Positions 1 to 64,000 of a DNA stretch of 64,000 nucleotides are shown here, one piece after another. The stretch spans positions 130,921-194,920 of the forward strand of contig NZ_JNWV01000028.1 of assembly GCF_000716535.1 (NCBI RefSeq), read 5' to 3'. The position numbers were made by a program, and so were the translations under genes. Under the pieces are notes generated by a model that did not search any database, had not been told where the DNA came from, and was given only the letters and a program-made list of their open reading frames with translations. This DNA comes from Streptomyces flaveolus (GTDB lineage: Bacteria; Actinomycetota; Actinomycetes; Streptomycetales; Streptomycetaceae). The first letter of the stretch is position 1; the number at the start of each line of letters is the position of its first letter.

Positions 1-12
1 GGCTGACCGTCC

Positions 13-54
13 CTGGGGCTCCGCCCCAGACCCCGCCAGGGGCTCCGCCCCTGG
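13..54. terminator. Pair of tandem GC hairpins
   Basis: Two consecutive perfect hairpins are visible. The first is CTGGGGC (13-19) with GCCCCAG (23-29), and the second is CCAGGGGC (36-43) with GCCCCTGG (47-54). Both have a TCC loop. There is no T-run, as is usual for Streptomyces terminators. They lie about 230 nt downstream of the sulfatase stop, so they may end that transcript or that of a gene outside the window. Confidence 0.5.
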
Positions 55-82
55 ACCCCGGCCTCGCCCACCCACCACCCGA

Positions 83-296
83 CTCGGGCGGCTGGAAGGT
101 GCCGTGCCCGGGCTCGGGCGGGCGGGGAGGTGCGGCGCCCGGGCTCGGGCGGCTGCAAGGTGCCGTGCCTCGGCTCGGGCGGCCGCGAGGTTCTGCGGCC
201 CGGCTCCTCTGGTGGCCGGAGGGTCACGCGTCCGGGCTCGGGCGGCTGGAAGGTGCCGTCCCCCGGCTCGGGTGGCAAAAGGGGTCAGCCCTTCTT
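83..296. repeat. Seven-unit array of ~30-bp imperfect repeats
   Basis: Units begin with CTCGGGCGGC-like sequence at 83, 113, 144, 174, 204, 237 and 267, so the spacing is 30-33 nt. Each continues with a variant of TGGAAGGTGCCGTGCC. The last unit runs into the sulfatase stop codon. Units are back to back with no spacers, so this is not a CRISPR array. It reads as a minisatellite just 3' of the sulfatase gene. Confidence 0.75.
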
Positions 297-2075
297 CGGG
301 TGGGGAGTCGAGCCGTAGGCCGTCAGGAAGCGGTCGCGGAAGGAGCTCATCTTCCATACCGGGGCGTCGTGGGCGGGGCGGAGCCCGTTCGTCCAGTTCC
401 AGTCGGCGATCTTGTCCAGCATCTTCGGGTCCTTGGCGACGATCGACACCGGCACGTCACGGCTGGCGTGGTTGCCGCTGACCCGGGCGATCGGCTGGTG
501 GTCGCCGAGGAAGACCAGCACGGTGTCCTCGGTGCCGTACCGCTCCAGCCACTCGGTCAGCGCGGTCACCGAGTACTGGACCGACTTTCCGTACTCCTCG
601 CGGGACTTGGTCGTGTCGGCGATGACGTCGGCCGGCTTGTTCCCCGCCGCCTCGATGCCCTTGAAGACGGAGCCGTCACCGAGCTGGTCCCAGTCCACCA
701 TCTTCGGGATGGGCGCCCAGGGCTGATGGCTCGACGTCAGGATGAGCAGGGACATCCGCGCCTTGCCGTCGGCCGGCCGCTTGCTGTGCACCCGTTCCTG
801 GTACTGCTGGAGCGCGTACTGGTCGGGCATGGTCGACCAGCTGAACTTCGGCCCCTGGTAGCCGAGTTGGAAGGCGTTGTAGACCTTGTCCAGGCCGTAC
901 CACTTCTGCTCCGGCCACCCCTTCTGCACGCCCGGCATGACCCCCACCGTGTCGAACGCGCCGGTCTTCTCGAACGCCCCCGTCAGGCTGAGGTGGTCGC
1001 TGGCCATCACCGTGCGGTAGCGCTGCTGATTGCTGATCCACAGGCCCGACATGGTGGTGGAGTGGCCGAGCCAGCTGCTGCCGCCGTAGGTCGCCGAGGT
1101 CAGCCAGCCGCTCTTCGCGTGGAAGCCGGCCTTGGCCAGCGCCTTGGTGCGGACGTCGAGCGTCCGGTCCACGCCGGGCGCCATGACCGGGTCCTCGATC
1201 GCACTGCGGCCGTAGCTCTCGATGAAGGTGAAGATCACGTCCTTGCCGCGCAGGTCGGGGACCAGCTGACTGCCCGGCGTGTTCCCGAACGCGTCGACCC
1301 GGGCCACCTTCCGGAACTCCGCCTCGTCCTTCAGCGTGGCCGACACCCGGCGCGCCTGGACCTTCAGCGCGGTCGCGGTGCGGTCGGAGGCGATCGGCAC
1401 GCCCGCTATCTGGAGCCCGAGCGAGGAACAGGTGATCCAGACGACCCCGGCGACCAGGGTGCCACGGGTCGCGGTGCCGGGGTTGCGGGCGAGGAGGTTG
1501 CTCAGCCGGACCATGGACAGCGCGAGCAGCACGAAGAGCAGCAGCACGACCACGACCAGTCCGGCCACGGCGGCTAGGGTGGCCGTCCGCCCGAGGGAGT
1601 CCTCCAGATACGACTCCGCGTCCCCGAACAGACTCCAGTCCAGTACGACGTTGAAGCTGCGGCCGAGGTACTGGTTGAACCCCATGTCCAGCGCGTTGAG
1701 CACGGTCATGGCTCCGAGGAGCACCCCGGACACCGCCGCCAGCACCACCCGGGGCCGCCGGGGCAGCGCGAGCAGCACGGCCGCCCCGATCACGGCCTCG
1801 GCGGGTATGCGGAAGAACTTCGCGGGCCCCAGCCGGACGACCGTGTTGGGCATGACCAGTGCCGCGACGACAAGGGCCGCGGCGAGCACGGTGACGGTGA
1901 CGGAAAGGGCCCGTGCGGCCTCCGGATGTCCCTCCCGCCAGCGCCCGCGCCACGCCGACCATGCGGCCCAGGGACGGCGGAACGTGCGTGCGGCGGATTC
2001 GGTGACCTCTTCGGCCACGCCCTCGGCAGAGGCATCGGCAGAGGCATCGGCAGAGGCAGACTGGAGCGCGCTCAT
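285..2075 (-). CDS. LtaS/phosphoglycerol transferase-type sulfatase, membrane
   Basis: The product is a membrane-anchored alkaline-phosphatase-superfamily enzyme. The N-terminal third has several hydrophobic segments. The C-terminal half is extracytoplasmic and carries sulfatase-fold motifs: TFIESYGRSAIED near the predicted nucleophile, GGSSWLGHST, and the metal-binding FLGDHQP. Relatives transfer or hydrolyse phosphoglycerol or similar groups on cell-envelope polymers; the substrate here is unknown. The chosen ATG gives MSALQSASADAS. An in-frame GTG at 2111 would add 12 residues, and neither start has an ideally spaced ribosome site. The first residues are an ASAD repeat encoded by a 12-nt tandem repeat. 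The 3' end abuts the 30-bp repeat array. The gene appears monocistronic. Confidence 0.85.
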   Translation of the reverse strand: MSALQSASADASADASAEGVAEEVTESAARTFRRPWAAWSAWRGRWREGHPEAARALSVTVTVLAAALVVAALVMPNTVVRLGPAKFFRIPAEAVIGAAVLLALPRRPRVVLAAVSGVLLGAMTVLNALDMGFNQYLGRSFNVVLDWSLFGDAESYLEDSLGRTATLAAVAGLVVVVLLLFVLLALSMVRLSNLLARNPGTATRGTLVAGVVWITCSSLGLQIAGVPIASDRTATALKVQARRVSATLKDEAEFRKVARVDAFGNTPGSQLVPDLRGKDVIFTFIESYGRSAIEDPVMAPGVDRTLDVRTKALAKAGFHAKSGWLTSATYGGSSWLGHSTTMSGLWISNQQRYRTVMASDHLSLTGAFEKTGAFDTVGVMPGVQKGWPEQKWYGLDKVYNAFQLGYQGPKFSWSTMPDQYALQQYQERVHSKRPADGKARMSLLILTSSHQPWAPIPKMVDWDQLGDGSVFKGIEAAGNKPADVIADTTKSREEYGKSVQYSVTALTEWLERYGTEDTVLVFLGDHQPIARVSGNHASRDVPVSIVAKDPKMLDKIADWNWTNGLRPAHDAPVWKMSSFRDRFLTAYGSTPHPKKG

Positions 2076-2228
2076 GCCTTCCGGTACGGCCCACGGAGAA
2101 GCACCGTTCACGACCGCTGGGCAAACACCTGGTCAACACGGCCGACGGCACGTCAGCGCCCTGAAGGGGCCCGGGGAACCGCGCGCACGACCCCCGCGGA
2201 CCCGCACCCGTCCCGCAACCGACCCCTC

Positions 2229-4166
2229 TCAGGCGCCCCCCACCGCCGTCAGCAGAGCAAGCGGCGCGGCGGCGGACCGGGCCCCCCGCCCACACGCGTG
2301 CGGATACGGCACCGGCGCACCGTGCGGACCACGCCCGTACCCCGCCAGCACCTCCGGCAACCGATGCCCGCCAGCCGTCGCCGCGTCGATCAGCGCGTGG
2401 GCGACCGTGCGGGCCTCGTCGTGCAGCCCGTACCGCGCCAGGCCCAGGGCGATCAGCGCGTTGTCGTGGGGCCACACGGACCCCCGGTGATGGGACAGCG
2501 GATGGTACGCGGGCTGGCCGGCGGCCACCGTGCGGACGCCCCAGCCCGAGAAGAAGTCCGGCTCCAGCAGCCGCCGGCCCACCACCTCGCCGTACTCCTT
2601 GTCCAGCAGCCCCGACCACAGCAGGTGCCCGGCGTCGGACGCCAGCGCGTCGATCCGGCGGCCCTGTCCGTCCAGCGCCAGCGCCGGGAAGGACTGTTCC
2701 CGCATCCAGAAGTCCCGCTGGAAACGGTCCCGGAGGTCGGCGGCAGCCTGTTCCAGCAGCGCGGCGTACGTCTCGTCGCCCCACACCGTCCGCGCCACCC
2801 CGGCCGTGCGGCGCAGCGCGTCGTACGCGTAGCCCTGGGCGCCCGCCGCCATCACCGCGCCGGTGGGCCGGGTGCCGTCGGCGCAGCAGATCGCGCCGGG
2901 GGAGTCCTTCCAGTTCTGGTTGGCGAGGCCGCCCTCGTCGGCGCGGTAGACGAGATAGCCGCGCGAGGTCAGGCCGCCGTGGTCGAGCATCCAGCCGACG
3001 GCGGCCCGGGCGTGCGGCTCCAGGCGCCGGGCCGGCTCCGTGTCCCCGGTCCGCTCGACGTACGCGCCGAGCAGGATCAGGAAGAGCGGGGTGGCGTCGA
3101 CCGAGCCGTAGTAGCGGCCGAACGGCACCTGGCCGAAGTGGGCCAGCTCGCCGTGGCGTACCTCGTGCACGATCTTGCCGGGCTGGGCGACCGGGGACCG
3201 GCCGGTGCCGGTGGCCTGGGTGGCGGCCAGGGCGAGGAGCGTGGCGGCGGCCGACCGGGGATGGTACGGCAGGACGAACAGGGAGGTGAGGAGCGCGTCG
3301 CGGCCGAGCAGGGTGAGGAACCAGGGGGCACCGGCCGCCGGCACGCGCAGGTCCTCGCCGTCCGGTCCGGTGGCCGGGACCTGGAGCGCCGCCAGGTCGG
3401 CGAGGCCCCGGGCGCAGGCGGCGGCCAGCTCCGGCCAGCCGGTCGGGAAGGCCACGCCCTCCATGAACTCGGCCTCGCGCGCCAGGAGTTGCTCCTGCAC
3501 GGCGGCGGGGTCGCGGGGCACCCGCAGGGCGCGCTTCTCGCCGTGCGGGCGGGCGATCACCCGCAGCAGCAGCTCGGTCGTGCCGTGGGGTGCGAGGTCG
3601 AGGGTCCACACCAGGCGGCGGGCGCCGGTGCCCGTCTCCTCCACGGCGTCGGGGGCCGGGTCGGCCGTGATCGTCGTACAGGACCGCCATTCGGCGCGCC
3701 GGTAGGTGAACTCGATGCCGTCGGGGAGGACTTCGCGGGAGCGCAGGGCACCGGCCTTGGCGTACGTCCGGTGGTCGGAGCGGAGTTCGAACTGGTCGGT
3801 GAAGTCGGCGTCGACGGTGAGCGCGAGCCGTGCGGTGGTGGGCACCGGGCGGTTGCTGGTGACCTTCAGGGACTCCACGAACGAGCTGTCCCCGACAGCC
3901 TGTTCACGGAAGAGGGTGTAGGCCGGGGGCTCCTGCCGGCCGCCGCGCGGGACCAGCACACAGCGGGCCTCGTCCCCGTCCGTGACCGGGGTGAGCACCT
4001 CGGGCACCGCGCCGTCGAGGGTGAGCTGCCAGCGGCTGAGGTGCCGGGCGTCCCGGACGAACAATCCGTCCGGGGAGCTGCCGCCCCGCACTCCGCTGAT
4101 GTCGCCACGGTCGCCCACGGCGGCGAAGCTGGCGCCGTGCACGAGCAGATGATGTCGGTCCGTCAT
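2229..4166 (-). CDS. Glycogen debranching-like amylo-alpha-1,6-glucosidase
   Basis: A 645-residue cytoplasmic protein with no signal peptide. Residues about 1-200 are the glycogen-debranching N-terminal domain (GDE_N_bis; start MTDRHHLLVHG, then DGLFVRDARHLSRW). The rest is an alpha/alpha toroid of the amylo-1,6-glucosidase type, with SVDATPLFLILL, a Cys-rich GAICCADGTRP and SHHRGSVWPHDNALIA. It probably hydrolyses alpha-glucosidic linkages in storage or imported glucans. Its ATG overlaps the stop of the upstream glycosidase by 4 nt (ATGA), which implies translational coupling in a two-gene operon. A divergent ROK regulator probably controls the pair. Confidence 0.88.
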   Translation of the reverse strand: MTDRHHLLVHGASFAAVGDRGDISGVRGGSSPDGLFVRDARHLSRWQLTLDGAVPEVLTPVTDGDEARCVLVPRGGRQEPPAYTLFREQAVGDSSFVESLKVTSNRPVPTTARLALTVDADFTDQFELRSDHRTYAKAGALRSREVLPDGIEFTYRRAEWRSCTTITADPAPDAVEETGTGARRLVWTLDLAPHGTTELLLRVIARPHGEKRALRVPRDPAAVQEQLLAREAEFMEGVAFPTGWPELAAACARGLADLAALQVPATGPDGEDLRVPAAGAPWFLTLLGRDALLTSLFVLPYHPRSAAATLLALAATQATGTGRSPVAQPGKIVHEVRHGELAHFGQVPFGRYYGSVDATPLFLILLGAYVERTGDTEPARRLEPHARAAVGWMLDHGGLTSRGYLVYRADEGGLANQNWKDSPGAICCADGTRPTGAVMAAGAQGYAYDALRRTAGVARTVWGDETYAALLEQAAADLRDRFQRDFWMREQSFPALALDGQGRRIDALASDAGHLLWSGLLDKEYGEVVGRRLLEPDFFSGWGVRTVAAGQPAYHPLSHHRGSVWPHDNALIALGLARYGLHDEARTVAHALIDAATAGGHRLPEVLAGYGRGPHGAPVPYPHACGRGARSAAAPLALLTAVGGA

Positions 4167-5812
4167 CCCCGGTCCCCTCCTCTGTCACTCCTGTCGAACG
4201 GTCCGCTGTCCGTGGGGGGTACGACTCTTTGTGTGCTCTTGTCCAGATTTTGACGCTCGTGGCACACGGTCGGCCGGTGGCACAGGTCGAGCGCGAGGGC
4301 CGCCGTCCAGCCGAAGCCGGTGGCTCCGCAGGGCTCACCGGTGTACGGGTCGACGTACTCCGCGAAATCGGTGGCGTCGGCGAGGTCCAGCACCGCCTGG
4401 CGCAGGGCGTCGGCCGCCGCCGTCTCGCCGTGTGTGCGCAGCCCGCGCTCCAGCAGCCAGCTCGTGTTGAACCAGGCGGGTCCGCGCCAGTAGCGGTGCG
4501 GGTCGAAGGCCTCGCCGAGGAGGTCGTAGCTGGGCACGAGCCGGGTGCGGTCACCGACCGAGAAGTGCGGCCCGCGCACGGTACGGACGAGGGCGGCGGC
4601 GATGCCGCGGGGGAGGCCGGGCAGGATCAACGGCACCAGCCCGGAGACACCGCGCTCGGGCAGGAGACGGGAACCGAGGCCGAGGGGCTCGCGACGGGGG
4701 CGGGAACCGGAGGCGAGGGGCTCACGGCCGGGGTGGGAACCGGAGGCGCGGGGCTCGCGATCGGGGCCGGCGCCGGGGGTGCGTAACTCGTTGTCAGGGC
4801 CGGAACCGGAGGTGCCGCGTCCGGCGGGGGTGTCCTCGCCCCGCAGGTCCCGGCACAGGAACATCCCCGCCTCCGCGTCCCACAGCCGCGCCACCAGCGT
4901 CGCCGTCAGCCGCTGCGCGCGGGCCCGGCGGGCGGAGCCGGTCGCGCCCAGTTCCTCGGCGATCCGCGCGAGCGCGTACTCGGAGGCGATGAGGAGGGCG
5001 TTGAACGCCGGGTCCTCCACGGCGAACTCCCCGCCCCCGTCGGCGTACCCGGCGTCCCGGTAGTCCGCGGCCAGCCGCACGTACCGCCCGTAGTCCAGAT
5101 CCGTCGGCCGGTCCTCGGCCGCGCCGTGGTCGAGGTCGGCGCGGCGGAAGGAGCGGGCCGGGGCGGGGGTGATCCGGGCGAGCGGGGCGTCCCAGCAGGG
5201 GCTGTTGTCCATGCCCTGCTCCCAGGGGTGGACCACGGACACCAGCCCGGCGCCGCCCAAGTTCCGGCGGTGCAGCAGGTACCGGTGCCAGGCGGCCAGC
5301 CGTGGGTGGACCCGGGCCAGGAAGCCGCGGGCCCGGGACAGCCCGGGGTCGGCGCGGTGCACCAGCCAGGCCGCCAGCGCGTGCACCGGTGGCTGCACGA
5401 TGCCGGAGGTCTGTAGCGTGCGCGGGGCGCCCGCCGTGCGCCCGGCGGTGGAGGAGCGCCAGAAGTCGGGGCTCGGGAAGTACGCGTCGAGCGGTACGGA
5501 GGGGTTGAACACGATGTGCGGGACGCGGCCGTCGGCCCACTGGGCCGCGAGCAGCGTCTCCAGCTCCGTCTGGGCCCGCAGCGGTGAGACGTGCCGCAAC
5601 CCGACGGCGATGAACGCGGAGTCCCAGGACCACTGGTGCGGATACAGGTCGCGGGAGGGCACCGTCGACGCGCCGGTCCAGTTCGCCTCCAGCACCCGGG
5701 CGGCCCTCGCGCGCAGGGACGTCCCCGTGGCCGGGGTGGTGGCCGTGGGCGGTGGATCGTATGCCGTCTCGTAGGGGGTGGAACGGGCAGTGAGCTGGGT
5801 GGTGCGATCCAC
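4163..5812 (-). CDS. MGH1-like/GH63-type glycoside hydrolase with repeat insertion
   Basis: A 549-residue protein starting at GTG, with GGGGAGC upstream. The fold markers are of the mannosylglycerate/glucosylglycerate hydrolase or GH63 alpha/alpha-barrel type: YPHQWSWDSAFIAVGLRHV near residue 60, PWEQGMDNSPCWDAPL in the middle and YWRGPAWFNTSWLLERGL toward the C-terminus. This suggests hydrolysis of a compatible-solute glycoside or an oligosaccharide; the substrate is inferred only. Around residues 330-385 the barrel is interrupted by about four 11-residue Pro/Gly/Arg/Glu repeats encoded by 33-bp units (4669-4820). One of them contains a TTA leucine codon (4784-4786, residue 343). The gene is translationally coupled to the debranching-like gene. 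Confidence 0.85.
   Translation of the reverse strand: MDRTTQLTARSTPYETAYDPPPTATTPATGTSLRARAARVLEANWTGASTVPSRDLYPHQWSWDSAFIAVGLRHVSPLRAQTELETLLAAQWADGRVPHIVFNPSVPLDAYFPSPDFWRSSTAGRTAGAPRTLQTSGIVQPPVHALAAWLVHRADPGLSRARGFLARVHPRLAAWHRYLLHRRNLGGAGLVSVVHPWEQGMDNSPCWDAPLARITPAPARSFRRADLDHGAAEDRPTDLDYGRYVRLAADYRDAGYADGGGEFAVEDPAFNALLIASEYALARIAEELGATGSARRARAQRLTATLVARLWDAEAGMFLCRDLRGEDTPAGRGTSGSGPDNELRTPGAGPDREPRASGSHPGREPLASGSRPRREPLGLGSRLLPERGVSGLVPLILPGLPRGIAAALVRTVRGPHFSVGDRTRLVPSYDLLGEAFDPHRYWRGPAWFNTSWLLERGLRTHGETAAADALRQAVLDLADATDFAEYVDPYTGEPCGATGFGWTAALALDLCHRPTVCHERQNLDKSTQRVVPPTDSGPFDRSDRGGDRG
4669..4820. repeat. 33-bp in-frame tandem repeat inside glycosidase
   Basis: On the plus strand, GGGAACCGGAGGC-like starts recur at 4669, 4702 and 4735, with degenerate copies near 4768 and 4801, so the period is exactly 33 bp. 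The encoded unit is 11 residues, of the form P-x-R-E-P-x-A-S-G-S-x. Keeping the frame suggests the insertion is tolerated in a surface loop. One unit carries the gene's TTA codon. Confidence 0.8.
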
Positions 5813-5934
5813 TCGGGGCTCCCCGAAAAGACGTCCGGCCGACGCGGTTCGGCCCCGGCCACCGTAGGGTTACGTCTATTTAACACGCAAAACTCAATAT
5901 GTAAGGCAAACTGAGGAAACACAAGGGGGTGCGC

Positions 5935-7155
5935 ATGACCGGACGTCCGGGGAGGGTCGGCAAGAGCGGAAGCCAGGCGAGCGCCGGCGATCTGCTCGAA
6001 CTGGTGCGCAGCGGACGGGCCGTGACGCGCGGCGCGCTCCAGCAGGCGACCGGACTGTCCCGGGCCACCGTCGGCCAGCGCCTGGACCGGCTGTTCCGGG
6101 CGGGCTGGCTGCGCGAGGGCGCGGGCGGCCCGGTCGACTCGCCGCTCGGCGGACGGCCCTCCATCACCCTGGAGTTCGACGACTCCCACGCGGTGGTCCT
6201 CGCCGCCGACCTGGACACCCGGCACGCCCGCGCGGCCGTCCTCACCCTGACCGGCGAGATCCTCGCCGAGCACGCCGGCACGCTGGCGGTCGAGGAGGGC
6301 CCCGACGCGGTCCTGGGCGAGCTGGGCCACTGGTTCGCCGAGCTGCTGACCAAGGCCGGGCACCGCGCCGAGGAGGTGTGCGGGATCGGGCTCGCGGTGC
6401 CGGGCCCGGTGGACAGCGAGACCGGCCGGGTGGTCCAGCCGCCGATCATGCCGGGCTGGGACGGCTACGACGTGCGGGGCCGCCTCTCCCGCGCCCTCAC
6501 CGAGCACACCGGGGCCCCCGCGGTCCCGGTCCTGGTCGACAACGACGCCAACCTCATGGCGTACGGCGAACAGCGCACCGGACACCCCGACTGCACGGCC
6601 TTCGTGCTCGTCAAGGTGTCCACGGGCATCGGTGCCGGGGTGGTCGTGGGCGGCTCGATCTACCGGGGCGTCGACGGCGGCGCCGGCGACATCGGGCACA
6701 TCCGGGTCGGCGCCGAGGCGCTGTGCCGGTGCGGTTCGTACGGCTGTCTCGCGGCGGTCGCCAGCGGCGGTGCCGTGGCCCGGCGGCTGGCCGCGTCGGG
6801 GGTGCCGGCCGCCTCCGGCTCGGACGTGCGGGACCTGCTGGCCGCCGGGCACCCGGAGGCCGCCGCGCTGGCCCGGGAGGCCGGGCGGCAGGTCGGGGAC
6901 GTACTGGCGACGGTCGTGACCCTGCTCAACCCGGGCGTGCTGATGATCGCGGGCGACCTGGCCGGAACGCCCTTCCTGACCGGCGTGCGCGAGCTGCTCT
7001 ACCAGCGGGCGCTGCCCCGCTCCACGGCCCACCTGGACGTCGTCACCTCGCGGCTCGGGGAGCGCGCCGGGCTGATCGGAGCCGGGGCGCTGGTGGTGGA
7101 GCACCTGTACGCGCCGGACCGGGCGGAGCAGCGGCTGTCGGAGATGGGTGTGTGA
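5935..7155 (+). CDS. ROK-family transcriptional regulator
   Basis: A winged-helix DNA-binding segment occupies about residues 15-65 (DLLELVRSGRAVTRGALQQA, then SRATVGQRLDRL). It is followed by a ROK sugar-kinase-like domain with LVDNDANLMAYGE and the Cys-rich zinc motif CRCGSYGCLA. The glutamate usually following GCL in that motif is Ala here. Such proteins repress sugar genes and release DNA on binding a sugar ligand. The gene is divergent from the two-glycosidase operon across an AT-richer gap, so that operon is its likely target. AAGGGGG at 5923-5929 favours the ATG at 5935 over the GTG at 5929. Confidence 0.9.
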   Translation: MTGRPGRVGKSGSQASAGDLLELVRSGRAVTRGALQQATGLSRATVGQRLDRLFRAGWLREGAGGPVDSPLGGRPSITLEFDDSHAVVLAADLDTRHARAAVLTLTGEILAEHAGTLAVEEGPDAVLGELGHWFAELLTKAGHRAEEVCGIGLAVPGPVDSETGRVVQPPIMPGWDGYDVRGRLSRALTEHTGAPAVPVLVDNDANLMAYGEQRTGHPDCTAFVLVKVSTGIGAGVVVGGSIYRGVDGGAGDIGHIRVGAEALCRCGSYGCLAAVASGGAVARRLAASGVPAASGSDVRDLLAAGHPEAAALAREAGRQVGDVLATVVTLLNPGVLMIAGDLAGTPFLTGVRELLYQRALPRSTAHLDVVTSRLGERAGLIGAGALVVEHLYAPDRAEQRLSEMGV

Positions 7156-7573
7156 CAGGGCTGTTTCCGCCGCCGACCGGCGTCCGCAGGGCGGTCCGCA
7201 TGGTGAAACGGAGCGGTCTGTGGCAGCGTGATTCTCGCCACCCTTGATAAGGGTTACGCTCAGATGAGCGGATCAAGCACGGCTGCACTTCCTCAAGGGG
7301 TGGCACTCGGTGCCACCCCTTGATCGTTCATCGATCGAAATCAGTCGCGCCGCGACCCGCTCATGTGAGCAGAAAACTGCACCTGTGGGCACCGCTGTCT
7401 TCAAGAAGTGAAAACATAAGGCTGGCTTCGCTTGCCAAGCCTTGACTTTCGATCCGCTGGCGGACGGGTGGTTACAGGCGTATGACGCGCAAGTGGACGT
7501 ACCCATGAACCTTCGATCTGGGTATGTTCCTCGCCATCAGGGCAGCCACCGTGGCCTCAAGGAGTCGAGACCC
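7156..7573 (+). other. 418-nt intergenic leader upstream of ppdK
   Basis: No gene is seen here. The stretch holds a 13-bp perfect hairpin (7293-7323), a GCTCA-TG-TGAGC dyad (7359-7370) and a bulged hairpin near 7420-7443 (AAGGCTGGC paired with GCCAAGCCTT). A TTGACT (7442-7447) lacks a convincing -10 partner. The clustered dyads suggest an untranslated regulatory leader for ppdK. No known riboswitch class was recognised. Confidence 0.4.
7293..7323. terminator. Perfect 13-bp stem hairpin between ROK gene and ppdK
   Basis: TCAAGGGGTGGCA (7293-7305), a CTCGG loop, then TGCCACCCCTTGA (7311-7323): 13 perfect base pairs. No T-run follows. It could terminate the ROK transcript about 140 nt after its stop, or it could be an element in the ppdK leader. 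Confidence 0.6.
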
Positions 7574-10294
7574 GTGTCGGAAAACAAAGAACCCCAGGCA
7601 GCGAAGTTCGTTTACGACTTCACCGAGGGCAACAAGGACCTCAAGGACCTGCTCGGCGGCAAGGGTGCCAATCTCGCCGAGATGACCAACCTGGGTCTCC
7701 CGGTCCCTCCCGGCTTCACGATCACCACGGAGGCCTGCAAGGTCTACCTGGAGAGCGGCGAGGAGCCCGCGGCACTCCGTGACGAGGTGAGTGCGCACCT
7801 CGCGGCCCTCGAAGCGAAGATGGGCAAGAAGCTCGGCCAGGCCGACGACCCGCTGCTGGTCTCCGTCCGCTCCGGCGCCAAGTTCTCCATGCCCGGCATG
7901 ATGGACACGGTCCTGAACATCGGTCTGTCCGACAAGTCGGTCCAGGGCCTGGCGGCCCAGGCCGGCGACGAGCGGTTCGCCTGGGACTCCTACCGCCGCC
8001 TCATCCAGATGTTCGGCAAGACCGTCCTCGGCGTCGACGGCGACCTCTTCGAGGAGGCCCTCGAGAAGGCGAAGGCGGCCAAGAAGGTCACGGTCGACAC
8101 CGACCTGGAGGCCGCGGACCTGAAGAAGCTGGTCACCACCTTCAAGAAGGTCGTCAAGAAGGAGGCCGGCCGGGACTTCCCGCAGGACCCGCGCGAGCAG
8201 ATGGACCTCGCCATCAAGGCGGTCTTCGACTCCTGGAACGGCGACCGCGCCAAGCTGTACCGCCGCCAGGAGCGCATCCCGCACGACCTGGGCACGGCCG
8301 TCAACGTCTGCTCGATGGTCTTCGGCAACCTGGGCCCCGACTCCGGCACCGGTGTCGCCTTCACCCGCGACCCCGCCTCCGGCCACCAGGGCGTCTACGG
8401 CGACTACCTGCAGAACGCCCAGGGCGAGGACGTCGTAGCGGGCATCCGCAACACCGTCCCGCTCGCCGAGCTGGAGCAGATCGACAAGAAGTCGTACGAC
8501 CAGCTCATGCAGATCATGGAGACCCTGGAGAACCACTACAAGGATCTCTGCGACATCGAGTTCACCATCGAGCGCGGCCAGCTCTGGATGCTCCAGACGC
8601 GCGTCGGCAAGCGCACGGCGGGCGCGGCCTTCCGCATCGCCACCCAGCTCGTGGACCAGGGCCTGATCGACGAGACGGAGGCGCTCCAGCGCGTCACCGG
8701 CGCCCAGCTCGCGCAACTGATGTTCCCGCGCTTCGACGAGCAGGCGAAGGTCGAGCAGGTCGCGCGGGGCATCGCGGCCTCGCCGGGCGCGGCGGTCGGC
8801 AAGGCGGTCTTCGACTCGTACACGGCGGTGAAGTGGTCCCGCTCGGGCGAGAAGGTGATCCTGGTCCGCCGGGAGACCAACCCCGACGACCTGGACGGCA
8901 TGATCGCGGCCGAGGGCATCCTCACCTCGCGCGGCGGCAAGACCTCCCACGCGGCCGTGGTCGCCCGCGGCATGGGCAAGACCTGTGTCTGCGGCGCGGA
9001 GGAGCTGGAGGTCGACACCAAGCGCCGCCGGATGACGGTCCCCGGCGGACACGTCGTGGAGGAGGGCGACCTGATCTCCATCGACGGCTCGACCGGCAAG
9101 GTCTACCTGGGCGAGGTACCGGTCGTCCCCTCCCCGGTGGTGGAGTACTTCGAGGGCCGGATGCACCCGGGCGCCGACGACGCCGACGAGCTGGTCGAGG
9201 CGGTCCACCGCATGATGGCCTTCGCCGACCGCAAGCGCCGCCTGCGGGTGCGCGCCAACGCGGACAACGCCGAGGACGCGCTGCGGGCCCGTCGCTTCGG
9301 CGCGCAGGGCATCGGTCTGTGCCGCACGGAGCACATGTTCCTCGGCGACCGGCGGGAGCTGGTCGAACGCCTCATCCTGGCCGACACGGAGGAGGAGCGC
9401 GAGGAGTCCCTGAAGGCGCTGCTGCCCCTGCAGAAGAAGGACTTCGTCGAACTCTTCGAGGCGATGGACGGCCTCCCGGTCACCATCCGTCTGCTCGACC
9501 CGCCGCTGCACGAGTTCCTCCCGGACATCACGGAACTCTCCGTCCGCGTGGCCCTCGCGGAGTCCCGCCAGGAGCCGCACGAGAACGAGCTGCGCCTGCT
9601 CCAGGCCGTGCACCGGCTGCACGAGCAGAACCCGATGCTGGGCCTGCGCGGCGTACGCCTCGGCCTGGTCATCCCCGGCCTGTTCACCATGCAGGTCCGC
9701 GCCATCGCGGAAGCGGCGGCCGAGCGCAAGGCGGCCAAGGGCGACCCGCGCGCGGAGATCATGATCCCGCTCGTCGGCACGGTCCAGGAGCTGGAGATCG
9801 TCCGCGAGGAGGCGGACCAGGTCGTCGCCGAGGTCGAGGCGGCGACCGGTACGAAGCTCAAGCTGGCGATCGGCACGATGATCGAGCTGCCGCGCGCCGC
9901 CCTCACGGCGGGCCAGATCGCGGAGGCGGCGGAGTTCTTCTCCTTCGGCACGAACGACCTGACCCAGACGGTGTGGGGCTTCAGCCGCGACGATGTGGAG
10001 GCCTCGTTCTTCACGGCGTACCTGGAGAAGGGCATCTTCGGCGTCAGCCCGTTCGAGACGATCGACAAGGACGGCGTCGGCTCCCTCGTGAAGGCGGCGG
10101 CCGAAGCGGGCCGTCGTACCCGGCCCGACCTCAAGCTCGGCGTCTGCGGCGAGCACGGCGGTGACCCGGAGTCGGTCCACTTCTTCCACGAGGCCGGCCT
10201 GGACTACGTCTCCTGCTCCCCGTTCCGCATCCCCGTCGCCCGCCTGGAGGCGGGCCGCGCGGCCACCCAGTCGGCGGGCAGCGACCACCGCTGA
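7574..10294 (+). CDS. ppdK: Pyruvate, phosphate dikinase
   Basis: Interconverts pyruvate, ATP and Pi with phosphoenolpyruvate, AMP and PPi in the cytoplasm. Three-domain order is visible: an N-terminal ATP-grasp region (KGANLAEMTNLGLPVPPGFT, SVRSGAKFSMPGMMDTVLN), the central phosphohistidine domain with GGKTSHAAVVARGMGKTC near residue 458, and a C-terminal PEP/pyruvate TIM barrel ending with CGEHGGDPESVHFF. At 906 residues it is close to family length. AAGGAG at 7559-7564 sits 9 nt before GTG 7574, which supports this start over the upstream in-frame start at 7442. Paired hairpins follow the stop. Confidence 0.96.
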   Translation: MSENKEPQAAKFVYDFTEGNKDLKDLLGGKGANLAEMTNLGLPVPPGFTITTEACKVYLESGEEPAALRDEVSAHLAALEAKMGKKLGQADDPLLVSVRSGAKFSMPGMMDTVLNIGLSDKSVQGLAAQAGDERFAWDSYRRLIQMFGKTVLGVDGDLFEEALEKAKAAKKVTVDTDLEAADLKKLVTTFKKVVKKEAGRDFPQDPREQMDLAIKAVFDSWNGDRAKLYRRQERIPHDLGTAVNVCSMVFGNLGPDSGTGVAFTRDPASGHQGVYGDYLQNAQGEDVVAGIRNTVPLAELEQIDKKSYDQLMQIMETLENHYKDLCDIEFTIERGQLWMLQTRVGKRTAGAAFRIATQLVDQGLIDETEALQRVTGAQLAQLMFPRFDEQAKVEQVARGIAASPGAAVGKAVFDSYTAVKWSRSGEKVILVRRETNPDDLDGMIAAEGILTSRGGKTSHAAVVARGMGKTCVCGAEELEVDTKRRRMTVPGGHVVEEGDLISIDGSTGKVYLGEVPVVPSPVVEYFEGRMHPGADDADELVEAVHRMMAFADRKRRLRVRANADNAEDALRARRFGAQGIGLCRTEHMFLGDRRELVERLILADTEEEREESLKALLPLQKKDFVELFEAMDGLPVTIRLLDPPLHEFLPDITELSVRVALAESRQEPHENELRLLQAVHRLHEQNPMLGLRGVRLGLVIPGLFTMQVRAIAEAAAERKAAKGDPRAEIMIPLVGTVQELEIVREEADQVVAEVEAATGTKLKLAIGTMIELPRAALTAGQIAEAAEFFSFGTNDLTQTVWGFSRDDVEASFFTAYLEKGIFGVSPFETIDKDGVGSLVKAAAEAGRRTRPDLKLGVCGEHGGDPESVHFFHEAGLDYVSCSPFRIPVARLEAGRAATQSAGSDHR

Positions 10295-10308
10295 CCCACC
10301 CGGTCCCC

Positions 10309-10353
10309 GGAGCCGCCGTCGGTCCCCGACCCTCACCGATCGGCGGCGGCTCC
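10309..10353 (+). terminator. Hairpin downstream of ppdK
   Basis: GGAGCCGCCG (10309-10318) pairs with CGGCGGCTCC (10344-10353), and an inner TCGGT/ACCGA pair extends the stem. It starts 15 nt after the ppdK stop and has no T-run. Confidence 0.6.
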
Positions 10354-10367
10354 GGCGCACGAAAGAG

Positions 10368-10404
10368 GAGGGGCGACATCCCAGTGCGGGGGGTGTCGCC
10401 CCTC
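10368..10404 (+). terminator. Second hairpin downstream of ppdK
   Basis: GAGGGGCGACA (10368-10378) and TGTCGCCCCTC (10394-10404) form a perfect 11-bp stem with a 15-nt loop. Together with the preceding hairpin it makes a tandem terminator-like pair before the VOC gene. Confidence 0.6.
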
Positions 10405-10570
10405 TGCCGTACCCGGCGCCTCCGTCCGGCCACGGCCAGGACCCGCTCGGCGTCCCGGAACCCCCGAGATCGCCGCCGGGCCCCAACGGGTGTTCCAGGC
10501 AGGCGGTGACCTAGAAGGCGTCTGGCGTCTTCATCATGTCGAGCCGGTCACGCCCCGGGAGGCAGCCCGC

Positions 10571-11069
10571 ATGTCCGTCAAGCCCGTTCCGCACGGCTAC
10601 CACACGGTGACGCCCTGGATCGTCTCCCGCGACACTCCGCGGCTCATCGACTTCATGCGGAGGGCGTTCGACGCGGAGGAGCTCGCCTGCCTCGTCGGCA
10701 AGGACGGAAGCGTCGAGCACGCCGAAGTACGCATCGGTGACTCGGTGGTGTTGATGTTCGACGCGCGGCCGGAATGGCCGCCGACCCCCGGTTTCCTCCG
10801 CCTCTACGTCGAGGACGCCGACGCGGTGCACCGGAAGGCCGTCGCGGCCGGCGCCACCTCGGTCACCGAGGTGACCCACCTGTTCTTCGGGGACCGGGTC
10901 GGGCGGGTGCGTGAATCCGCAGGGCAACCTGTACTGGATCCAGACCCGGGTGGAGGACCTGAGCCCGCAGGAGATGGAACGCCGCCTCGACGACCCGGAA
11001 TTCACCGCGGCGATGGAGTACGTCCAAAGCGCCGACTTCTTCCCGGGCCGGACGTCCGACCCCAGCTGA
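10571..11069 (+). pseudogene. VOC/glyoxalase-family protein, frameshifted
   Basis: From ATG 10571 (GGGAGG at 10557-10562) the frame reads as a VOC-fold protein: GYHTVTPWIVSRDTPRLIDF, VEHAEVRIGDSVVLMFDARP, LYVEDADAVHRKAVAAGAT. At GTGCGTGAATCC (10911-10916) the frame is lost. Removing one A of the AA at 10914-10915 restores a family-like C-terminus: VRDPQGNLYWIQTRVEDL, then a tail ending in FFPGRTSDPS and TGA at 11067-11069. The total is 499 nt, consistent with one extra base. It is either a recent pseudogene or a sequencing error. The function is unknown; relatives include glyoxalases and PhnB-like proteins. Confidence 0.8.
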
Positions 11070-11142
11070 CCCGTCTTCCGTAATCGGGGCGCCCGGTTGA
11101 TCGTTGGGCCGTGCACCGATGACGGACGTCAGGGGGCACACG

Positions 11143-12390
11143 ATGACGATCAGGCGCAGGGATCTGCTGGCCGCGGGGCTGGGTGCCGGGGCGCTCACGG
11201 CCTGTGGGTCCAACACCGGCCGCGGCGGCGGTGGTTCGGGCCCGGAGTTGGCGCAGTGGTACCACCAGTACGGTGAGCCCGGGACCGAGCGGGCCGTTCA
11301 GCGGTACGCCGCCGGGTTCAAGAAGGCGCGTGTCTCGGTGCAGTGGCGGCCGGGGAACTACGACCAGCAGACCGCCGCCGCGCTGCTCACCGACTCCGGT
11401 CCCGATGTCTTCGAGGTCAACGGGCCCACCCTCGACCAGATCCGGGGCGGGCAGGTGCTCGACCTCACCGAACTGGTGCAGGAGGTGAAGGACGACTTCC
11501 ATCCGGCCGTGCTCGCGCCGAAGACCCACGACGGCAGGGTCTACGGCATCCCGCAGGCCGTCGACATGCAGATGCTCTACTACCGCAAGAGCCTGCTGGA
11601 GGACGCCGGTGTCGAGCCGCCCACCACCCTCGACGCCCTGGTCGACGCCGCGCACCGGCTCACCGGCGGCAAGGTGAAGGGCCTCTTCCTGGGAAACGAC
11701 GGGGGAGCCGGCGTGCTCGGCGGGACTCCCTTGTACGCGGCCGGATTCCAGCTCGTCGGCGACGACGGGAAGGTCGGCTTCGACGACCCCGCCGCCGCCC
11801 GCACCCTCGGCAAGCTGCACCGGCTCTACGCCGACAGGTCCCTGCTCCTCGGCGCGCCCAGCGACTGGTCGGACCCGTCCGCCTTCGTGCAGGGGCTGAC
11901 CGCGATGCAGTGGACCGGACTGTGGGCGCTGCCGGCGGTGCGCAGGGAACTCGGTGACGATTTCGGCGTGCTGCCCTTCCCGAAGGACGGGAGTCAGGGG
12001 CGGCCTTCCGTGCCCGTCGGGGCGTACGGCGCCGCGGTCGCCGCCCGCAGCCGGCACAAGGAGCTCGCCAAGGAATACGTGAGGTGGCTCTGGGTCGAAC
12101 GCACCGACCTCCAGGAGGACTTCGCGCTGTCGTACGGGTTCCACATTCCCGCCCGGATCTCCCTCGCCGGGAAGGCCACCGCGCTCAAGGACGGTCCCGC
12201 CGCCGACGCGGTCCGCTTCACCACCGACCACGGTGACGCCCAGCCGCTGCTGTGGACCCCGGCGAGCCAGACCGCCTACCAGGACGCGCTCAGCCGGATC
12301 ATCAGGAACGGGGCCGCTCCGGAGCGGGAGCTGCGGGCCGTCGTACGGAAGGTGTCGGCCGAACTCGACCGTGTGAAGAAGACGTCGTGA
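11143..12390 (+). CDS. Sugar ABC transporter substrate-binding lipoprotein
   Basis: A 415-residue extracytoplasmic solute-binding protein. It starts MTIRRRDLLAAGLGAGALTAC; the twin-Arg-like stretch followed by the lipobox LTAC indicates export and lipidation. Mature family features include DVFEVNGPTLDQIRGGQVLDL and AVDMQMLYYRKSLLEDAGV. ATG 11143 is preferred because AGGGGG lies at 11131-11136; an ATG at 11119 is also in frame. It heads a three-gene importer operon with two permeases. No ATPase gene is present, so the importer probably uses a shared ATPase such as MsiK elsewhere in the genome. The carbohydrate is unknown. Confidence 0.92.
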   Translation: MTIRRRDLLAAGLGAGALTACGSNTGRGGGGSGPELAQWYHQYGEPGTERAVQRYAAGFKKARVSVQWRPGNYDQQTAAALLTDSGPDVFEVNGPTLDQIRGGQVLDLTELVQEVKDDFHPAVLAPKTHDGRVYGIPQAVDMQMLYYRKSLLEDAGVEPPTTLDALVDAAHRLTGGKVKGLFLGNDGGAGVLGGTPLYAAGFQLVGDDGKVGFDDPAAARTLGKLHRLYADRSLLLGAPSDWSDPSAFVQGLTAMQWTGLWALPAVRRELGDDFGVLPFPKDGSQGRPSVPVGAYGAAVAARSRHKELAKEYVRWLWVERTDLQEDFALSYGFHIPARISLAGKATALKDGPAADAVRFTTDHGDAQPLLWTPASQTAYQDALSRIIRNGAAPERELRAVVRKVSAELDRVKKTS

Positions 12391-13289
12391 GGCGGCGTGG
12401 GGCGCTCTGGTTCTGGGTGTTCGTCGGGCCCTTCGCGCTCGGGCTCGCGCTGTTCACCTACGTCCCGCTGCTGTGGAGCGTGGCGCTCAGCTTCTTCGAC
12501 GCGCACAACACGGTCACGCCCACGCACTTCGTCGGGCTGGACAACTACTCGGCCATGCTGCGCGACCGGGCCTTCGTGGCCAGTCTGGAGACGTTCCTCC
12601 TGTTCACGGCCTTCATCGTGCCCGTCACCCACGTGTTCTCCCTGTCCCTCGCCCTCATGGTCAACCGCCTCAGGACCGCCCGGGCCCTCTTCCGGTCCGT
12701 GTTCTTCCTGCCCGCCGCGTGCAGTTATGTCGTGGCCGCGCTGATCTGGAAGACGTCGCTCTTCAACGGGGTGCGGTTCGGGCTCGCCAACACCGTGCTG
12801 GGGTGGTTCGGCGGCGATCCCGTCGCGTGGCTGTCCACCACCGATCCGCCCTGGTACTGGCTGGTCATCGTCACCGTACGGCTGTGGCTCCAGGCCGGGT
12901 TCTACATGATCCTGTTCCTCGCCGGGCTCCAGCGGATCGACCCGGTGCTGTACGAGGCGGCGGCCGTGGACGGGGCCCGGCCCGGCTGGACGGTGCTGCG
13001 GCACATCACCCTGCCCCAGCTGCGGGCCACCTCGGTCGCGGTCGTGCTGCTGCTCGTCGTGGGCGCCTTCCAGGCCTTCGACGAGTTCTACAACCTGTTG
13101 TCCGATGCCCGGGGCTATCCGCCGTACGCCCGGCCCCCGTTGGTCTACCTGTACTACACCGCCCTCGGGCAGGGGCAGAACCTCGGGCTCGGCAGCGCGG
13201 GCGCGGTGATCCTGGCGCTGGTCGTCGCCGTCGTCACGGTGGGGCAGGCGCGCTGGCTGCGGCTGGGAAGGACGGACGGCGATGGATGA
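12387..13289 (+). CDS. Sugar ABC transporter permease (MalF type)
   Basis: A 300-residue inner-membrane protein with about six transmembrane segments. It carries the permease EAA loop (YEAAAVDGARPGWTVLRHITLP), which contacts the ATPase. The start is GTG 12387, inside the GTGA overlap with the stop of the binding-protein gene; this gives VRRRGALWFWVFVGP, typical of MalF-like permeases. The downstream permease begins 8 nt before this gene's end, so all three genes are translationally coupled. Confidence 0.92.
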   Translation: MRRRGALWFWVFVGPFALGLALFTYVPLLWSVALSFFDAHNTVTPTHFVGLDNYSAMLRDRAFVASLETFLLFTAFIVPVTHVFSLSLALMVNRLRTARALFRSVFFLPAACSYVVAALIWKTSLFNGVRFGLANTVLGWFGGDPVAWLSTTDPPWYWLVIVTVRLWLQAGFYMILFLAGLQRIDPVLYEAAAVDGARPGWTVLRHITLPQLRATSVAVVLLLVVGAFQAFDEFYNLLSDARGYPPYARPPLVYLYYTALGQGQNLGLGSAGAVILALVVAVVTVGQARWLRLGRTDGDG

Positions 13290-14115
13290 CGCCCTGGTGC
13301 GGGCCGGGCGGGCGCTGCGGCTGGTGCTGCTGATCGCGCTCGCCGTGCTCTTCCTGATCCCCTTCTACCTGCTGGTGCGCAACGGGCTGGCCGGCGAGCA
13401 GGACATCACCTCCCCCGAGTGGACGTTCTTCCCCCGCGAGGTGCGGTGGGGGAACGTCGGCGAGCTGTTCGGTGATCCGTCCGTGCCCTTCGCCCGGTCC
13501 CTGCTCAACTCCGCGCTGATCGCGGTCGCCACCACCCTCGGCACCCTGTTCCTCGCCTCGCTCGCGGGCTACGGCCTCGCCCGCATCCCGTACCGCCACG
13601 CCGGCAAGGTCTTCTACGCCGTCCTGGGCACCCTGCTGGTCCCGGCGGCCGTCACCTTCGTGCCCAGCTTCGTGCTGGTGTCGTCGCTGGGCTGGATCTC
13701 CACGCTGCGCGGCCTGATCGTGCCGACCCTGTTCCCGGCCTTCGCCTGCTTCGTCTTCCGGCAGTACTTCCTCGGCTTCCCCCGGGAGCTGGAGGACGCG
13801 GCGCAGGTGGACGGGCTCGGGTACTGGCGGACGTACTGGCTCGTCGTCGTGCCGGGCGCCCGTCCGGTGTTCGCCGCCGTCGGGACCATCGTGTTCCTCG
13901 GCGCGTGGAACTCCTTCCTGTGGCCGCTCGTGATCGGGCAGGACCAGAGCGCCTGGACGGTGCAGGTGGCCCTGTCCTCGTTCACCACCGCCCAGGTCGT
14001 CCGGCTGCACGAGCTGTTCGTCGCGGCGGCCGTGTCGATCCTGCCGCTGCTCCTGGTGTTCCTGTGCTTCCAGCGGTGGATCGTGGCCGGGGTGGAGCGG
14101 TCCGGGATCGACTGA
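13282..14115 (+). CDS. Sugar ABC transporter permease (MalG type)
   Basis: A 277-residue partner permease with about six membrane segments and an EAA motif (ELEDAAQVDGLGYWRTYWLVVVP). It pairs with the preceding MalF-type permease to form the channel for the lipoprotein's sugar. ATG 13282 overlaps the upstream stop by 8 nt. It ends 11 nt before the convergent SDR gene, with little room for a terminator. Confidence 0.92.
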   Translation: MDDALVRAGRALRLVLLIALAVLFLIPFYLLVRNGLAGEQDITSPEWTFFPREVRWGNVGELFGDPSVPFARSLLNSALIAVATTLGTLFLASLAGYGLARIPYRHAGKVFYAVLGTLLVPAAVTFVPSFVLVSSLGWISTLRGLIVPTLFPAFACFVFRQYFLGFPRELEDAAQVDGLGYWRTYWLVVVPGARPVFAAVGTIVFLGAWNSFLWPLVIGQDQSAWTVQVALSSFTTAQVVRLHELFVAAAVSILPLLLVFLCFQRWIVAGVERSGID

Positions 14116-14126
14116 CGAGGCCGGGC

Positions 14127-14894
14127 TCAGGCCGTGGCGCCGCCGTCGATCACCAGGTCGGCGCCGACCACCGAGGCCGCGTCGTCCGAGGCCAGGTACA
14201 ACACGGCGGCGGCCACCTCCTCGACGGTGGAGACCCGGCCGAGCGGCACCTCGCCGCGCATGCGCGCGGCCCGGCCGGCCTCGGTCTCCCCGTCCCGGAA
14301 CGACATCTCCGTGGCGGTCGGGCCGGGGCTGACGGCGTTGATGCGCACGCCGTCGGCGATGTGGTCGAGCGCGGCGGCGCGGGTGAGGACGGAGACGGCC
14401 GCCTTGCTGACGGAGTAGCCGGCGGTGCCGGGCAGCCGGCTGTGCGCGCCGATCCGCGAGGCGATGTTCACGATGGCGCCGCCGTTCGGCTGGGTGCGCA
14501 TCCGCGCGATCTGGGCCTGGAGGGCGAGGAAGACGCCGGTGGCGTTGATGTCGAGCATCCGGCGCCAGTCCTCCTCGGCCAGGTCGCCCACGGCCCGCCC
14601 CCGGCCCCGGAGCACACCGGCGTTGTTCACCGCCACGTCCAGGGAGCCGAACCGGTCCACGGCGGTGTCCACCAGGGCCCGCAGGTCCTCGGCGCGGGAG
14701 ACGTCGGCGGTGACGGCGAGTCCCTTGCCGCCCTCGGCCTCGATCAGCGCCACGGTCCGGTCCAGCGGGTCCCGGCGCCGGCCGGCGACGACGACCTGGG
14801 CGCCCTCCCGGGCCAGGGCGAGGGCCACCCCGCGGCCGATGCCGGAGCCGGCGCCGGTGACGAGGGCGGTCCGGCCGGAGAAGCGGTGCGTCAT
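14127..14894 (-). CDS. SDR-family NAD(P)-dependent oxidoreductase
   Basis: A 255-residue classical short-chain dehydrogenase. The cofactor glycine motif is TGAGSGIGRGVALALAREGA, the structural NNAG is in VAVNNAGVLRGRG, and the catalytic YSVSK is in GTAGYSVSKAAV with an upstream Ser (NIASRIGAHSRL). The C-terminus has the usual VVGADLVIDGGATA. The substrate is not predictable. A 16-nt inverted repeat just upstream (14910-14927) also occurs before the neighbouring TetR gene, so the SDR is a probable TetR target. Confidence 0.93.
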   Translation of the reverse strand: MTHRFSGRTALVTGAGSGIGRGVALALAREGAQVVVAGRRRDPLDRTVALIEAEGGKGLAVTADVSRAEDLRALVDTAVDRFGSLDVAVNNAGVLRGRGRAVGDLAEEDWRRMLDINATGVFLALQAQIARMRTQPNGGAIVNIASRIGAHSRLPGTAGYSVSKAAVSVLTRAAALDHIADGVRINAVSPGPTATEMSFRDGETEAGRAARMRGEVPLGRVSTVEEVAAAVLYLASDDAASVVGADLVIDGGATA

Positions 14895-14909
14895 GGTGAG
14901 GTCCCTTTA

Positions 14910-14927
14910 CTTGAACGATCGGTTCAG
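14910..14927. promoter_or_regulatory. Putative TetR operator upstream of SDR gene
   Basis: CTTGAACGATCGGTTCAG is a near-palindrome (TGAAC/GTTCA arms) 16 nt upstream of the SDR start. Its reverse complement matches the site at 15643-15660 at 16 of 18 positions. The shared, palindromic nature and the TetR gene between the two sites support a common operator. Confidence 0.65.
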
Positions 14928-15037
14928 TTTGACGGCGCGGAAAGGTCCGGTGCGGAAGAGGTCCGGTTCGGGAGAGGTCCGGCTCGAAGGCGCGGAGAGA
15001 CGCCCGGAAGAACGCTCGGACCGGTGACGCCGCGGTG

Positions 15038-15622
15038 TCAGTCCAGCAGGGCCAGGGCCTGCTCCGCCGCGTCCCGGACCCTGGCCGGGTCCGCCGAGGC
15101 CTTGCCGACCACCCGCACGCCCTGGAGCAGGACCAGCAGCATGCGCGCGAGGGTCAGCGGGTCGCGGTCCCCGGCCAGCTCGCCCTGCGCCTGCGCCCGG
15201 ACGAGGGCGGAGTGCAGGAGGGTCTCGACGGTGTCCCAGCTCCGCTCCACCCGGCGGGCCGCCTCCCGGTCGTGCGGGGCCAGTTCGACCGCCGTGTTGG
15301 TGACCAGGCAGCCCTGCTCCCGGGTCGCCTCGGCGGCGGCCTCGGCGGCGAACCGCCGGACCAGCCCGCGCACGGCCGGCAGTACCGGGCCGGGCCGGGA
15401 CAGCTCGCGCGTCAGCACCGGGTCCTGCGCCTGTCCGTACCGGTCCAGCGCCCGCAGGTACAGCTCGTGCTTGCTGCCGAAGGTGGCGTACAGGCTGGCC
15501 TTGCCGATGCCCAGGTGCTGGACCAGGTCGGCCATCGACGTCGCCTCGTAGCCGCGCCGCCAGAACAGCTCCAGGGCCGACTGGAGCGCGGCGTCGGGGT
15601 CGAATTCCTTGGTCCTGGCCAT
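15038..15622 (-). CDS. TetR-family transcriptional regulator
   Basis: A 194-residue repressor. The N-terminal HTH covers residues about 5-50 (EFDPDAALQSALELFWRRGYEATSMADLVQHLG, then IGKASLYATFGSKHELYLRAL). The C-terminal ligand domain resembles the TetR_C group found in regulators of oxidoreductases. It lies between the SDR gene and a divergent quinone reductase gene. The same inverted repeat is found before its own promoter and before the SDR gene, so autorepression and control of both oxidoreductases is the simplest reading. Confidence 0.92.
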   Translation of the reverse strand: MARTKEFDPDAALQSALELFWRRGYEATSMADLVQHLGIGKASLYATFGSKHELYLRALDRYGQAQDPVLTRELSRPGPVLPAVRGLVRRFAAEAAAEATREQGCLVTNTAVELAPHDREAARRVERSWDTVETLLHSALVRAQAQGELAGDRDPLTLARMLLVLLQGVRVVGKASADPARVRDAAEQALALLD

Positions 15623-15642
15623 GCGCGCAAGCCTAGAGTTGT

Positions 15643-15660
15643 CTGAACCGGTCGGTCAAG
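15643..15660. promoter_or_regulatory. Putative TetR operator between tetR and quinone reductase
   Basis: CTGAACCGGTCGGTCAAG lies 20 nt upstream of the TetR start and 61 nt before the divergent reductase. It differs from the inverted copy near the SDR gene at two positions only. It is placed to repress both divergent promoters. Confidence 0.65.
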
Positions 15661-15721
15661 AAAGGGGCGGGGTCAAAGACGCCCGCGCGCGTTCCGGCCC
15701 CCGGTGGCAGCATGGAATGCC

Positions 15722-16705
15722 ATGCGTGCCGCGTACATCCAGGAGCTGGGTCCCCCGGACGTCATCCGGTACGGCGAGCTGCCCGCGCCCCGCCCCGGCC
15801 CGACCGACGTCCTGGTGGACGTGCTCGCCACCGCCGTGGACCCGGTGGACGCCTACGTCCGGTCGGGGGTGTTCCGTACGGCCGTGGAGTTCCCGTTCGT
15901 CATCGGCCGTGACCTGGTGGGTACGGTCGCCGGGACGGGACCCGGCGTGACCGGTTTCCGGGCCGGTGACCGCGTGTGGTGCAACAGCCTCGGGCACGAG
16001 GGGCGGCAGGGCGCGGCCGCCGAGCAGGCGGTGGTGGCGGCCGACCGGCTCTACCCCCTGCCCGACGGCGTCGACCCGGACCTCGCCGTGGCCGCGCTGC
16101 ACCCGGCCGCCACCGCGTACCTCGCCCTGTTCGTCCACGGCCGCCTCCGCCTCGGCGAGACCGTGCTGGTCGCGGGCGCCGCGGGCAACGTCGGCAGCGC
16201 CCTGGTGACGTTCGCGGCGCGGGCGGGGGCCCGGGTCCTCGCCACGGCCGGCGCCCGGGACGCCGGGCACTGCGCCGCGTCGGGCGCGGCCGAGGTGTTC
16301 GACTACCGGGACCCGGAGCTGACCGGGAAGATCCGCCGGGCGGCGCCGGGCGGCGTCGACGTGTACGTGGACACGGCGGGCGTCAACGACCTGGAGACCT
16401 CGGTCGGTCTGCTCGCCCGCCGCGGCCGGGTGGTGCTGCTGGCGGGTGCCGGGACCCGGCCGGTGCTGCCCGCCGGACCGCTGTACATGAACGACAACTT
16501 GGTGGTGGGCTTCGTCATCTCGCACGCGACGACCGTCGAACTCGCCGCCGCCGCGACCGCCGTCAACGACCTGCTCGAGCGGGGCCTGCTGCGCCCCCGG
16601 AACGTCGAGGTGCTCCCGCTGGGCGCCGCCGCCGAGGCGCACGCGCGGATGGAGAACGGGGAGCTGCGGGGGCGCCGTGTCGTGCTGCGCACGGACCTGA
16701 CCTGA
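15722..16705 (+). CDS. NADPH:quinone reductase-like (MDR superfamily)
   Basis: A 327-residue zinc-independent medium-chain reductase. The N-terminal GroES-like domain has LGPPDVIRYGELPAP and PFVIGRDLVGTVAGTG. The Rossmann motif is AGAAGNVGSALVTFAARAGA. There are no structural zinc cysteines. It probably reduces quinones or enones with NADPH. ATG 15722 gives the normal family start MRAAYIQELG; an upstream in-frame GTG at 15704 is less likely, and no strong ribosome site is seen for either. The gene is divergent from tetR across the shared operator. Confidence 0.9.
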   Translation: MRAAYIQELGPPDVIRYGELPAPRPGPTDVLVDVLATAVDPVDAYVRSGVFRTAVEFPFVIGRDLVGTVAGTGPGVTGFRAGDRVWCNSLGHEGRQGAAAEQAVVAADRLYPLPDGVDPDLAVAALHPAATAYLALFVHGRLRLGETVLVAGAAGNVGSALVTFAARAGARVLATAGARDAGHCAASGAAEVFDYRDPELTGKIRRAAPGGVDVYVDTAGVNDLETSVGLLARRGRVVLLAGAGTRPVLPAGPLYMNDNLVVGFVISHATTVELAAAATAVNDLLERGLLRPRNVEVLPLGAAAEAHARMENGELRGRRVVLRTDLT

Positions 16706-16767
16706 GCCGGTTCCGGGCCGGGCCCGTGACGTCCGGTCGGCCGGGGGCCGGGGCTCTCACGTCGTGG

Positions 16768-16806
16768 CTACAGCGCCAGCGCCTCGTACGCGGTCACCCG
16801 CACGGT
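16768..16806 (-). pseudogene. Duplicated 3' end of nirD-like sequence
   Basis: The minus strand here encodes VRVTAYEALAL and a stop, against VGVTAYEVRAL and a stop at the end of nirD 112 nt away. The DNA shares a 10-nt block at the stop and an 18-nt perfect block (CCTCGTACGCGGTCACCC). No complete gene accompanies it. It reads as the remnant of a tandem duplication, or the tail of a lost paralogue. Confidence 0.55.
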
Positions 16807-16879
16807 GCTCCCCGCTGGCCAGGTCGCGTGGAGATGCTCCTGACCTGAGCCGAAGGCCGGTCCGGGCCCCACCCCGTCC

Positions 16880-17230
16880 CTACAGCGCCCGTACCTCGTA
16901 CGCGGTCACCCCAACCGACTCGTCGTCCAGGCACTGACCGGTGACCAGGTCGAAGCGCTGCTTCAGCAGGGGGGACGCCACGAACGGGCGGCCCTGGTGG
17001 GTGCCGGTCAGGCCGCGGGAGAGGACGGCCGCCCCCGTGAACGGGTCGCGGTTGTCGACGGCGTACAGCCGGTCCGCGCGGTCGCGGAAGAGGGCCACCT
17101 GGCGGCCGTCCGGCAGCAGGGCCGCCACTCCGCGGCCCGGGACCAGCAGGCTCAGGTCGCAGACCGTGAACCAGCCGTCCGCCAGCTCGAGCTGGACCTT
17201 CAGGTCGGTCGTCTCAACTGCCAGGGTCAT
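16880..17230 (-). CDS. nirD: Nitrite reductase small subunit NirD
   Basis: A 116-residue Rieske-fold small subunit of cytoplasmic NADH-dependent assimilatory nitrite reductase. Features are DGWFTVCDLSLLVPGRGVAALL, DNRDPFTGAAVLSRGLTG and PLLKQRFDL. It lacks the Cys/His iron-sulfur ligands of true Rieske proteins, as expected for NirD. Its ATG overlaps the nirB stop by 4 nt (ATGA), so the two subunits are coupled. A short duplication of its 3' end lies just downstream. Confidence 0.94.
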   Translation of the reverse strand: MTLAVETTDLKVQLELADGWFTVCDLSLLVPGRGVAALLPDGRQVALFRDRADRLYAVDNRDPFTGAAVLSRGLTGTHQGRPFVASPLLKQRFDLVTGQCLDDESVGVTAYEVRAL

Positions 17231-19836
17231 CGCTGGGCGCTTCCTTCCAGGACGTCGTCGGCGGGCCGCAGGCCGATGTTCAGCAGCGGCAGGTCGGGCT
17301 TGATCTGGTCGCGCTCGGGGACGAAGGAGACGACCGGGTCCGGGGTGTCCGGGGCGTTCACGAAGGACACGAACCGGGCCAGCTTCTCGGGGTCGTTGAC
17401 CGTCTCCGCCCACTCGTCGCGGTAGTGCGCGACGTGCGCCCGCATCAGCTTCTCCAGCTCGTCGCAGATGCCGAGCGAGTCGTGCACCACCACGTCCCGT
17501 ACGTGCTCCAGGCCCCCGGGGATGCGCTCCAGCCAGGTGCTGGTGCGCTCCAGACGGTCGGCCGTACGGATGTAGAACATGAGGAACCGGTCGATCAGCC
17601 GGACCAGTTCGGCGTCGGACAGGTCCTGGGCCAGCAGGTCGGCGTGGCGCGGGGTGGCCCCGCCGTTGCCGCCGACGTACAGGTTCCAGCCGTTCGAGGT
17701 GGCGATCACCCCGAAGTCCTTGGACTGGGCCTCCGCGCACTCGCGGGCGCAGCCGGACACCGCCGACTTCAGCTTGTGCGGGGACCGCAGGCCCCGGTAG
17801 CGCAGCTCCAGGTCGATCGCCATCCGGACCGAGTCCTGCACGCCGTACCGGCACCAGGTCGATCCCACGCAGGACTTCACCGTGCGCAGCGACTTGCCGT
17901 AGGCGTGGCCGGACTCGAAACCGGCGTCCACCAGCCGCGCCCAGATCAGTGGGAGCTGTTCGACGCGGGCGCCGAACATGTCGATCCGCTGGCCGCCGGT
18001 GATCTTCGTGTAGAGGCCGAAGTCCCGGGCGATCTCGCCGATCACGATCAGCTTCTCGGGTGCGATCTCCCCGCCGGGGATGCGCGGCACGACCGAGTAC
18101 GAGCCGTTCTTCTGGAGGTTGGCGAGGAAGTGGTCGTTGGTGTCCTGGAGCGCGGCCTGCTCCCCGTCCAGGACGTAGCCGCTCGCGCCGATCGCCGGGG
18201 CGAGGGAGGCGATGATCGAGCCGACCGCCGGCTTGCACACCTCGCAGCCGTCACCACCCCGGGCGCCCTCGCGGCCGTGGCGGTCCAGCAGCTCCTGGTA
18301 CGAGGTGATGCGCAGGGCCAGGACGATCTCGTACAGCTCCTCGCGGGTCTGCGCGAAGCAGCCGCACAGGCCCTTGTCGACCTCGACCCCGGACGCCTCC
18401 AGCTCGGCGGTGACCAGCTGGCCCAGCACCTTCACGCAACTGCCGCAGCCGGTACCGGCCTTGGTGCACTTCTTCACCTCGGGCACCGTGGCGCACCGGT
18501 GGTCGGTGACCGCGCCGCGGATCGTGCCCTTGCTGACGTTGTGGCAGGAGCAGATGATCGCCTCGTCCGGCAGCGCGGACGGGCCGAGCTGGACCCCCGA
18601 GCCCGCTCCGGCGGGCAGGACGAGCGACTCGGGGGAGACGGGCGGCACCGAGCCGGTGAGCGCGCGCAGGGTGCCGTACGCCTCCGCGTCACCGACCAGG
18701 ACGCCGCCGAGCAGCGTGCCGTCCGCGCCGATGACCAGCTTCTTGTACAGGCCCGCGCGGGAGTCGGAGTAGACCACGTCCAGGCAGTTCTCGGTGGTGC
18801 CGTGGGCGTCGCCGAAGGACGCCACGTCCACGCCGAGCAGCTTCAGCTTGGTGGACAGGTCGGCGCCGGTGAAGGCGGCCTCATCGGACGCGATGGTGGC
18901 CGCGGCCGTCTCCGCCTGCTCGTACCCCGGCGCCACCAGGCCGTACACCCGGCCGTCGGCGGCCAGCGCGCACTCGCCGATCGCGAAGACGTGCGGGTCG
19001 GAGACGGTCCGGCACTGCTCGTCCACCGCGATGCCGCCGCGCTCGCCGACCGTCAGGCCCGCGTCGCGGGCCAGCTGGTCGCGGGGGCGGACACCGGCGC
19101 TGAACACCACCATGTCGGTGGCCAGTTCGGAACCGTCGGACAGCTTCATGCCGGTGACCGCACCGTCGGCGTCCGTCACGATCTCCTGGGTGCCCACACC
19201 GGTGTGGACGGTCAGGCCCATGTCCTCGATGGTCCGCAGCAGCGCCGCGCCACCACCGTCGTCCACCTGCACCGGCATCAGGCGCGGCGCGAACTCCACG
19301 ATGTGCGCGTTGAGTCCGAGCCCCTTGAGCGCGCCGGCGGCCTCCAGGCCGAGCAGACCGCCGCCGACCACGGCGCCCGTCGTCGCCCGGGACTTCGCGT
19401 ACTCCTCGATCGCCAGCAGGTCCTCGATGGTCCGGTACACGAAGCATCCGGTGGCGTCCTTGTTCGGCACCGGCGGCACGAACGGGTAGGAGCCGGTGGC
19501 CAGGACGAGGACGTCGTAGTCCACGACCAGACCCGAGCGGGCGGTCACCGTGCGCGCCTCGCGGTCGATCGTCTCCGCCGGGTCGCCGATGTGCAGCTCG
19601 ATGCCGTGGTCCTTGATGAACTCCATGTCGGTCATGGAGAGGTCCTCGGGCGTCCTGCCGGAGAAGTACGAGGTGAGCTGGACGCGGTCGTACGCCGGAC
19701 GCGGCTCCTCGCACAGCACGACCACGCGGTGCGTGGCGGTCAGGCCGCGCTCGGCGAGCGCTTCGAGGAAGCGCTGGCCGACCATGCCGTGGCCGACGAG
19801 CACGATCGTGGGGGTGGCCCCCGGGGTGGCGGTCAT
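17227..19836 (-). CDS. nirB: Nitrite reductase (NADH) large subunit NirB
   Basis: An 869-residue cytoplasmic enzyme reducing nitrite to ammonium. Domain order: FAD/NAD-binding reductase (VLVGHGMVGQRFLEAL; ATGSYPFVPP), two BFD-like [2Fe-2S] regions (CSCHNVSKGTIRGAV with CGSCVKVL; CGCFAQTREELYEI with GCEVCKP), then the siroheme/[4Fe-4S] domain with SCVGSTWCRYGVQDS and SGCARECAEAQ. It starts directly after the stop of the upstream FAD oxidoreductase and is followed by nirD. The three-gene operon lies behind a GlnR-like box. Siroheme could be supplied with help from the chelatase gene at 30.6 kb. Confidence 0.96.
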   Translation of the reverse strand: MTATPGATPTIVLVGHGMVGQRFLEALAERGLTATHRVVVLCEEPRPAYDRVQLTSYFSGRTPEDLSMTDMEFIKDHGIELHIGDPAETIDREARTVTARSGLVVDYDVLVLATGSYPFVPPVPNKDATGCFVYRTIEDLLAIEEYAKSRATTGAVVGGGLLGLEAAGALKGLGLNAHIVEFAPRLMPVQVDDGGGAALLRTIEDMGLTVHTGVGTQEIVTDADGAVTGMKLSDGSELATDMVVFSAGVRPRDQLARDAGLTVGERGGIAVDEQCRTVSDPHVFAIGECALAADGRVYGLVAPGYEQAETAAATIASDEAAFTGADLSTKLKLLGVDVASFGDAHGTTENCLDVVYSDSRAGLYKKLVIGADGTLLGGVLVGDAEAYGTLRALTGSVPPVSPESLVLPAGAGSGVQLGPSALPDEAIICSCHNVSKGTIRGAVTDHRCATVPEVKKCTKAGTGCGSCVKVLGQLVTAELEASGVEVDKGLCGCFAQTREELYEIVLALRITSYQELLDRHGREGARGGDGCEVCKPAVGSIIASLAPAIGASGYVLDGEQAALQDTNDHFLANLQKNGSYSVVPRIPGGEIAPEKLIVIGEIARDFGLYTKITGGQRIDMFGARVEQLPLIWARLVDAGFESGHAYGKSLRTVKSCVGSTWCRYGVQDSVRMAIDLELRYRGLRSPHKLKSAVSGCARECAEAQSKDFGVIATSNGWNLYVGGNGGATPRHADLLAQDLSDAELVRLIDRFLMFYIRTADRLERTSTWLERIPGGLEHVRDVVVHDSLGICDELEKLMRAHVAHYRDEWAETVNDPEKLARFVSFVNAPDTPDPVVSFVPERDQIKPDLPLLNIGLRPADDVLEGSAQR

Positions 19837-21051
19837 TCAGGAGCCTCCATCGTTGGTGAGCAGGTGGAGCAGGGGACCGTCGTCGGGGAGCGGCTCCGCT
19901 CCCTCCCAGGCGCGGGCGAGCGCGCCGACGGTGCCGAGTTCGCCGACGAGGACCCCGCCGACCAGGCGGTCGTCGCGGACGACGACCTTGCGGTAGGTGC
20001 CCCGGGTGGCGTCGGCGATTCGCACGACGTCGTCGCCCGGGCGGGGCTCGGTCTCGCCGAACGCGGCGAGGTCGAAGGGGGAGTCGGGACCGGTGAGGGT
20101 CAGCCGGGTCAGGGAGCGGGTGCCGGTGTAGCGGGCACGGGCGTCGCCTGCCAGCAGCTCCGCGAGCGCGTCGGCCTGTTCCAGGGCCGGGGCGGCCAGG
20201 CCGTAGACGGTGCCGTCGTGCTGGGCGCAGTCGCCGATGGCGTGGATGTGCGGGTCGGAGGTGCGCAGCTCGTCGTCCACGAGGACGCCCTTGCGGACGG
20301 CGAGGCCCGCCTGCTCGGCGAGACCCGTGCGGGGCCGTACCCCGCAGGCGAGGACCACGAGGTCGGCGTCGAGCGCGTACCCGTCGGCCATCTCCACCGA
20401 GCGGACCGCGCCGGCGACGCAGCGCACGTCCCGTACCCGGCACTCGGTGTGCACCTCGACGCCCAGGCCGGTCAGGTGCCGCAGCACCAGCCGGGAGGCG
20501 TCCGGGTCGAGCTGGCGCTCCATGAGCCGCTCGGCCTGCTGCGCGAGCACCACCTGGGCGCCGCGCACGGCGAGCGCGCGGGCCGCGGAGACGCCGAGCA
20601 GCCCGCCGCCGACGACGACCGCCCGCACCCCCGGCCGCACGGCCTTGGCCAGGCCCAGGCAGTCGTCCATGGTGCGGAACGCGTGGACGCCCTCGGGGAG
20701 CTGGTGATCAGGGGTGAACAGGCCGCGCAGCGGGGGCAGCACCGGGTTGGAGCCGGTGGCCAGGACCAGCGCGTCGTATGCGATCGACGTGCCGTCGGCG
20801 CAGGCGACGGTCCGGGCGGCCCGGTCGATGCCGGTGACCCGGGTGCGCAGCAGGCCGGCGTGCGGCGGGAGCGCGATCACCTCCGGGGCGTACCGGCCGG
20901 CGAGTACCTCGGCCAGCAGCACCCGGTTGTACGGCGCGTGCTCCTCGTCGCCGACGAGCAGCGCGGGCACACCCAGCTCGCCGAGCCGCCGGGCGAGCCG
21001 TACGCCCGCGAGGCCGGCGCCGATCACCACCACACGCGTATTCGAGGTCAT
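19837..21051 (-). CDS. FAD-dependent NAD(P)-oxidoreductase of nirBD operon
   Basis: A 404-residue flavoprotein similar to the N-terminal half of NirB. It has a GxGxxG FAD site (VVVIGAGLAGVRLARRL), the mid-chain LATGSNPVLPPL, an NAD motif (VVVGGGLLGVSAARAL) and a C-terminal VFAIGD-like stretch (HIHAIGDCAQHDG). It probably delivers electrons in nitrate or nitrite assimilation. It heads the operon, directly abutting nirB, and begins 22 nt downstream of the GlnR-like box. No good ribosome site precedes its start, so a very short leader is possible. Confidence 0.9.
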   Translation of the reverse strand: MTSNTRVVVIGAGLAGVRLARRLGELGVPALLVGDEEHAPYNRVLLAEVLAGRYAPEVIALPPHAGLLRTRVTGIDRAARTVACADGTSIAYDALVLATGSNPVLPPLRGLFTPDHQLPEGVHAFRTMDDCLGLAKAVRPGVRAVVVGGGLLGVSAARALAVRGAQVVLAQQAERLMERQLDPDASRLVLRHLTGLGVEVHTECRVRDVRCVAGAVRSVEMADGYALDADLVVLACGVRPRTGLAEQAGLAVRKGVLVDDELRTSDPHIHAIGDCAQHDGTVYGLAAPALEQADALAELLAGDARARYTGTRSLTRLTLTGPDSPFDLAAFGETEPRPGDDVVRIADATRGTYRKVVVRDDRLVGGVLVGELGTVGALARAWEGAEPLPDDGPLLHLLTNDGGS

Positions 21052-21073
21052 GCCCCGAGCGTGCGGCCCCGAC

Positions 21074-21111
21074 GTTACCCGGCAGCATCACGTCTGTTTC
21101 CCGGGAGGAAC
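21074..21111 (-). promoter_or_regulatory. Putative GlnR box upstream of nirBD operon
   Basis: On the minus strand the elements read GTTCC-n6-GAAAC-n6-GATGC-n6-GTAAC, with exact 6-nt gaps. Elements 1, 2 and 4 match the Streptomyces GlnR consensus (gTnAc-n6-GaAAc, repeated) at 4, 5 and 4 of 5 positions; the third is weaker. GlnR control of nitrite and nitrate reductase genes is established in S. coelicolor. The site here is inferred from pattern and spacing. Confidence 0.72.
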
Positions 21112-21195
21112 GCTGCCCTCAGCGGACGGGGGCCGCAGGTGTGAGGGGGTTGCGCGGGGACGGGGGCGGGGTGTGAGGCCGGCGCGGCCCGGCGG

Positions 21196-22083
21196 TCACC
21201 GGGTGCGCAGCAGGTCCACCAGGCCGGTGGTGTCCTCCGTGCCGTGGCCGTCGGCCAGGCGGCGGCGCATCAGCTCCAGGAACGGGTTGAGCAGGTCCGG
21301 GCGTACGCCCTGCTCCCGGGCCGTGCGCAGCAGCGTGTCCGTGCCCGCCACCTGCATCTGAAGAGTGGAGACGACGCCGGTCGTGTAGTCGCCCGACTCC
21401 AGCCGTTCGGCCGCCTGGTGCGCCGAGCCGGCCATCGCGTTCAGCCAGGGCACGAGCAGCGCGGCGAAGTCCCCGGGCGCCACGTCGGTCCCGCGCAGCA
21501 GCGCGAACGCGTGCGTGATGCCCGCGAACATGCCGTACATCCCGCTCAGCAGCGCCACGTCGTGCAGCGCGGCGTGGCCGGGGTCGATGCCGACGTACTC
21601 GGTGCCGGCCGGGACGGCGAGGGTGTCCCGGTGCTCGTCGAACAGGTCACGGTGGCCGCTGTAGAGCACGAAGGCACCGGGCGCGCCGATCATCGGCGGT
21701 ACGGCCATGATGCCGCCGTCCAGGAAACGGGCGCCGCGCTCCTCGGCCCAGGTGGCGCGTGCCCGGCCCTCGGCGGGGGTGCCGGTGGTGAGGTTCACCA
21801 GGTCACGGCCGGCCAGATCGGCACCGTCCAGGGCGGCGCCCACCGAGGCGTCGTCCAGCAGGCAGGCCACGACGAGCCGGTTCGCGGCCACCGCCCGAGC
21901 CGCGCTGGGGGCCGCCACCGCTCCTTCGGCGGTCAGCCCGGCCATGCGCTCGGGCGTGCGGTTCCAGACGGTCAGCGGATGCCCTGCGGCGAGCCAGGCC
22001 CGCCCGAGCGCGGTGCCCATCGCGCCGGTGCCGAGCAGGGTCAGGGGGGTGCGGGGGCCGGAGGAAGGGGAGTTGTCGGTCAT
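21196..22083 (-). CDS. NAD(P)-binding imine-reductase-like/beta-hydroxyacid dehydrogenase
   Basis: A 295-residue protein of the 6-phosphogluconate dehydrogenase-like superfamily. It has the N-terminal Rossmann motif LLGTGAMGTALGRAWLAAGH with NRTPER, the second segment DLVNLTTGTPAEGRA, and a long helical C-terminal domain typical of imine reductases (IRED-like). It probably reduces imines or related substrates with NADPH; the substrate is unknown. A divergent HxlR regulator starts about 100 nt away with palindromes between them, which points to substrate-responsive control. Confidence 0.88.
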   Translation of the reverse strand: MTDNSPSSGPRTPLTLLGTGAMGTALGRAWLAAGHPLTVWNRTPERMAGLTAEGAVAAPSAARAVAANRLVVACLLDDASVGAALDGADLAGRDLVNLTTGTPAEGRARATWAEERGARFLDGGIMAVPPMIGAPGAFVLYSGHRDLFDEHRDTLAVPAGTEYVGIDPGHAALHDVALLSGMYGMFAGITHAFALLRGTDVAPGDFAALLVPWLNAMAGSAHQAAERLESGDYTTGVVSTLQMQVAGTDTLLRTAREQGVRPDLLNPFLELMRRRLADGHGTEDTTGLVDLLRTR

Positions 22084-22117
22084 GGCGACTAGGCTCGTCG
22101 GAGGAACCGCCGAGCAG

Positions 22118-22135
22118 AAGTACGTACTTGCAAGT
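22118..22135. promoter_or_regulatory. Overlapping palindromes in IRED-hxlR divergent promoter
   Basis: AAGTACGTACTT (22118-22129) is a perfect 12-nt palindrome overlapping ACTTGCAAGT (22126-22135), a perfect 10-nt palindrome. Motifs of the form GTACTT-n-AAGT are typical of HxlR-family operators. The site lies between the divergent reductase and HxlR genes, 47 nt before the HxlR start. Confidence 0.6.
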
Positions 22136-22181
22136 GGGTGGTTACCGGCGGGAAAGCGTGCGGGTCGGAAGGGGGAACACC

Positions 22182-22529
22182 ATGCCGGTGGGACGGCGGC
22201 CGGGGGCGTACGTCTGCGGTACCGACGCGGCGATGGACATCATCGACGGCAAGTGGAAGGTGTCGATCCTGTGGGCGCTGGGCCAATGCGGCACGTGCCG
22301 CTTCGGTGAGCTGCGCCGGCGGCTTCCGGGCGTCACGGAGAAGGTGCTCGCCGCGCACCTGCGCGAGCTGGAGGCCGACGGCATCGTGCACCGCGAGGAG
22401 TACGACGAGGTGCCGCCGCGCGTCGAGTACTCGTTGACCGAGCGCGGTACCGAGCTGAACGAGGCGCTGGCACCCCTGGGCACGTGGGGCGAGCGACACG
22501 TGCTGGGCGCGGCACCGGCACCGCGCTGA
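22182..22529 (+). CDS. HxlR-family winged-helix regulator
   Basis: A 115-residue MarR-like HxlR protein. It has the diagnostic Cys near the N-terminus (GAYVCGTDAAMDIIDGKWKV), the central FGELRRRLPGVTEKVLAAHLRELEADG and the wing VPPRVEYSLTERG. ATG 22182 is supported by GGAAGGGGG at 22167-22175; an upstream in-frame start at 22128 would lie on the operator. The family often controls a divergent redox gene using a thiol or aldehyde signal. It ends 5 nt from the convergent sortase gene. Confidence 0.93.
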   Translation: MPVGRRPGAYVCGTDAAMDIIDGKWKVSILWALGQCGTCRFGELRRRLPGVTEKVLAAHLRELEADGIVHREEYDEVPPRVEYSLTERGTELNEALAPLGTWGERHVLGAAPAPR

Positions 22530-22534
22530 AGCCG

Positions 22535-23233
22535 TCAGCGGCTCGCCGTCAGGTGGGCGAACACCACCACGTTGCCCTGGTAGCCGGTGGTCTTCGAGTA
22601 GCCTCCGCCGCAGGTGATGACGCGCAGTTCGGGGCGCGGGGCGGCGCCGTACACCTTCTCGTCGGGGAAGTCGCGGGCCGCGTACACCTCCACCGCGTCC
22701 ACGGTGAACACGGCCACGGTGCCGTCCCGGCGGTCCACTTCGATGCGGGCGCCCCGCTTCAGCGCGCCGAGGTCGTAGAAGACGGCGGGCCCCTCGGTGT
22801 TGTCGACGTGCCCGGCGACGATCGCGGTGCCCGTCTCGCCGGGGGTGGTGCCGGCCTCGTACCAGCCGGCCAGGTTCTTCTCCTGGGCGGGCGGCGCGTC
22901 CAGGCTGCCCGAGCGGGTGAGGGCCAGGCCCATGAGGGGGGCGTCGACCCGGATCGCGGGGATGCGGATGCGGATCGGCGGGGACGGGGCGAGGCCGGGT
23001 GCCGCGACCCGCGCACCGCCCGGGTCGGGGCGGCCCTCGGCGGCGGACGGCTGCGGTGGGGTGTGCGGGCCGGTGCCGCCACCCAGCAGCCACACCCCCG
23101 AGCCGAGGGCCACGACGGTGACGGCGGCTATCGCGGTGTCGCCGAGCCGGGCGGCCCTGGCGCTCCGAGCGGTCCTGCGGTTCCCGGCGGCCTTGCGGTT
23201 CCCGGCCGTGCGGTTTCCGGCGGCCTTGCGCAT
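22535..23233 (-). CDS. Class F sortase
   Basis: A 232-residue membrane-anchored transpeptidase. A basic N-terminus with KAAGNR/TAGNR repeats precedes one transmembrane helix (about residues 36-55). The extracellular sortase barrel has the catalytic His in VAGHVDNTEG and the catalytic Cys in VITCGGGYSK. Class F sortases are typical of actinobacteria and their substrates are poorly known. The ATG at 23231-23233 was chosen; upstream in-frame sequence lacks signal features. The next gene on the same strand encodes a secreted, C-terminally anchored protein and may be functionally linked. Confidence 0.92.
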   Translation of the reverse strand: MRKAAGNRTAGNRKAAGNRRTARSARAARLGDTAIAAVTVVALGSGVWLLGGGTGPHTPPQPSAAEGRPDPGGARVAAPGLAPSPPIRIRIPAIRVDAPLMGLALTRSGSLDAPPAQEKNLAGWYEAGTTPGETGTAIVAGHVDNTEGPAVFYDLGALKRGARIEVDRRDGTVAVFTVDAVEVYAARDFPDEKVYGAAPRPELRVITCGGGYSKTTGYQGNVVVFAHLTASR

Positions 23234-23354
23234 GCCAACCCCCTCTCCCGGGGGCGGGCCCCCGAAATCCCTTCCCCCTCCGGGCCGCGAGGGGCGTCGG
23301 ACCCGGAGGGGGCGGGATGTGCGGTACCGGCGGACGGACAGCGGAGGGTGTCCG

Positions 23355-23864
23355 TCAGATCCCGTCGCCTCTCGCCCGGCGATGCAGGAGCCAGGTACCG
23401 CCCGCGGCGGCGACGGCCAGTGCCGCCACACCCGCCGCGGTCTGTACGGGGTCAGGGCCGAGTCCGCCGCCGACCCCCGTCTTCACGCTTCCTCGCGGCA
23501 GCACCTGCTCGTGTGCCGCGCTCAACGCCACCACCAGGTCGCCCGCCACCTGCCGGTCGCCCTCGGCGCACCGGGCGACGATCTCGTACGTCCCCGGCTG
23601 CGCGCTCGGCGGCACCCGGAACTGCCCGATCGCCTCGCCCTCGTGCGCGGTGGGCGCCAGCATGAACGTTCCGGCACCGACCGCGCCCGCGTCCCCGGTC
23701 GCGGCCCCCGTGTCCTTGCACGCGGCCGTGTTCACCGTGACCTGGCCACCGGGTGCCACGGTCGCCGGGTACAGGTCCAGACGGCCGGTCCCGGCCGCTT
23801 GGGCGGGCGCCGCGGCGGTCACGGCGAGCGCGGTACCGGCCAGCAGACGGGCAGTGCGTCGCAT
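23355..23864 (-). CDS. Secreted protein with C-terminal membrane anchor
   Basis: A 169-residue protein with a cleavable signal peptide (about residues 1-23, ending TAAAPAQA). An Ig-like or Big-like extracellular domain follows (LYPATVAPGGQVTVNTAAC; GTYEIVARCAEGDRQVAG, with two Cys possibly bonded). The C-terminus has a hydrophobic segment and the basic tail HRRARG. This resembles a sortase substrate architecture, but no LPxTG-like pentapeptide is seen before the anchor. It lies 121 nt upstream of the sortase gene on the same strand. The function is unknown. Confidence 0.82.
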   Translation of the reverse strand: MRRTARLLAGTALAVTAAAPAQAAGTGRLDLYPATVAPGGQVTVNTAACKDTGAATGDAGAVGAGTFMLAPTAHEGEAIGQFRVPPSAQPGTYEIVARCAEGDRQVAGDLVVALSAAHEQVLPRGSVKTGVGGGLGPDPVQTAAGVAALAVAAAGGTWLLHRRARGDGI

Positions 23865-24153
23865 GGTGCTCCCCAGAGCTTGTCCGACTCGTCCAGGGGT
23901 GCGCCCCTGCCCTACCGAGGTAAGTCGCAGTCGCGGGGATCCGCTTCCCGAGGCTGCGCCGGGACTGCGGTGAACGGGTGGCGCGAACGGCCCCCCACAC
24001 GGCCTAGCCGGAGTGCGTTCCGGCAGGTCAGGGCCGTGTGAGGGGCCGGGTGCGAAGAGCACACGATTGGCCCCCACCCGCCGGCCGCACCCCGTCGCCG
24101 ACAGCCGGGGACCGTCGGCGGCAGGGGCGGCGGGCCGGGGAGGCCGCGACGGA
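23865..24153. other. Intergenic stretch between secreted protein and M4 protease
   Basis: The 289 nt contain no convincing gene. A small hairpin CAGGGG-TGCG-CCCCTG occurs at 23894-23909. The region presumably holds the promoter of the secreted-protein gene and the 3' end of the M4 transcript. Confidence 0.4.
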
Positions 24154-25803
24154 TCAGTTGACGTTGACCGCGCTCCAGGCGGCGGCCACCGCGTTGTACT
24201 CGGCGCTGCCCGCGCCGTAGAGGTCCTTGGCCGCGTTGAGGGTGGCCGTGCGCGCGCCCGCGTAGTTGGTCGAGGAGGTCATGTAGACCGTCAGCGCCCG
24301 GTACCAGATCTTGCCGACCTTGTCCCGGCCGATGCCGGTGACCGTCGAGCCGTTGGACGTGGGCGAGTCGTAGCTGACGCCGTTGATGGTCTTCGCGCCG
24401 CTGCCCTCGGCGAGCAGGTAGGCGAAGTGGTTGGCGACGCCCGAGGAGTAGTGGACGTCCAGGTTCCCGACCGACGAACTCCAGTAGTCCGCCGAACTCC
24501 CGTCCTTGGACGGCTTGTCCATGAAGCGCAGGGCCGCCTTGCCGAAGCCGGGCTTCACGATCTTCTCGCCGATGAGGTAGTCACCGGTGTCGGAGGAGTT
24601 GTTCGCGTACCACTCCACCATCGTGCCGAGGATGTCGGAGGTGGCCTCGTTCAGCCCGCCGGACTCGCCCGAGTAGGTCAGCGCGGCGGTCTTGGACGTC
24701 ACGCCGTGGGTCATCTCGTGCCCGGCGACGTCGAGGGCGACCAGCGGCCCGAAGGTGGTGCCGTCACCGTCGCCGTAGGTCATGCAGAAGCAACTGTCGT
24801 CCCAGAAGGCGTTGTTGTAGTTGCTGCCGTAGTGGACGCGGTTGTACGAGCCCTTGCCGTCGCCCGCGATGCCGTTGCGGCCGTGGATGTTCTTGTAGTA
24901 GTCCCAGGTCTCGTTGGTGCCGTACTGGGCGTCGACGGCGGCCGAGGCGCGGTCCGCCGTGGTGCCCGAGCCCCAGTGGTTGTCGGCGTCCGTGAACAGG
25001 GTCGCGGGGGCCCGGCTGAAGCAGATGCCGAAGATGCACAGGTCGGTCTTGCCCTCGGCGTCACCGGTGTAGGTGTTGCCCCGCGTCGGGTCCTTGAGCT
25101 GGTACGACGTCCCCGACTGGGTGGTCTCCAGCGGCACCGTGCCGCTGTAGAGCCCCTTGCCGTCGCCGGTGGCCGTCTCGATGCTGTCCCAGGCGTCGAT
25201 CTGCGCGCCGGTGCGCGCGTCGGTCAGCACGGTCCGGGCGACGGGGTTGCCGAGCGAGTCCAGGCCGGCCGCGTCGGTGCGCCAGGCCAGCTTCGGGCTG
25301 CCGTGCAGGGCGTCGACCACCAGCACCGGCTTGGCCTTGGCCTGCTTCAGCGTCGTGCCGGGGTTGGCCGCGCGCAGGGCGCTCACCGCGAGACCGGCGG
25401 CCCTGGGGCCGGAGACCCGCGGGGTGACGGAGGGCACGGAGATCGCCTGCCGGGTGGCCCGGTCGGCGCTGCGGTAGGCGCCGTCGGGAGCGAGGTGGAC
25501 GACGAAGTCGCCGCCCAGAACGGGGAGCTGACGGTAGGTGCGGTCGTAGCGGACGTGCTGGGTGCCGTCCTTGTCCACGACCACGTCCCGGACGCTGGTG
25601 TCCTGGGGGGCGGTGAGGCCCAGGGCCGTCGCGTGGGCCAGGAGGGCCGACGCCGCGTTCTCGACCGCGGTGGCCCGGGTCGGCCGGGCGTCGGCGTGGG
25701 CGGCGGGGGAGAGGCTGACGGCCAGCAGGGTCGCCGTGGTCAGGGCGACACCGGCGGTGGCTGTGCGACGGGTTCCTCGGACGTGCTGCCGTATCCGGCT
25801 CAT
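24154..25803 (-). CDS. Secreted M4-family (thermolysin-like) metallopeptidase
   Basis: A 549-residue secreted zinc protease. It has a signal peptide (to about residue 37, ending PAAHADA) and an FTP/PepSY-type propeptide (TRATRQAISVPSV region). The mature M4 domain has the HExxH zinc motif AGHEMTHGVT, the downstream Glu ligand in GGLNEATSDILG, and a catalytic His region near GVANHFAYLLAEG. The ATG at 25803 is preceded by GAGGAGAC; an upstream in-frame start at 25857 would lie in the promoter. A 14-nt palindrome sits 70 nt upstream. It probably degrades extracellular protein for nutrition or development. Confidence 0.94.
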   Translation of the reverse strand: MSRIRQHVRGTRRTATAGVALTTATLLAVSLSPAAHADARPTRATAVENAASALLAHATALGLTAPQDTSVRDVVVDKDGTQHVRYDRTYRQLPVLGGDFVVHLAPDGAYRSADRATRQAISVPSVTPRVSGPRAAGLAVSALRAANPGTTLKQAKAKPVLVVDALHGSPKLAWRTDAAGLDSLGNPVARTVLTDARTGAQIDAWDSIETATGDGKGLYSGTVPLETTQSGTSYQLKDPTRGNTYTGDAEGKTDLCIFGICFSRAPATLFTDADNHWGSGTTADRASAAVDAQYGTNETWDYYKNIHGRNGIAGDGKGSYNRVHYGSNYNNAFWDDSCFCMTYGDGDGTTFGPLVALDVAGHEMTHGVTSKTAALTYSGESGGLNEATSDILGTMVEWYANNSSDTGDYLIGEKIVKPGFGKAALRFMDKPSKDGSSADYWSSSVGNLDVHYSSGVANHFAYLLAEGSGAKTINGVSYDSPTSNGSTVTGIGRDKVGKIWYRALTVYMTSSTNYAGARTATLNAAKDLYGAGSAEYNAVAAAWSAVNVN

Positions 25804-25872
25804 CTGTCTCCTCGGGGAGGCGCCAGGCTGGGTGTGGGGGTGGCGCTGACGTATCACCGAGATTTAAGAGGC

Positions 25873-25886
25873 CATGACATGTCATG
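25873..25886. promoter_or_regulatory. 14-nt perfect palindrome in M4 protease promoter region
   Basis: CATGACATGTCATG is its own reverse complement and lies in AT-richer DNA between the M4 protease and the divergent GGCT gene. Its position and symmetry suggest an operator. The regulator is unknown. Confidence 0.5.
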
Positions 25887-25953
25887 TCCATAGCGCGTTC
25901 ATGGATCTTCGGACGGATGTGTGAGGAGCCGGCGAGGGTCCAGAATCGTTTCC

Positions 25954-26382
25954 GTGATCGCCGAGGACCCCCGCCCCCTGCCCTTCTTCGTCTACGGCAC
26001 GCTCCGCCCCGGCGAGGCCAACCACGACCTCTTCCTGCGCGGTCGCACCCTCGCCGAGGAGCCGGCCCGCCTCACCGGTGCCGTGCTGTACGACGGCCCC
26101 GGCTACCCCTACGCGGTCGAGGAGCCCGGCGGAACCGTGCGCGGGGAACTGGTGACCGCCCGGCCCGAGGCGTACGAGGAACTGCTGGCCGCCCTGGACC
26201 GGCTGGAGGAGTATGTGCCGGGCGACCCCCGCAACCTCTACGAACGCCTCGCCCGGGACGTCGTACGCACCGCGGGCGGCACCGTGCGGGCCTGGGTCTA
26301 CCTGGCCGCCCCGCGGGTCGCCGCCCGGCTGCGCGCCACCGGCACCCGCATCGCGGACGGCGACTGGTTCTCCCGCCGCTGA
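25954..26382 (+). CDS. Gamma-glutamylcyclotransferase-like (AIG2 fold) protein
   Basis: A small cytoplasmic protein with the family substrate loop FVYGTLRPGEANHDLFL near the N-terminus and the downstream acidic region RPEAYEELLAALDRLEEY. That loop and the conserved Glu form the active site in gamma-glutamylcyclotransferase-fold enzymes. GTG 25954 gives the shortest sensible N-terminus (VIAEDPRPLPFF); GTG 25921 is also in frame, and neither has a strong ribosome site. It ends 1 nt before the convergent NAT gene's stop. Confidence 0.85.
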   Translation: MIAEDPRPLPFFVYGTLRPGEANHDLFLRGRTLAEEPARLTGAVLYDGPGYPYAVEEPGGTVRGELVTARPEAYEELLAALDRLEEYVPGDPRNLYERLARDVVRTAGGTVRAWVYLAAPRVAARLRATGTRIADGDWFSRR

Positions 26383-26383
26383 G

Positions 26384-27241
26384 TCAGGGCAGCAGGGTGA
26401 CCCCCTCGGGCACCTCGATGCCGAACTCCTCCTCCACCACGCGCCGCGCCTGAGCCTCCTCGGCCAGCGTGCGCTCGGTCACCGTGCCGTCGGCGAGCGT
26501 CTCGGTGAACCGGGCGCCGTCCAGGGCGAGATGGCGATCGGCGGTGGTGCGCTGAAGATACGGGCGGCGGGTGAAGGGGGAGCGGGGGTGAGTGCCGACG
26601 AACCAGTTGAACACCTCCAGGTCGGGCGCGGCGAACGGCTCCTGGGTGAACGCGTACTGACCGGCCCACGCCCTCCCGCCACCGCCCCGAGGGCCGTGGA
26701 ACTGCAACTCCCACAGCTCCAGCGGCCCGTCGTGGGGCAGCCGCACCAGCCGGTGCCGGCGACCGGCGCCCTCGAACTCGGTGCCGGTGACCAGCGGCAC
26801 CGGCAGCAGCAGCGCGCCCGGCGCGCCGAAGCCGACGTCCGCCAGGTACGGCAGGGGCTCGCCCGCCACCTCGACCCGGAGCATCGCGTGCGTCCGGGGC
26901 CGGCTCTCCGGCGTCCCCGCTCCCACCACGACCCGGCCGGCCAGCTGGGTCACCCGGAAACCGAACGCCTCCAGCGCCAGCCGGAGCAGGATGTTGTGCT
27001 CGTAGCAGTAGCCGCCGCGCCGGCCGTGGATCATCTTGGCCATCAGGTCGGCGGGCGCGAGGGACGGAGCCGTGCCCCGCACCGGGTCCAGGTTCTCGAA
27101 GGGCAGCGACAGCGCGTGCGCCAGGTGCACCCCGCGCAGGGTGGCCAGGTCGGCCCGCCGCTCGCCCTTGAAGCCGATGCGGTCGAGATAGGCGTCGAGG
27201 TCGTACGCTGCGCTCTGCTCGGTCAGCTCGGTGTCGGACAT
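26384..27241 (-). CDS. nat: Arylamine N-acetyltransferase
   Basis: A 285-residue acetyl-CoA-dependent enzyme. The catalytic triad is visible: Cys in RRGGYCYEHN (about residue 79), His in PRTHAMLRVEV and Asp in LADVGFGAPG. The N-terminal AYDLDAYLDRIGFKG and PFENLDPV match the family. It acetylates arylamines or arylhydrazines; in actinomycetes, relatives can act in detoxification or aromatic-amine biosynthesis. It lies 54 nt downstream of the nitrate reductase stop on the same strand, so low-level cotranscription is possible. Confidence 0.94.
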   Translation of the reverse strand: MSDTELTEQSAAYDLDAYLDRIGFKGERRADLATLRGVHLAHALSLPFENLDPVRGTAPSLAPADLMAKMIHGRRGGYCYEHNILLRLALEAFGFRVTQLAGRVVVGAGTPESRPRTHAMLRVEVAGEPLPYLADVGFGAPGALLLPVPLVTGTEFEGAGRRHRLVRLPHDGPLELWELQFHGPRGGGGRAWAGQYAFTQEPFAAPDLEVFNWFVGTHPRSPFTRRPYLQRTTADRHLALDGARFTETLADGTVTERTLAEEAQARRVVEEEFGIEVPEGVTLLP

Positions 27242-27295
27242 ACCCCCGAACCTATGCGAGCCCCGCCGCCCGTGCCGCGTCCGGCGGACCGGACC

Positions 27296-29641
27296 TCACT
27301 GGTCCGCTGGACCTAGGACCTCCACCCGCACCGCGCACGACTTGAACTCGGGCATCCGGGAGGTCGGGTCCAGGGCCGGGTTGGTGAGCGTGTTGGCGCG
27401 GCCCTCGCCCGGCCAGTGGAAGGGCATGAAGACGGTGTCCGGCCGGATGGCACCGGTGATCCGCGCGGGCGCGACGGCCCGGCCGCGCCGGGACACCACC
27501 GCCACCGGGTCGCCGTCGGCCGCCCCCAGCCGGGCCGCGAGCCGCGGGTGCAGCTCCACGAACGGGCCGGGCGCCGCCGCGTTCAGCTCCGCCACGCGCC
27601 GGGTCTGCGCCCCCGACTGGTACTGCGACACCACCCGCCCGGTGGTCAGCAGCAGCGGGTACTCGGCATCCGGCTCCTCGGCCGTGGCCCGGTGCGCCAC
27701 GGGCACGAACCGGGCCCGGCCGTCGGGGGTGGCGAAGCGGTCGAGGAAGAGGCGGGGGGTGCCGGGGTGGGTGTGGCCGGCGGGGGCGCGGGCGGCGCCG
27801 GCGTCCGCCGCGGGGCGGTGGGGCAGGGAGTCGAGGGCGGTCCCGGCGTCGGCTGCCGGGTCGTCCGGCACGGCGTCCTCCGTGGTCCTGGCTGCCGCCG
27901 TGAGGCGGGCGGGCGGCACGTCGGCGGTGCCGCCGGTGTCCGCCGCCGGGTCGTCGGGCAGTGTGTCCAGGACCGCGTCCTCTCCGTCGGACGCACCGGT
28001 ACCCCCGGTCTCCTCGGAGCCCTCCGTCTCGCCCGGACCCTCCGGGCACGGCCAGAAGACGCCGTTCTCCTCGGCCAGGCGGCGGTAGGTGATGCCGGAG
28101 TAGTCCGCCGGGCCCCCGGCGCTCGCGCGGCGGAGTTCCTCGAAGATCTCCTCCGGGTCGGTCGGGAAGCCCTTCTCCACCCCGAGGCGGTCGGCCAGCT
28201 CGTGCAGGACGTACAGGTCGCTGTGGACGCCGGGCGGGGGAGCGACGGCCTGGCGGCGCAGCAGCACGCGGCCCTCCAGGCTGGTCGTCGTGCCCGTCTC
28301 CTCCGCCCACTGGGTCACCGGAAGCACGACGTCCGCCAGCTCCGCCGTCTCCGAGAGGACGACGTCGGCCACCGCGAGGAAGTCCAGCGAGCGCAGGCGC
28401 TGCTCGACGTGGGCCGCGCGCGGGGCCGACACCACCGGGTTGGAGCCCATCAGCAGCAGCGCCCGGACGTCCGTACCGAGGGCGTCGAGGAGTTCGTACG
28501 CGCTGCGCCCGGGACCGGGCAGGCTGTCCGGATCCACGCCCCACACGCCCGCCACGTGCCGCCGCGCCGCCGGGTCGTCCAGCTTGCGGTAGCCGGGCAA
28601 CTGGTCGGCCTTCTGGCCGTGTTCGCGTCCGCCCTGCCCGTTGCCCTGCCCGGTCAGACAGCCGTACCCGGAGAAGGGGCGGCCCGGACGGCCGGTCGCC
28701 AGGCACAGGTTGATCCAGGCGCCCACCGTGTCCGTGCCCTTGGACTGCTGCTCCGGTCCGCGCGCGGTGAGCACCATCGCCGCCTCCGGCTCGCAGAACA
28801 TCCGCACCGCCTCGCGGAGTTGCGGCACCGGCACCCCGGTGATCCGCTCCACGTACTCCGGCCAGTGCGCCATCGCCGCGGCCCGGGCCTCCTCCCACCC
28901 GGTGGTCCGCTCCCGGATGTACTCCTCGTCCGTCCGCCCCTCGGCCACCACCAGGTGCAGGAGGCCCAGGGCGAGGGCGAGATCGGTGCCGGGGCGGGGT
29001 GCCAGGTGCAGGTCCGCCTGCTCGGCGGTCCGCGTCCGGCGCGGATCGACGACGATCAGCGTGCCGCCGTTCTCCCGCAGCTCCGTGAAGAACCGCAGCG
29101 ACGGCGGCATGGTCTCGGCCAGGTTGGACCCGACGAGGATCACGCACCCGGTCCTCGGGACGTCCTCCAGCGGGAACGGCAGTCCCCGGTCGAGACCGAA
29201 CGCCTTCGTACCGGCCGCCGCGGCCGACGACATGCAGAACCGGCCGTTGTAGTCGATCTGCGAGGTGCCCAGCACCACCCGGGCGAACTTGCCGAGCGTG
29301 TACGCCTTCTCGTTGGTCAGCCCGCCCCCGCCGAACACCCCGAGCGCGTCGGGGCCGTATCGCTCCCGCGTCGCCCCGAGCCGCTCGGCGATCCGGTCCA
29401 GCGCCTGGGGCCAGCTCGCCTCCACCAGCCGGCCGCCGTCGCGCACCAGCGGCGCGGTCAGCCGTACCGCGGGTGACAGCACCTCGGCCGCCGTACGGCC
29501 CTTGCCGCACAGCGCGCCCCGGTTCACGGGGAAGTCCGCGCGTTCGGTGACCTCGACGCCCCCCTGGGGCAGGGGCGTGATGTTCATCCCGCACTGCAGG
29601 GCGCAGTACGGGCAGTGGGTGGGCGTCGGGGTGTTCTCCAT
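27296..29641 (-). CDS. nasA: Assimilatory nitrate reductase, molybdopterin family
   Basis: A 781-residue cytoplasmic molybdoenzyme. The N-terminal [4Fe-4S] site starts CPYCALQCGMN with a later Cys in RGALCGKGRTAAEVL. Then come the molybdopterin domains (VFGGGGLTNEKAYTLGKFAR; SNLAETMPPSLRFF; GRPGRPFSGYGCLTGQGNGQGGREHG region) and the C-terminal molydopterin-binding domain (LLLTTGRVVSQYQSGAQTRR). It probably reduces nitrate to nitrite for NirBD. Around residues 545-620 it contains an unusual Asp/Ala/Pro-rich insertion with three PxxPAAD repeats. Upstream, two GTAAC elements suggest GlnR. The symbol follows the S. coelicolor usage. Confidence 0.9.
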   Translation of the reverse strand: MENTPTPTHCPYCALQCGMNITPLPQGGVEVTERADFPVNRGALCGKGRTAAEVLSPAVRLTAPLVRDGGRLVEASWPQALDRIAERLGATRERYGPDALGVFGGGGLTNEKAYTLGKFARVVLGTSQIDYNGRFCMSSAAAAGTKAFGLDRGLPFPLEDVPRTGCVILVGSNLAETMPPSLRFFTELRENGGTLIVVDPRRTRTAEQADLHLAPRPGTDLALALGLLHLVVAEGRTDEEYIRERTTGWEEARAAAMAHWPEYVERITGVPVPQLREAVRMFCEPEAAMVLTARGPEQQSKGTDTVGAWINLCLATGRPGRPFSGYGCLTGQGNGQGGREHGQKADQLPGYRKLDDPAARRHVAGVWGVDPDSLPGPGRSAYELLDALGTDVRALLLMGSNPVVSAPRAAHVEQRLRSLDFLAVADVVLSETAELADVVLPVTQWAEETGTTTSLEGRVLLRRQAVAPPPGVHSDLYVLHELADRLGVEKGFPTDPEEIFEELRRASAGGPADYSGITYRRLAEENGVFWPCPEGPGETEGSEETGGTGASDGEDAVLDTLPDDPAADTGGTADVPPARLTAAARTTEDAVPDDPAADAGTALDSLPHRPAADAGAARAPAGHTHPGTPRLFLDRFATPDGRARFVPVAHRATAEEPDAEYPLLLTTGRVVSQYQSGAQTRRVAELNAAAPGPFVELHPRLAARLGAADGDPVAVVSRRGRAVAPARITGAIRPDTVFMPFHWPGEGRANTLTNPALDPTSRMPEFKSCAVRVEVLGPADQ

Positions 29642-29664
29642 GCCGCCCAGCGTGCGTCGTACGT

Positions 29665-29692
29665 GTTACGACCCCGGGTCGCCTCCGGTTAC
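29665..29692 (-). promoter_or_regulatory. Possible GlnR-like site upstream of nasA
   Basis: Two GTAAC elements on the minus strand (29692-29688 and 29669-29665) lie 24-52 nt before the nasA start. Their start-to-start distance is 23 nt rather than the canonical 22, and the intervening half-site (CGACC) is poor. The call is therefore tentative. Confidence 0.35.
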
Positions 29693-29744
29693 ACCCCCGG
29701 CACGGCGACCTCCCCGCGCCGGCCGGCGGGCCGTGAGGCCGCGG

Positions 29745-30425
29745 TCACCGCCCGGCGGCCAGCGCTCGCGCCACCCCCGGCTCCTTCGGCCCCAGGAACC
29801 GCGGATCCGGCCGGAAGACGGCGTCCAGCGCCGCCTTGCCCGCCGCGAACACCTCCCGCGTCCCGCCGTAGTACCAGGTCACGTCGTGCTCGGCGTCGAC
29901 CCCGACCCCGTAGGACTCCACCCCCGCCGCCTCGCACAGGGCCACCGCCCGCCGGATGTGGAAGCCCTGGCTGATCAGCACCGCCCGGTCCACCCCGAAG
30001 ATCTTCTTCGCCCGGACACAGGAGTCCCAGGTGTCGAACCCGGCGTAGTCGCCGACGATCCGCGCGTCCGGCACCCCGTGCTTCGTGAGGTAGGCGCGCA
30101 TGGCGTCGGGCTCGTCGTAGTCCTCGCGGCTGTTGTCCCCGGTGACCAGCACGACCTCGATCCGCCCCGCCCGGTACAGCGTGGCCGCCGCGTCCAGCCG
30201 GTGCGCGAGGTACGGCGACGGCTCCCCGTGCTTCCACAGCCCCGCCCCGAACACCACCGCGACCTCGGTGCGCGGCACGTCCGCCGTCGTCCGCAGCCGG
30301 TCCGCCGTCGACACGTAGAGCCAGGTGGACGGCAGCAGCGCCAGCACACAGCCGGCCATCACGGCCTGCACCAGCCGCCGCTGCCCGGTCCGCGTGCGCG
30401 GCCATCGCGGTCGACGGATCCTCAT
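29745..30425 (-). CDS. SanA/YdcF-family (DUF218) membrane protein
   Basis: A 226-residue protein with one N-terminal transmembrane helix (about residues 20-40, VQAVMAGCVLALLPSTWLY) and an extracytoplasmic DUF218 domain. Motifs are VVFGAGLWKHGEPSPYLAHRLD, VTGDNSREDYDEPDAMRAYL, VGDYAGFDTWDSC and VLISQGFHIRRAVALCE. SanA of enteric bacteria affects envelope permeability to vancomycin; the biochemical role is unknown. The ATG at 30425 gives a basic leader followed by the helix. Confidence 0.88.
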   Translation of the reverse strand: MRIRRPRWPRTRTGQRRLVQAVMAGCVLALLPSTWLYVSTADRLRTTADVPRTEVAVVFGAGLWKHGEPSPYLAHRLDAAATLYRAGRIEVVLVTGDNSREDYDEPDAMRAYLTKHGVPDARIVGDYAGFDTWDSCVRAKKIFGVDRAVLISQGFHIRRAVALCEAAGVESYGVGVDAEHDVTWYYGGTREVFAAGKAALDAVFRPDPRFLGPKEPGVARALAAGR

Positions 30426-30578
30426 ACGGCCCCCCAGTGATCGCTCCCGACCAAGGAGGACGCCACCGGCGCCGCTCCGGTTCACCTCACACCGGACGCC
30501 CGTACGAGGTGAACCCGCGGAAAATACCCGTGACGGCCACGCAACGGGCGCGCAACGTGCTCCGGTCAGGATCGTTCC

Positions 30579-31364
30579 ATGACGGCGTCGATCCCCCTCC
30601 GCACCAGCAGCCGGCTCGTCTCCCCGCTCGGCCGCCGCCCGGCCCCGCCGGCCCTCGTGCTGGTCGCCCACGGCAGCCGGAACCCCCGGGCCCTGACCAC
30701 CGTGCGGGCCCTGATGGCCAGGGTCGGCGCGCTGCGCCCCGGCCTCCCCGTCCACCTGGGGCACATCGAGCTGAACGAGCCCCTGCTCCCCGACACCCTC
30801 GCCGCCCTCGGCGGCGCCCCCGCCGTCCTCGTCCCGCTCCTCCTCGCCCGCGGCTACCACGTCAAGCAGGACATCCCCGAGATGGCGGCGGCCTCACCGG
30901 TACGCGCGCACGTGGCCGCCCCGCTCGGACCCCACCCCCTCCTCGCCGAGGCCCTGCACGCCCGCCTCCTGGAGGCCGGCTGGCCGGCGGCCATGGACGA
31001 CACCGCCCGCCGTGAGACCGCGGTCGTCCTCGCCGCCGCCGGCTCCCGCGACCCCGACTCGGCCACGGACACCCGCCGCACGGCCCGCCTCCTGACCGCC
31101 CGCCTGGGCGTTCCGGTGCTCCCCGCCTACGCCTCGGCGGCGACCCCGACGGTCCCGACGGCGGTGCGCGCGCTGGCGGCGAGGGGCCGCCACAGGGTGG
31201 CGGTGGCGTCCTGTTTCACGGCCCCGGGCCGCTTCGCCACCCAGTGCGCGGACGCGGCGCCGTGGATCGCCTCGGCACCCCTGGGCGCCCACGAGGCGAT
31301 GGCGCGCCTGGTCCTCCACCGCTACGACCAGAGCCTGGCACAAGGGGCCACGGCGGCTGCCTGA
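30579..31364 (+). CDS. Sirohydrochlorin chelatase/cobaltochelatase (CbiX-type)
   Basis: A 261-residue two-repeat class II chelatase. The N-terminal half has LVAHGSRNPRALTTVRAL and the metal-binding His in LLLARGYHVKQDIPEMA. The C-terminal half has AAAGSRDPDSATDTRR. It inserts Fe or Co into sirohydrochlorin. Siroheme is the NirB cofactor, so its place between the nasA/SanA genes and dgt suggests a role in nitrite assimilation. The second repeat seems to have lost the equivalent His (ASCFTAPGRFA), as in other long actinobacterial forms. Confidence 0.88.
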   Translation: MTASIPLRTSSRLVSPLGRRPAPPALVLVAHGSRNPRALTTVRALMARVGALRPGLPVHLGHIELNEPLLPDTLAALGGAPAVLVPLLLARGYHVKQDIPEMAAASPVRAHVAAPLGPHPLLAEALHARLLEAGWPAAMDDTARRETAVVLAAAGSRDPDSATDTRRTARLLTARLGVPVLPAYASAATPTVPTAVRALAARGRHRVAVASCFTAPGRFATQCADAAPWIASAPLGAHEAMARLVLHRYDQSLAQGATAAA

Positions 31365-31432
31365 GAGCCACAACGCACCCTCACCCGCGGGCGAAACCGA
31401 ACATGGCAGACGATTAGGCTTACTGTCGACCC

Positions 31433-32707
31433 ATGGAAGGCACCGCACTCTCCACGGCATACGACCCGGCGTCACTCGAGCGCTGGGCCCCCGAACCGGA
31501 CAAACGCCCGGGTCGCACAGCCTTCCAGCGCGACCGCGCCCGCATCCTCCACTCCGCCGCCCTGCGGCGTCTCGCAGGCAAGACGCAGGTGGTGACCCCG
31601 GGCACCAGGAGCCAGGTCTGGGACGCCAGCCCCCGGACACGGCTCACCCACTCCCTCGAATGCGCCCAGGTCGGCCGGGAGCTGGGCGCCGCCCTCGGCT
31701 GTGACCCCGACCTGGTCGAGGCGGCCTGCCTCGCCCACGACCTCGGTCACCCACCCTTCGGCCACAACGGCGAAACCGCGCTGAACGAGTTCGCCGACGA
31801 CTGCGGCGGTTTCGAGGGCAACGCCCAGTCCCTCAGGCTCCTCACCCGCATCGAGCCCAAACGGTTCACCCCGGAGGGATCCGTCGGCCTGAACCTGACC
31901 CGCGCCGCCCTGGACGCCGCCACCAAGTACCCGTGGCCGCGCGGCACGCACCCCACCGACCCGGCGTCGCGGAAGTTCGGCGTGTACGAGGACGACCGCC
32001 CGGTGTTCGACTGGGTCAGACGGCACGCCCCCGGCACCCGCACCTGCTTCGAGGCGCAGGTCATGGACTGGTCGGACGACGTCGCCTACTCGGTGCACGA
32101 CGTCGAGGACGGCCTGCACGCCGGCCACATCGACCCCAACTGCCTGCACGCCGACCCGGAACGGCAGGCGGTGTTCGAGGTCGCCGTCGGCCGGTACGTC
32201 CCCGTGGACACCGACCCCGCCGAACTCGCCGCCGCCCTGGACCGCCTCCAGGACGAGGAGTGGTGGCCGCACGGCTACGACGGAACGGCGGTCGCCCAGG
32301 CCCGCCTGAAGGACGCCACCAGTCAGCTCATCGGCCGGTTCTGCCTGGCCGCCGAGGGCGCCACCCGGGCCGCGTTCGGCAGCGGCCCGCTCACCCGCTA
32401 CGACGCCGAACTCGTCGTACCCCGCGAGACCCGCATGGAGTGCGCGGTGCTCAAGGCGGTCGCGGACCGGTACGTGATGCAGCGCGCGGAACAGGAGCGG
32501 CTGCGCGCCGACCAGCGGGTCATCGTCGCGGAGCTGGCCGAGGCGCTGACCGCACGCGCGCCCGAGGGCCTGGACCCCCAGTTCCGGGCGCTGTTCGACG
32601 CGGCGGACGACGACCGGGCGCGCAAGCGGGTGATCGTGGACCAGATCGCCTCGCTGACCGACGCCTCGGCGCTCTCGCTGCACGCGAGACTTACGGGGCA
32701 TATGTGA
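31433..32707 (+). CDS. dgt: Deoxyguanosinetriphosphate triphosphohydrolase-like
   Basis: A 424-residue HD-domain dNTPase. Metal-binding residues are seen in [16 protein letters not shown], the HD in [17 protein letters not shown] and later [16 protein letters not shown]. It hydrolyses dNTPs to nucleosides and triphosphate, controlling nucleotide pools. It starts a collinear set with the ferredoxin reductase, primase and sigma-factor genes, an arrangement common in actinobacteria, where dgt precedes dnaG. The sequence just upstream (TTAGGCTTACTGTC) may be part of its promoter. Confidence 0.94.
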
Positions 32708-32811
32708 AAGGAACATGACCCTGCGTGGCCTGATCGGGTCACACCCTCTTCCCGCATCACGCTGCGTGCGGGACGCTCGCATGTGGCGGCACCCTTACGA
32801 GGAGGCATCAA

Positions 32812-34077
32812 GTGGTCGACGCGGATCAGACATTCGTCATCGTGGGAGGCGGTCTCGCCGGCGCGAAAGCGGCCGAGACGCTCCGGGCGGAGGGCTTCAG
32901 CGGCCGCGTGATACTGATCTGCGACGAACGCGACCACCCCTACGAGCGCCCGCCGCTGTCCAAGGGCTATCTGCTCGGCAAGGAGGAGCGGGACAGCGTC
33001 TTCGTGCACGAGCCCGCCTGGTACGCCCGCAACGACGTCGAGCTGCACCTCGGCCAGACCGTGGACCGGATCGACCGCACGGCCAAGACGGTCCGCTTCG
33101 GTGACGACGGCACGATCGTCCGCTACGACAAGCTGCTGCTGGTCACCGGCGCCGAGCCGCGCCGCCTGGACATCCCCGGCACCGACCTGGCGGGCGTCCA
33201 CCACCTGCGCCGCCTCGCGCACGCCGAGCGCCTCAAGGGCGTCCTGCACCACCTCGGCCGGGACAACGGGCACCTGGTGATCGCGGGCGCCGGCTGGATC
33301 GGCCTGGAGGTCGCGGCGGCGGCCCGGACCTACGGCGCGGAGGTCACGGTGATCGAACCGGCGCCCACCCCGCTGCACGGCGTGCTCGGCCCCGAGCTGG
33401 GCAACGTCTTCGCCGAGCTGCACCGCGAGCACGGCGTCCGCTTCCACTTCGGCGTCCGGCTCACCGAGATCGTCGGCCAGGACGGCGTGGTCCTCGCGGC
33501 CCGGACGGACGACGGCGAGGAGCACCCCGCGCACGACGTCCTCGCGGCGATCGGCGCGGCACCCCGGGTCGCCCTCGCCGAGGCGGCCGGCCTGGAGATC
33601 GCCGACCGGGCGCACGGCGGCGGCATCGTCGTCGACGAACGGCTGCGCACGTCCGACCCCGACATCTACGCGGCCGGCGACGTGGCGTCCTTCCCGCTCG
33701 GCCTCTTCGACACCCGGCTGCGCGTCGAGCACTGGGCCAACGCGCTGAACGGCGGCCCGGCGGCGGCGCGCGCGATGCTCGGCGAGGAGGTGGTCTACGA
33801 CCGTGTGCCGTACTTCTTCACCGACCAGTACGACCTGGGCATGGAGTACAGCGGATGGGCGCCGCCCGGGTCGTACGACGAGGTGGTGATCCGCGGCGAC
33901 GCCGGGAAGCGGGAGTTCATCGCCTTCTGGGTGAAGGAGGGACGCGTGCTGGCCGGGATGAACGTGAACGTGTGGGATGTCACAGAGCCGATCCAGAAGC
34001 TGATCCGTTCCCGGGCCCAGGTGAACATCGAGGCCCTCTCGGACCCGCACGTACCCCTGGACAGCCTCACCCCCTGA
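32812..34077 (+). CDS. FAD-dependent ferredoxin/rubredoxin reductase
   Basis: A 421-residue AIF-like flavoprotein. It has the FAD motif FVIVGGGLAGAKAAETLRAEGF, PYERPPLSKGYLLG, the NAD motif VIAGAGWIGLEVAAAARTYGA and YAAGDVASFPLG. The C-terminal reductase domain follows (DQYDLGMEYSGWAPP). It transfers electrons from NAD(P)H to a small iron-sulfur protein, often for P450s. GTG 32812 is preceded by GAGGAGG about 8 nt upstream. No partner ferredoxin or P450 is adjacent. Confidence 0.92.
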   Translation: MVDADQTFVIVGGGLAGAKAAETLRAEGFSGRVILICDERDHPYERPPLSKGYLLGKEERDSVFVHEPAWYARNDVELHLGQTVDRIDRTAKTVRFGDDGTIVRYDKLLLVTGAEPRRLDIPGTDLAGVHHLRRLAHAERLKGVLHHLGRDNGHLVIAGAGWIGLEVAAAARTYGAEVTVIEPAPTPLHGVLGPELGNVFAELHREHGVRFHFGVRLTEIVGQDGVVLAARTDDGEEHPAHDVLAAIGAAPRVALAEAAGLEIADRAHGGGIVVDERLRTSDPDIYAAGDVASFPLGLFDTRLRVEHWANALNGGPAAARAMLGEEVVYDRVPYFFTDQYDLGMEYSGWAPPGSYDEVVIRGDAGKREFIAFWVKEGRVLAGMNVNVWDVTEPIQKLIRSRAQVNIEALSDPHVPLDSLTP

Positions 34078-34124
34078 CCTCCGCGGGCACCGGGACTGTC
34101 ACCGCACCCCCGTAGAATTCACGC

Positions 34125-36029
34125 GTGGCAGGACGGATCAACGACGAGGACGTGAAGGCGGTACGGGACGCGGTCCCGGTCGACGCCGTGGTCTCCGAGT
34201 ACCTCCAGCTGCGCAACGCGGGCGGTGGCAACCTCAAGGGCCTGTGCCCGTTCCACGACGAGAAGTCGCCGTCCTTCCAGGTCAGCCCGAGCAAGGGTCT
34301 CTTCCACTGCTTCGGCTGCCAGGAGGGCGGCGACACCATCACCTTCGTGATGAAGGTGGACCACCTCTCCTTCTCGGAGGCGGTGGAGCGGCTGGCCGCG
34401 CAGGCCGGCATCACGCTGCGGTACGAGGAGGGCGGCTACAACCCGGCCCACCAGCGCGGTGAGCGCATCCGCCTGGTCGAGGCGCACAAGATCGCCGCCC
34501 AGTGGTACGCGGAGCAGCTCGCCACCGGCCCCGAGGCCGAGACCGGCCGGATCTTCCTCGCCGAGCGCGGCTTCGACCAGGCCGCCGCCGTCCACTTCGG
34601 CGTCGGCTACAGCCCCCAGGGCTGGGACCACCTGACCCGCTACCTGCGCGGCAAGGGCTTCACCGACAAGGAGCTGATCCTCTCCGGCCTGGCCCAGGAG
34701 GGCCGCCGGGGACCCATCGACCGGTTCCGGGGCCGGCTCATGTGGCCGATCCGGGACATCGGCGGCGACGTCGTCGGCTTCGGCGCCCGCAAGCTGTACG
34801 AGGCCGACACCGGCCCGAAGTACCTCAACACGCCCGACACGCCGATCTACCGCAAGAGCCAGGTGCTGTACGGCATCGACCTGGCCAAGAAGGAGATCGC
34901 GAAGAGCAGCCGCGCGGTGGTGGTCGAGGGCTACACCGACGTCATGGCCTGCCACCTCGCCGGTGTGACGACGGCCATCGCGACCTGCGGTACGGCCTTC
35001 GGCGGCGAGCACATCAAGATCCTGCGCCGGCTGCTGATGGACAACGGCTCGGCCCGGGTGATCTTCACCTTCGACGGCGACGCGGCCGGGCAGAAGGCCG
35101 CCCTGCGCGCCTTCGAGGACGACCAGAAGTTCGCCGCCGAGACGTACATCGCCATCGCGCCGGACGGCATGGACCCGTGCGAACTGCGCCTCGCCAAGGG
35201 CGACGAGGCGGTCGCCGACCTGGTCGAACCGCGCACGCCCCTCTTCGAGTTCGCCCTCCGCCAGATCGTGAGCCGCTACGACCTCGACACCCCGGCGGGC
35301 CGCGCGGCCGCGCTGGACGAGGCGGCGCCGATCGTCGCCCGGATCAAGAACAGCGGCGCCCAGCACGAGGTCGCCGTCGAGCTGGCCGGCATGCTCGGCA
35401 TCCTCGACACCCAGTTCGTGGTCCGCCGGGTGGCGCAGCTCGCCCGCTGGGCCCGCGACGGCAAGGGCCCCCAGCAGCAGGACCGTCGCCGCCCGGCCGA
35501 CCGCCAGTGGACCGAGGCGCCCCGCCCCGCGAACTCCGGGCCGGCCCTGATCCTGCGCAACCCGGTCTTCGCCGCCGAACGCGAACTGCTCAAACTCGCC
35601 CTCCAGCGCCCCGAACTGGTCTCCCCGGCCTTCGACGCCTACGGCGTGGACGAGTTCACCGCCCCGCCGTACGCCGCCGTGCGCCAGGCCATCGCGGAGG
35701 CGGGCGGCGCCGAGTACGGCGTACCGGACCCGCAGGAGTACCTGGTCCGCGTCCGTGAGGCCGCGCCCGACGACACCGTGCGCGCGATGGTCACGGAGCT
35801 GGCCGTCGAGCCGATCCTGCGCCGCACGGTGGACGAGACGTACGCCGGCACGGTCCTCGTCCAGATCCGCCGCCGCGCCGTGGAGCGCCGCATCCGCGAC
35901 ATCCAGTCCCAGATGACCCGCCTGTCCACCGCCGGTGACCCGGCCCGGCTGGCCGCCGTACAGAACGAGCTGTGGATCCTCCAGCAGTACGACCAGGCGT
36001 TGCGGGAGCGGGGCGCGGAGGCGCTGTGA
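34125..36029 (+). CDS. dnaG: DNA primase
   Basis: A 634-residue replication primase. The N-terminal CHC2 zinc finger is CPFHDEKSPSFQVSPSKGLF followed by HCFGCQEGGD. The core contains the TOPRIM motif VVVEGYTDVMACHLAGV and FTFDGDAAGQKAA. The C-terminal helicase-binding region starts after a Gln/Arg/Pro-rich hinge near residue 450. It synthesises RNA primers at the fork. The start is GTG 34125 (VAGRINDEDVKAV). It precedes the hrdA sigma-factor gene by 203 nt, resembling the conserved dnaG-sigma-factor macromolecular-synthesis arrangement. Confidence 0.97.
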   Translation: MAGRINDEDVKAVRDAVPVDAVVSEYLQLRNAGGGNLKGLCPFHDEKSPSFQVSPSKGLFHCFGCQEGGDTITFVMKVDHLSFSEAVERLAAQAGITLRYEEGGYNPAHQRGERIRLVEAHKIAAQWYAEQLATGPEAETGRIFLAERGFDQAAAVHFGVGYSPQGWDHLTRYLRGKGFTDKELILSGLAQEGRRGPIDRFRGRLMWPIRDIGGDVVGFGARKLYEADTGPKYLNTPDTPIYRKSQVLYGIDLAKKEIAKSSRAVVVEGYTDVMACHLAGVTTAIATCGTAFGGEHIKILRRLLMDNGSARVIFTFDGDAAGQKAALRAFEDDQKFAAETYIAIAPDGMDPCELRLAKGDEAVADLVEPRTPLFEFALRQIVSRYDLDTPAGRAAALDEAAPIVARIKNSGAQHEVAVELAGMLGILDTQFVVRRVAQLARWARDGKGPQQQDRRRPADRQWTEAPRPANSGPALILRNPVFAAERELLKLALQRPELVSPAFDAYGVDEFTAPPYAAVRQAIAEAGGAEYGVPDPQEYLVRVREAAPDDTVRAMVTELAVEPILRRTVDETYAGTVLVQIRRRAVERRIRDIQSQMTRLSTAGDPARLAAVQNELWILQQYDQALRERGAEAL

Positions 36030-36232
36030 CGCGGGGCCGGCCCTCGTCGCGGGGTTGCCAGTCGCATAGTCCAACGAGACGAGTAACCGACGGGTGACGG
36101 ACCGGACGCAAAAAGTCACGGCACGACCCTCGTGGCGGGCTTGTGTCGTACTCCACACTGGGGGCGGTGCCCGAGCCTCGGAGCGCACGCTGCCGCACAC
36201 CTTCAGCAGCGATCATCCTGGAGGTCGCCCCC

Positions 36233-37357
36233 GTGCAGACCCAGACCCTCACCCAGACCGACAGCAGCACCAGCGCCACCGGCATCACCGCGGACGAGCC
36301 GGACGCGGAGGCGGACGTGCTCGCCGCCGTGCCCCCGCAGAGCCGTGCCGCCCTGCGTCCCGAGGCGGAGCCGCCCGCCGACGCGCTCGCGGACGAGCCC
36401 GAGGAACCCGTCGAGGTCCCGGCCGTCGCCCGCGTCGAATCCGGCGGCCCCTCCGCGGACCTGTTCCGCCAGTACCTGCGCGAGATCGGCCGCATCCCGC
36501 TGCTCACCGCCGCCGAGGAGGTGGAACTGGCCCGCCGGGTGGAGGCCGGCCTGTTCGCGGAGGAGAAGCTCGGCAGCACCCCCGACCTGGACAGCGAACT
36601 CGCGCTGGACCTGGACCGGCTCGTCGTCATGGGCCGGATGGCCAAGCGCCGGCTCATCGAGGCGAACCTGCGGCTCGTCGTCTCCGTGGCCAAGAGGTAC
36701 GTCGGCCGCGGCCTGACCATGCTCGACCTCGTCCAGGAGGGCAACCTCGGACTCATCCGGGCCGTCGAGAAGTTCGACTACGCCCGCGGCTACAAGTTCT
36801 CCACCTACGCCACCTGGTGGATCCGGCAGGCCATGTCCCGGGCGCTCGCCGACCAGGCCCGCACCATCCGGGTCCCGGTCCATGTCGTGGAGCTGATCAA
36901 CCGGGTCGTCCGGGTCCAGCGGCGGATGCTCCAGGAGCGCGGCTACGAGCCGACGGCCGAGGAGGTCGGCGCCCACCTGGACCTGCCGCCCGAGCGGGTC
37001 GGCGAGGTGCTGCGGCTCGCCCAGGAACCGGTGTCGCTGCACGCCCCGGTCGGCGAGGAGGACGACGTCGCCCTCGGCGACCTCATCGAGGACGGCGACG
37101 CGACGAGCCCCGTCGAGTCCGCCGCCTTCCTGCTGCTGCGCGAGCACCTGGAAGCGGTGCTGTCCACGCTGGGGGAGCGCGAGCGGAAGGTCGTCCAGCT
37201 CCGGTACGGCCTGGTCGACGGCCGCCCGCGCACCCTGGAGGAGATAGGCCGCATCTTCGGCGTGACCCGCGAACGGATACGGCAGATCGAGTCGAAGACC
37301 CTGAACAAGCTCCGGGACCACGCGTTCGCGGACCAGCTGAGGGGCTACCTGGACTGA
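36233..37357 (+). CDS. hrdA: Group 1/2 RNA polymerase sigma factor, HrdA type
   Basis: A 374-residue sigma-70 protein. It has an acidic Ala/Pro-rich N-terminus (to about residue 75), region 1.2 ([16 protein letters not shown]), region 2 with the hallmark [18 protein letters not shown], region 3, and region 4 HTH ([22 protein letters not shown]). GTG 36233 with GGAGG 6-10 nt upstream is chosen over an upstream start at 36143. The short N-terminus distinguishes it from HrdB; its position by dnaG fits S. coelicolor hrdA (recall). It recognises HrdB-like promoters and is dispensable in known species. Confidence 0.9.
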
Positions 37358-37382
37358 GGGGCCGCCGCCGCGCGGCGGCCCC
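37358..37382. terminator. Bidirectional hairpin between hrdA and ABC exporter
   Basis: GGGGCCGCCGC (37358-37368), a 3-nt loop, then GCGGCGGCCCC (37372-37382): an 11-bp perfect stem immediately after the hrdA stop and before the convergent ABC stop. It is well placed to end both transcripts. Confidence 0.75.
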
Positions 37383-37389
37383 CCCGCGC

Positions 37390-39318
37390 CTAGTCCACCT
37401 CGGCCACCGCCTGCGCGAACTGGGCCTTGTACAGCCGGGCGTACGCCCCGTCCGCCGCCAACAGCTCCTCGTGCCCGCCCTGTTCGACGATGGACCCGTT
37501 CTCCATCACGAGGATGGTGTCCGCGTCCCGGATGGTCGACAGCCGGTGCGCGATCACGAACGACGTACGGCCGGACGCCAGCTTGGCCATGGCCTTCTGG
37601 ATCAGCACCTCCGTCCGCGTGTCCACGGAACTCGTCGCCTCGTCCAGCACCAGGATCACCGGGTCGGACAGGAACGCCCGCGCGATGGTGATGAGCTGCT
37701 TCTCACCGGCGCTGACGCCCGTGCCCTCGTCGTCGATCACGGTGTCGTAGCCGTCGGGCAGGGTGCGGATGAAGCGGTCCGCGTGGGCCGCGCGGGCCGC
37801 CTCCTCGATCTCCCCGCGCGTGACCTCGCGGGAGGCGCCGTAGGCGATGTTCTCCGCGATGGTGCCGCCGAACAGCCAGGTGTCCTGGAGCACCATGCCG
37901 ATCCCGGCCCGCAGGTCGTCCCGGGTCATCTTCCGGATGTCGACCCCGTCCAGGGTGATCCGGCCGCCCGAGACGTCGTAGAACCGCATCAGCAGGTTGA
38001 CCAGCGTGGTCTTGCCCGCGCCGGTCGGGCCGACGATCGCCACCGTGTGGCCCGGCTCCACCGTGAGCGACAGGTCGTCGATCAGCGGCTTCTCCGGGTC
38101 GTACCGGAACGACACGTGCTCCAGGCGCACCCGCCCGCGCAGCTCCTCCGGCCGCTCGCCCGGCACCGGATCCGCCTCCTGCTCCTCCGCGTCCAGGAGT
38201 TCGAAGATCCGCTCGGCCGAGGCGACGCCCGACTGCACCAGGTTCGCCATCGACGCGACCTGCGTCAGCGGCATGGAGAACTGCCGCGAGTACTGGATGA
38301 AGGCCTGCACATCGCCGATGGACAGGGCACCGGACGCGACCCGCAGACCGCCGACGACCGCCACCAGCACGTAGTTCAGGTTCGACACGAACATCATCAG
38401 CGGCTGCATGACACCGCTGTGGAACTGCGCCTTGAACGCGGCCTGGTACAGCGCCTCGTTCTGCTCGGCGAACTGCTGCGCCGACTCCTCCTGCCGCCCG
38501 AACACCTTCACCAGGGTGTGCCCGGTGTACATCTCCTCGACGTGCGCGTTCAGTTTGCCGGTGGTGCGCCACTGCTGCACGAAGTGCGGCTGCGACCGCT
38601 TGCCGACCCGGGTGGCGACCACGAACGACAGCGGTACGGTGACGAGCGCCACCAGCGCCAGCAGCCAGGACACCCAGAACATCACCACGAGCACACCGAT
38701 GATGGTCAGCACCGAGTTGATGAGCTGGCCCATCGACTGCTGGAGCGTCTGCCCGATGTTGTCGATGTCGTTGGTCGCCCGGGACAGCACCTCACCGCGC
38801 TGGCGCTTGTCGAAGTACGACAGCGGCAGCCGTGACAGCTTCCTCTGCACGTCCTCCCGCAGCCGGTACATCGTGCGGTTCACGGCCCGGTTGACCAGCC
38901 GCGTCGCGACCGCCATCAGCAGGCCGGCGACCAGGAACACGCCGAGCGCGAGCAGCAGGACGTGCCCGACGGCGTCGAAGTCGATGCCCTTGCCGGGCGT
39001 GAAGTCGGTGCCCCCCAGCACGTCCGCGATGCGGCCCTGGCCACGCTCGCGCAGGGAGTCGAGGACCTGCTCCTTGGTGGCGCCGGCCGGGAACCGCCGG
39101 CCGACGATGCCCGCGAAGACCAGGTCGGTGGCCCGGCCGAGGATCTTCGGGCCGATCACGCTCAGGCCCACGCTGATGACCACGCACAGCAGCAGGCAGT
39201 AGATCGTGAGGCGTTCCGGTCTGAACTGGGCGACGAGCCGTTTGCCCGACCCCTTGAAGTCCATCGAGCGCTGGTCGGGGCCGCCCCCGGCCATCATGCG
39301 TCCCATGGGCCCGGCCAT
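37390..39318 (-). CDS. ABC exporter half-transporter, catalytic NBD subunit
   Basis: A 642-residue membrane protein with a six-helix ABC exporter domain (about residues 40-370) and a C-terminal NBD. Walker A is GPTGAGKTT, Walker B is VILVLDEATSSVD with catalytic Glu, and the switch His is in FVIAHRLSTI. The signature is atypical (VSAGEKQL instead of LSGGQ). With the preceding gene it should form a heterodimer in which this subunit supplies the functional Walker B Glu and the degenerate signature. Stop and start of the two genes overlap by 1 nt (TGATG). The substrate is unknown. Confidence 0.93.
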   Translation of the reverse strand: MAGPMGRMMAGGGPDQRSMDFKGSGKRLVAQFRPERLTIYCLLLCVVISVGLSVIGPKILGRATDLVFAGIVGRRFPAGATKEQVLDSLRERGQGRIADVLGGTDFTPGKGIDFDAVGHVLLLALGVFLVAGLLMAVATRLVNRAVNRTMYRLREDVQRKLSRLPLSYFDKRQRGEVLSRATNDIDNIGQTLQQSMGQLINSVLTIIGVLVVMFWVSWLLALVALVTVPLSFVVATRVGKRSQPHFVQQWRTTGKLNAHVEEMYTGHTLVKVFGRQEESAQQFAEQNEALYQAAFKAQFHSGVMQPLMMFVSNLNYVLVAVVGGLRVASGALSIGDVQAFIQYSRQFSMPLTQVASMANLVQSGVASAERIFELLDAEEQEADPVPGERPEELRGRVRLEHVSFRYDPEKPLIDDLSLTVEPGHTVAIVGPTGAGKTTLVNLLMRFYDVSGGRITLDGVDIRKMTRDDLRAGIGMVLQDTWLFGGTIAENIAYGASREVTRGEIEEAARAAHADRFIRTLPDGYDTVIDDEGTGVSAGEKQLITIARAFLSDPVILVLDEATSSVDTRTEVLIQKAMAKLASGRTSFVIAHRLSTIRDADTILVMENGSIVEQGGHEELLAADGAYARLYKAQFAQAVAEVD

Positions 39319-41051
39319 CAGGCGGCCTCCGCTTCCGTCAGCTGGGAGAGCACGATCTCCCGGTAGGTCTCGTTGGATGCCATCAGCTCGGCGTGCCGGC
39401 CGGAACCGACCACTCGGCCCTCGTCCAGCACGATGATCCGGTCCGCGTCCCGGATGGTCGCCACCCGCTGGGCGACGATCACGACGGTCGCCTCGGCGGT
39501 CTCCCGGGAGAGCGCGGCGCGCAGGGCCGCGTCCGTGGCGTAGTCGAGCGCGGAGAAGGAGTCGTCGAAGAGGTAGATCTCCGGGCGCTGCACCAGCGTG
39601 CGGGCGATGGCGAGCCGCTGCCGCTGGCCACCGGAGACGTTGGTACCGCCCTGCGCGATCGGCGCGTCCAGGCCGCCCTCCAGCTTCCGCACGAAGTCCG
39701 CGGCCTGCGCGACCTCCAGCGCGTGCCACAGCTCCTCGTCCGTGGCGTCCGGGTTGCCGTACCGCAGGTTGGTCGCGACGGTGCCCGCGAACAGGTACGG
39801 CTTCTGCGGCACGAGTCCCACCGTCCGGGCCAGCAGGTGCGGCTCGACCTCGCGGACGTCCACGCCGTCGACCAGGACCTCGCCCTCGGTGGCGTCGAAC
39901 AGCCGGGGGGCGAGACCGAGCAGGGTCGACTTGCCGCTGCCGGTGGAGCCGATCACGGCGGTCGTCTGCCCCGGCCGGGCCACCAGGTCGATGGACCTGA
40001 GCACCGGCTCCTCGGCACCCGGGTAGCGGAAGCCCGCGCCCCGGATCTCCAGGTGCCCGTGCGCGCGCAGCTCGGCGACGGGGGCCGTCGGCGGTACGAC
40101 GCTGGAATCGGTCCCCAGGACGTCCTGGATGCGCTCGGCGCAGACCTCCGCGCGCGGCACCATCATGAACATGAAGGTGGCCATCATCACGGACATGACG
40201 ATCTGCATCAGATAGGCGAGGAACGCGGTGAGGTCGCCGATGGCCATGCCGCCGCTGTCGATGCGGTGGGCGCCGAACCACACGACCGCGATGGACGACA
40301 GGTTCACCACCGTCATGACGATCGGGAACATCAGGGCGAGCAGCCGGCCGGTGGCGAGCTGCATGTCGGTCAGCTCGCCGTTGGCCCCGCCGAACCGGCC
40401 CTGCTCGTACTCGTCCCGCACGAAGGCCCGGATCACCCGGTTGCCGGTGATCTGCTCGCGCAGCACCCGGTTCACCGTGTCCAGCCGGACCTGCATCGCG
40501 CGGAACAGCGGGCGCAGCCGGCGCACGATGAGCGTCACGGAGATGCCGAGCACCGGTACCACCGCGACCAGTACCCCGGACAGCGGAACGTCCAGACCGA
40601 GGGCCAGCACGATGCCGCCCACGCACATGATGGGTGCCGACACCATCAGGGTGAACGTCATCAGGGCCAGCATCTGGACCTGCTGGACGTCGTTCGTCGT
40701 ACGGGTGATGAGCGAGGGCGCCCCGAAGTGACCCACCTCACGCGCGGAGAAGGACTGGACCCGGTCGAAGACGGCACCGCGTACATCCCTGCCGAGCGCG
40801 GAGGCGGTCCGGGCGCCGTAGTACACGGCGCCGATGTTGCACACCACCTGGACCAGCGAGATGCCGATCATCAGGGCACCGAAGGACACGATGTAACCGG
40901 TGTCACCCTTCACGACACCGTTGTCGATGATGTCCGCGTTCAGAGTGGGCAGGTAGAGGGTGGCGCAGGTCTGCAGGAACTGCAGCACCACCAGCAGGGC
41001 GATGGGTTTCTTGTAGGGCCTGAGATAGGTCCGCAGAAGTCGTATGAGCAC
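39318..41051 (-). CDS. ABC exporter half-transporter, degenerate NBD subunit
   Basis: A 577-residue half-transporter with six membrane helices and an NBD. Walker A GSTGSGKST and signature VSGGQRQRLAIA are normal. However, the Walker B Glu is replaced by Asp (IYLFDDSFSALD) and the switch His by Gln (VIVAQRVATI). These changes are the mark of the non-catalytic half of heterodimeric exporters such as TM287/288 or BmrCD (family knowledge). It is the first gene of a two-gene operon. Possible roles include drug or lipid export. Confidence 0.93.
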   Translation of the reverse strand: MLIRLLRTYLRPYKKPIALLVVLQFLQTCATLYLPTLNADIIDNGVVKGDTGYIVSFGALMIGISLVQVVCNIGAVYYGARTASALGRDVRGAVFDRVQSFSAREVGHFGAPSLITRTTNDVQQVQMLALMTFTLMVSAPIMCVGGIVLALGLDVPLSGVLVAVVPVLGISVTLIVRRLRPLFRAMQVRLDTVNRVLREQITGNRVIRAFVRDEYEQGRFGGANGELTDMQLATGRLLALMFPIVMTVVNLSSIAVVWFGAHRIDSGGMAIGDLTAFLAYLMQIVMSVMMATFMFMMVPRAEVCAERIQDVLGTDSSVVPPTAPVAELRAHGHLEIRGAGFRYPGAEEPVLRSIDLVARPGQTTAVIGSTGSGKSTLLGLAPRLFDATEGEVLVDGVDVREVEPHLLARTVGLVPQKPYLFAGTVATNLRYGNPDATDEELWHALEVAQAADFVRKLEGGLDAPIAQGGTNVSGGQRQRLAIARTLVQRPEIYLFDDSFSALDYATDAALRAALSRETAEATVVIVAQRVATIRDADRIIVLDEGRVVGSGRHAELMASNETYREIVLSQLTEAEAA

Positions 41052-41157
41052 GCTACGTCTCTCGGAGTCGGCGACAGGGGCATGGTCGGTTGCCCCTGGC
41101 CCCTATCGTCGGACACTCCACCGGCGTTACCTCAACTGGTTAATTCACCGCCGGGCT

Positions 41158-42597
41158 TCACGGACGGAACGCCCCCGGATGGGTCTGCTCCCGCACCGCC
41201 GTGAACTGCTGCCGTACCGCCTGCCCCACGGCCAGCTCCTCGCCGGGCTCCAGCACCTGCGCCGCCGCGCCCTGCCAGGCCGGCGGGGTGCGCGGGTCGA
41301 GTGTGCCCTGCGACACACCGAGCGCCCAGGCCGCCTGCCGGGCCGCGCCGATCGCCGTGTAGTCCGCGGGCTGCGGTACGACGACCTGCGCGCCGAACAG
41401 CGAGGGCGCCGAGGCCTGTACGGCGGGCAGCTCGGCGGCCGGGCCGAGCAGGAAGATCCGGCGCACGTCCACGCCCCGCCCGCGCAGCACGTCCAGTGCG
41501 TCGGCCAGGCCGCACAGCATGCCCTCGAACGCGGCCCGCGCCAGGTGCTCCGGCTTCATCGACTCGCGCCGCAGCCCCGCGAGGGTCCCCGCGGTGTGCG
41601 GCAGATTCGGCGTCCGCTCACCCTCCAGGTACGGCAGCAGCACCAGCCCGTGCGCGCCCGGCGTGGACTTCATCGCCAGCTCGGACAGGCTCTCCAGGTC
41701 CGGCAGGCCGAGCAGCTCGGCGGCGCCGCGCAGGGCGCGTACGGCGTTCAGGGTGGTGACGACCGGCAGGTGCATGCCGGTGGCGTCGGCGAGGGAGGTG
41801 ATCATCCCGGACTGGTCGGTGAGCGCCTCGGGGTGCACCGCCATCACGGAGCCGGAGGCCCCGAGGGACACCACCGCGTCCCCCAGCCCGATCCCCAGCC
41901 CGAACGCGGCGGCCATGGTCTCCCCGGTGCCGGCGGAGATCAGCAGGCCCTCCGGGGTGGTACCGGCCGCGTCGGAGGGGCCGATCACCTCCGGCAGCAT
42001 CGCCTGGTGGCCGAGGGCCAGCTCGACGAGGTCGGGCCGGTAGGCGCCGGTGGCCGCCGACCAGTACCCGGTGCCGGAGGCCCCGCCGCGATCGGTGGTC
42101 CGCCGCACGGGCCGCCCGAGGAGCTGCCACACCAGCCAGTCATGGGCCTGGAGCAGGACGGCCGTCCGCAGCGCGTTCTCGGGCTCGTTCTTCGCGAGCC
42201 AGCGCAGCTTGGTGACCGGCTGGGCCGCCTGCGGGACGCATCCGACCGCCTGCGCCCAGGCCTCCCGGCCGCCGAGCGCGTCCACGAGATCGGCCGCCGC
42301 GACCTGGGCGCGCTTGTCGCCGCCGACCATCGCGGGACGGACGGTGTTGCCCTGGGCGTCCAGCGGGACCACCGCGTTCTGCTGGGCCGACACGCCGATG
42401 GCCTGCACGCCCTCCAGCAGGCCGCCGCCGGCGGCCTCACCGAGCGAGAGCAGCCAGGCCTGCGGGTCGATGTCACTGGGCCGGCCCTCGACCGGGTGCG
42501 GGGCATACCCCTGCCGTAGTACGGCACCGGTGTCCGTGTCGCAGACCACGATGCGTGTGAAGTCCGGTGAGCTGTCCAAGCCGGCGACTATCCCCAT
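41158..42597 (-). CDS. FGGY-family carbohydrate kinase (xylulokinase-like)
   Basis: A 479-residue sugar kinase with two actin-like domains. Features are GLDSSPDFTRIVVCD at the N-terminus, IGVSAQQNAVVPLD, the hinge VSLGASGSVMAV, and the family motif LPYLEGERTPNLP. Xylulokinase is the closest type by motif, but no isomerase or transporter is adjacent, so the sugar is uncertain. It appears monocistronic. Confidence 0.85.
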   Translation of the reverse strand: MGIVAGLDSSPDFTRIVVCDTDTGAVLRQGYAPHPVEGRPSDIDPQAWLLSLGEAAGGGLLEGVQAIGVSAQQNAVVPLDAQGNTVRPAMVGGDKRAQVAAADLVDALGGREAWAQAVGCVPQAAQPVTKLRWLAKNEPENALRTAVLLQAHDWLVWQLLGRPVRRTTDRGGASGTGYWSAATGAYRPDLVELALGHQAMLPEVIGPSDAAGTTPEGLLISAGTGETMAAAFGLGIGLGDAVVSLGASGSVMAVHPEALTDQSGMITSLADATGMHLPVVTTLNAVRALRGAAELLGLPDLESLSELAMKSTPGAHGLVLLPYLEGERTPNLPHTAGTLAGLRRESMKPEHLARAAFEGMLCGLADALDVLRGRGVDVRRIFLLGPAAELPAVQASAPSLFGAQVVVPQPADYTAIGAARQAAWALGVSQGTLDPRTPPAWQGAAAQVLEPGEELAVGQAVRQQFTAVREQTHPGAFRP

Positions 42598-42669
42598 GCG
42601 GAGAATTTTGCCGCATTCCTACGGTGGGTTCGGCCGAGGGCGCCCGGTCGCCGTGGTGGCACCCGTCTC

Positions 42670-42975
42670 CTACGTGTTGCTCGTGCCCCAGTCGTCCGAG
42701 GTCCTGCCGTCGGCGTTGCGGTCGCGCAGGGAGCGGACTCGCTGGGCCACCGACTCCGGGACCCGGTCGCCGACCTTGTCGCTGACCGTGTGGAAGGCCT
42801 TGCCCGCGTAGACGCGGCCCTGGTGGGCGGCAGTCTCGGCGGTGTTGCGCACCGCGGGGTTCTGCGCGATCTGGCGGGCCGACTTCTTCAGCTGCTCGTA
42901 GCGCTCGTGACCGGCCCTCGTGCCGAGTACGTAACCGAGGGCCAGTCCGGCGAGGAACGTGAGCCGGTAGCGCAT
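42670..42975 (-). CDS. YtxH-like small membrane-associated protein
   Basis: A 101-residue protein with one N-terminal transmembrane helix (RYRLTFLAGLALGYVLGTRAG), then an amphipathic helical region (HERYEQLKKSARQIAQNPAV, AHQGRVYAGKAFHTVSDKVG) and a polar C-terminus. This layout is typical of the YtxH/gas-vesicle-like family, which is of unknown function. The ATG at 42975 is 9 nt after GGGAAGG; an in-frame GTG at 42984 is too close to that site. Confidence 0.8.
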   Translation of the reverse strand: MRYRLTFLAGLALGYVLGTRAGHERYEQLKKSARQIAQNPAVRNTAETAAHQGRVYAGKAFHTVSDKVGDRVPESVAQRVRSLRDRNADGRTSDDWGTSNT

Positions 42976-43132
42976 GGCTGCCACCCTTCCCGTGCGTAGG
43001 TTTCTGGTACCGCGCTGGCGCCGAGGGAACCGATTGGCGGAGCACCCCCCTGCTTGCGCTAATGTATGTGTCGCAGCGAGCGCCCGCCCCCTGGCGAATA
43101 CCCAGGTAGGTACGTTCGATGCAACGAGGCGA

Positions 43133-43205
43133 TCCTCCGTAGCTCAATTGGCAGAGCAGCCGGCTGTTAACCGGCAGGTTACTGGTTCGAGTCCAGTCGG
43201 GGGAG
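43133..43205 (+). tRNA. tRNA-Asn (GTT), copy 1
   Basis: A 73-nt cloverleaf. Acceptor TCCTCCG pairs with CGGGGGA (one T-G pair), the D-arm starts GCTC, the anticodon loop is CTGTTAA with GTT at 43166-43168, and the T-arm contains GGTTCGAGTCC. The discriminator is G and CCA is not encoded. A second identical copy follows after 6 nt. Confidence 0.96.
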
Positions 43206-43211
43206 CTTCGG

Positions 43212-43284
43212 TCCTCCGTAGCTCAATTGGCAGAGCAGCCGGCTGTTAACCGGCAGGTTACTGGTTCGAGTCCAGTCGGGGGAG
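43212..43284 (+). tRNA. tRNA-Asn (GTT), copy 2
   Basis: Identical over all 73 nt to the first tRNA-Asn, separated by CTTCGG. It is probably cotranscribed with it and ends just before a rho-independent terminator. Confidence 0.96.
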
Positions 43285-43293
43285 CGCTGAACG

Positions 43294-43316
43294 AGGACCC
43301 CTCCGGGGTCCTTTTT
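43294..43316 (+). terminator. Rho-independent terminator after tRNA-Asn pair
   Basis: AGGACCCC (43294-43301), TCC loop, GGGGTCCT (43305-43312), then a run of T to 43316. This is a classical intrinsic terminator 9 nt after the second tRNA-Asn, and T-runs like this are uncommon in this window. Confidence 0.9.
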
Positions 43317-43459
43317 CATGTCCCCGGGAACCGTCGCGGCCTGCGGCGCTGTCCTCAGGGTCGTGAGCAGCGCGGAAGCCGACCATCCGAGGCAGGAGAT
43401 CGTATGAGCGGCTATGCTGCGGCAGACGGCGCGCACACTTGTACGCGACACGCCGCTAT

Positions 43460-43533
43460 GGGGCGGTAGCTCAGCCGGTTAGAGCAGCGGACTCATAATC
43501 CGTCGGCCGTGGGTTCGAGTCCCACCCGCCCCA
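43460..43533 (+). tRNA. tRNA with CAT anticodon (Met elongator or Ile2)
   Basis: A 74-nt cloverleaf. Acceptor GGGGCGG pairs with CCGCCCC, the anticodon loop is CTCATAA with CAT at 43494-43496, the T-arm has GGTTCGAGTCC, the discriminator is A and CCA is not encoded. The regular first acceptor pair rules out an initiator tRNA. Elongator Met and lysidine-modified Ile2 cannot be separated by eye. Confidence 0.93.
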
Positions 43534-43578
43534 CCGAGGCGCTTCGGCGCAGGAACGTTTTCAGCTGCGGCGCAGTAT

Positions 43579-43604
43579 TAACCCCCTCCGGGCGGAGGGG
43601 GTTA
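43579..43604 (+). terminator. Hairpin after CAT tRNA
   Basis: TAACCCCCTCC (43579-43589), GGGC loop, GGAGGGGGTTA (43594-43604): a perfect 11-bp stem about 45 nt after the tRNA. There is no T-run. Confidence 0.7.
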
Positions 43605-43745
43605 CGGCACCTCTGAAGATCCTTGGCTCGGCCGAGGCCCGGCCGAAGCGCGGACGATCAGGTCCACGGCGGTGCCGGCGGCGGGGCTCGACTTCTCGGG
43701 CAGCTTGATCGTCTGCCCGGCGTGACACCGAGCGGCCGATGGCGG
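43602..43745 (-). pseudogene. Decayed C-terminal coding fragment
   Basis: The minus strand encodes a plausible protein tail, GQTIKLPEKSSPAAGTAVDL then IVRASAGPRPS, ending at TAA (43604-43602). The preceding GVTPG is in another frame, so a frameshift seems to interrupt it. The PAAGTAVDLIV segment loosely resembles a PASTA or beta-sandwich end. It lies between the CAT tRNA and a lipoprotein gene and overlaps the terminator hairpin. The parent gene is not recognised. Confidence 0.4.
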
Positions 43746-43803
43746 ACCGCTCGGTCGGCCACGGGTCCCTGCCCGCCGGGGCGGCCCCGCCAGGACCTCT
43801 GTG

Positions 43804-44226
43804 TCAGGCCTTGCAGAAGCCGAGTCCCCTGAGGGCTTCGTTGATCTGCTTGCCCTGTGCCTCGGTCGTGGTGACGTCCTTGTAGGTGAAGCGCTGAGAC
43901 GCGGCCCAGTCGGCCTTGCCGCTGCCGCCGTTGAGGGCGGAGCACTGGTTGCGTGCGGCGTCGATGGCCTTGTCCTCGTACTTCACGATGCCCGGGTTCG
44001 CGGCGGCGAGGGCGCGGAGCAGCTCTTCGCGCTTGCCGCCGGTCGGCTCGGGCGGGATGCCGGCGGCCTTCTCGGCGGTGCCGGCATCGATGCTGGGCTC
44101 ACTGCTCGCTTCCGGGGTCTTGGTCGCCTCGGGTTTCGCGTCCTCGCCGCTGTCGCTGCTGCTGCAGCCGACGAGCGAGACGGCGAGTGCCGCCATGACG
44201 GCGGCGATGGTCGTGCGGGTGCGCAT
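43804..44226 (-). CDS. Hypothetical lipoprotein
   Basis: A 140-residue protein with a lipoprotein signal (RTRTTIAAVMAALAVSLVGC, Cys at about residue 21), then a Ser/Glu/Pro-rich spacer (about residues 22-60) and a helical domain (GKREELLRALAAANPGIVKY, TEAQGKQINEALRGLGFC). The mature part has two further Cys (in ARNQCSALN and the GFCKA end) that could form a disulfide. The function is not recognised. It is divergent from the small secreted-protein gene at 44373. Confidence 0.85.
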   Translation of the reverse strand: MRTRTTIAAVMAALAVSLVGCSSSDSGEDAKPEATKTPEASSEPSIDAGTAEKAAGIPPEPTGGKREELLRALAAANPGIVKYEDKAIDAARNQCSALNGGSGKADWAASQRFTYKDVTTTEAQGKQINEALRGLGFCKA

Positions 44227-44330
44227 GTTCCCCCCTGGTCCGGTCCGGCTGAGGGGCCATCATGCGCCAATGTCCGGCCCGTGCAACTGGAGTGCGGCCA
44301 GTTGCGAGAGTTACCAGCGTGATTAGTGTG

Positions 44331-44350
44331 GAAAGTGACCGAAAGTGACC
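44331..44350 (+). promoter_or_regulatory. Tandem GAAAGTGACC direct repeat
   Basis: Two perfect adjacent copies of GAAAGTGACC (44331-44340, 44341-44350), one helical turn apart, lie 22 nt before the small secreted protein's start. They may bind an activator or repressor, or be part of the 5' leader. No clear -35/-10 pair was found. Confidence 0.5.
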
Positions 44351-44372
44351 TATGGATCTAAGGGGGCAGGTC

Positions 44373-44705
44373 ATGCGTGCTAGCCACTGCAAGCGATCCG
44401 CCGTCCTCGGTACGACCCTCATCGCCGCCACCCTCGCCCTCAGCCCCGTCGGCCTCCAGCAGGCTTCGGCGGCAACGCCGAGCGGGACGCACGCCAGTGC
44501 GACGACGACGGTCGAGAGCGACAACAGCTACAGGCAGGGCTACAGGGCCGGGTTCCGTGCCGGGTGGGCCGACGCCAAAGACGACTGCAAGCGGAACAGG
44601 AACAACAACAACTTCAACAGCAACAGAAACAACGAGTCTTACGCGCGTGGTTACGCCGACGGCTACTCCGCCGGGTACTCGCGAGCCGAGGACAGGTACT
44701 GCTGA
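44373..44705 (+). CDS. Small secreted protein with duplicated GY motif
   Basis: A 110-residue protein. ATG 44373 follows AGGGGGCAGG. The signal peptide runs to about residue 33 (LSPVGLQQASA). The mature part has two copies of a motif of the form YxxGYxxGxxAGxxxAxDxxC, at residues 53-72 and 90-110. They are joined by an Asn/Arg-rich linker (about residues 74-88) written in AAC codons and lower in GC than its surroundings. Each copy ends in Cys, which suggests one disulfide. No family is recognised. Confidence 0.8.
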   Translation: MRASHCKRSAVLGTTLIAATLALSPVGLQQASAATPSGTHASATTTVESDNSYRQGYRAGFRAGWADAKDDCKRNRNNNNFNSNRNNESYARGYADGYSAGYSRAEDRYC

Positions 44706-44848
44706 GGCACCAGCGGTGACTCGGACGGGGAGCTGAACGGCCGTCATCTCCGCCGCTACGCCGCCGTTCCCGGGGACCGGGACACCATCTCCGCCTCCAC
44801 GCCAGGGACTTGCCCGGTGCTCGCCCTGAACCAGTCATCTGAGCACTG

Positions 44849-44877
44849 TTGACCTCGCGCTGTGCCGCCCGTAGATT
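44849..44877 (+). promoter_or_regulatory. Candidate housekeeping promoter for MFS gene
   Basis: TTGACC (44849-44854), a 17-nt spacer, then TAGATT (44872-44877) fit the vegetative consensus well. Transcription would start near 44884, after the GTG at 44862, so the transporter's real start may be downstream. Confidence 0.55.
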
Positions 44878-46280
44878 TCCGTCCCGTCTTGATTATTGGT
44901 TCAGACCAGACGGGCGGCGGCACGGAGGACGGGATCTTCTCACCGCCGTACCTCGCCGCCACCCTGACGTTCGCCGTGGTGATGTTCCTGACCGGGTTCG
45001 CCGCGCTCGCCGTGGTGCCCACCCTGCCGACCGCGGCCCGGGAACTGGACGGCGTGTCCCTGTTCCCGGTCGTGGCGGGCTGCTTCGTCGCGGCCGGCCT
45101 CTTCGGCGGGGTGCTGGGCGGGCACTGGGCGGACCGGGCGGGCGCCCGGCGGCCCCTTGCGCTCGGCATGGTCCTGTCGGTGCTCACCCTGCTGGTGTCC
45201 GCGTCCAGCGTGTCCGTCTGGCAGCTCGCCGCCGGCCGGTTCGTGGACGGCCTGGCCGCCGGCATGGTCGCGGTGTCGGTGACCACCGCCATCGGCCAGG
45301 CCTACCCCGAGCGACTGCGGCCCCGGATGCTCGCCATGATGAGCGCGAGCTGGGTCATCCCGTCGCTGCTCGGGCCGCCGCTCGCCGGTGTGGTCGTCCA
45401 GTGGTGGTCCTGGCGCGCGGTGTTCTACGGCCTCGCCGCCCTGACGGCGCTGCCCGCCGTCGCCCTCGTCGTCGTACTCCGCAGACCCGCGGACGGCGAC
45501 CCGGCCGACGTACCCCCCGCGACGGAGCGGGCCGCCCGCCCACCGCTGCTGGTCGCGGCCATGCTCAGCCTCGGCGCGGCGCTCGGCCAGTACGGCGTCT
45601 CCGACTGGGACCCGCGCCACCTCGCCTTCGCCGCCGCCGGCCTCGTCCTCCTCGTCGTCTTCGCGCCCCGGCTCCTGCCGCGCGGGACCTGGCGCAGCGC
45701 CCGGGGCCTGCCGACCGCGGTGCTGCTGCGCGGCCTGACCTCCGGCACGTACTTCACCATCGAGGCGCTGGTGCCGCTGATGCTGATCACCGAACGGCGG
45801 GTCGCCGCCGTCGTGGTCGGCGTCGCCTTCACCGCCTCCGCGGTGCTGTGGGCCGGCGCCTCCTGGGTGCAGGGCAAGGCGCTCCAGGACGTGGCCCGGC
45901 ACCGCCTCGTCACCGTCGGCGCCCTCATCATGACCGCCTCCGCGGCCCTCGCCGTGGCCGGCTGCTCCGGCGGCCTGCCCGCGGTCACGGCCGCCGCCGC
46001 GATGCCGCTGTCCGCCATCGGCATGGGGCTGCTCGACCCCTGCGTCACCGTGCTCTCCCTGAAACACAGCGAGCCGCACCGGCAGGGCCACACCACCAGC
46101 GCCATGCAGACCAACATGAACCTCGGCCAGGTCGTCGTCCTGGCCCTGGCCTCCGGAGTCCTCAACGCCTGCCTGGCCGCCGGCGCCGGCCCGATCGACG
46201 GCTACCGCGTGGCGTTCGCGCTGCTGCTCCTGCCGACCCTGCTGGTCGCCCTGCTCGCCGTCCGCGCCCGCGGCGACTGA
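44862..46280 (+). CDS. MFS transporter
   Basis: A protein of up to 472 residues with about 12 transmembrane segments and the MFS loop motif GGHWADRAGARRPL between helices 2 and 3. It is likely a drug or metabolite efflux proton antiporter; the substrate is unknown. The start is unresolved: GTG 44862 gives the longest frame but lies inside a promoter-like sequence, whereas TTG 44889 would give a nearly leaderless start. Nothing well conserved precedes FSPPYLAATLTF. The gene runs directly into an asparagine synthase remnant, which suggests a deletion or recombination junction at 46281. Confidence 0.85.
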   Translation: MPPVDFRPVLIIGSDQTGGGTEDGIFSPPYLAATLTFAVVMFLTGFAALAVVPTLPTAARELDGVSLFPVVAGCFVAAGLFGGVLGGHWADRAGARRPLALGMVLSVLTLLVSASSVSVWQLAAGRFVDGLAAGMVAVSVTTAIGQAYPERLRPRMLAMMSASWVIPSLLGPPLAGVVVQWWSWRAVFYGLAALTALPAVALVVVLRRPADGDPADVPPATERAARPPLLVAAMLSLGAALGQYGVSDWDPRHLAFAAAGLVLLVVFAPRLLPRGTWRSARGLPTAVLLRGLTSGTYFTIEALVPLMLITERRVAAVVVGVAFTASAVLWAGASWVQGKALQDVARHRLVTVGALIMTASAALAVAGCSGGLPAVTAAAAMPLSAIGMGLLDPCVTVLSLKHSEPHRQGHTTSAMQTNMNLGQVVVLALASGVLNACLAAGAGPIDGYRVAFALLLLPTLLVALLAVRARGD

Positions 46281-46284
46281 ACTC

Positions 46285-46860
46285 CCCCGTGCGGCGACGA
46301 GGTGTCCGGCGGCTACCGCCGGCAGCGCGACCCCGACGCCGTCTTCTCCACCACGTTCCCCCGGGTCCGCGAAGGCCGCCACAACTACCAGGGCAGCGAG
46401 GTCGTCTTCACCCCCGCCCTGCTCGCCGAGCCGGACCTCGACACCCATGAACGCGACTGCCACAGCGCCGCCGTCGCCGAGATGGACGCCTCGCCCTCAC
46501 CCGCCACGCCCAGGTCCTCTTCGACCGCAAGGACCGGTCGAGTACACCTTCAACGTCGCCTGAGCGATGAAGAGTCGACGGCCGGGAGGAGAGCCTGCTG
46601 CGCGCGGCCATGAAGGACCTCCTGCCCACGGCCGTCGCCCAGCGGGTCAAGACGCCCTACCCCTCCATCCGGGCCGAGGCCTGCAACCGGACCCTGCGCG
46701 AGCGCCTCGCCGGCCTCGTCCGTACCGGCACCGGCCCGCTCGCCCCCTTCTTCTCGCCCGACCAGAGGACGCGGGTACGGCGGGACGCCGGAACCGGGCC
46801 GTCCTGGAGACCACCCTCCAACTGGACGCGCGGCTGCGGGCGTACGACGTGGACGTCGTG
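46285..46860 (+). pseudogene. Asparagine synthase (AsnB) C-terminal pseudogene
   Basis: Successive frames encode recognisable AsnB synthetase-domain pieces: CGDEVSGGY with FTPALLAEPDLDT, FDRKDR fused to SVEYTFNVA, a TGA where Trp is expected, GREESLLRAAMKDLLPTAVA with QRVKTPYPS, and AGRRNRAVLETTLQLDARLR then AYDVDVV in a third frame. The glutaminase half and the stretch around the LEVRVP motif are missing. It is clearly inactivated, by a 5' truncation, an internal deletion, a nonsense codon and at least two frameshifts. It lies between the MFS and kinase genes. Confidence 0.82.
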
Positions 46861-46874
46861 CCGCGAGCCGCACC

Positions 46875-46920
46875 GGCCGCCGGATCCGGGCCGGGCATGG
46901 ACGGGCCGGATCCGGCGGCC
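46875..46920. terminator. 15-bp perfect inverted repeat before kinase gene
   Basis: GGCCGCCGGATCCGG (46875-46889) and CCGGATCCGGCGGCC (46906-46920) with a 16-nt loop. It lies just after the AsnB remnant and 12 nt before the chosen kinase start. An alternative kinase ATG (46897) would fall in the loop. It acts either as a terminator or as an attenuating leader hairpin. Confidence 0.65.
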
Positions 46921-46932
46921 ATACTGGACCGC

Positions 46933-48219
46933 ATGGAACGCATCGGGGGATACCTCGTCGAGCGCCGGCTCGGCGAGGGCGGCATGGGCACGGTCTACCT
47001 CGCACGGACACGCGGCGGACGGGCCGTCGCGCTGAAGGTCGCCAAGGCCGAACTGGCCGCCGACCCGGTGTTCCGCGAGCGGTTCCGCAGCGAGGTCGAG
47101 GCGGCCCGCGCGGTCGGCGGCTTCCACACGGCGCCGGTGGTGGACGCCGACGTCGACGGCGACCCGCTGTGGCTGGCCACCGCCTACATCCCCGGACCCA
47201 CCCTCGCGGCCCGGCTCGCCGCCGAGGGCACCATGGACGAGGACGGCTTGCGGTCCCTGGGCGCCGCGCTCGCCGAGGCGCTGGAGTCCATCCACTCCTG
47301 CGGCCTGGTGCACCGCGACCTCAAGCCCGGCAACATCATCATGGACGTCGACGGCCCGCGCGTCCTCGACTTCGGCATAGCCCGGGCCGCCGAGTCCACC
47401 CGCCTCACCGCGACCGGCACCGCCTTCGGCACCCCCGGCTTCCTCGCGCCCGAACAGGCCCTCGGTCACGACGTCACCGGCGCCGCCGACGTGTTCGCGC
47501 TCGGCGCCGTGCTGGTCGCGGCGGCCGGCGGCAGCGCCTGGGGGGAGGGCACGCCGATGGGGCTGATGTACCGCTCCGTGCACGAGCCGCCCGACCTGTC
47601 CGCCGTACCCGCCGGGCTGGCGGACCTGGTCTCGGCGTGCCTGGCCAAGGAGCCCGCGGACCGGCCGACGCCCGCCGAACTGCTGGACCGGCTGACGGAA
47701 CCGGTACCGGACCCGGCCCGGCCGGCGACACCGCCGTACCCGCCCACGCTCACCGTCTCCCCGCGGCCGGCCGCCCCGCCCCCGGCGTTCACCCCGCCCC
47801 CGCCGCCCGCGACACCCCCGCAGGCCGCGGCGCACCCGTACCAGCACCCCGTACAGCAGCCCGTCCAGACCGCCACGCCCCCGCACCTGCCCGTGCAGCC
47901 CGCCACCCCGCCGGCCCCCTACGGCTTCGGGCCGCCCATGCCCTACGGCACCCCGGAGGCCGTGCTCGCCGACGCGCAGTCCGGCGCGGTCGTGAACGCC
48001 ACCGGAGTGCTGTTCGAAGTCGCGGGCGTCACCGCGGACTTCGCCTGGAACGAGATCGCGCACGTCGGACGCCACTGGCGCGGCAACCGCCTCACCCTCA
48101 CCGTGCGGCTGTGGGACGGCGAGGTGTACTCCTGCGAGCTGAACGCCCGCCGCAGGGCCCGGCTGACCGCCTGGCTGGCCCAGCTCGACCCGGTCCTCGC
48201 CCGGTACCTGACCCGCTAA
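46933..48219 (+). CDS. Serine/threonine protein kinase, soluble
   Basis: A 428-residue Hanks-type kinase. The Gly loop is LGEGGMGTVYLA, catalytic Lys35 is in AVALKVAK, the catalytic loop is HRDLKPGN (Asp129) and DFG is at about 146. After the kinase domain (to about residue 260) come a Pro-rich linker and a compact 80-residue C-terminal domain (FEVAGVTADFAWNEIAHVGR, LWDGEVYSCELNARRRA). There is no transmembrane helix, so it is cytoplasmic. ATG 46933 gives a normal family start (MERIGGYLVE); ATG 46897 lies in a hairpin loop. Neither has a strong ribosome site. Confidence 0.92.
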   Translation: MERIGGYLVERRLGEGGMGTVYLARTRGGRAVALKVAKAELAADPVFRERFRSEVEAARAVGGFHTAPVVDADVDGDPLWLATAYIPGPTLAARLAAEGTMDEDGLRSLGAALAEALESIHSCGLVHRDLKPGNIIMDVDGPRVLDFGIARAAESTRLTATGTAFGTPGFLAPEQALGHDVTGAADVFALGAVLVAAAGGSAWGEGTPMGLMYRSVHEPPDLSAVPAGLADLVSACLAKEPADRPTPAELLDRLTEPVPDPARPATPPYPPTLTVSPRPAAPPPAFTPPPPPATPPQAAAHPYQHPVQQPVQTATPPHLPVQPATPPAPYGFGPPMPYGTPEAVLADAQSGAVVNATGVLFEVAGVTADFAWNEIAHVGRHWRGNRLTLTVRLWDGEVYSCELNARRRARLTAWLAQLDPVLARYLTR

Positions 48220-48253
48220 CAGGTCCGGGTCAACCACCGTGCCGTCCCGAAGA

Positions 48254-48281
48254 CTTGAGCCGGTCCACGCTTGAACCGGTC
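48254..48281 (+). repeat. CTTGARCCGGTC direct repeat
   Basis: CTTGAGCCGGTC (48254-48265) and CTTGAACCGGTC (48270-48281) are direct repeats offset by 16 nt, 63 nt before the candidate small ORF. They may be part of a promoter or binding site. Confidence 0.4.
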
Positions 48282-48344
48282 AGGTCCTGGGCACGCACCT
48301 CCTACCGGCGTGCAGCCGGGCGGTGTCGGCAGGAGGAGGGCGTC

Positions 48345-48455
48345 ATGGGCGTCATGGACCGTCGGATCCGGGTACGTGTCAGCCGGCGGCCCGCCGCGCC
48401 GCGCGGGCAGGAGATCGACCGCAGGACCCCCTCGGGGCGCGTCCTGCCGTACTGA
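48345..48455 (+). CDS. Candidate 36-residue basic small protein
   Basis: ATG 48345 is preceded by an unusually strong ribosome site, AGGAGGAGGG (48331-48340). The frame ends at TGA 48453-48455 and encodes a short Arg-rich peptide (GVMDRRIRVRVSRRPAAPRG at its start, GRVLPY at its end). It overlaps, in antisense, the low-complexity 3' end of the STAS-ANTAR gene. No family is recognised. It may be a real small protein, or that gene's end may be misplaced. Confidence 0.4.
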   Translation: MGVMDRRIRVRVSRRPAAPRGQEIDRRTPSGRVLPY

Positions 48456-49143
48456 CCGCCGTACCGACCCGGTCGGCCGCGGCGGCCAGGGCCGATCGCA
48501 GCGGCTCCGGCGGGGCCGGGCCGTCCGGCGCCGCGCTCGCCGTGACCGCCGACGCCACGTGCCGCAGCTTGGTGTTGGACCGCTGGGACGCCTCCCGCAG
48601 GATCTCCCACGCCTGCTCCGGGGTGCACGCGTGCGCCGCCATCAGGATGCCCCGGGCCTGGTCGATCACCGGCCGGGAGTCCATGGCGTGCCGTAGCTGA
48701 TCGATCTCCAGGCGCAGCCGGTGCAGTTGCTCGGTCTGCTCCGCGTGCTCACGGGCGACGGCCGAGGCAGTCCGGGCGGGAAGTCCCGGCGGCAGGGCGG
48801 CGCTCAGCGGGTCCACGGGGTCCAGACCCGCCAGTTCCAGCACCCGGCGCGGCTGCCCCCGCCAGCCGGTGGCCCGTACCGGCACCCGGTGCCGGCGGCC
48901 GTACTCGCTCAGCGCGTCCAGCGCCGCCAGTCCCGCCGTGTCGAGGAAGGTCACCCCGGACACGTCCAGGCCGACCCCGGCCACGCCCGCCGGCAGCGCC
49001 GCCAGCGCCCTGGTGAGGGGCCGCGTACAGCCGCGGACCAACTCGCCGCGCGCGGTCAGCAGGACCCGGTCGCCCTCTGTGCCGCCGTCGACGGCCAGGG
49101 TGTCCAGCCGCCCGGTGTGCGCTGCGCGTGCAGCCGAAATCAT
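48379..49143 (-). CDS. STAS-ANTAR domain regulator
   Basis: A 254-residue two-domain protein. The N-terminal STAS-like domain (about residues 10-110; LLTARGELVRGCTRPLTRAL, GVGLDVSGVTFLDTAGLAAL) is followed by a C-terminal ANTAR RNA-binding domain (about residues 145-210; QLRHAMDSRPVIDQARGILM, ACTPEQAWEILREASQRSN). ANTAR proteins antiterminate by binding paired RNA hairpins, and the STAS half suggests control by partner switching. The ATG at 49143 was chosen. The C-terminal 40 residues are Ala/Arg low complexity and overlap a candidate small ORF. It is divergent from another STAS gene. Confidence 0.87.
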   Translation of the reverse strand: MISAARAAHTGRLDTLAVDGGTEGDRVLLTARGELVRGCTRPLTRALAALPAGVAGVGLDVSGVTFLDTAGLAALDALSEYGRRHRVPVRATGWRGQPRRVLELAGLDPVDPLSAALPPGLPARTASAVAREHAEQTEQLHRLRLEIDQLRHAMDSRPVIDQARGILMAAHACTPEQAWEILREASQRSNTKLRHVASAVTASAAPDGPAPPEPLRSALAAAADRVGTAVSTAGRAPRGSCGRSPARAARRAAG

Positions 49144-49270
49144 GTCTCTCGTCTCGCTCGGCCGTCGGTCGTTCGCAGCTCGCCTGCCCCCCGCCCGGGG
49201 ACCTACACACCATCCGGGAGAGCAAGGGCGCATACTGGGCACTCATGTACCCGTGCGGCTGGGAGACGGC

Positions 49271-49651
49271 GTGAACGCAGCTGAACCGGCGCGGCCCCTG
49301 CCGGCCGCCGTGCCGACGCCGGCCGTGCCGACGCACGCGCCGCCGCGGCTCGACGTGTCCCCGTTGACCGGGCGGACCGGAATCCGGGCGGCGGGCGAGG
49401 TGAGCCTGCCGACGCGCGGCATCTGGGAGCGCGCGCTGGAGCGGGCCGTTCGCGAGGGCGAGGACGTGTACTACTTGGAGCTTTCCGCGCTGACATTCGT
49501 CGACGTCGCGGGCGCCGGCGCACTGGCGGACGCCGCCCGGAACCTCGGCGGGCGGCGGCGTCTGGTGCTGGACCGGCCTCCGGACGCCCTGCCACGGATA
49601 CTGGACCTGCTGTGGCCCGGTCTGCCGGGGATCGAGGTGTGGACGTCATGA
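49271..49651 (+). CDS. STAS-domain anti-sigma factor antagonist
   Basis: A 126-residue protein. GTG 49271 follows GGGAG. After a Pro/Ala-rich N-terminus, residues about 35-125 form a STAS domain (IRAAGEVSLPTRGIWERALE, YYLELSALTFVDVAGAGALA), in which the usual phosphorylatable Ser/Thr position is Asp-Val-Ala here. It probably works with the next gene, whose ATG overlaps its stop (ATGA), in a partner-switching module. Confidence 0.87.
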   Translation: MNAAEPARPLPAAVPTPAVPTHAPPRLDVSPLTGRTGIRAAGEVSLPTRGIWERALERAVREGEDVYYLELSALTFVDVAGAGALADAARNLGGRRRLVLDRPPDALPRILDLLWPGLPGIEVWTS

Positions 49652-50610
49652 CCGCGACCGCCGAACCCGCGGAGACCGTGGACCCGTTCGTGCATCCCGC
49701 GCTGTTCTACGCCGACGCGCGGGAGTACGTGGCCGGCACCGTGCCGTTCGTCCGGGCGGCGCTGGCCGCCGGCGAGCCGGTCGCGGTCGCCGTCCCCGGC
49801 GAGAACCTGCGGCTGATCCAGGACGAGCTGGGCGCCGACGGCGCCGCCGTACGGTTCCTGGACATGCGGGAGGCCGGCCGCAACCCCGGCCGGATCATCC
49901 CCGGTGTGCTGCGCGCCTTCGCCGACGCCCAGCCGCCCGGCCGCCGGGTCCGGATCATCGGCGAACCGATCTGGGCGGGCCGCAGCCCCGCCGAGTACCC
50001 GGCCTGCGCCCAGCACGAGGCGCTCATCAACGCGGCCTTCCGGGGCCGCGAGGTCACCATCCTGTGCCCGTACGACACCACCCGCCTGGACGAGCGGGCG
50101 CTCGCCGACGCGTACGCCACCCACCCGGTCGTCATCCCGGCCGGCTCCGGCACCGAACGGGCCAGCGCGGCCTACGACCCCGACGACGTGGTCGCCCGCT
50201 ACAACGAGCCCCTGGCGCCCGCCCCCGACGCCGGCCCCGACGTGCTCCGCTGCTCCTTCGACGAGGACTCCCTGTCCGCCGTCCGGCACCTGGCCACCGA
50301 CCACGGCGCGCGGCTGGGCCTGACCGGCCTGGGCCTGGAGAACCTGGCGCTGATCACCGCCGAGCTGACCACGAACAGCGTCATCCACGGCGGCGGCACC
50401 GGCGTCCTCACGGTGTGGCCCGAGGGCGGACACGTGCTGTGCGAGGTCCGCGACAAGGGCCGCCTCGCCGACCCGCTGGCCGGCCGCCGCCCCGCCTCCC
50501 GTGACCAGCAGGGCGGACGCGGCCTGCTGCTGGTCAACCTGGTGGCCGACCTGGTGCGGACGCACAGTGGGGCGGAGGGCACGACCGTTCGGTGCTACCT
50601 GGGGCGCTGA
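49648..50610 (+). CDS. MEDS-HATPase anti-sigma regulatory kinase
   Basis: A 320-residue fusion. The N-terminal MEDS (DcmR-like sensory) domain (about residues 10-180; HPALFYADAREYVAGTVPFV, FRGREVTILCPYDTTRL) is followed by a GHKL/HATPase anti-sigma kinase domain (about 200-320) with the N-box ALITAELTTNSVIHGGG, DKGRLADPL and GRGLLLVNLVADLV. Members phosphorylate STAS antagonists; the coupled STAS protein is the likely partner. The start is ATG 49648 in an ATGA overlap. Confidence 0.92.
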   Translation: MTATAEPAETVDPFVHPALFYADAREYVAGTVPFVRAALAAGEPVAVAVPGENLRLIQDELGADGAAVRFLDMREAGRNPGRIIPGVLRAFADAQPPGRRVRIIGEPIWAGRSPAEYPACAQHEALINAAFRGREVTILCPYDTTRLDERALADAYATHPVVIPAGSGTERASAAYDPDDVVARYNEPLAPAPDAGPDVLRCSFDEDSLSAVRHLATDHGARLGLTGLGLENLALITAELTTNSVIHGGGTGVLTVWPEGGHVLCEVRDKGRLADPLAGRRPASRDQQGGRGLLLVNLVADLVRTHSGAEGTTVRCYLGR

Positions 50611-50652
50611 TGCGCGGGCGCCGCGCCCCTTAGGGGCACTGCCGTCCCCGGC

Positions 50653-51690
50653 TCAGGCTGCCAACGGGTTCAGGACCAGCGGTTCGATCCGGCCCTCCAG
50701 CATGGCGCCCAGGCCCTGCGCCGCGCACACGTCGGGCCGCTCCGCGATGTGCACCGGCATCCCGGTGGCCTTCCGCAGCATCTGGTCGAACCCGGGCAGC
50801 AGCGCCGAGCCGCCGACCATCATGATCCCGCGGTCGGCGAGGTCGGCCACCAGGTCCGGCGGGCACTCGCGCAGCACCTTGCCGATGGCGTCCAGGACGG
50901 CCGTCAGCGGGGTCTGGATCGCGTCCCGCACGGCGGCGGTGTCCACCCGCACGCTGCGCGGCAGCCCCGTCGCCACGTCCCGGCCGTGGATCTCGGTGGA
51001 CGCGGGGCCGTGCGGGGTCAGCCCGTTGCCGGACAGGGCCAGTTGCAGCGGCCGTACCGCCTGACTGGGCAGCATCAGCGCGTGCGCGTGCCGCAGATGC
51101 TGCACGATCGCGTGGTCCACGGCCTCGCCGCCCACCGGGATCCGCTCGGCGGTGACGATGGAGCCCAGCGAGAGCACCGCGACCTGGGTCGCCGCCGCCC
51201 CGCACACCATGACCATGGTGGCCTCGGGCCGCTCCACCGGCAGCCCGCACCCCACGGCCGCGGCGATCAGCGTGTCGACCAGCTCCACCCGCCTGGCCCC
51301 CAGCCCGACCAGCGTCTCGATCGTCGCGCGCTGGGCGAGCGGATCCGCGTCGTGCGGGGCACAGGCCGCCGCCCGCAGCCGGGGCTTGCGGCGCAGCGCC
51401 CGGCGCATCTTGTCGCCGAGCAGGTGCCGCAGCATCCGCTGGGCCATCTCGATGTCCACCACCGTGCCTCCGGCGATGGGCCGTACGACCCGGATGTAGT
51501 CCGGGGTGCGCCCCGTCATCTTCTCCGCGAACTCGCCCACGGCGATCAGCGCGCCGGTACGGGTGTTCACGGCGGCGACCGAGGGCTGGTCCACGACCAG
51601 ACCGGAGCCCTTCACGTACACCCGGGTGCGGGCCGCCCCCAGGTCGACGGCGAAGTGACAGCGGCGCAGGTGCTCCAGGCTGACGGTCAC
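50653..51690 (-). CDS. mbl: MreB/Mbl-like actin homologue
   Basis: A 345-residue bacterial actin. It has AVDLGAARTRVYVKG (phosphate 1), VVRPIAGGTVVDIEMAQRML, VMVCGAAATQVAVLSLGSIV (phosphate 2 region) and IMMVGGSALLPGFDQML. GTG 51690 follows GGGAGG; longer frames begin in unrelated sequence. Family members form filaments. Streptomyces Mbl contributes to aerial hypha and spore wall formation, and the position matches S. coelicolor mbl (recall). It is downstream of and codirectional with the predicted conflict operon, after a 159-nt gap. Confidence 0.88.
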   Translation of the reverse strand: MTVSLEHLRRCHFAVDLGAARTRVYVKGSGLVVDQPSVAAVNTRTGALIAVGEFAEKMTGRTPDYIRVVRPIAGGTVVDIEMAQRMLRHLLGDKMRRALRRKPRLRAAACAPHDADPLAQRATIETLVGLGARRVELVDTLIAAAVGCGLPVERPEATMVMVCGAAATQVAVLSLGSIVTAERIPVGGEAVDHAIVQHLRHAHALMLPSQAVRPLQLALSGNGLTPHGPASTEIHGRDVATGLPRSVRVDTAAVRDAIQTPLTAVLDAIGKVLRECPPDLVADLADRGIMMVGGSALLPGFDQMLRKATGMPVHIAERPDVCAAQGLGAMLEGRIEPLVLNPLAA

Positions 51691-51849
51691 GGCGGATCCT
51701 CCCGAGTGCGCAGGCCTTGAGGTGCCCCGCCTGTCCGGCGGGCTCACTGGCATCCTGCGCGGGTCCGGGAGCGGGCGCCTTTCCTGGGCGGCCGGGCGGG
51801 GTGCCGCTGAACGGGCGTATTTTCCGGCCGTCCCGGAGTGTCGGCGGGG

Positions 51850-54800
51850 TCAGCGGGCGCGGATGGCCTCCACCAGCGGTTCGAGGGAGGACACCGTGAC
51901 CTCGCTGCCGCCCTCGCGCAACCCGCGCCGGCCGGCGGCGGTGGGCGCGTAGCCGACGAAGCGGAGGCCGAGCTGCTGGGCGGCGGTGAGTTCGGCGACC
52001 GAGGAGCTGATCAGCAGGCTCGAACGGGCCGGTGTGCCGACGGCGGTCAGGGCGCGCAGCAGACAGTCGGGGTGGGGCGTCAGCAGGCTGAGGTCGGCGC
52101 GGCGGCCGTGGACGCCCGCGAGGGGCAGCCGGTAGGGCTCCAGGCAGCGGTGGACGGCCTGGGTGCCCACGTCCGTCACCACGCTGACCCGGCGGCCGGA
52201 GCGGTGCAGGGCGCGGACGAGCGCGAGGGAGCGGTGCGTCGTGGGCGCGTCCGGTACGGCCCGCAGCTCCAGCTCGTCGAGTCGCGCGCGCAGTAGCGGG
52301 CCGAGCCGGTCGTGGGCGAAGGCGCGCAGCAGGTCCAGCGGGTGCGTGAACGCCTCCCGGCCGGGGACGCCCGCGACGGGCAGCGGCCGGCCCGTCAGCG
52401 CGTCCTGCGGATCGCGGTGGTCGGCGACGACGGACAGCAGGTCGAGCACGGCCTCCCGGGCCGTCTGCGCCGGGAACAGCCGGGCGAGGGGCCCGTCGAA
52501 GCCGACCAGCACGGTCTCGGCGTCGGCGAGGAGCGCCGCCAGCCGCCGACGGGACGGGACCGGAGGCTCCGCCTCCGGCGCGGGCGCCCACTCGGGGACC
52601 AGTTGCACGGTGTACGACACCGCCAGTCCCGGCACCGGCCAGTCGTCCACCCCGGCGTTCACCGCCCGCTGGGCCGCGCCCGCCCGGCGCGGCGGATAGC
52701 GGCGCGTGACGGGGGCCGCCGCGCCGCGCAGATGCTCCAGCAGGAGCCCGGAGACACCGGTGGCCTCGGCGCGGACGAACGCCACCGGATCCTCGACCCG
52801 CCAGGACAGCTTCACCGCGGCGGTGAACGCGCCCTTGCCGGAACTCGGCAGGGACACGATCTTCCGGGTCTCGTGCGGGGTGAGGTCGACCGCGTAGTAC
52901 GTCTCCGGACGGGGCGGCCGCGTGCCGTACGGGTGGATCGGGTCGAGCAGCGTCAGCGGGCCGTCGGGCCGCGTGTGGACGACGGCCGTGCGCCCCGGCG
53001 TGGGGACGCCCAGCTCGCGCAGGTCGTGCGTGATGAACGGGCCCCGCACCAGATCCCGCTCCCCGGGCTCGGCGGACCCCGGCCCGAGCGGGCAGTACCA
53101 GGCGGCCGGCGGGCTGTCCGGGGCGCTGTCGCGGAACAGCGGGCGGAACCGCTGCGAGCGGCGGGCGGCGGAGCTGGCGGCGAAGTCGTCGTACAGGGCG
53201 GGCGGTACGACGACCATCACGTCCGCGGCTTCCTCCGGTGGCCCGACGGGCGGCCGGCCGAACGTCACCCGCAGCCGCGGCGGATCGGTCAGCCGGGCGA
53301 GCGCCTGGGGGAGTTCGCGCAGCACGGCGACGAGGACGGGCAGGAGGTAGGCGCCGGGCGCGGTGCGCACCAGGTAGCCGTCCGGGCGGACCTCCGCCTC
53401 GTACTGCCGGGGGCCGAGGGAGCCGCGCGCCAGGATCTCGTGCACGGTGGCTTCGAGCGTGATGCGGGCTTCCGGGCGGCCGGTGAGCCCGTCGGCCGCG
53501 AAGCGGATCTCGGCCCGGTCGGCAGCCGCGCCGGCGGGATCGCCCCGCCGCCCCCGCCCCAGCCGCGCAAGCCGCTCGGCGCCGCGCCGCTGGGCCTCCG
53601 GGCTGTCGGAGAGGAGCGCCGTGACCGCCGGGGTCAGTTCCGTCCCGAGCGCGTCGGAGTCGTCGGGGTGCAGGGCGCGCGCGATGCCGCCGAGCGCCTG
53701 GAGCGCCTTCTCCCGGCTCCCGTGGACCACCGGCGCGGAGTCCAGACAGGTCAGGACCGGTCCGTCCGGGGTGAGCACGACGGCGTGCGTGTTCAGCACA
53801 CCGCGCGGCCCGTCCTGCGCGTGCAGGGCGAGGACCGCCTCGGCCAGCGGCGGGAGCAGCGCGACGACCTCGTCGGCGGGCAGGCCGCCCGGAGTGTCCA
53901 GGAGGCGCCGGCGCAGGGTGGGGCCGGCGACGAACTCACGGACCAGGTAGGGAGATCCGTCGGCGACGCCGTGGTCGCGGACCGGTGCGATCCCCGGGTG
54001 GCGCACCTCGGCGAGGCGGCGGCACAGGTCCCGGAAGGCGGCGGGGGACCGTCCCCGCGGATACCGGCGCAGCACGACGAGCGTGTCACCGGCGCGCGTG
54101 TCCTGGGCGAACCAGCCCGTGCCGCCCGTGCCCTCGGCCTGCCGCAGCAGCCGGTACCGCCCCGCGAACAGCTCCTCGGTGCCGTCCGCCGACAGCCGCC
54201 GGACGCTGTCCTCGCTGACCGTGGCGAACGGATCGCCCTCCGCGGCGGTTCCCGCGCCCCGCGCGGCCGGGACCGACGCCCGGAACTCGCCCGGCGCCCG
54301 GCCCGCCCTGCGGTCGATGACCTCGCCCATGCGGTCGAGGAGTTCGGTGGTGCGGTGGCGGTCGGTGCGGGGCAGGCCGAGCAGCAGCAGCTCGCGTACG
54401 CCGTCCCGGAAGGCGTAGGTACCGGGCGGGCCGTCCGGGGCGGTGGTGAGCATCCCGCTGAGAATCACCTCGGCCAGGTGCTGAGGGCGCGGATCGGGTT
54501 CGACGGCGGCCTGGACCAGGCGCATCACCGGCAGGTCGGGGCGGCCCACCGCGAGATGGCCGGCCAGCCGGAACGCCTCCGGCGAGGCGGTCGCCCGGAA
54601 CCGCAGGACCAGCTCCTCGGCGGACAGCAGCCCGACGTCCGTACGGTCCTCGGCGTCCGCCGGCAGCGGGCGCCCCAACCAGGCGACCGCACCGGGGAAT
54701 TCCCCGCCGCCCGGGGTGGCGAGCAGCCCGGCCCAGTGTGCGAGCCACCGCGGCTCCGGCTCCAGCACGGGAAGCGGGACCGCGCCGCCGGTCACGGCGG

Positions 54801-55791
54801 ACTCGGGCCGCTCGTAGGGGGTGAACGCGAGCGTCGCCGCGGGGGCGGCGGGGTGCGGGGCCGACAGGGTGCCCGGGGTGGTGGGCAGGGCGGTGTTCCG
54901 CCACAGGTGCTCCGGGAGCGGCTGCACGACGGCCAGGGGCATCCGGCGCGCCCAGCGGTGCAGGGTGGCGAACCAGCGGGTGCCGGCCGGGCCCTCCCGC
55001 CACTGCGGGCCCATGCAGTCGCTGATCAGGAGGGTGACGGTACGGCCGTCGGCGGGGGCGTGCGGGTCGGGGCCGCGTACGGTGCCGTCGGCGGCGGCGC
55101 GGTGGAGGGCGACCGTGCGGAAGGCGCCCGACTGGGCCAGGACGGTGTGCAGTTCGCGGATCAGGGGCCGCCAGACCGGCATGGTGGGGCCCACGTCGTA
55201 CACCAGGTTCAGGCGCAGCCAGCGCTCCCGTGCGGGGCGCAGCACCGGCAGCCACCACGCGGGGTCGGCGCCGAGGCGGGCGATGCGGTCGGCGGTCGCC
55301 GGCTCGTCCAGCTCCAGGCCCACGGGTGCGTCGATCCGGCGTTCCAGCGGACGCAGCGCGCGTTGCAGCGCGAGCGGGTGGCGCAGCATCGGGGGCGCCG
55401 GGGCCAGGAGCGGGGTGTGGGACCGGTCCGCCACCGGGGCGGGACGGCGGGCGGGCAGGTGCAGGGGGACGCGGGAGGGCGGCTGCGGGTGCGGGACGGG
55501 CTCGGTCCCGGGGGCGGGCTCGGGGTCCCGTGCCGTCTCCCGGGACGGTGGCGGCGGGGGTTCCTGCCGCTTCGGCGCCGCTGGTCCGGTGGAGTCGGCG
55601 GGGCCAGGGCCGGCCGGGGTGTGGCCGTCGTCCGCGCCGGGGGTCATCTGCCGGGCGAGCCACAGCACTTCGGCCAGTTCCACCGGGGTCGGGCGCACCC
55701 CGTGGGCCGCCTCGGCCAGGACGTCGGCCAGGCGGACGAAGGGGTCCGGGGAACGGGGGCGCTCGAAGGCCCCGGAGGACTCAGAAGACAT
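51850..55791 (-). CDS. SAV_2336-type multidomain protein of MoxR-vWA-VMAP system
   Basis: A 1313-residue cytoplasmic protein. Order: N-terminal helix pair (1-50), Pro-rich linker (50-140), vWA-like SAV_2336 region (about 190-330; LNLVYDVGPTMPVWRPL, VTLLISDCMGPQW, which looks like a degenerate MIDAS), helical region (380-490), pseudokinase (about 544-700; VVLRRYP replaces the Lys, no HRD, CLDSAP replaces DFG), an unassigned domain (760-960), a possible SPFH-like segment (965-1065) and a degenerate HAD-like domain (1090-1313; VGFDGPLARLF, SVVTDVG, SLLISSS). It overlaps the upstream MoxR gene by 11 nt. It probably acts as scaffold or sensor in an NTP-dependent conflict system. Confidence 0.8.
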   Translation of the reverse strand: MSSESSGAFERPRSPDPFVRLADVLAEAAHGVRPTPVELAEVLWLARQMTPGADDGHTPAGPGPADSTGPAAPKRQEPPPPPSRETARDPEPAPGTEPVPHPQPPSRVPLHLPARRPAPVADRSHTPLLAPAPPMLRHPLALQRALRPLERRIDAPVGLELDEPATADRIARLGADPAWWLPVLRPARERWLRLNLVYDVGPTMPVWRPLIRELHTVLAQSGAFRTVALHRAAADGTVRGPDPHAPADGRTVTLLISDCMGPQWREGPAGTRWFATLHRWARRMPLAVVQPLPEHLWRNTALPTTPGTLSAPHPAAPAATLAFTPYERPESAVTGGAVPLPVLEPEPRWLAHWAGLLATPGGGEFPGAVAWLGRPLPADAEDRTDVGLLSAEELVLRFRATASPEAFRLAGHLAVGRPDLPVMRLVQAAVEPDPRPQHLAEVILSGMLTTAPDGPPGTYAFRDGVRELLLLGLPRTDRHRTTELLDRMGEVIDRRAGRAPGEFRASVPAARGAGTAAEGDPFATVSEDSVRRLSADGTEELFAGRYRLLRQAEGTGGTGWFAQDTRAGDTLVVLRRYPRGRSPAAFRDLCRRLAEVRHPGIAPVRDHGVADGSPYLVREFVAGPTLRRRLLDTPGGLPADEVVALLPPLAEAVLALHAQDGPRGVLNTHAVVLTPDGPVLTCLDSAPVVHGSREKALQALGGIARALHPDDSDALGTELTPAVTALLSDSPEAQRRGAERLARLGRGRRGDPAGAAADRAEIRFAADGLTGRPEARITLEATVHEILARGSLGPRQYEAEVRPDGYLVRTAPGAYLLPVLVAVLRELPQALARLTDPPRLRVTFGRPPVGPPEEAADVMVVVPPALYDDFAASSAARRSQRFRPLFRDSAPDSPPAAWYCPLGPGSAEPGERDLVRGPFITHDLRELGVPTPGRTAVVHTRPDGPLTLLDPIHPYGTRPPRPETYYAVDLTPHETRKIVSLPSSGKGAFTAAVKLSWRVEDPVAFVRAEATGVSGLLLEHLRGAAAPVTRRYPPRRAGAAQRAVNAGVDDWPVPGLAVSYTVQLVPEWAPAPEAEPPVPSRRRLAALLADAETVLVGFDGPLARLFPAQTAREAVLDLLSVVADHRDPQDALTGRPLPVAGVPGREAFTHPLDLLRAFAHDRLGPLLRARLDELELRAVPDAPTTHRSLALVRALHRSGRRVSVVTDVGTQAVHRCLEPYRLPLAGVHGRRADLSLLTPHPDCLLRALTAVGTPARSSLLISSSVAELTAAQQLGLRFVGYAPTAAGRRGLREGGSEVTVSSLEPLVEAIRAR

Positions 55792-56815
55792 CGGACCGCG
55801 CGGTCTGCCCCAGGTACGGCATCAACTGCTCGGCCAGCCGGTCCAGGGAGTCGGCGTCCAGGTCGGCGGAGCGGGCCAGGTAGATCGCGTTGAGGAGCTG
55901 GTCCGTGGCCAGGTCGCCGACGCCCGCCCGGGACAGGAACCGGTCGATCAGGGTGCGCGCGTGGGCGTCGGGTTCGCCCAGGTGGGCGCGGACGATCTCG
56001 GCGAGCTGCCGGTCGTCGGGCTGCCGCAGGTGCAGGGTGACGCAGCGGCGCAGGAAGGCCGGCGGGAACTCGCGCTCGCCGTTGCTGGTGAGGACGACGA
56101 AGGGGAAGGCCCGGCAGCGGACCCGCCCGTGGGCCACCGGGACCCGCTCGTCGGTGCCGTCGGCCAGCACCTCGGCGACACCGTCCGGCGCGAGCCGCGC
56201 GGCACGCACCAGCTCGGGGATCTCGTACTGGCCCTCCTCCAGCACGTTCAGCAGGTCGTTGGGCAGGTCCAGGTCGCTCTTGTCGATCTCGTCGATGAGC
56301 AGTGCGCGGGGCCGGGCGTACGGCAGGAGGGCGGTACCGAGCGGGCCCAGGCGCAGATGGTGCTCGATGCCCGACCGGTCGTCCGCGCCCTCGGCCCCGT
56401 CCCGCCGGGCGGCCTCCTGCCGGGCCGCGTACAGCCGCGAGAGCGGGTCGTACTGGTAGAGGCCGTCGTGGAGGGTGCTGCGGCTGGTGACGTTCCAGCG
56501 CAGCACCGGGCCGAGCCGCAGCTCCCGGGCGACCGCGTACACGAGCGAGGACTTGCCGGTGCCGGGCGGGCCGGTGACCAGCAGCGGGCGGCGCAGGTAC
56601 AGGGCCGCGTTGACGAGCTGGACCGTCTCCGGCGTGGCCTGGTACGTCTCGGCGCGGTGCGTGCGGTCGGGGGAGACGGCGGCGGCGTCGCCGGACGGGT
56701 CCGGCGCCGGGAGCAGCGGCCCGCCGTCGAAGTTCCGCCAGGGCGGCGGCGGTGGCAGCCGGGTGATGCCGTCGTGCGGCTCGTTCGTACCGGTGTAGAC
56801 GGGCCACAGGGGCAT
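55781..56815 (-). CDS. MoxR-family AAA+ ATPase of conflict operon
   Basis: A 344-residue AAA+ protein. Walker A is GPPGTGKSS (82-90), Walker B is ALLIDEIDKSD (about 171-181), sensor 1 is FVVLTSNGEREFP, and the Arg-finger region is AFLRRC. The MoxR type fits the helix insertion before sensor 1 (EEGQYEIPELVRAARLAPDG). It should remodel protein complexes using ATP, with the vWA-like protein encoded downstream (11-nt overlap) and the VMAP protein encoded 43 nt upstream. The Pro-rich N-terminus (PPPPPWRNFDGGPLLPAPDP) is unusual. Confidence 0.9.
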   Translation of the reverse strand: MPLWPVYTGTNEPHDGITRLPPPPPWRNFDGGPLLPAPDPSGDAAAVSPDRTHRAETYQATPETVQLVNAALYLRRPLLVTGPPGTGKSSLVYAVARELRLGPVLRWNVTSRSTLHDGLYQYDPLSRLYAARQEAARRDGAEGADDRSGIEHHLRLGPLGTALLPYARPRALLIDEIDKSDLDLPNDLLNVLEEGQYEIPELVRAARLAPDGVAEVLADGTDERVPVAHGRVRCRAFPFVVLTSNGEREFPPAFLRRCVTLHLRQPDDRQLAEIVRAHLGEPDAHARTLIDRFLSRAGVGDLATDQLLNAIYLARSADLDADSLDRLAEQLMPYLGQTARSDVF

Positions 56816-56858
56816 GGGCTCTTCTTCTCCGTGGGGGGCGGTTCGGTCGTGCGGTGGG

Positions 56859-58631
56859 TCAGGCGACGGGCGAGTGCAGGCTCGCGGTGGTCTCGGGGAA
56901 GCAGCGCGGGTCGTCCCAGAGGAGCTGGAGGTCTCTCGCCCAGTGCAGGTCGGGCTCGTCGGCGGCGTCCGCGGTCAGCCGCAACGACAGGACGTGGCGC
57001 GGGAGTTCGGCGGGCGGCACACCGGCGACCGAGGCGGCGAGCTGGTCGAGGAACGCGGTGCCGGGGCAGGGCGGGTCCTCGGGGCCGGTGCCGGGGCGGG
57101 GGGAACCCCCGGACTCGGCGCTCGGGCAGGGCGGGTCCTCGTGTGCGGTGCAGGGGGAGCCGGTGCGCGGCCACAGCAGGATCGGGACGGGCACGGTGAG
57201 ACCGACCTCGAAGTGCTCCCGTGCCGTCGTGGGCTGGGCCGCGTAGCCCGCCAGCCCGGCGTCGCCGTCCCAGAGCCGTTTGCGCAGGCTCGGCGGCCGC
57301 TCCCGGGTGCCGCACTCGACCCGGTGCACCTCCACCCCGCCGCCGGAGTCCAGCTTCTGCCACTTCTTGCGCAGCTGGTGGCGCAGCCGGCCGCTGTGGT
57401 GGCGCGCCCGGTCGGTCACCACGAGGGGATAGGCGCAGCCGAGCGGCGTGCTGTCGTCCGCGCCGCACTCCCACTGCGCCACCGCCTCGTTGAGCCACTC
57501 ACGGGGCAGGACGAACGTCACCAGCTCGTCGGCGTCCGGGGCGAGGTGGGCCACGGCTTCGTCGATGCGGCTCTGGACGTAGGCCCGCACCCCGGTGCGC
57601 GGCAGCCGGCGGGCGCCCACCGGCCGGCGCCGGCCGTCGCGGTACGCGGACACCTCCACGGTCACCTGGTCGGGACCGGCACCGCTGTGATCGATCTCCA
57701 CGACGACCGGGGACCAGGCGGGAGCCGCCGACGCGGCGGCGGGGGCCGGGGCGTCCGGGGCCGCCGTGTCCGGTAACGTCGGCTCCCCGTCCAGCAGTTC
57801 CAGGAGCCGGTCGGCGAACCGGGTCATCGCCTGCGGATCGGGGACCTCCCACTGCACATAGGCGGCGGCGGCCCACAGGGAGGGGAAGCCGCCCGGGGGC
57901 AGGGGCGGCCCGAAGGCGCCCACCGCGTCCACGTACAGCCGGTTCGGATCGCCCACCCCGCCGCCGGCGGCCACGGCCCGGCGCAGCAGGGCGTACAGCC
58001 GCCGGCGGGCGTCGTCCCGGTGGCCCGGGGTGGGCACCAGTTCGCCCAGCTCGGGCCAGTACCGGGCCAGCACGTCCAGCGGCAGCATCCGGCCCTTGCG
58101 CACGTCCGGCGACGACCCCACGGCCGCGGTGACCATGCCCGCGACCCTGCCGTCCGGGAGCGCCGCCGCCGCCCCGCTGAACCCGTCCACGAGCGGCTGC
58201 CCGTGCCCCTGCCACGCCACCAGTTCCAGCCACTCCCCGGCGATCAACTGCCCGGACACGGCCTGGCATTCGGCGAGCGTGCCCTCGTCGTAGCCCTGGG
58301 GGAAGCCGTACGCGACCAGGCGGGGGTACGGCTCGGTGTACGCGGCGTCGGGCGGGGCGAAACCCGCCGGGGCGAGCGGGACGTCACGGTCCAGTTCGAG
58401 CACGGCGACATCGCCGGGGTCGGTGACCTCGCCCGCCCAGCCGCCGTGGGCGACGACCGAGGCGGACAGCTCGCCCAGCTCCCTGGCGTGCGGGAAGGTG
58501 ACGGTCACCGCTGCCCGGTCGCTCCGCCCGACGACGTGGGCGCAGGTGAGCAGCCGGCGGCCGGTGACCAGGAATCCGGCACCCACCTCGTCGCCACAGG
58601 CGATCCGGGCCTGCCAGGCAGCGCTGCGCAT
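56859..58631 (-). CDS. Trypsin-like protease with VMAP-C domain
   Basis: A 590-residue cytoplasmic protein. The N-terminal trypsin-like domain has His32 (LLTCAHVVG), Asp74 (DPGDVAVLEL) and Ser152 (VDGFSGAAAA), so the triad looks intact and there is no signal peptide. Residues about 205-285 look like an effector-associated adaptor domain (RRLYALLRRAVAAGGGVGDP). Residues about 310-590 match VMAP-C (VVVEIDHSGAGPDQVTVEVS, REWLNEAVAQWECG, PILLWPRTG). The linker carries a TTA codon (Leu286). Its ATG overlaps the upstream TRYPCO1-like stop by 1 nt (TGATG). It is probably a caspase-like executor protease. Confidence 0.88.
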   Translation of the reverse strand: MRSAAWQARIACGDEVGAGFLVTGRRLLTCAHVVGRSDRAAVTVTFPHARELGELSASVVAHGGWAGEVTDPGDVAVLELDRDVPLAPAGFAPPDAAYTEPYPRLVAYGFPQGYDEGTLAECQAVSGQLIAGEWLELVAWQGHGQPLVDGFSGAAAALPDGRVAGMVTAAVGSSPDVRKGRMLPLDVLARYWPELGELVPTPGHRDDARRRLYALLRRAVAAGGGVGDPNRLYVDAVGAFGPPLPPGGFPSLWAAAAYVQWEVPDPQAMTRFADRLLELLDGEPTLPDTAAPDAPAPAAASAAPAWSPVVVEIDHSGAGPDQVTVEVSAYRDGRRRPVGARRLPRTGVRAYVQSRIDEAVAHLAPDADELVTFVLPREWLNEAVAQWECGADDSTPLGCAYPLVVTDRARHHSGRLRHQLRKKWQKLDSGGGVEVHRVECGTRERPPSLRKRLWDGDAGLAGYAAQPTTAREHFEVGLTVPVPILLWPRTGSPCTAHEDPPCPSAESGGSPRPGTGPEDPPCPGTAFLDQLAASVAGVPPAELPRHVLSLRLTADAADEPDLHWARDLQLLWDDPRCFPETTASLHSPVA

Positions 58632-59083
58632 CACCGGTCGGCGGACTCCGGTCCGGGCACGGTCCGGTCGGGCGCGGCCTGGCCGGGCAGGGTCGGCGGT
58701 GACGCGTGCTGTCCGGACGCGGCCCGCGCCGGCGGGTTCTGCGCCGGGGCGGCCGGTTCCGGCGCCTGCCCCGGGGACCAGCTCAGCTTGACGACCAGGT
58801 GGCCCTCCGCCGATCCCTTCGCGATCACGGCACCGGCCTCCGCGGACAGCCGCACGCCGAACTCGATCTCCACCGTGTCCGGGCGCAGGCTGCCGTCCCG
58901 GAAGACCCGCAGCGCGGACGCCGCGGCCGCCCGTACGCCGTCGAGCGCTCCCTCGAAGGTGCGCGCGGCCTGCGCCGGCCCGTCGCCGCGCGAGACGAGG
59001 CGGGCTCCCGACCGGGTGCTGCCGGCACCCTCCACCATGACGAGCGCGCCGTCCTCGGTCCTGAACTCCACCAATTCGTCCAC
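58631..59083 (-). CDS. CU044_2847/TRYPCO1-like trypsin-co-occurring protein
   Basis: A 150-residue protein. The small N-terminal domain (about 1-100) has VEFRTEDGALVMVEG, VRAAAASALRVFRDG and the family-like VEIEFGVRLSAEAGAVIAKG with HLVVKLSW, typical of trypsin-co-occurring domain 1. A Pro/Ala-rich tail follows. It opens the four-gene operon and is coupled to the trypsin-VMAP gene. A role as pseudo-substrate, inhibitor or trigger of the protease is inferred from co-occurrence only. Confidence 0.82.
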   Translation of the reverse strand: MDELVEFRTEDGALVMVEGAGSTRSGARLVSRGDGPAQAARTFEGALDGVRAAAASALRVFRDGSLRPDTVEIEFGVRLSAEAGAVIAKGSAEGHLVVKLSWSPGQAPEPAAPAQNPPARAASGQHASPPTLPGQAAPDRTVPGPESADR

Positions 59084-59364
59084 GGTGACGCTCGCTCCCC
59101 CGTCGTACCTGACCAGTGACCACGGTCCATGTTACGGACGGTGCTGCGGGTGTCACACATCCGGCGGTGAGGGGCGGGACCTGTTCCGAGGTTGGCGAAA
59201 ACCCGCCAGGGCGCCTTTCCGTCAGTTCCGGTCAACTCCCGTACGGGATACGACACATCACACTCGTCCCAGCACTCGACGCACTCGGCACACACGACTC
59301 GGCACACCCGACTCGACGACACGACTCGCTGCACACGACTCGCTACACACGAGAAGAGGCGTGG
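59084..59364. other. Divergent promoter region of conflict operon and S8 protease
   Basis: A 281-nt gap between divergent genes. The right half is an array of CACTCG/CGACTCG repeats (59261-59353) in the protease leader. No -35/-10 pair could be assigned with confidence. Confidence 0.5.
59261..59353. repeat. ~14-bp tandem repeats in S8 protease leader
   Basis: CACTCG occurs at 59261, 59273 and 59282. CGACTCG then occurs at 59295, 59309, 59322 and 59336, with a final partial copy at 59350, so the spacing is 13-14 nt in a CACA-rich context. The array ends 11 nt before the ATG and touches the ribosome-site region. Confidence 0.7.
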
Positions 59365-62300
59365 ATGAGCACAGGACCAGTCAGACGCGGGGCCGCCCTG
59401 CTCGCTGCGGGGCTGGTGAGCGCCCTGCTCCCGGCCGGCCCGGCGGTCGCGGCACCGCACCCCCAGGGCCCCGGCGCGAGCGGCACCACCACCGTCACCC
59501 TCGTCACCGGCGACGAGGTGACCGTCACCGACCTCGGGCACGGCAGACAGACGGTCACCGTACGGCGGCCCGTGGGCGCCACCGGTGCCGTACGGACGCA
59601 GCGCGGCGACGGCCACCTCACCGTCGTACCGGACGAGGCGCTGCCGTACCTGCGGGCCGGCAGCCTGGACCGGAGGCTGTTCGACGTCAGCGGGCTGATC
59701 CGGCAGGGGCTCACCGACGCCGAGACCGACGCCCTGCCACTGATCGTCACCTACGACAGGAGCGCGCGGACCACGACCCCGGGCGGTGCCGAGCGGACCC
59801 GCGCGCTGCCCAGTCTGCGCGGGGCCGCCGTGGAGGCCGGCAAGGGGCGTGCCTTCTGGCGGTCGTTCACCCGGACGCCCGGCATCGACAAGGTGTGGCT
59901 CGACGGGCGGGTGCGGGCCGAACTCGCCGAGAGCAACGCCCAGATCGGCACCGCGGCGGGCTGGGACGCGGGGCTGACCGGCAAGGGCGTCACCGTGGCC
60001 GTCCTGGACTCCGGCGCCGACCTCGGCCATCCCGACCTCGCGGGCCGGGTGAGCACCGCCAAGAGCTTCATCGACGGGCAGGAGGTCGCCGACCGCAACG
60101 GCCACGGCACCCACGTCACCTCCACCGTCGGCGGCAGCGGCGCGGCCTCCGACGGCAAGGAGAAGGGCGTGGCGCCGGGCGCGGACCTCGCCGTCGGCAA
60201 GGTGCTCAGCGACCAGGGCTCGGGCAGCGAGTCCCAGATCATCGCCGGGATGGAGTGGGCGGCACGGGACGTGCACGCCCGGATCGTCTCCATGAGCCTG
60301 GGCTCCACGGAGCCGAGCGACGGCACCGATCCCATGGCGCAGGCGGTGAACACCCTCTCGAAGGAGACCGGCGCGCTGTTCGTCGTCGCCGCCGGCAACA
60401 CCGGTGCCCCCTCCTCCGTCGGCTCACCGGGCGCCGCCGACGCCGCACTCACCGTCGGCGCGGTCGACTCCGCCGACCAGGCCGCCTGGTTCACCTCCGC
60501 CGGACCCCGGTACGGCGACAACGCCCTCAAGCCCGACCTCGCCGCCCCCGGCGTGGACATCCTCGCCGCCCGCTCCGGTCTCGTCGGCGGCTCCGGCCCC
60601 TACACCTCCATGAGCGGTACGTCCATGGCGACCCCGCAGGTCGCGGGCGTCGCGGCGCTGCTCGCCGAACAGCATCCCGACTGGACCGGCGCGCGGCTGA
60701 AGGACGCCCTGATGTCCAGCTCGAAGCAGCTCGACGCCTCCGCCTACACGCTGGGCGCGGGCCGGGTGAGCGTGCCGGACGCGGTGCGCGCCACGGTCAC
60801 CGCCACCGGCAGCGCCGACCTCGGCTTCCACCGCTGGCCCTACGACGCGGACGAGCCGGTCACCCGGACCGTCACCTACACCAACTCCTCCGACGCCCCG
60901 GTCGAGTTGCGGCTGTCGGTGCGCGGCGCCCCGGACGGCGTCGCCACCCTCGCCGACGACACCCTCACCGTGCCCGCCCACGGCACGGCCTCCACCACGG
61001 TCACCGGCGACGGGTCCAAGGCACCGGTCGGCGAGACCAGCGGCCGGATCGTGGCCACCGACCCGGCCGGCGACACGGTCGCGCACACCGTGTTCGGGCT
61101 GGTCAAGGAGGAGGAGCGGTACACGCTCACCGTCCACGTCAAGGACCGCTCGGGCGCGCCCGCCGCCGCCGACCTCACCGTGCAGCGGCTCGCCGAGGGC
61201 GCGGACGCCGAGCCCGCCCACGTCGGCGACTCGGGCACGCTCCGGCTGCGCCTGAAGCCCGGCACCTACTCCCTCGCCACCTTCCTCGACGTGCCCGGCA
61301 GCCACGGCGCCGACTCCCTCGGCCTCGGCTTCCTCACCGCCCCCGAGATCACCCTCGACCGGGACCGCGACATCACCCTGGACGGCCGCACGCTGCGGGA
61401 GATCCGGGCGGACGTGGACCGGCGCACCGAGACCCACCAGCTCGTCATGGAGTACGACCGGAAGGCGAACGGCGCCGACCTGTTCGGCGCGGTCCAGGTG
61501 CCCCTCACCTACGACAGCGTCTTCGCGGCGCCCACGCCCGAGGTCACGCGGGGCACCTTCGAGTACCGGACCGTATGGCGGCTGGCCAAGCCACAACTGG
61601 AGGTCAAGGGCGTCGGCGAGGCCACCGTCCAGCCGGGCGGCACCCTCGTCCCGGGCCGCACGAGACTGCCCCTGGTGGACGTCGGCGACGGACCCGTCAC
61701 CGGGGTGTCCGGCAAGGCCGTGCTCGCCCGTCTCGTCCCCGGCGCCGACCCGGCCGCGCTCGCGCGGGACGCGCAGGACGCGGGCGCCGAGGCCCTGTTC
61801 GTCACGGACGACGCCCCCGGCCGGCTGACGGCCTGGTGGGGCACCGACGACAACGCCGACCGGCCCCTGCTGATCGCCACCGTGAACCAGGCGGACGCGG
61901 CACGCCTCAGGGCGGCGGGCCGGGCCGACATGACGGGCACCGCCGACTCGCCGTACGTGTACGACCTCTCCGAGGGCCACCGGGGAGCCATCCCGGACCG
62001 GGACCTCACGTACGCGCCCGGCGCCCGCGAACTGGCCGCCGTGCGCGTCACGTTCCACGCGGCACGGCCGCAGAGCGGCGGCGAGTTCCGGTACTCGATC
62101 ACCGGCACCTTCCCGATCGGCCTCGGCTTCCAGGAGCGCGTCACCCTGCCCGCCGAGCGCACGGACTACGTCTCCACCGGTCCCGGCCAGCTGTGGCACG
62201 AGTCCGTCACCGCCGCCGACGGCGCGCTGGAGGAGCGCGGCGGGCTCGTCCGCTACGACGGCGGGACCCGGCCGGCGCTGCACTGGTTCCGGCCGGTGTG

Positions 62301-62976
62301 GCACCCGTGGATGGGCACCGGACTCGGCTGGGGCCAGCAGCGGGCCGGGAACCAGATCCAGCTGAACGTGCCCGGCTGGGGCGACTCCGGACCCGACCAC
62401 ACCGGCTTCGGCGACGTGTGGAGCGAGGACAGCGGGATGCGGCAGACCACCTCCGTCCGGCTCGACGGCACCCTCGTCGACCAGAACACCGGTTCCGCCG
62501 CCTACGTCAGGGACGCGCCCGCCGAGGAGCACACCTACCAGGTCGTCACCGACACCGCCCTCGACGCCGGCCGGTGGCCGCTCGCCACCCGGGGCCACTC
62601 CGAGTGGACCTTCCGCTCGGCGGCCACCCCCGAGGACCACTGGACGTACCTGCCGCTGATCAACCTCGCCTACGACCTCGACACCGACCTCGCCGGAGCC
62701 GTGCGCGGCGGGCAGCGGGTCCCCGTCGGGCTCGGCGCCTCCTACGTGGCGCGGGCCTCGGGCACCGGAAGGCTCGGCGGCGGCCGGCTGGAGGTGTCGT
62801 ACGACGACGGCACCACCTGGCGGAAGGTCCCCCTGCGCACCGGCCGGGACGCCTCCTGGCACGGCACGCTGACCGTGCCGCACGGCGCGTCGTCCGTCTC
62901 GCTGCGGGCCTCGGCCCGGGACGACAAGGGCGGATCGGTGACACAGGAGATCATCCGGGCGGTGGCGGTCCGGTAG
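59365..62976 (+). CDS. Secreted S8 subtilisin-like serine protease
   Basis: A 1203-residue secreted protease. The signal peptide (about residues 1-28, ending PAVAA) is followed by a propeptide and the S8 domain, with catalytic Asp in VAVLDSGADLGHPDL, His in NGHGTHVTSTVGG and Ser in SMSGTSMATPQVAG (about residue 420). A long C-terminal half follows with Ig-like/Fn3-like repeats (TVTYTNSSDAPVELRLSV; TLTVHVKDRSGAPAAADLTV) and a beta-rich end. No anchor is seen. GAAGAGG precedes ATG 59365; longer frames start inside the repeat leader. It probably degrades extracellular proteins. The leader repeats may affect expression. Confidence 0.93.
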   Translation: MSTGPVRRGAALLAAGLVSALLPAGPAVAAPHPQGPGASGTTTVTLVTGDEVTVTDLGHGRQTVTVRRPVGATGAVRTQRGDGHLTVVPDEALPYLRAGSLDRRLFDVSGLIRQGLTDAETDALPLIVTYDRSARTTTPGGAERTRALPSLRGAAVEAGKGRAFWRSFTRTPGIDKVWLDGRVRAELAESNAQIGTAAGWDAGLTGKGVTVAVLDSGADLGHPDLAGRVSTAKSFIDGQEVADRNGHGTHVTSTVGGSGAASDGKEKGVAPGADLAVGKVLSDQGSGSESQIIAGMEWAARDVHARIVSMSLGSTEPSDGTDPMAQAVNTLSKETGALFVVAAGNTGAPSSVGSPGAADAALTVGAVDSADQAAWFTSAGPRYGDNALKPDLAAPGVDILAARSGLVGGSGPYTSMSGTSMATPQVAGVAALLAEQHPDWTGARLKDALMSSSKQLDASAYTLGAGRVSVPDAVRATVTATGSADLGFHRWPYDADEPVTRTVTYTNSSDAPVELRLSVRGAPDGVATLADDTLTVPAHGTASTTVTGDGSKAPVGETSGRIVATDPAGDTVAHTVFGLVKEEERYTLTVHVKDRSGAPAAADLTVQRLAEGADAEPAHVGDSGTLRLRLKPGTYSLATFLDVPGSHGADSLGLGFLTAPEITLDRDRDITLDGRTLREIRADVDRRTETHQLVMEYDRKANGADLFGAVQVPLTYDSVFAAPTPEVTRGTFEYRTVWRLAKPQLEVKGVGEATVQPGGTLVPGRTRLPLVDVGDGPVTGVSGKAVLARLVPGADPAALARDAQDAGAEALFVTDDAPGRLTAWWGTDDNADRPLLIATVNQADAARLRAAGRADMTGTADSPYVYDLSEGHRGAIPDRDLTYAPGARELAAVRVTFHAARPQSGGEFRYSITGTFPIGLGFQERVTLPAERTDYVSTGPGQLWHESVTAADGALEERGGLVRYDGGTRPALHWFRPVWHPWMGTGLGWGQQRAGNQIQLNVPGWGDSGPDHTGFGDVWSEDSGMRQTTSVRLDGTLVDQNTGSAAYVRDAPAEEHTYQVVTDTALDAGRWPLATRGHSEWTFRSAATPEDHWTYLPLINLAYDLDTDLAGAVRGGQRVPVGLGASYVARASGTGRLGGGRLEVSYDDGTTWRKVPLRTGRDASWHGTLTVPHGASSVSLRASARDDKGGSVTQEIIRAVAVR

Positions 62977-62994
62977 CGCCGCGGCCGAGGGCGT

Positions 62995-64000
62995 TCAGAC
63001 GACGCCCCGGATCACGCCCAGCTCCGCCAGGTCCTGTGGACGGATGCGGAGCTGGTCCGCGGTCGACCGGACCTCCTCCGGCGGGCGTTTCAGGATGGCG
63101 GCCGCCAGCTCCGGGGCGATCACCGAGAAGTAACTGTCCGGCGTGGCCCAGGTGTTGCCGGGCGCGGCCAGCGCGAGCGCGCCGCCCGAACCGCCCTCGC
63201 CGATGACGAGGGTGGTGACCGGCACCCGGGCGGCGGCCACCGCGCCGAACACCTCGGCGACGGCCGCGCCGACGCCCTGCCGCTCCGCCTCCGCGTCGTT
63301 CGCGGCACCCGGGGTGTCCACCAGCGTCAGCACGGGGATGCCGAGCCGGTCCGCCAGCCGGATCAGCCGGGCGGCGGTGCGGTACCCGGCGGGGCGGGTC
63401 GCCGTGCCGGTCTGCGCCGCGTAGGCCACGGTACGGCCGTCCCGCTCACCGAACCCGCACAGCATCCCGTCGGGATCGGTACCGCCGCACCGGTCACCGC
63501 TGATCGGCAGCCGGTCGTCGAAGTAGGCGTCCAGGTAGGCGTGCGCCCGTGGCCGTTCGGCCGCCCGGGCCCGTTCGACCGCCTCCCACCCGCTCCCGGG
63601 CAGCCCGCCCCGCCAGAGCGCACCCGGCACGGGTGCGGGCGCGTTGCCTCCGGCGGGTTCTGGGGTGGGGGTGGGCGGGTTGCCCCTGGCGGACCCTGGG
63701 GCGGAGGTGGGCGCGGGCCACTGGGTGGGCGCAAGGGTGGGCACGGGTGGAGCCGGGTCCGTCCCCTGGACGGGCTCTGGGGTGGAGGTGGGCGCGGTCT
63801 TCCGGGCGGACGGTGGGGCGGGTTCCGGCGGGGCGGGTTCGGTCCCCTGGGCGGACCCTGGGGTGGAGGTGGGCTCGGGCCACTGGGTGGGCGCAAGGGT
63901 GGGCCCGGGTGGTGCCGGGTCCGTCCCCTGGACGGGCTCTGGGGTGGGGGTGGGCGCGGTCTTCCGGGCGGACGGTGGGGCGGGGTCCGGCGGGGGGGGG
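62995..64000 (-). CDS. Acyl-CoA carboxyltransferase, partial (5' end outside window)
   Basis: The C-terminal 230 or so residues form an AccA-like carboxyltransferase domain (AYLDAYFDDRLPISGDRCGG, LADRLGIPVLTLVDTPGA, VIGEGGSGGALALAAPGNTW, SYFSVIAPELAAAILKR). The frame continues with no stop to the window edge through a Pro/Thr-rich linker made of 162-bp tandem repeats. An AccD-like domain therefore probably lies upstream, giving a fused beta-alpha carboxyltransferase. It transfers carboxyl from biotin to an acyl-CoA for fatty-acid or polyketide extender synthesis. GTG 63744 is a possible internal start but is not favoured. Confidence 0.82.
   Translation of the reverse strand, partial: PPPPDPAPPSARKTAPTPTPEPVQGTDPAPPGPTLAPTQWPEPTSTPGSAQGTEPAPPEPAPPSARKTAPTSTPEPVQGTDPAPPVPTLAPTQWPAPTSAPGSARGNPPTPTPEPAGGNAPAPVPGALWRGGLPGSGWEAVERARAAERPRAHAYLDAYFDDRLPISGDRCGGTDPDGMLCGFGERDGRTVAYAAQTGTATRPAGYRTAARLIRLADRLGIPVLTLVDTPGAANDAEAERQGVGAAVAEVFGAVAAARVPVTTLVIGEGGSGGALALAAPGNTWATPDSYFSVIAPELAAAILKRPPEEVRSTADQLRIRPQDLAELGVIRGVV
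63600..64000. repeat. 162-bp tandem repeat encoding Pro-rich linker
   Basis: GGTCTTCCGGGCGGACGGTG recurs with a 162-bp offset (CTT at 63799 and 63961), as does CACTGGGTGGGCGCAAGGGT (near 63719 and 63881). The encoded 54-residue unit is rich in Pro, Thr and Ala. The repeat continues past the window end, which finishes in a G-run. Confidence 0.8.

Follow-up and report, generated by a model that had tools for sequence, protein, structure and literature searches.

A four-gene operon on the minus strand of the window (the whole 64,000-nucleotide stretch of Streptomyces flaveolus DNA analysed here) occupies a fixed chromosome site between an accA-like gene and mbl, and its profile matches and gene order identify it as a member of the VMAP ternary systems of Kaur et al. 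2020 (PMC7159879), predicted conflict systems of bacteria with a protease at their core. This assignment is made because the gene order, the VMAP-C domain, Trypco1 and both MoxR motifs match the available text of that paper. The kind of system is already known and the member is new; new in this work are the history of the fixed site and the contrast between an intact protease and the dead tail of the vWA protein. VMAP systems are common in Streptomyces, with VMAP-C present in 84 of the 101 genomes of our genus sample, and VMAP-C occurs in 21/148 genomes (9/81 genera) of a class sample. A search of the open-licence literature for an experimental test of any VMAP system found none and matched only comparative-genomics papers; the operon offers a compact gene set for laboratory strains.

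Architecture of the operon

The four open reading frames span positions 51850-59083 of the window. The Trypco1 gene (58631-59083; 150 aa, GTG start) shares 1 nt, at 58631, with the trypsin-VMAP gene (56859-58631; 590 aa), which is followed after a 43-nt gap (56816-56858) by the gene of a MoxR-type AAA+ ATPase (55781-56815; 344 aa). The last gene encodes the SAV_2336/vWA protein (51850-55791; 1313 aa) and overlaps the MoxR gene by 11 nt (55781-55791). The order of the core genes read from the frames and profiles, VMAP, MoxR and vWA, matches the definition of a VMAP ternary system. An earlier note, made from the letters of this DNA, had described the same four packed genes with the same overlaps and gap, and our coordinates agree with it. 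Its proposed identities (Trypco1, a trypsin fused to VMAP-C, a MoxR AAA+ ATPase and a 1313-aa SAV_2336 protein) are borne out by profile matches, those of VMAP-C and Trypco1 both lying above their cut-offs, and a tblastn neighbourhood survey finds the genes linked in the named loci of other genomes. Profiles and linked conservation thus uphold its placing of the operon in the MoxR-vWA-VMAP family. The source genome (G000) comprises 10.35 Mb in 232 contigs, and the closest relatives among the matches listed are likewise from Streptomyces flaveolus (97% identity for VMAP and 99% for the vWA tail).

The trypsin-VMAP protein and Trypco1

The trypsin-VMAP protein starts with an HtrA-like trypsin domain (58047-58631, residues 1-195; Trypsin_2, 39.4 bits, E 1.3e-9, cut-off 27.6), continues with a middle region of predicted helices at the position of VMAP-M (57777-58034, residues 200-285) and ends with the VMAP-C domain (56907-57671, residues 321-575; PF20028, 149.5 bits, E 1.9e-43, cut-off 27). 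Its predicted model has a mean pLDDT of 79.8 and a pTM of 0.63, and a fold search gives the protease part an HtrA/Deg fold. We take H32, D74 and S152 to be the catalytic triad; these positions, like the catalytic positions of the kinase and HAD domains discussed below, are predicted ones. The triad is intact in 121/121 relatives among the matches listed. Frame changes interrupt the trypsin-VMAP gene of locus L038 (9900-11700), whose MoxR and vWA genes stay open; the break may be an assembly error.

Trypco1 of the window matches PF19493 with 92.1 bits (E 3.5e-26, cut-off 24.6), and a Trypco1 gene stands beside trypsin-VMAP in 29 of the 30 named loci found by tblastn, all of them from close relatives. 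Among the 150 Trypco1 matches listed for the 101-genome genus sample, 79 have a listed VMAP-C at most 4 kb downstream and the other 71 have none, therefore Trypco1 has other contexts as well. Two loci, L051 and L030, carry a trypsin-VMAP gene with intact triad motifs and no adjoining Trypco1, and the genome of L051 has two further Trypco1 matches elsewhere. A role of Trypco1 as an obligatory antitoxin is not supported by these two loci.

The MoxR ATPase and the dead domains of the vWA protein

The MoxR protein matches the profiles AAA_5 (E 4.3e-9) and bpMoxR (28.1 bits, cut-off 27). Its N-terminal motifs WPVYTG and PPWRNF correspond to WxhapG and PsWRxa, given for MoxR of VMAP systems in the available text of Kaur et al. 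(PMC7159879). By pattern, the first is present in 31/33 loci and the second in 33/33.

The N-terminal region of the vWA protein, with its vWA part (54298-55683, residues 37-498), matches SAV_2336_NTERM (NF041121) with 464 bits (E 4.5e-139, cut-off 200). The profile search gave no Pfam vWA match in the 1313-aa protein; the vWA part is a predicted one, called from NF041121 and from two candidate metal-site aspartates, Asp199 and Asp258, which are invariant in 59 alignment rows. An acidic-aromatic run, ExxExxW, at residues 38-44 differs in spacing from the [D/E]xxx[D/E]xxxa printed in the available text of PMC7159879. Past the vWA part follow a kinase fold (53548-54177, residues about 539-748), a region of no assigned family, a Band7-like region (52591-52905, residues about 963-1067) and a HAD fold (51853-52539, residues 1085-1313). 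The Band7-like region is named by position, from predicted secondary structure and the architecture in the available text of Kaur et al. 2020, and the profile search gave no Band7 match in it.

Both recognisable folds of the tail are dead. The kinase Lys, HRD-Asp and DFG-Asp are present in 0/102 sequences, and the position of the HAD nucleophile is occupied by Gly in 120 and by Ala in 1 of the 121 relatives listed. The earlier note, which described the protein as SAV_2336-type with a vWA-like region, had missed the attached pseudokinase and nucleophile-less HAD domain. The lists of the fold search with the window proteins are filled by protease, kinase and HAD matches. The model of the whole vWA protein has a pTM of 0.36, because of which its domain arrangement was not interpreted.

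Relatives differ in the stretch between the N-terminal and tail parts, which holds a pseudokinase, a pseudokinase with a BTAD-type domain, a BTAD domain alone or only some 17-26 residues. This comparison covers the best 120 of 350 relatives found with query residues 500-1313, and other architectures are under-sampled in it because the query favoured proteins having the tail. Variable domains after the vWA part, as in VMAP ternary systems, are thus found here as well.

Possible working of the system

Since the kinase and HAD domains are dead and the protease is conserved, MoxR and the trypsin are the working enzymes recognised in the operon. It seems on balance probable that the operon encodes a trypsin-type VMAP ternary system held as a silent complex, in which the protease output is gated by MoxR and the vWA protein and the vWA tail serves as a bait or docking surface. 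Trypco1, trypsin-VMAP, a MoxR ring and the vWA protein would together form the silent complex, with the dead kinase and HAD domains offering the surface for docking or bait. The trigger would be the binding of an invader protein or of a disturbed host partner; ATP-driven remodelling by MoxR and the vWA protein would then be passed through VMAP-C and switch on the HtrA-like protease, which may cut the vWA protein, host proteins or both, so that the hypha is arrested or killed. We infer complex formation, sensing, activation, targets, killing and a role in defence. The release of the protease suggested in the earlier note, upon alteration of the complex by invasion or a developmental cue, is likewise conjectural; it would fit an intact triad beside dead domains and, as far as the available texts go, is closer to an alternative in PMC10907252 than to Kaur's own model. 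Against this gated-protease reading, the frequent loss described below also suits any dispensable gene set, and L051 and L030 keep their triad motifs without an adjoining Trypco1.

In the model proposed in the available text of PMC7159879, VMAP senses the invader and MoxR and vWA restructure the complex; the protease of VMAP then releases the domains attached to vWA, which act as non-enzymatic decoys or dominant-negative effectors. The attached domains are indeed dead and their cassettes swap, and VMAP-M is the most variable part measured; however, these data suit a vWA tail acting as sensor or bait equally, and we regard the decoy model as somewhat unlikely for this operon. The dead kinase and HAD domains beside a conserved protease leave a narrower question, that of the binding partners of the vWA tail and the substrates of the protease.

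A fixed site between an accA-like gene and mbl

The right-hand neighbour of the operon is an MreB/Mbl gene (50653-51690, minus strand; PF06723, E 1.9e-110), which lies on the same strand, has its own leader and is not counted in the machine. Our tblastn survey of 30 named loci, found with a trypsin-VMAP search reaching close relatives only, recovered the accA-like gene in 28, an S8 subtilase in 26, Trypco1 in 29, VMAP in 30, MoxR in 28 and the vWA part in 24. A leader block about 100-150 nt before mbl is common to the 20 aligned sequences of the acc-mbl type, whether they carry the operon or not, and in four others (L048, L049, L050 and L053) the leader is alike only in the part nearest the mbl start.

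In the window, this conserved non-coding block lies at 51690-51800. A divergent S8 subtilase gene, present at some sites and missing at others, is located at 59367-62976 (start set by eye), and a protein kinase gene and a MEDS/HATPase sensor gene are found on the far side of mbl (46567-48219 and 49612-50610).

It is conceivable that the operon works together with Mbl, the cytoskeleton protein encoded next to it, in the development of the cell wall or of spores, since 23 of the 24 named loci with a vWA gene have Mbl as the next gene in the same orientation, the 24th stopping at a contig end. However, Mbl was found at E <= 1e-150 in 87 of the 101 genus-sample genomes, and a VMAP-C match immediately upstream of mbl (same strand, at most 6.2 kb away) in at least 11 of the 101, the window's included, among the 150 VMAP-C matches listed; the neighbour thus lends no support to a developmental role. 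Empty and remnant sites, moreover, keep mbl and its leader. Because mbl mostly occurs without the operon and the leader is kept at empty sites, we reject the partnership as a functional claim and consider it highly improbable.

Full, empty and remnant sites

The stretch upstream of mbl was examined in 85 of the 87 genomes with mbl; the window's is the 86th and that of G008 was left out. The core genes VMAP, MoxR and vWA are present in 10/85 (11 with the window, in the 101-genome sample), and one of these ten full sites, L051, is without Trypco1. At one further site (L075) pieces of the vWA gene run up to the contig end. Nine of the 85 sites are empty, the accA-like and mbl matches being only 185-405 nt apart, and three (L068, L074 and L085) have kept the subtilase alone. 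Remnants are seen at six, in the form of HAD tails (L039, in two frames, L057 and L088) or of an orphan open Trypco1 frame without partners (L042, L045 and L092). The other 56/85, four of them on very short contigs, showed no operon piece beside mbl. Loss of the operon is directly visible only at the six remnant sites. The orphan Trypco1 of L042 is separated from mbl by a long, unrelated open frame.

Our mbl DNA tree of 68 genus-sample rows omits the four short contigs and all rows below 82% Mbl identity and treats L075 as full. Its 12 full rows require 11 changes, and supported branches force 10 of these. Shuffled labels gave a mean of 11.3 changes, so full sites are no more clustered than by chance. 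With the named loci added, 35 full rows among 91 require 14 changes, 12 of them forced, on a tree whose named loci had been chosen for carrying the operon. From these counts it follows that the presence of the operon at the acc-mbl site flips often. The intact, swapped, broken and empty states of this fixed site among related species provide natural controls.

The same data bear on a chaperone or quality-control role in normal physiology, in which MoxR and vWA would remodel clients and the HtrA-like protease would remove failures, with no part in conflict. Such a role agrees with the HtrA/Deg fold and with MoxR-vWA pairs assembling complexes elsewhere, as stated in the available text of PMC7159879. 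It would be unusual, however, for housekeeping genes to be so scattered in their presence at a site, to swap cassettes and to carry dead domains, which makes this role quite improbable.

The acc-mbl site could also be read as one locus for immunity or self-recognition that exists as a series of alleles across Streptomyces, with alternative bait cassettes on the vWA protein, a trypsin executioner that stays constant, and null alleles in the form of empty sites, HAD tails and orphan Trypco1 genes. In this reading the vWA protein would sense by means of decoys integrated in it, like plant NLR receptors, and the orphan Trypco1 would be a leftover adaptor or immunity gene outliving the protease. 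We consider this reading unlikely.

Co-variation of the four genes

Over 30 full loci, the DNA identities of Trypco1, VMAP, MoxR and the vWA part rank together (Spearman 0.73-0.93); their agreement with the flanks (0.34-0.56) is of about the same size as that between the flanks themselves (0.40). This coherent variation fits four genes that would serve one machine. Mean protein identities (30 loci) are 0.887 for Mbl, 0.816 for the accA-like protein, 0.814 for MoxR, 0.802 for Trypco1, 0.737 for the vWA part, 0.685 for the protease, 0.668 for VMAP-C and 0.593 for the VMAP-M position, the least conserved part measured. The vWA and VMAP parts thus vary more than MoxR, Trypco1 and the flanks, which fits the fast evolution by which VMAP systems are characterised. 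Agreement of the operon parts with Mbl at the protein level is weak (Spearman 0.15-0.34), values as high being reached in 18 (MoxR), 38 (protease), 53 (VMAP-C) and 59 (vWA part) of 500 permutations; Mbl is a poor yardstick here because the accA-like flank agreed with it no better (0.17). Horizontal replacement of the operon is neither claimed nor excluded.

Comparison with known systems

The closest counterpart is vWA-MoxR subsystem 1 of PMC7159879, whose available text gives the same order VMAP-MoxR-vWA, a trypsin VMAP with Trypco1 and the same MoxR motifs, and also describes a vWA protein bearing, as here (Band7 by position), an inactive kinase, a Band7 domain and a derived HAD domain. The fixed acc-mbl site, its empty and remnant versions and the orphan Trypco1 come from the present analysis and are absent from the available text of Kaur et al. 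2020, where MreB and Mbl are mentioned 0 times in the main text. VMAP systems with diversity-generating retroelements (PMC10907252, available text) share the core and the trypsin VMAP and list Trypco1 as an adaptor; their sensors are diversified by reverse transcriptase, whereas the present family varies by swapped domains. CARF-linked vWA-MoxR-VMAP genes near type III CRISPR (PMC10910872, available text) have the same core by name, but no CARF or CRISPR annotation was found among about eight flanking ORFs scanned here.

PADLOC matches are weak. Avs1 (AVAST) and MADS show distant protease, ATPase and kinase similarity to the operon proteins. Membership of Avs1 (AVAST type 1) was rejected at 21.3 bits for the Avs1b protease against a cut-off of 1500, and that of MADS at 68.6 bits against 475 for the MadB ATPase and 20.7 against 460 for the MAD6 kinase.

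Chromosomal position and a probable second fixed site

The available text of Kaur et al. (PMC7159879) reports that these systems prefer a place on Streptomycetales chromosomes some 33% inwards from one end or the other, which it links to arm recombination. When contigs are set with mbl on the plus strand, mbl has a median position of 0.31 with some outliers (41 long contigs). The listed VMAP-C places include 60 on 32 of these long contigs. Deposited coordinates put 14 of the 60 in the zone 0.26-0.42 and 17 in 0.58-0.74, zones picked after the data were seen, and orientation by mbl changes these numbers to 7 and 24. Random turning of contigs reached 24 in 19/5000 trials. Among 20 places of the upper cluster, 14 share the upstream flank of a second system on contig C37 of the window's genome, 2 only the downstream flank and 4 neither; the two peaks thus go back in large part to one further fixed site, viewed from either end. 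The acc-mbl site holds few of the 60 places. Fixed sites together with arbitrary deposited orientation offer a simpler reading of the published bias.

The second system (L059, G000:C37, 8168-19998) has the same set of Trypco1, trypsin-VMAP, MoxR and vWA genes, the vWA protein being of SAV_2336 type but with a different tail. Two further proteins follow, one having an HExxH-like motif and the other being of TIR/NB-ARC/TPR type.
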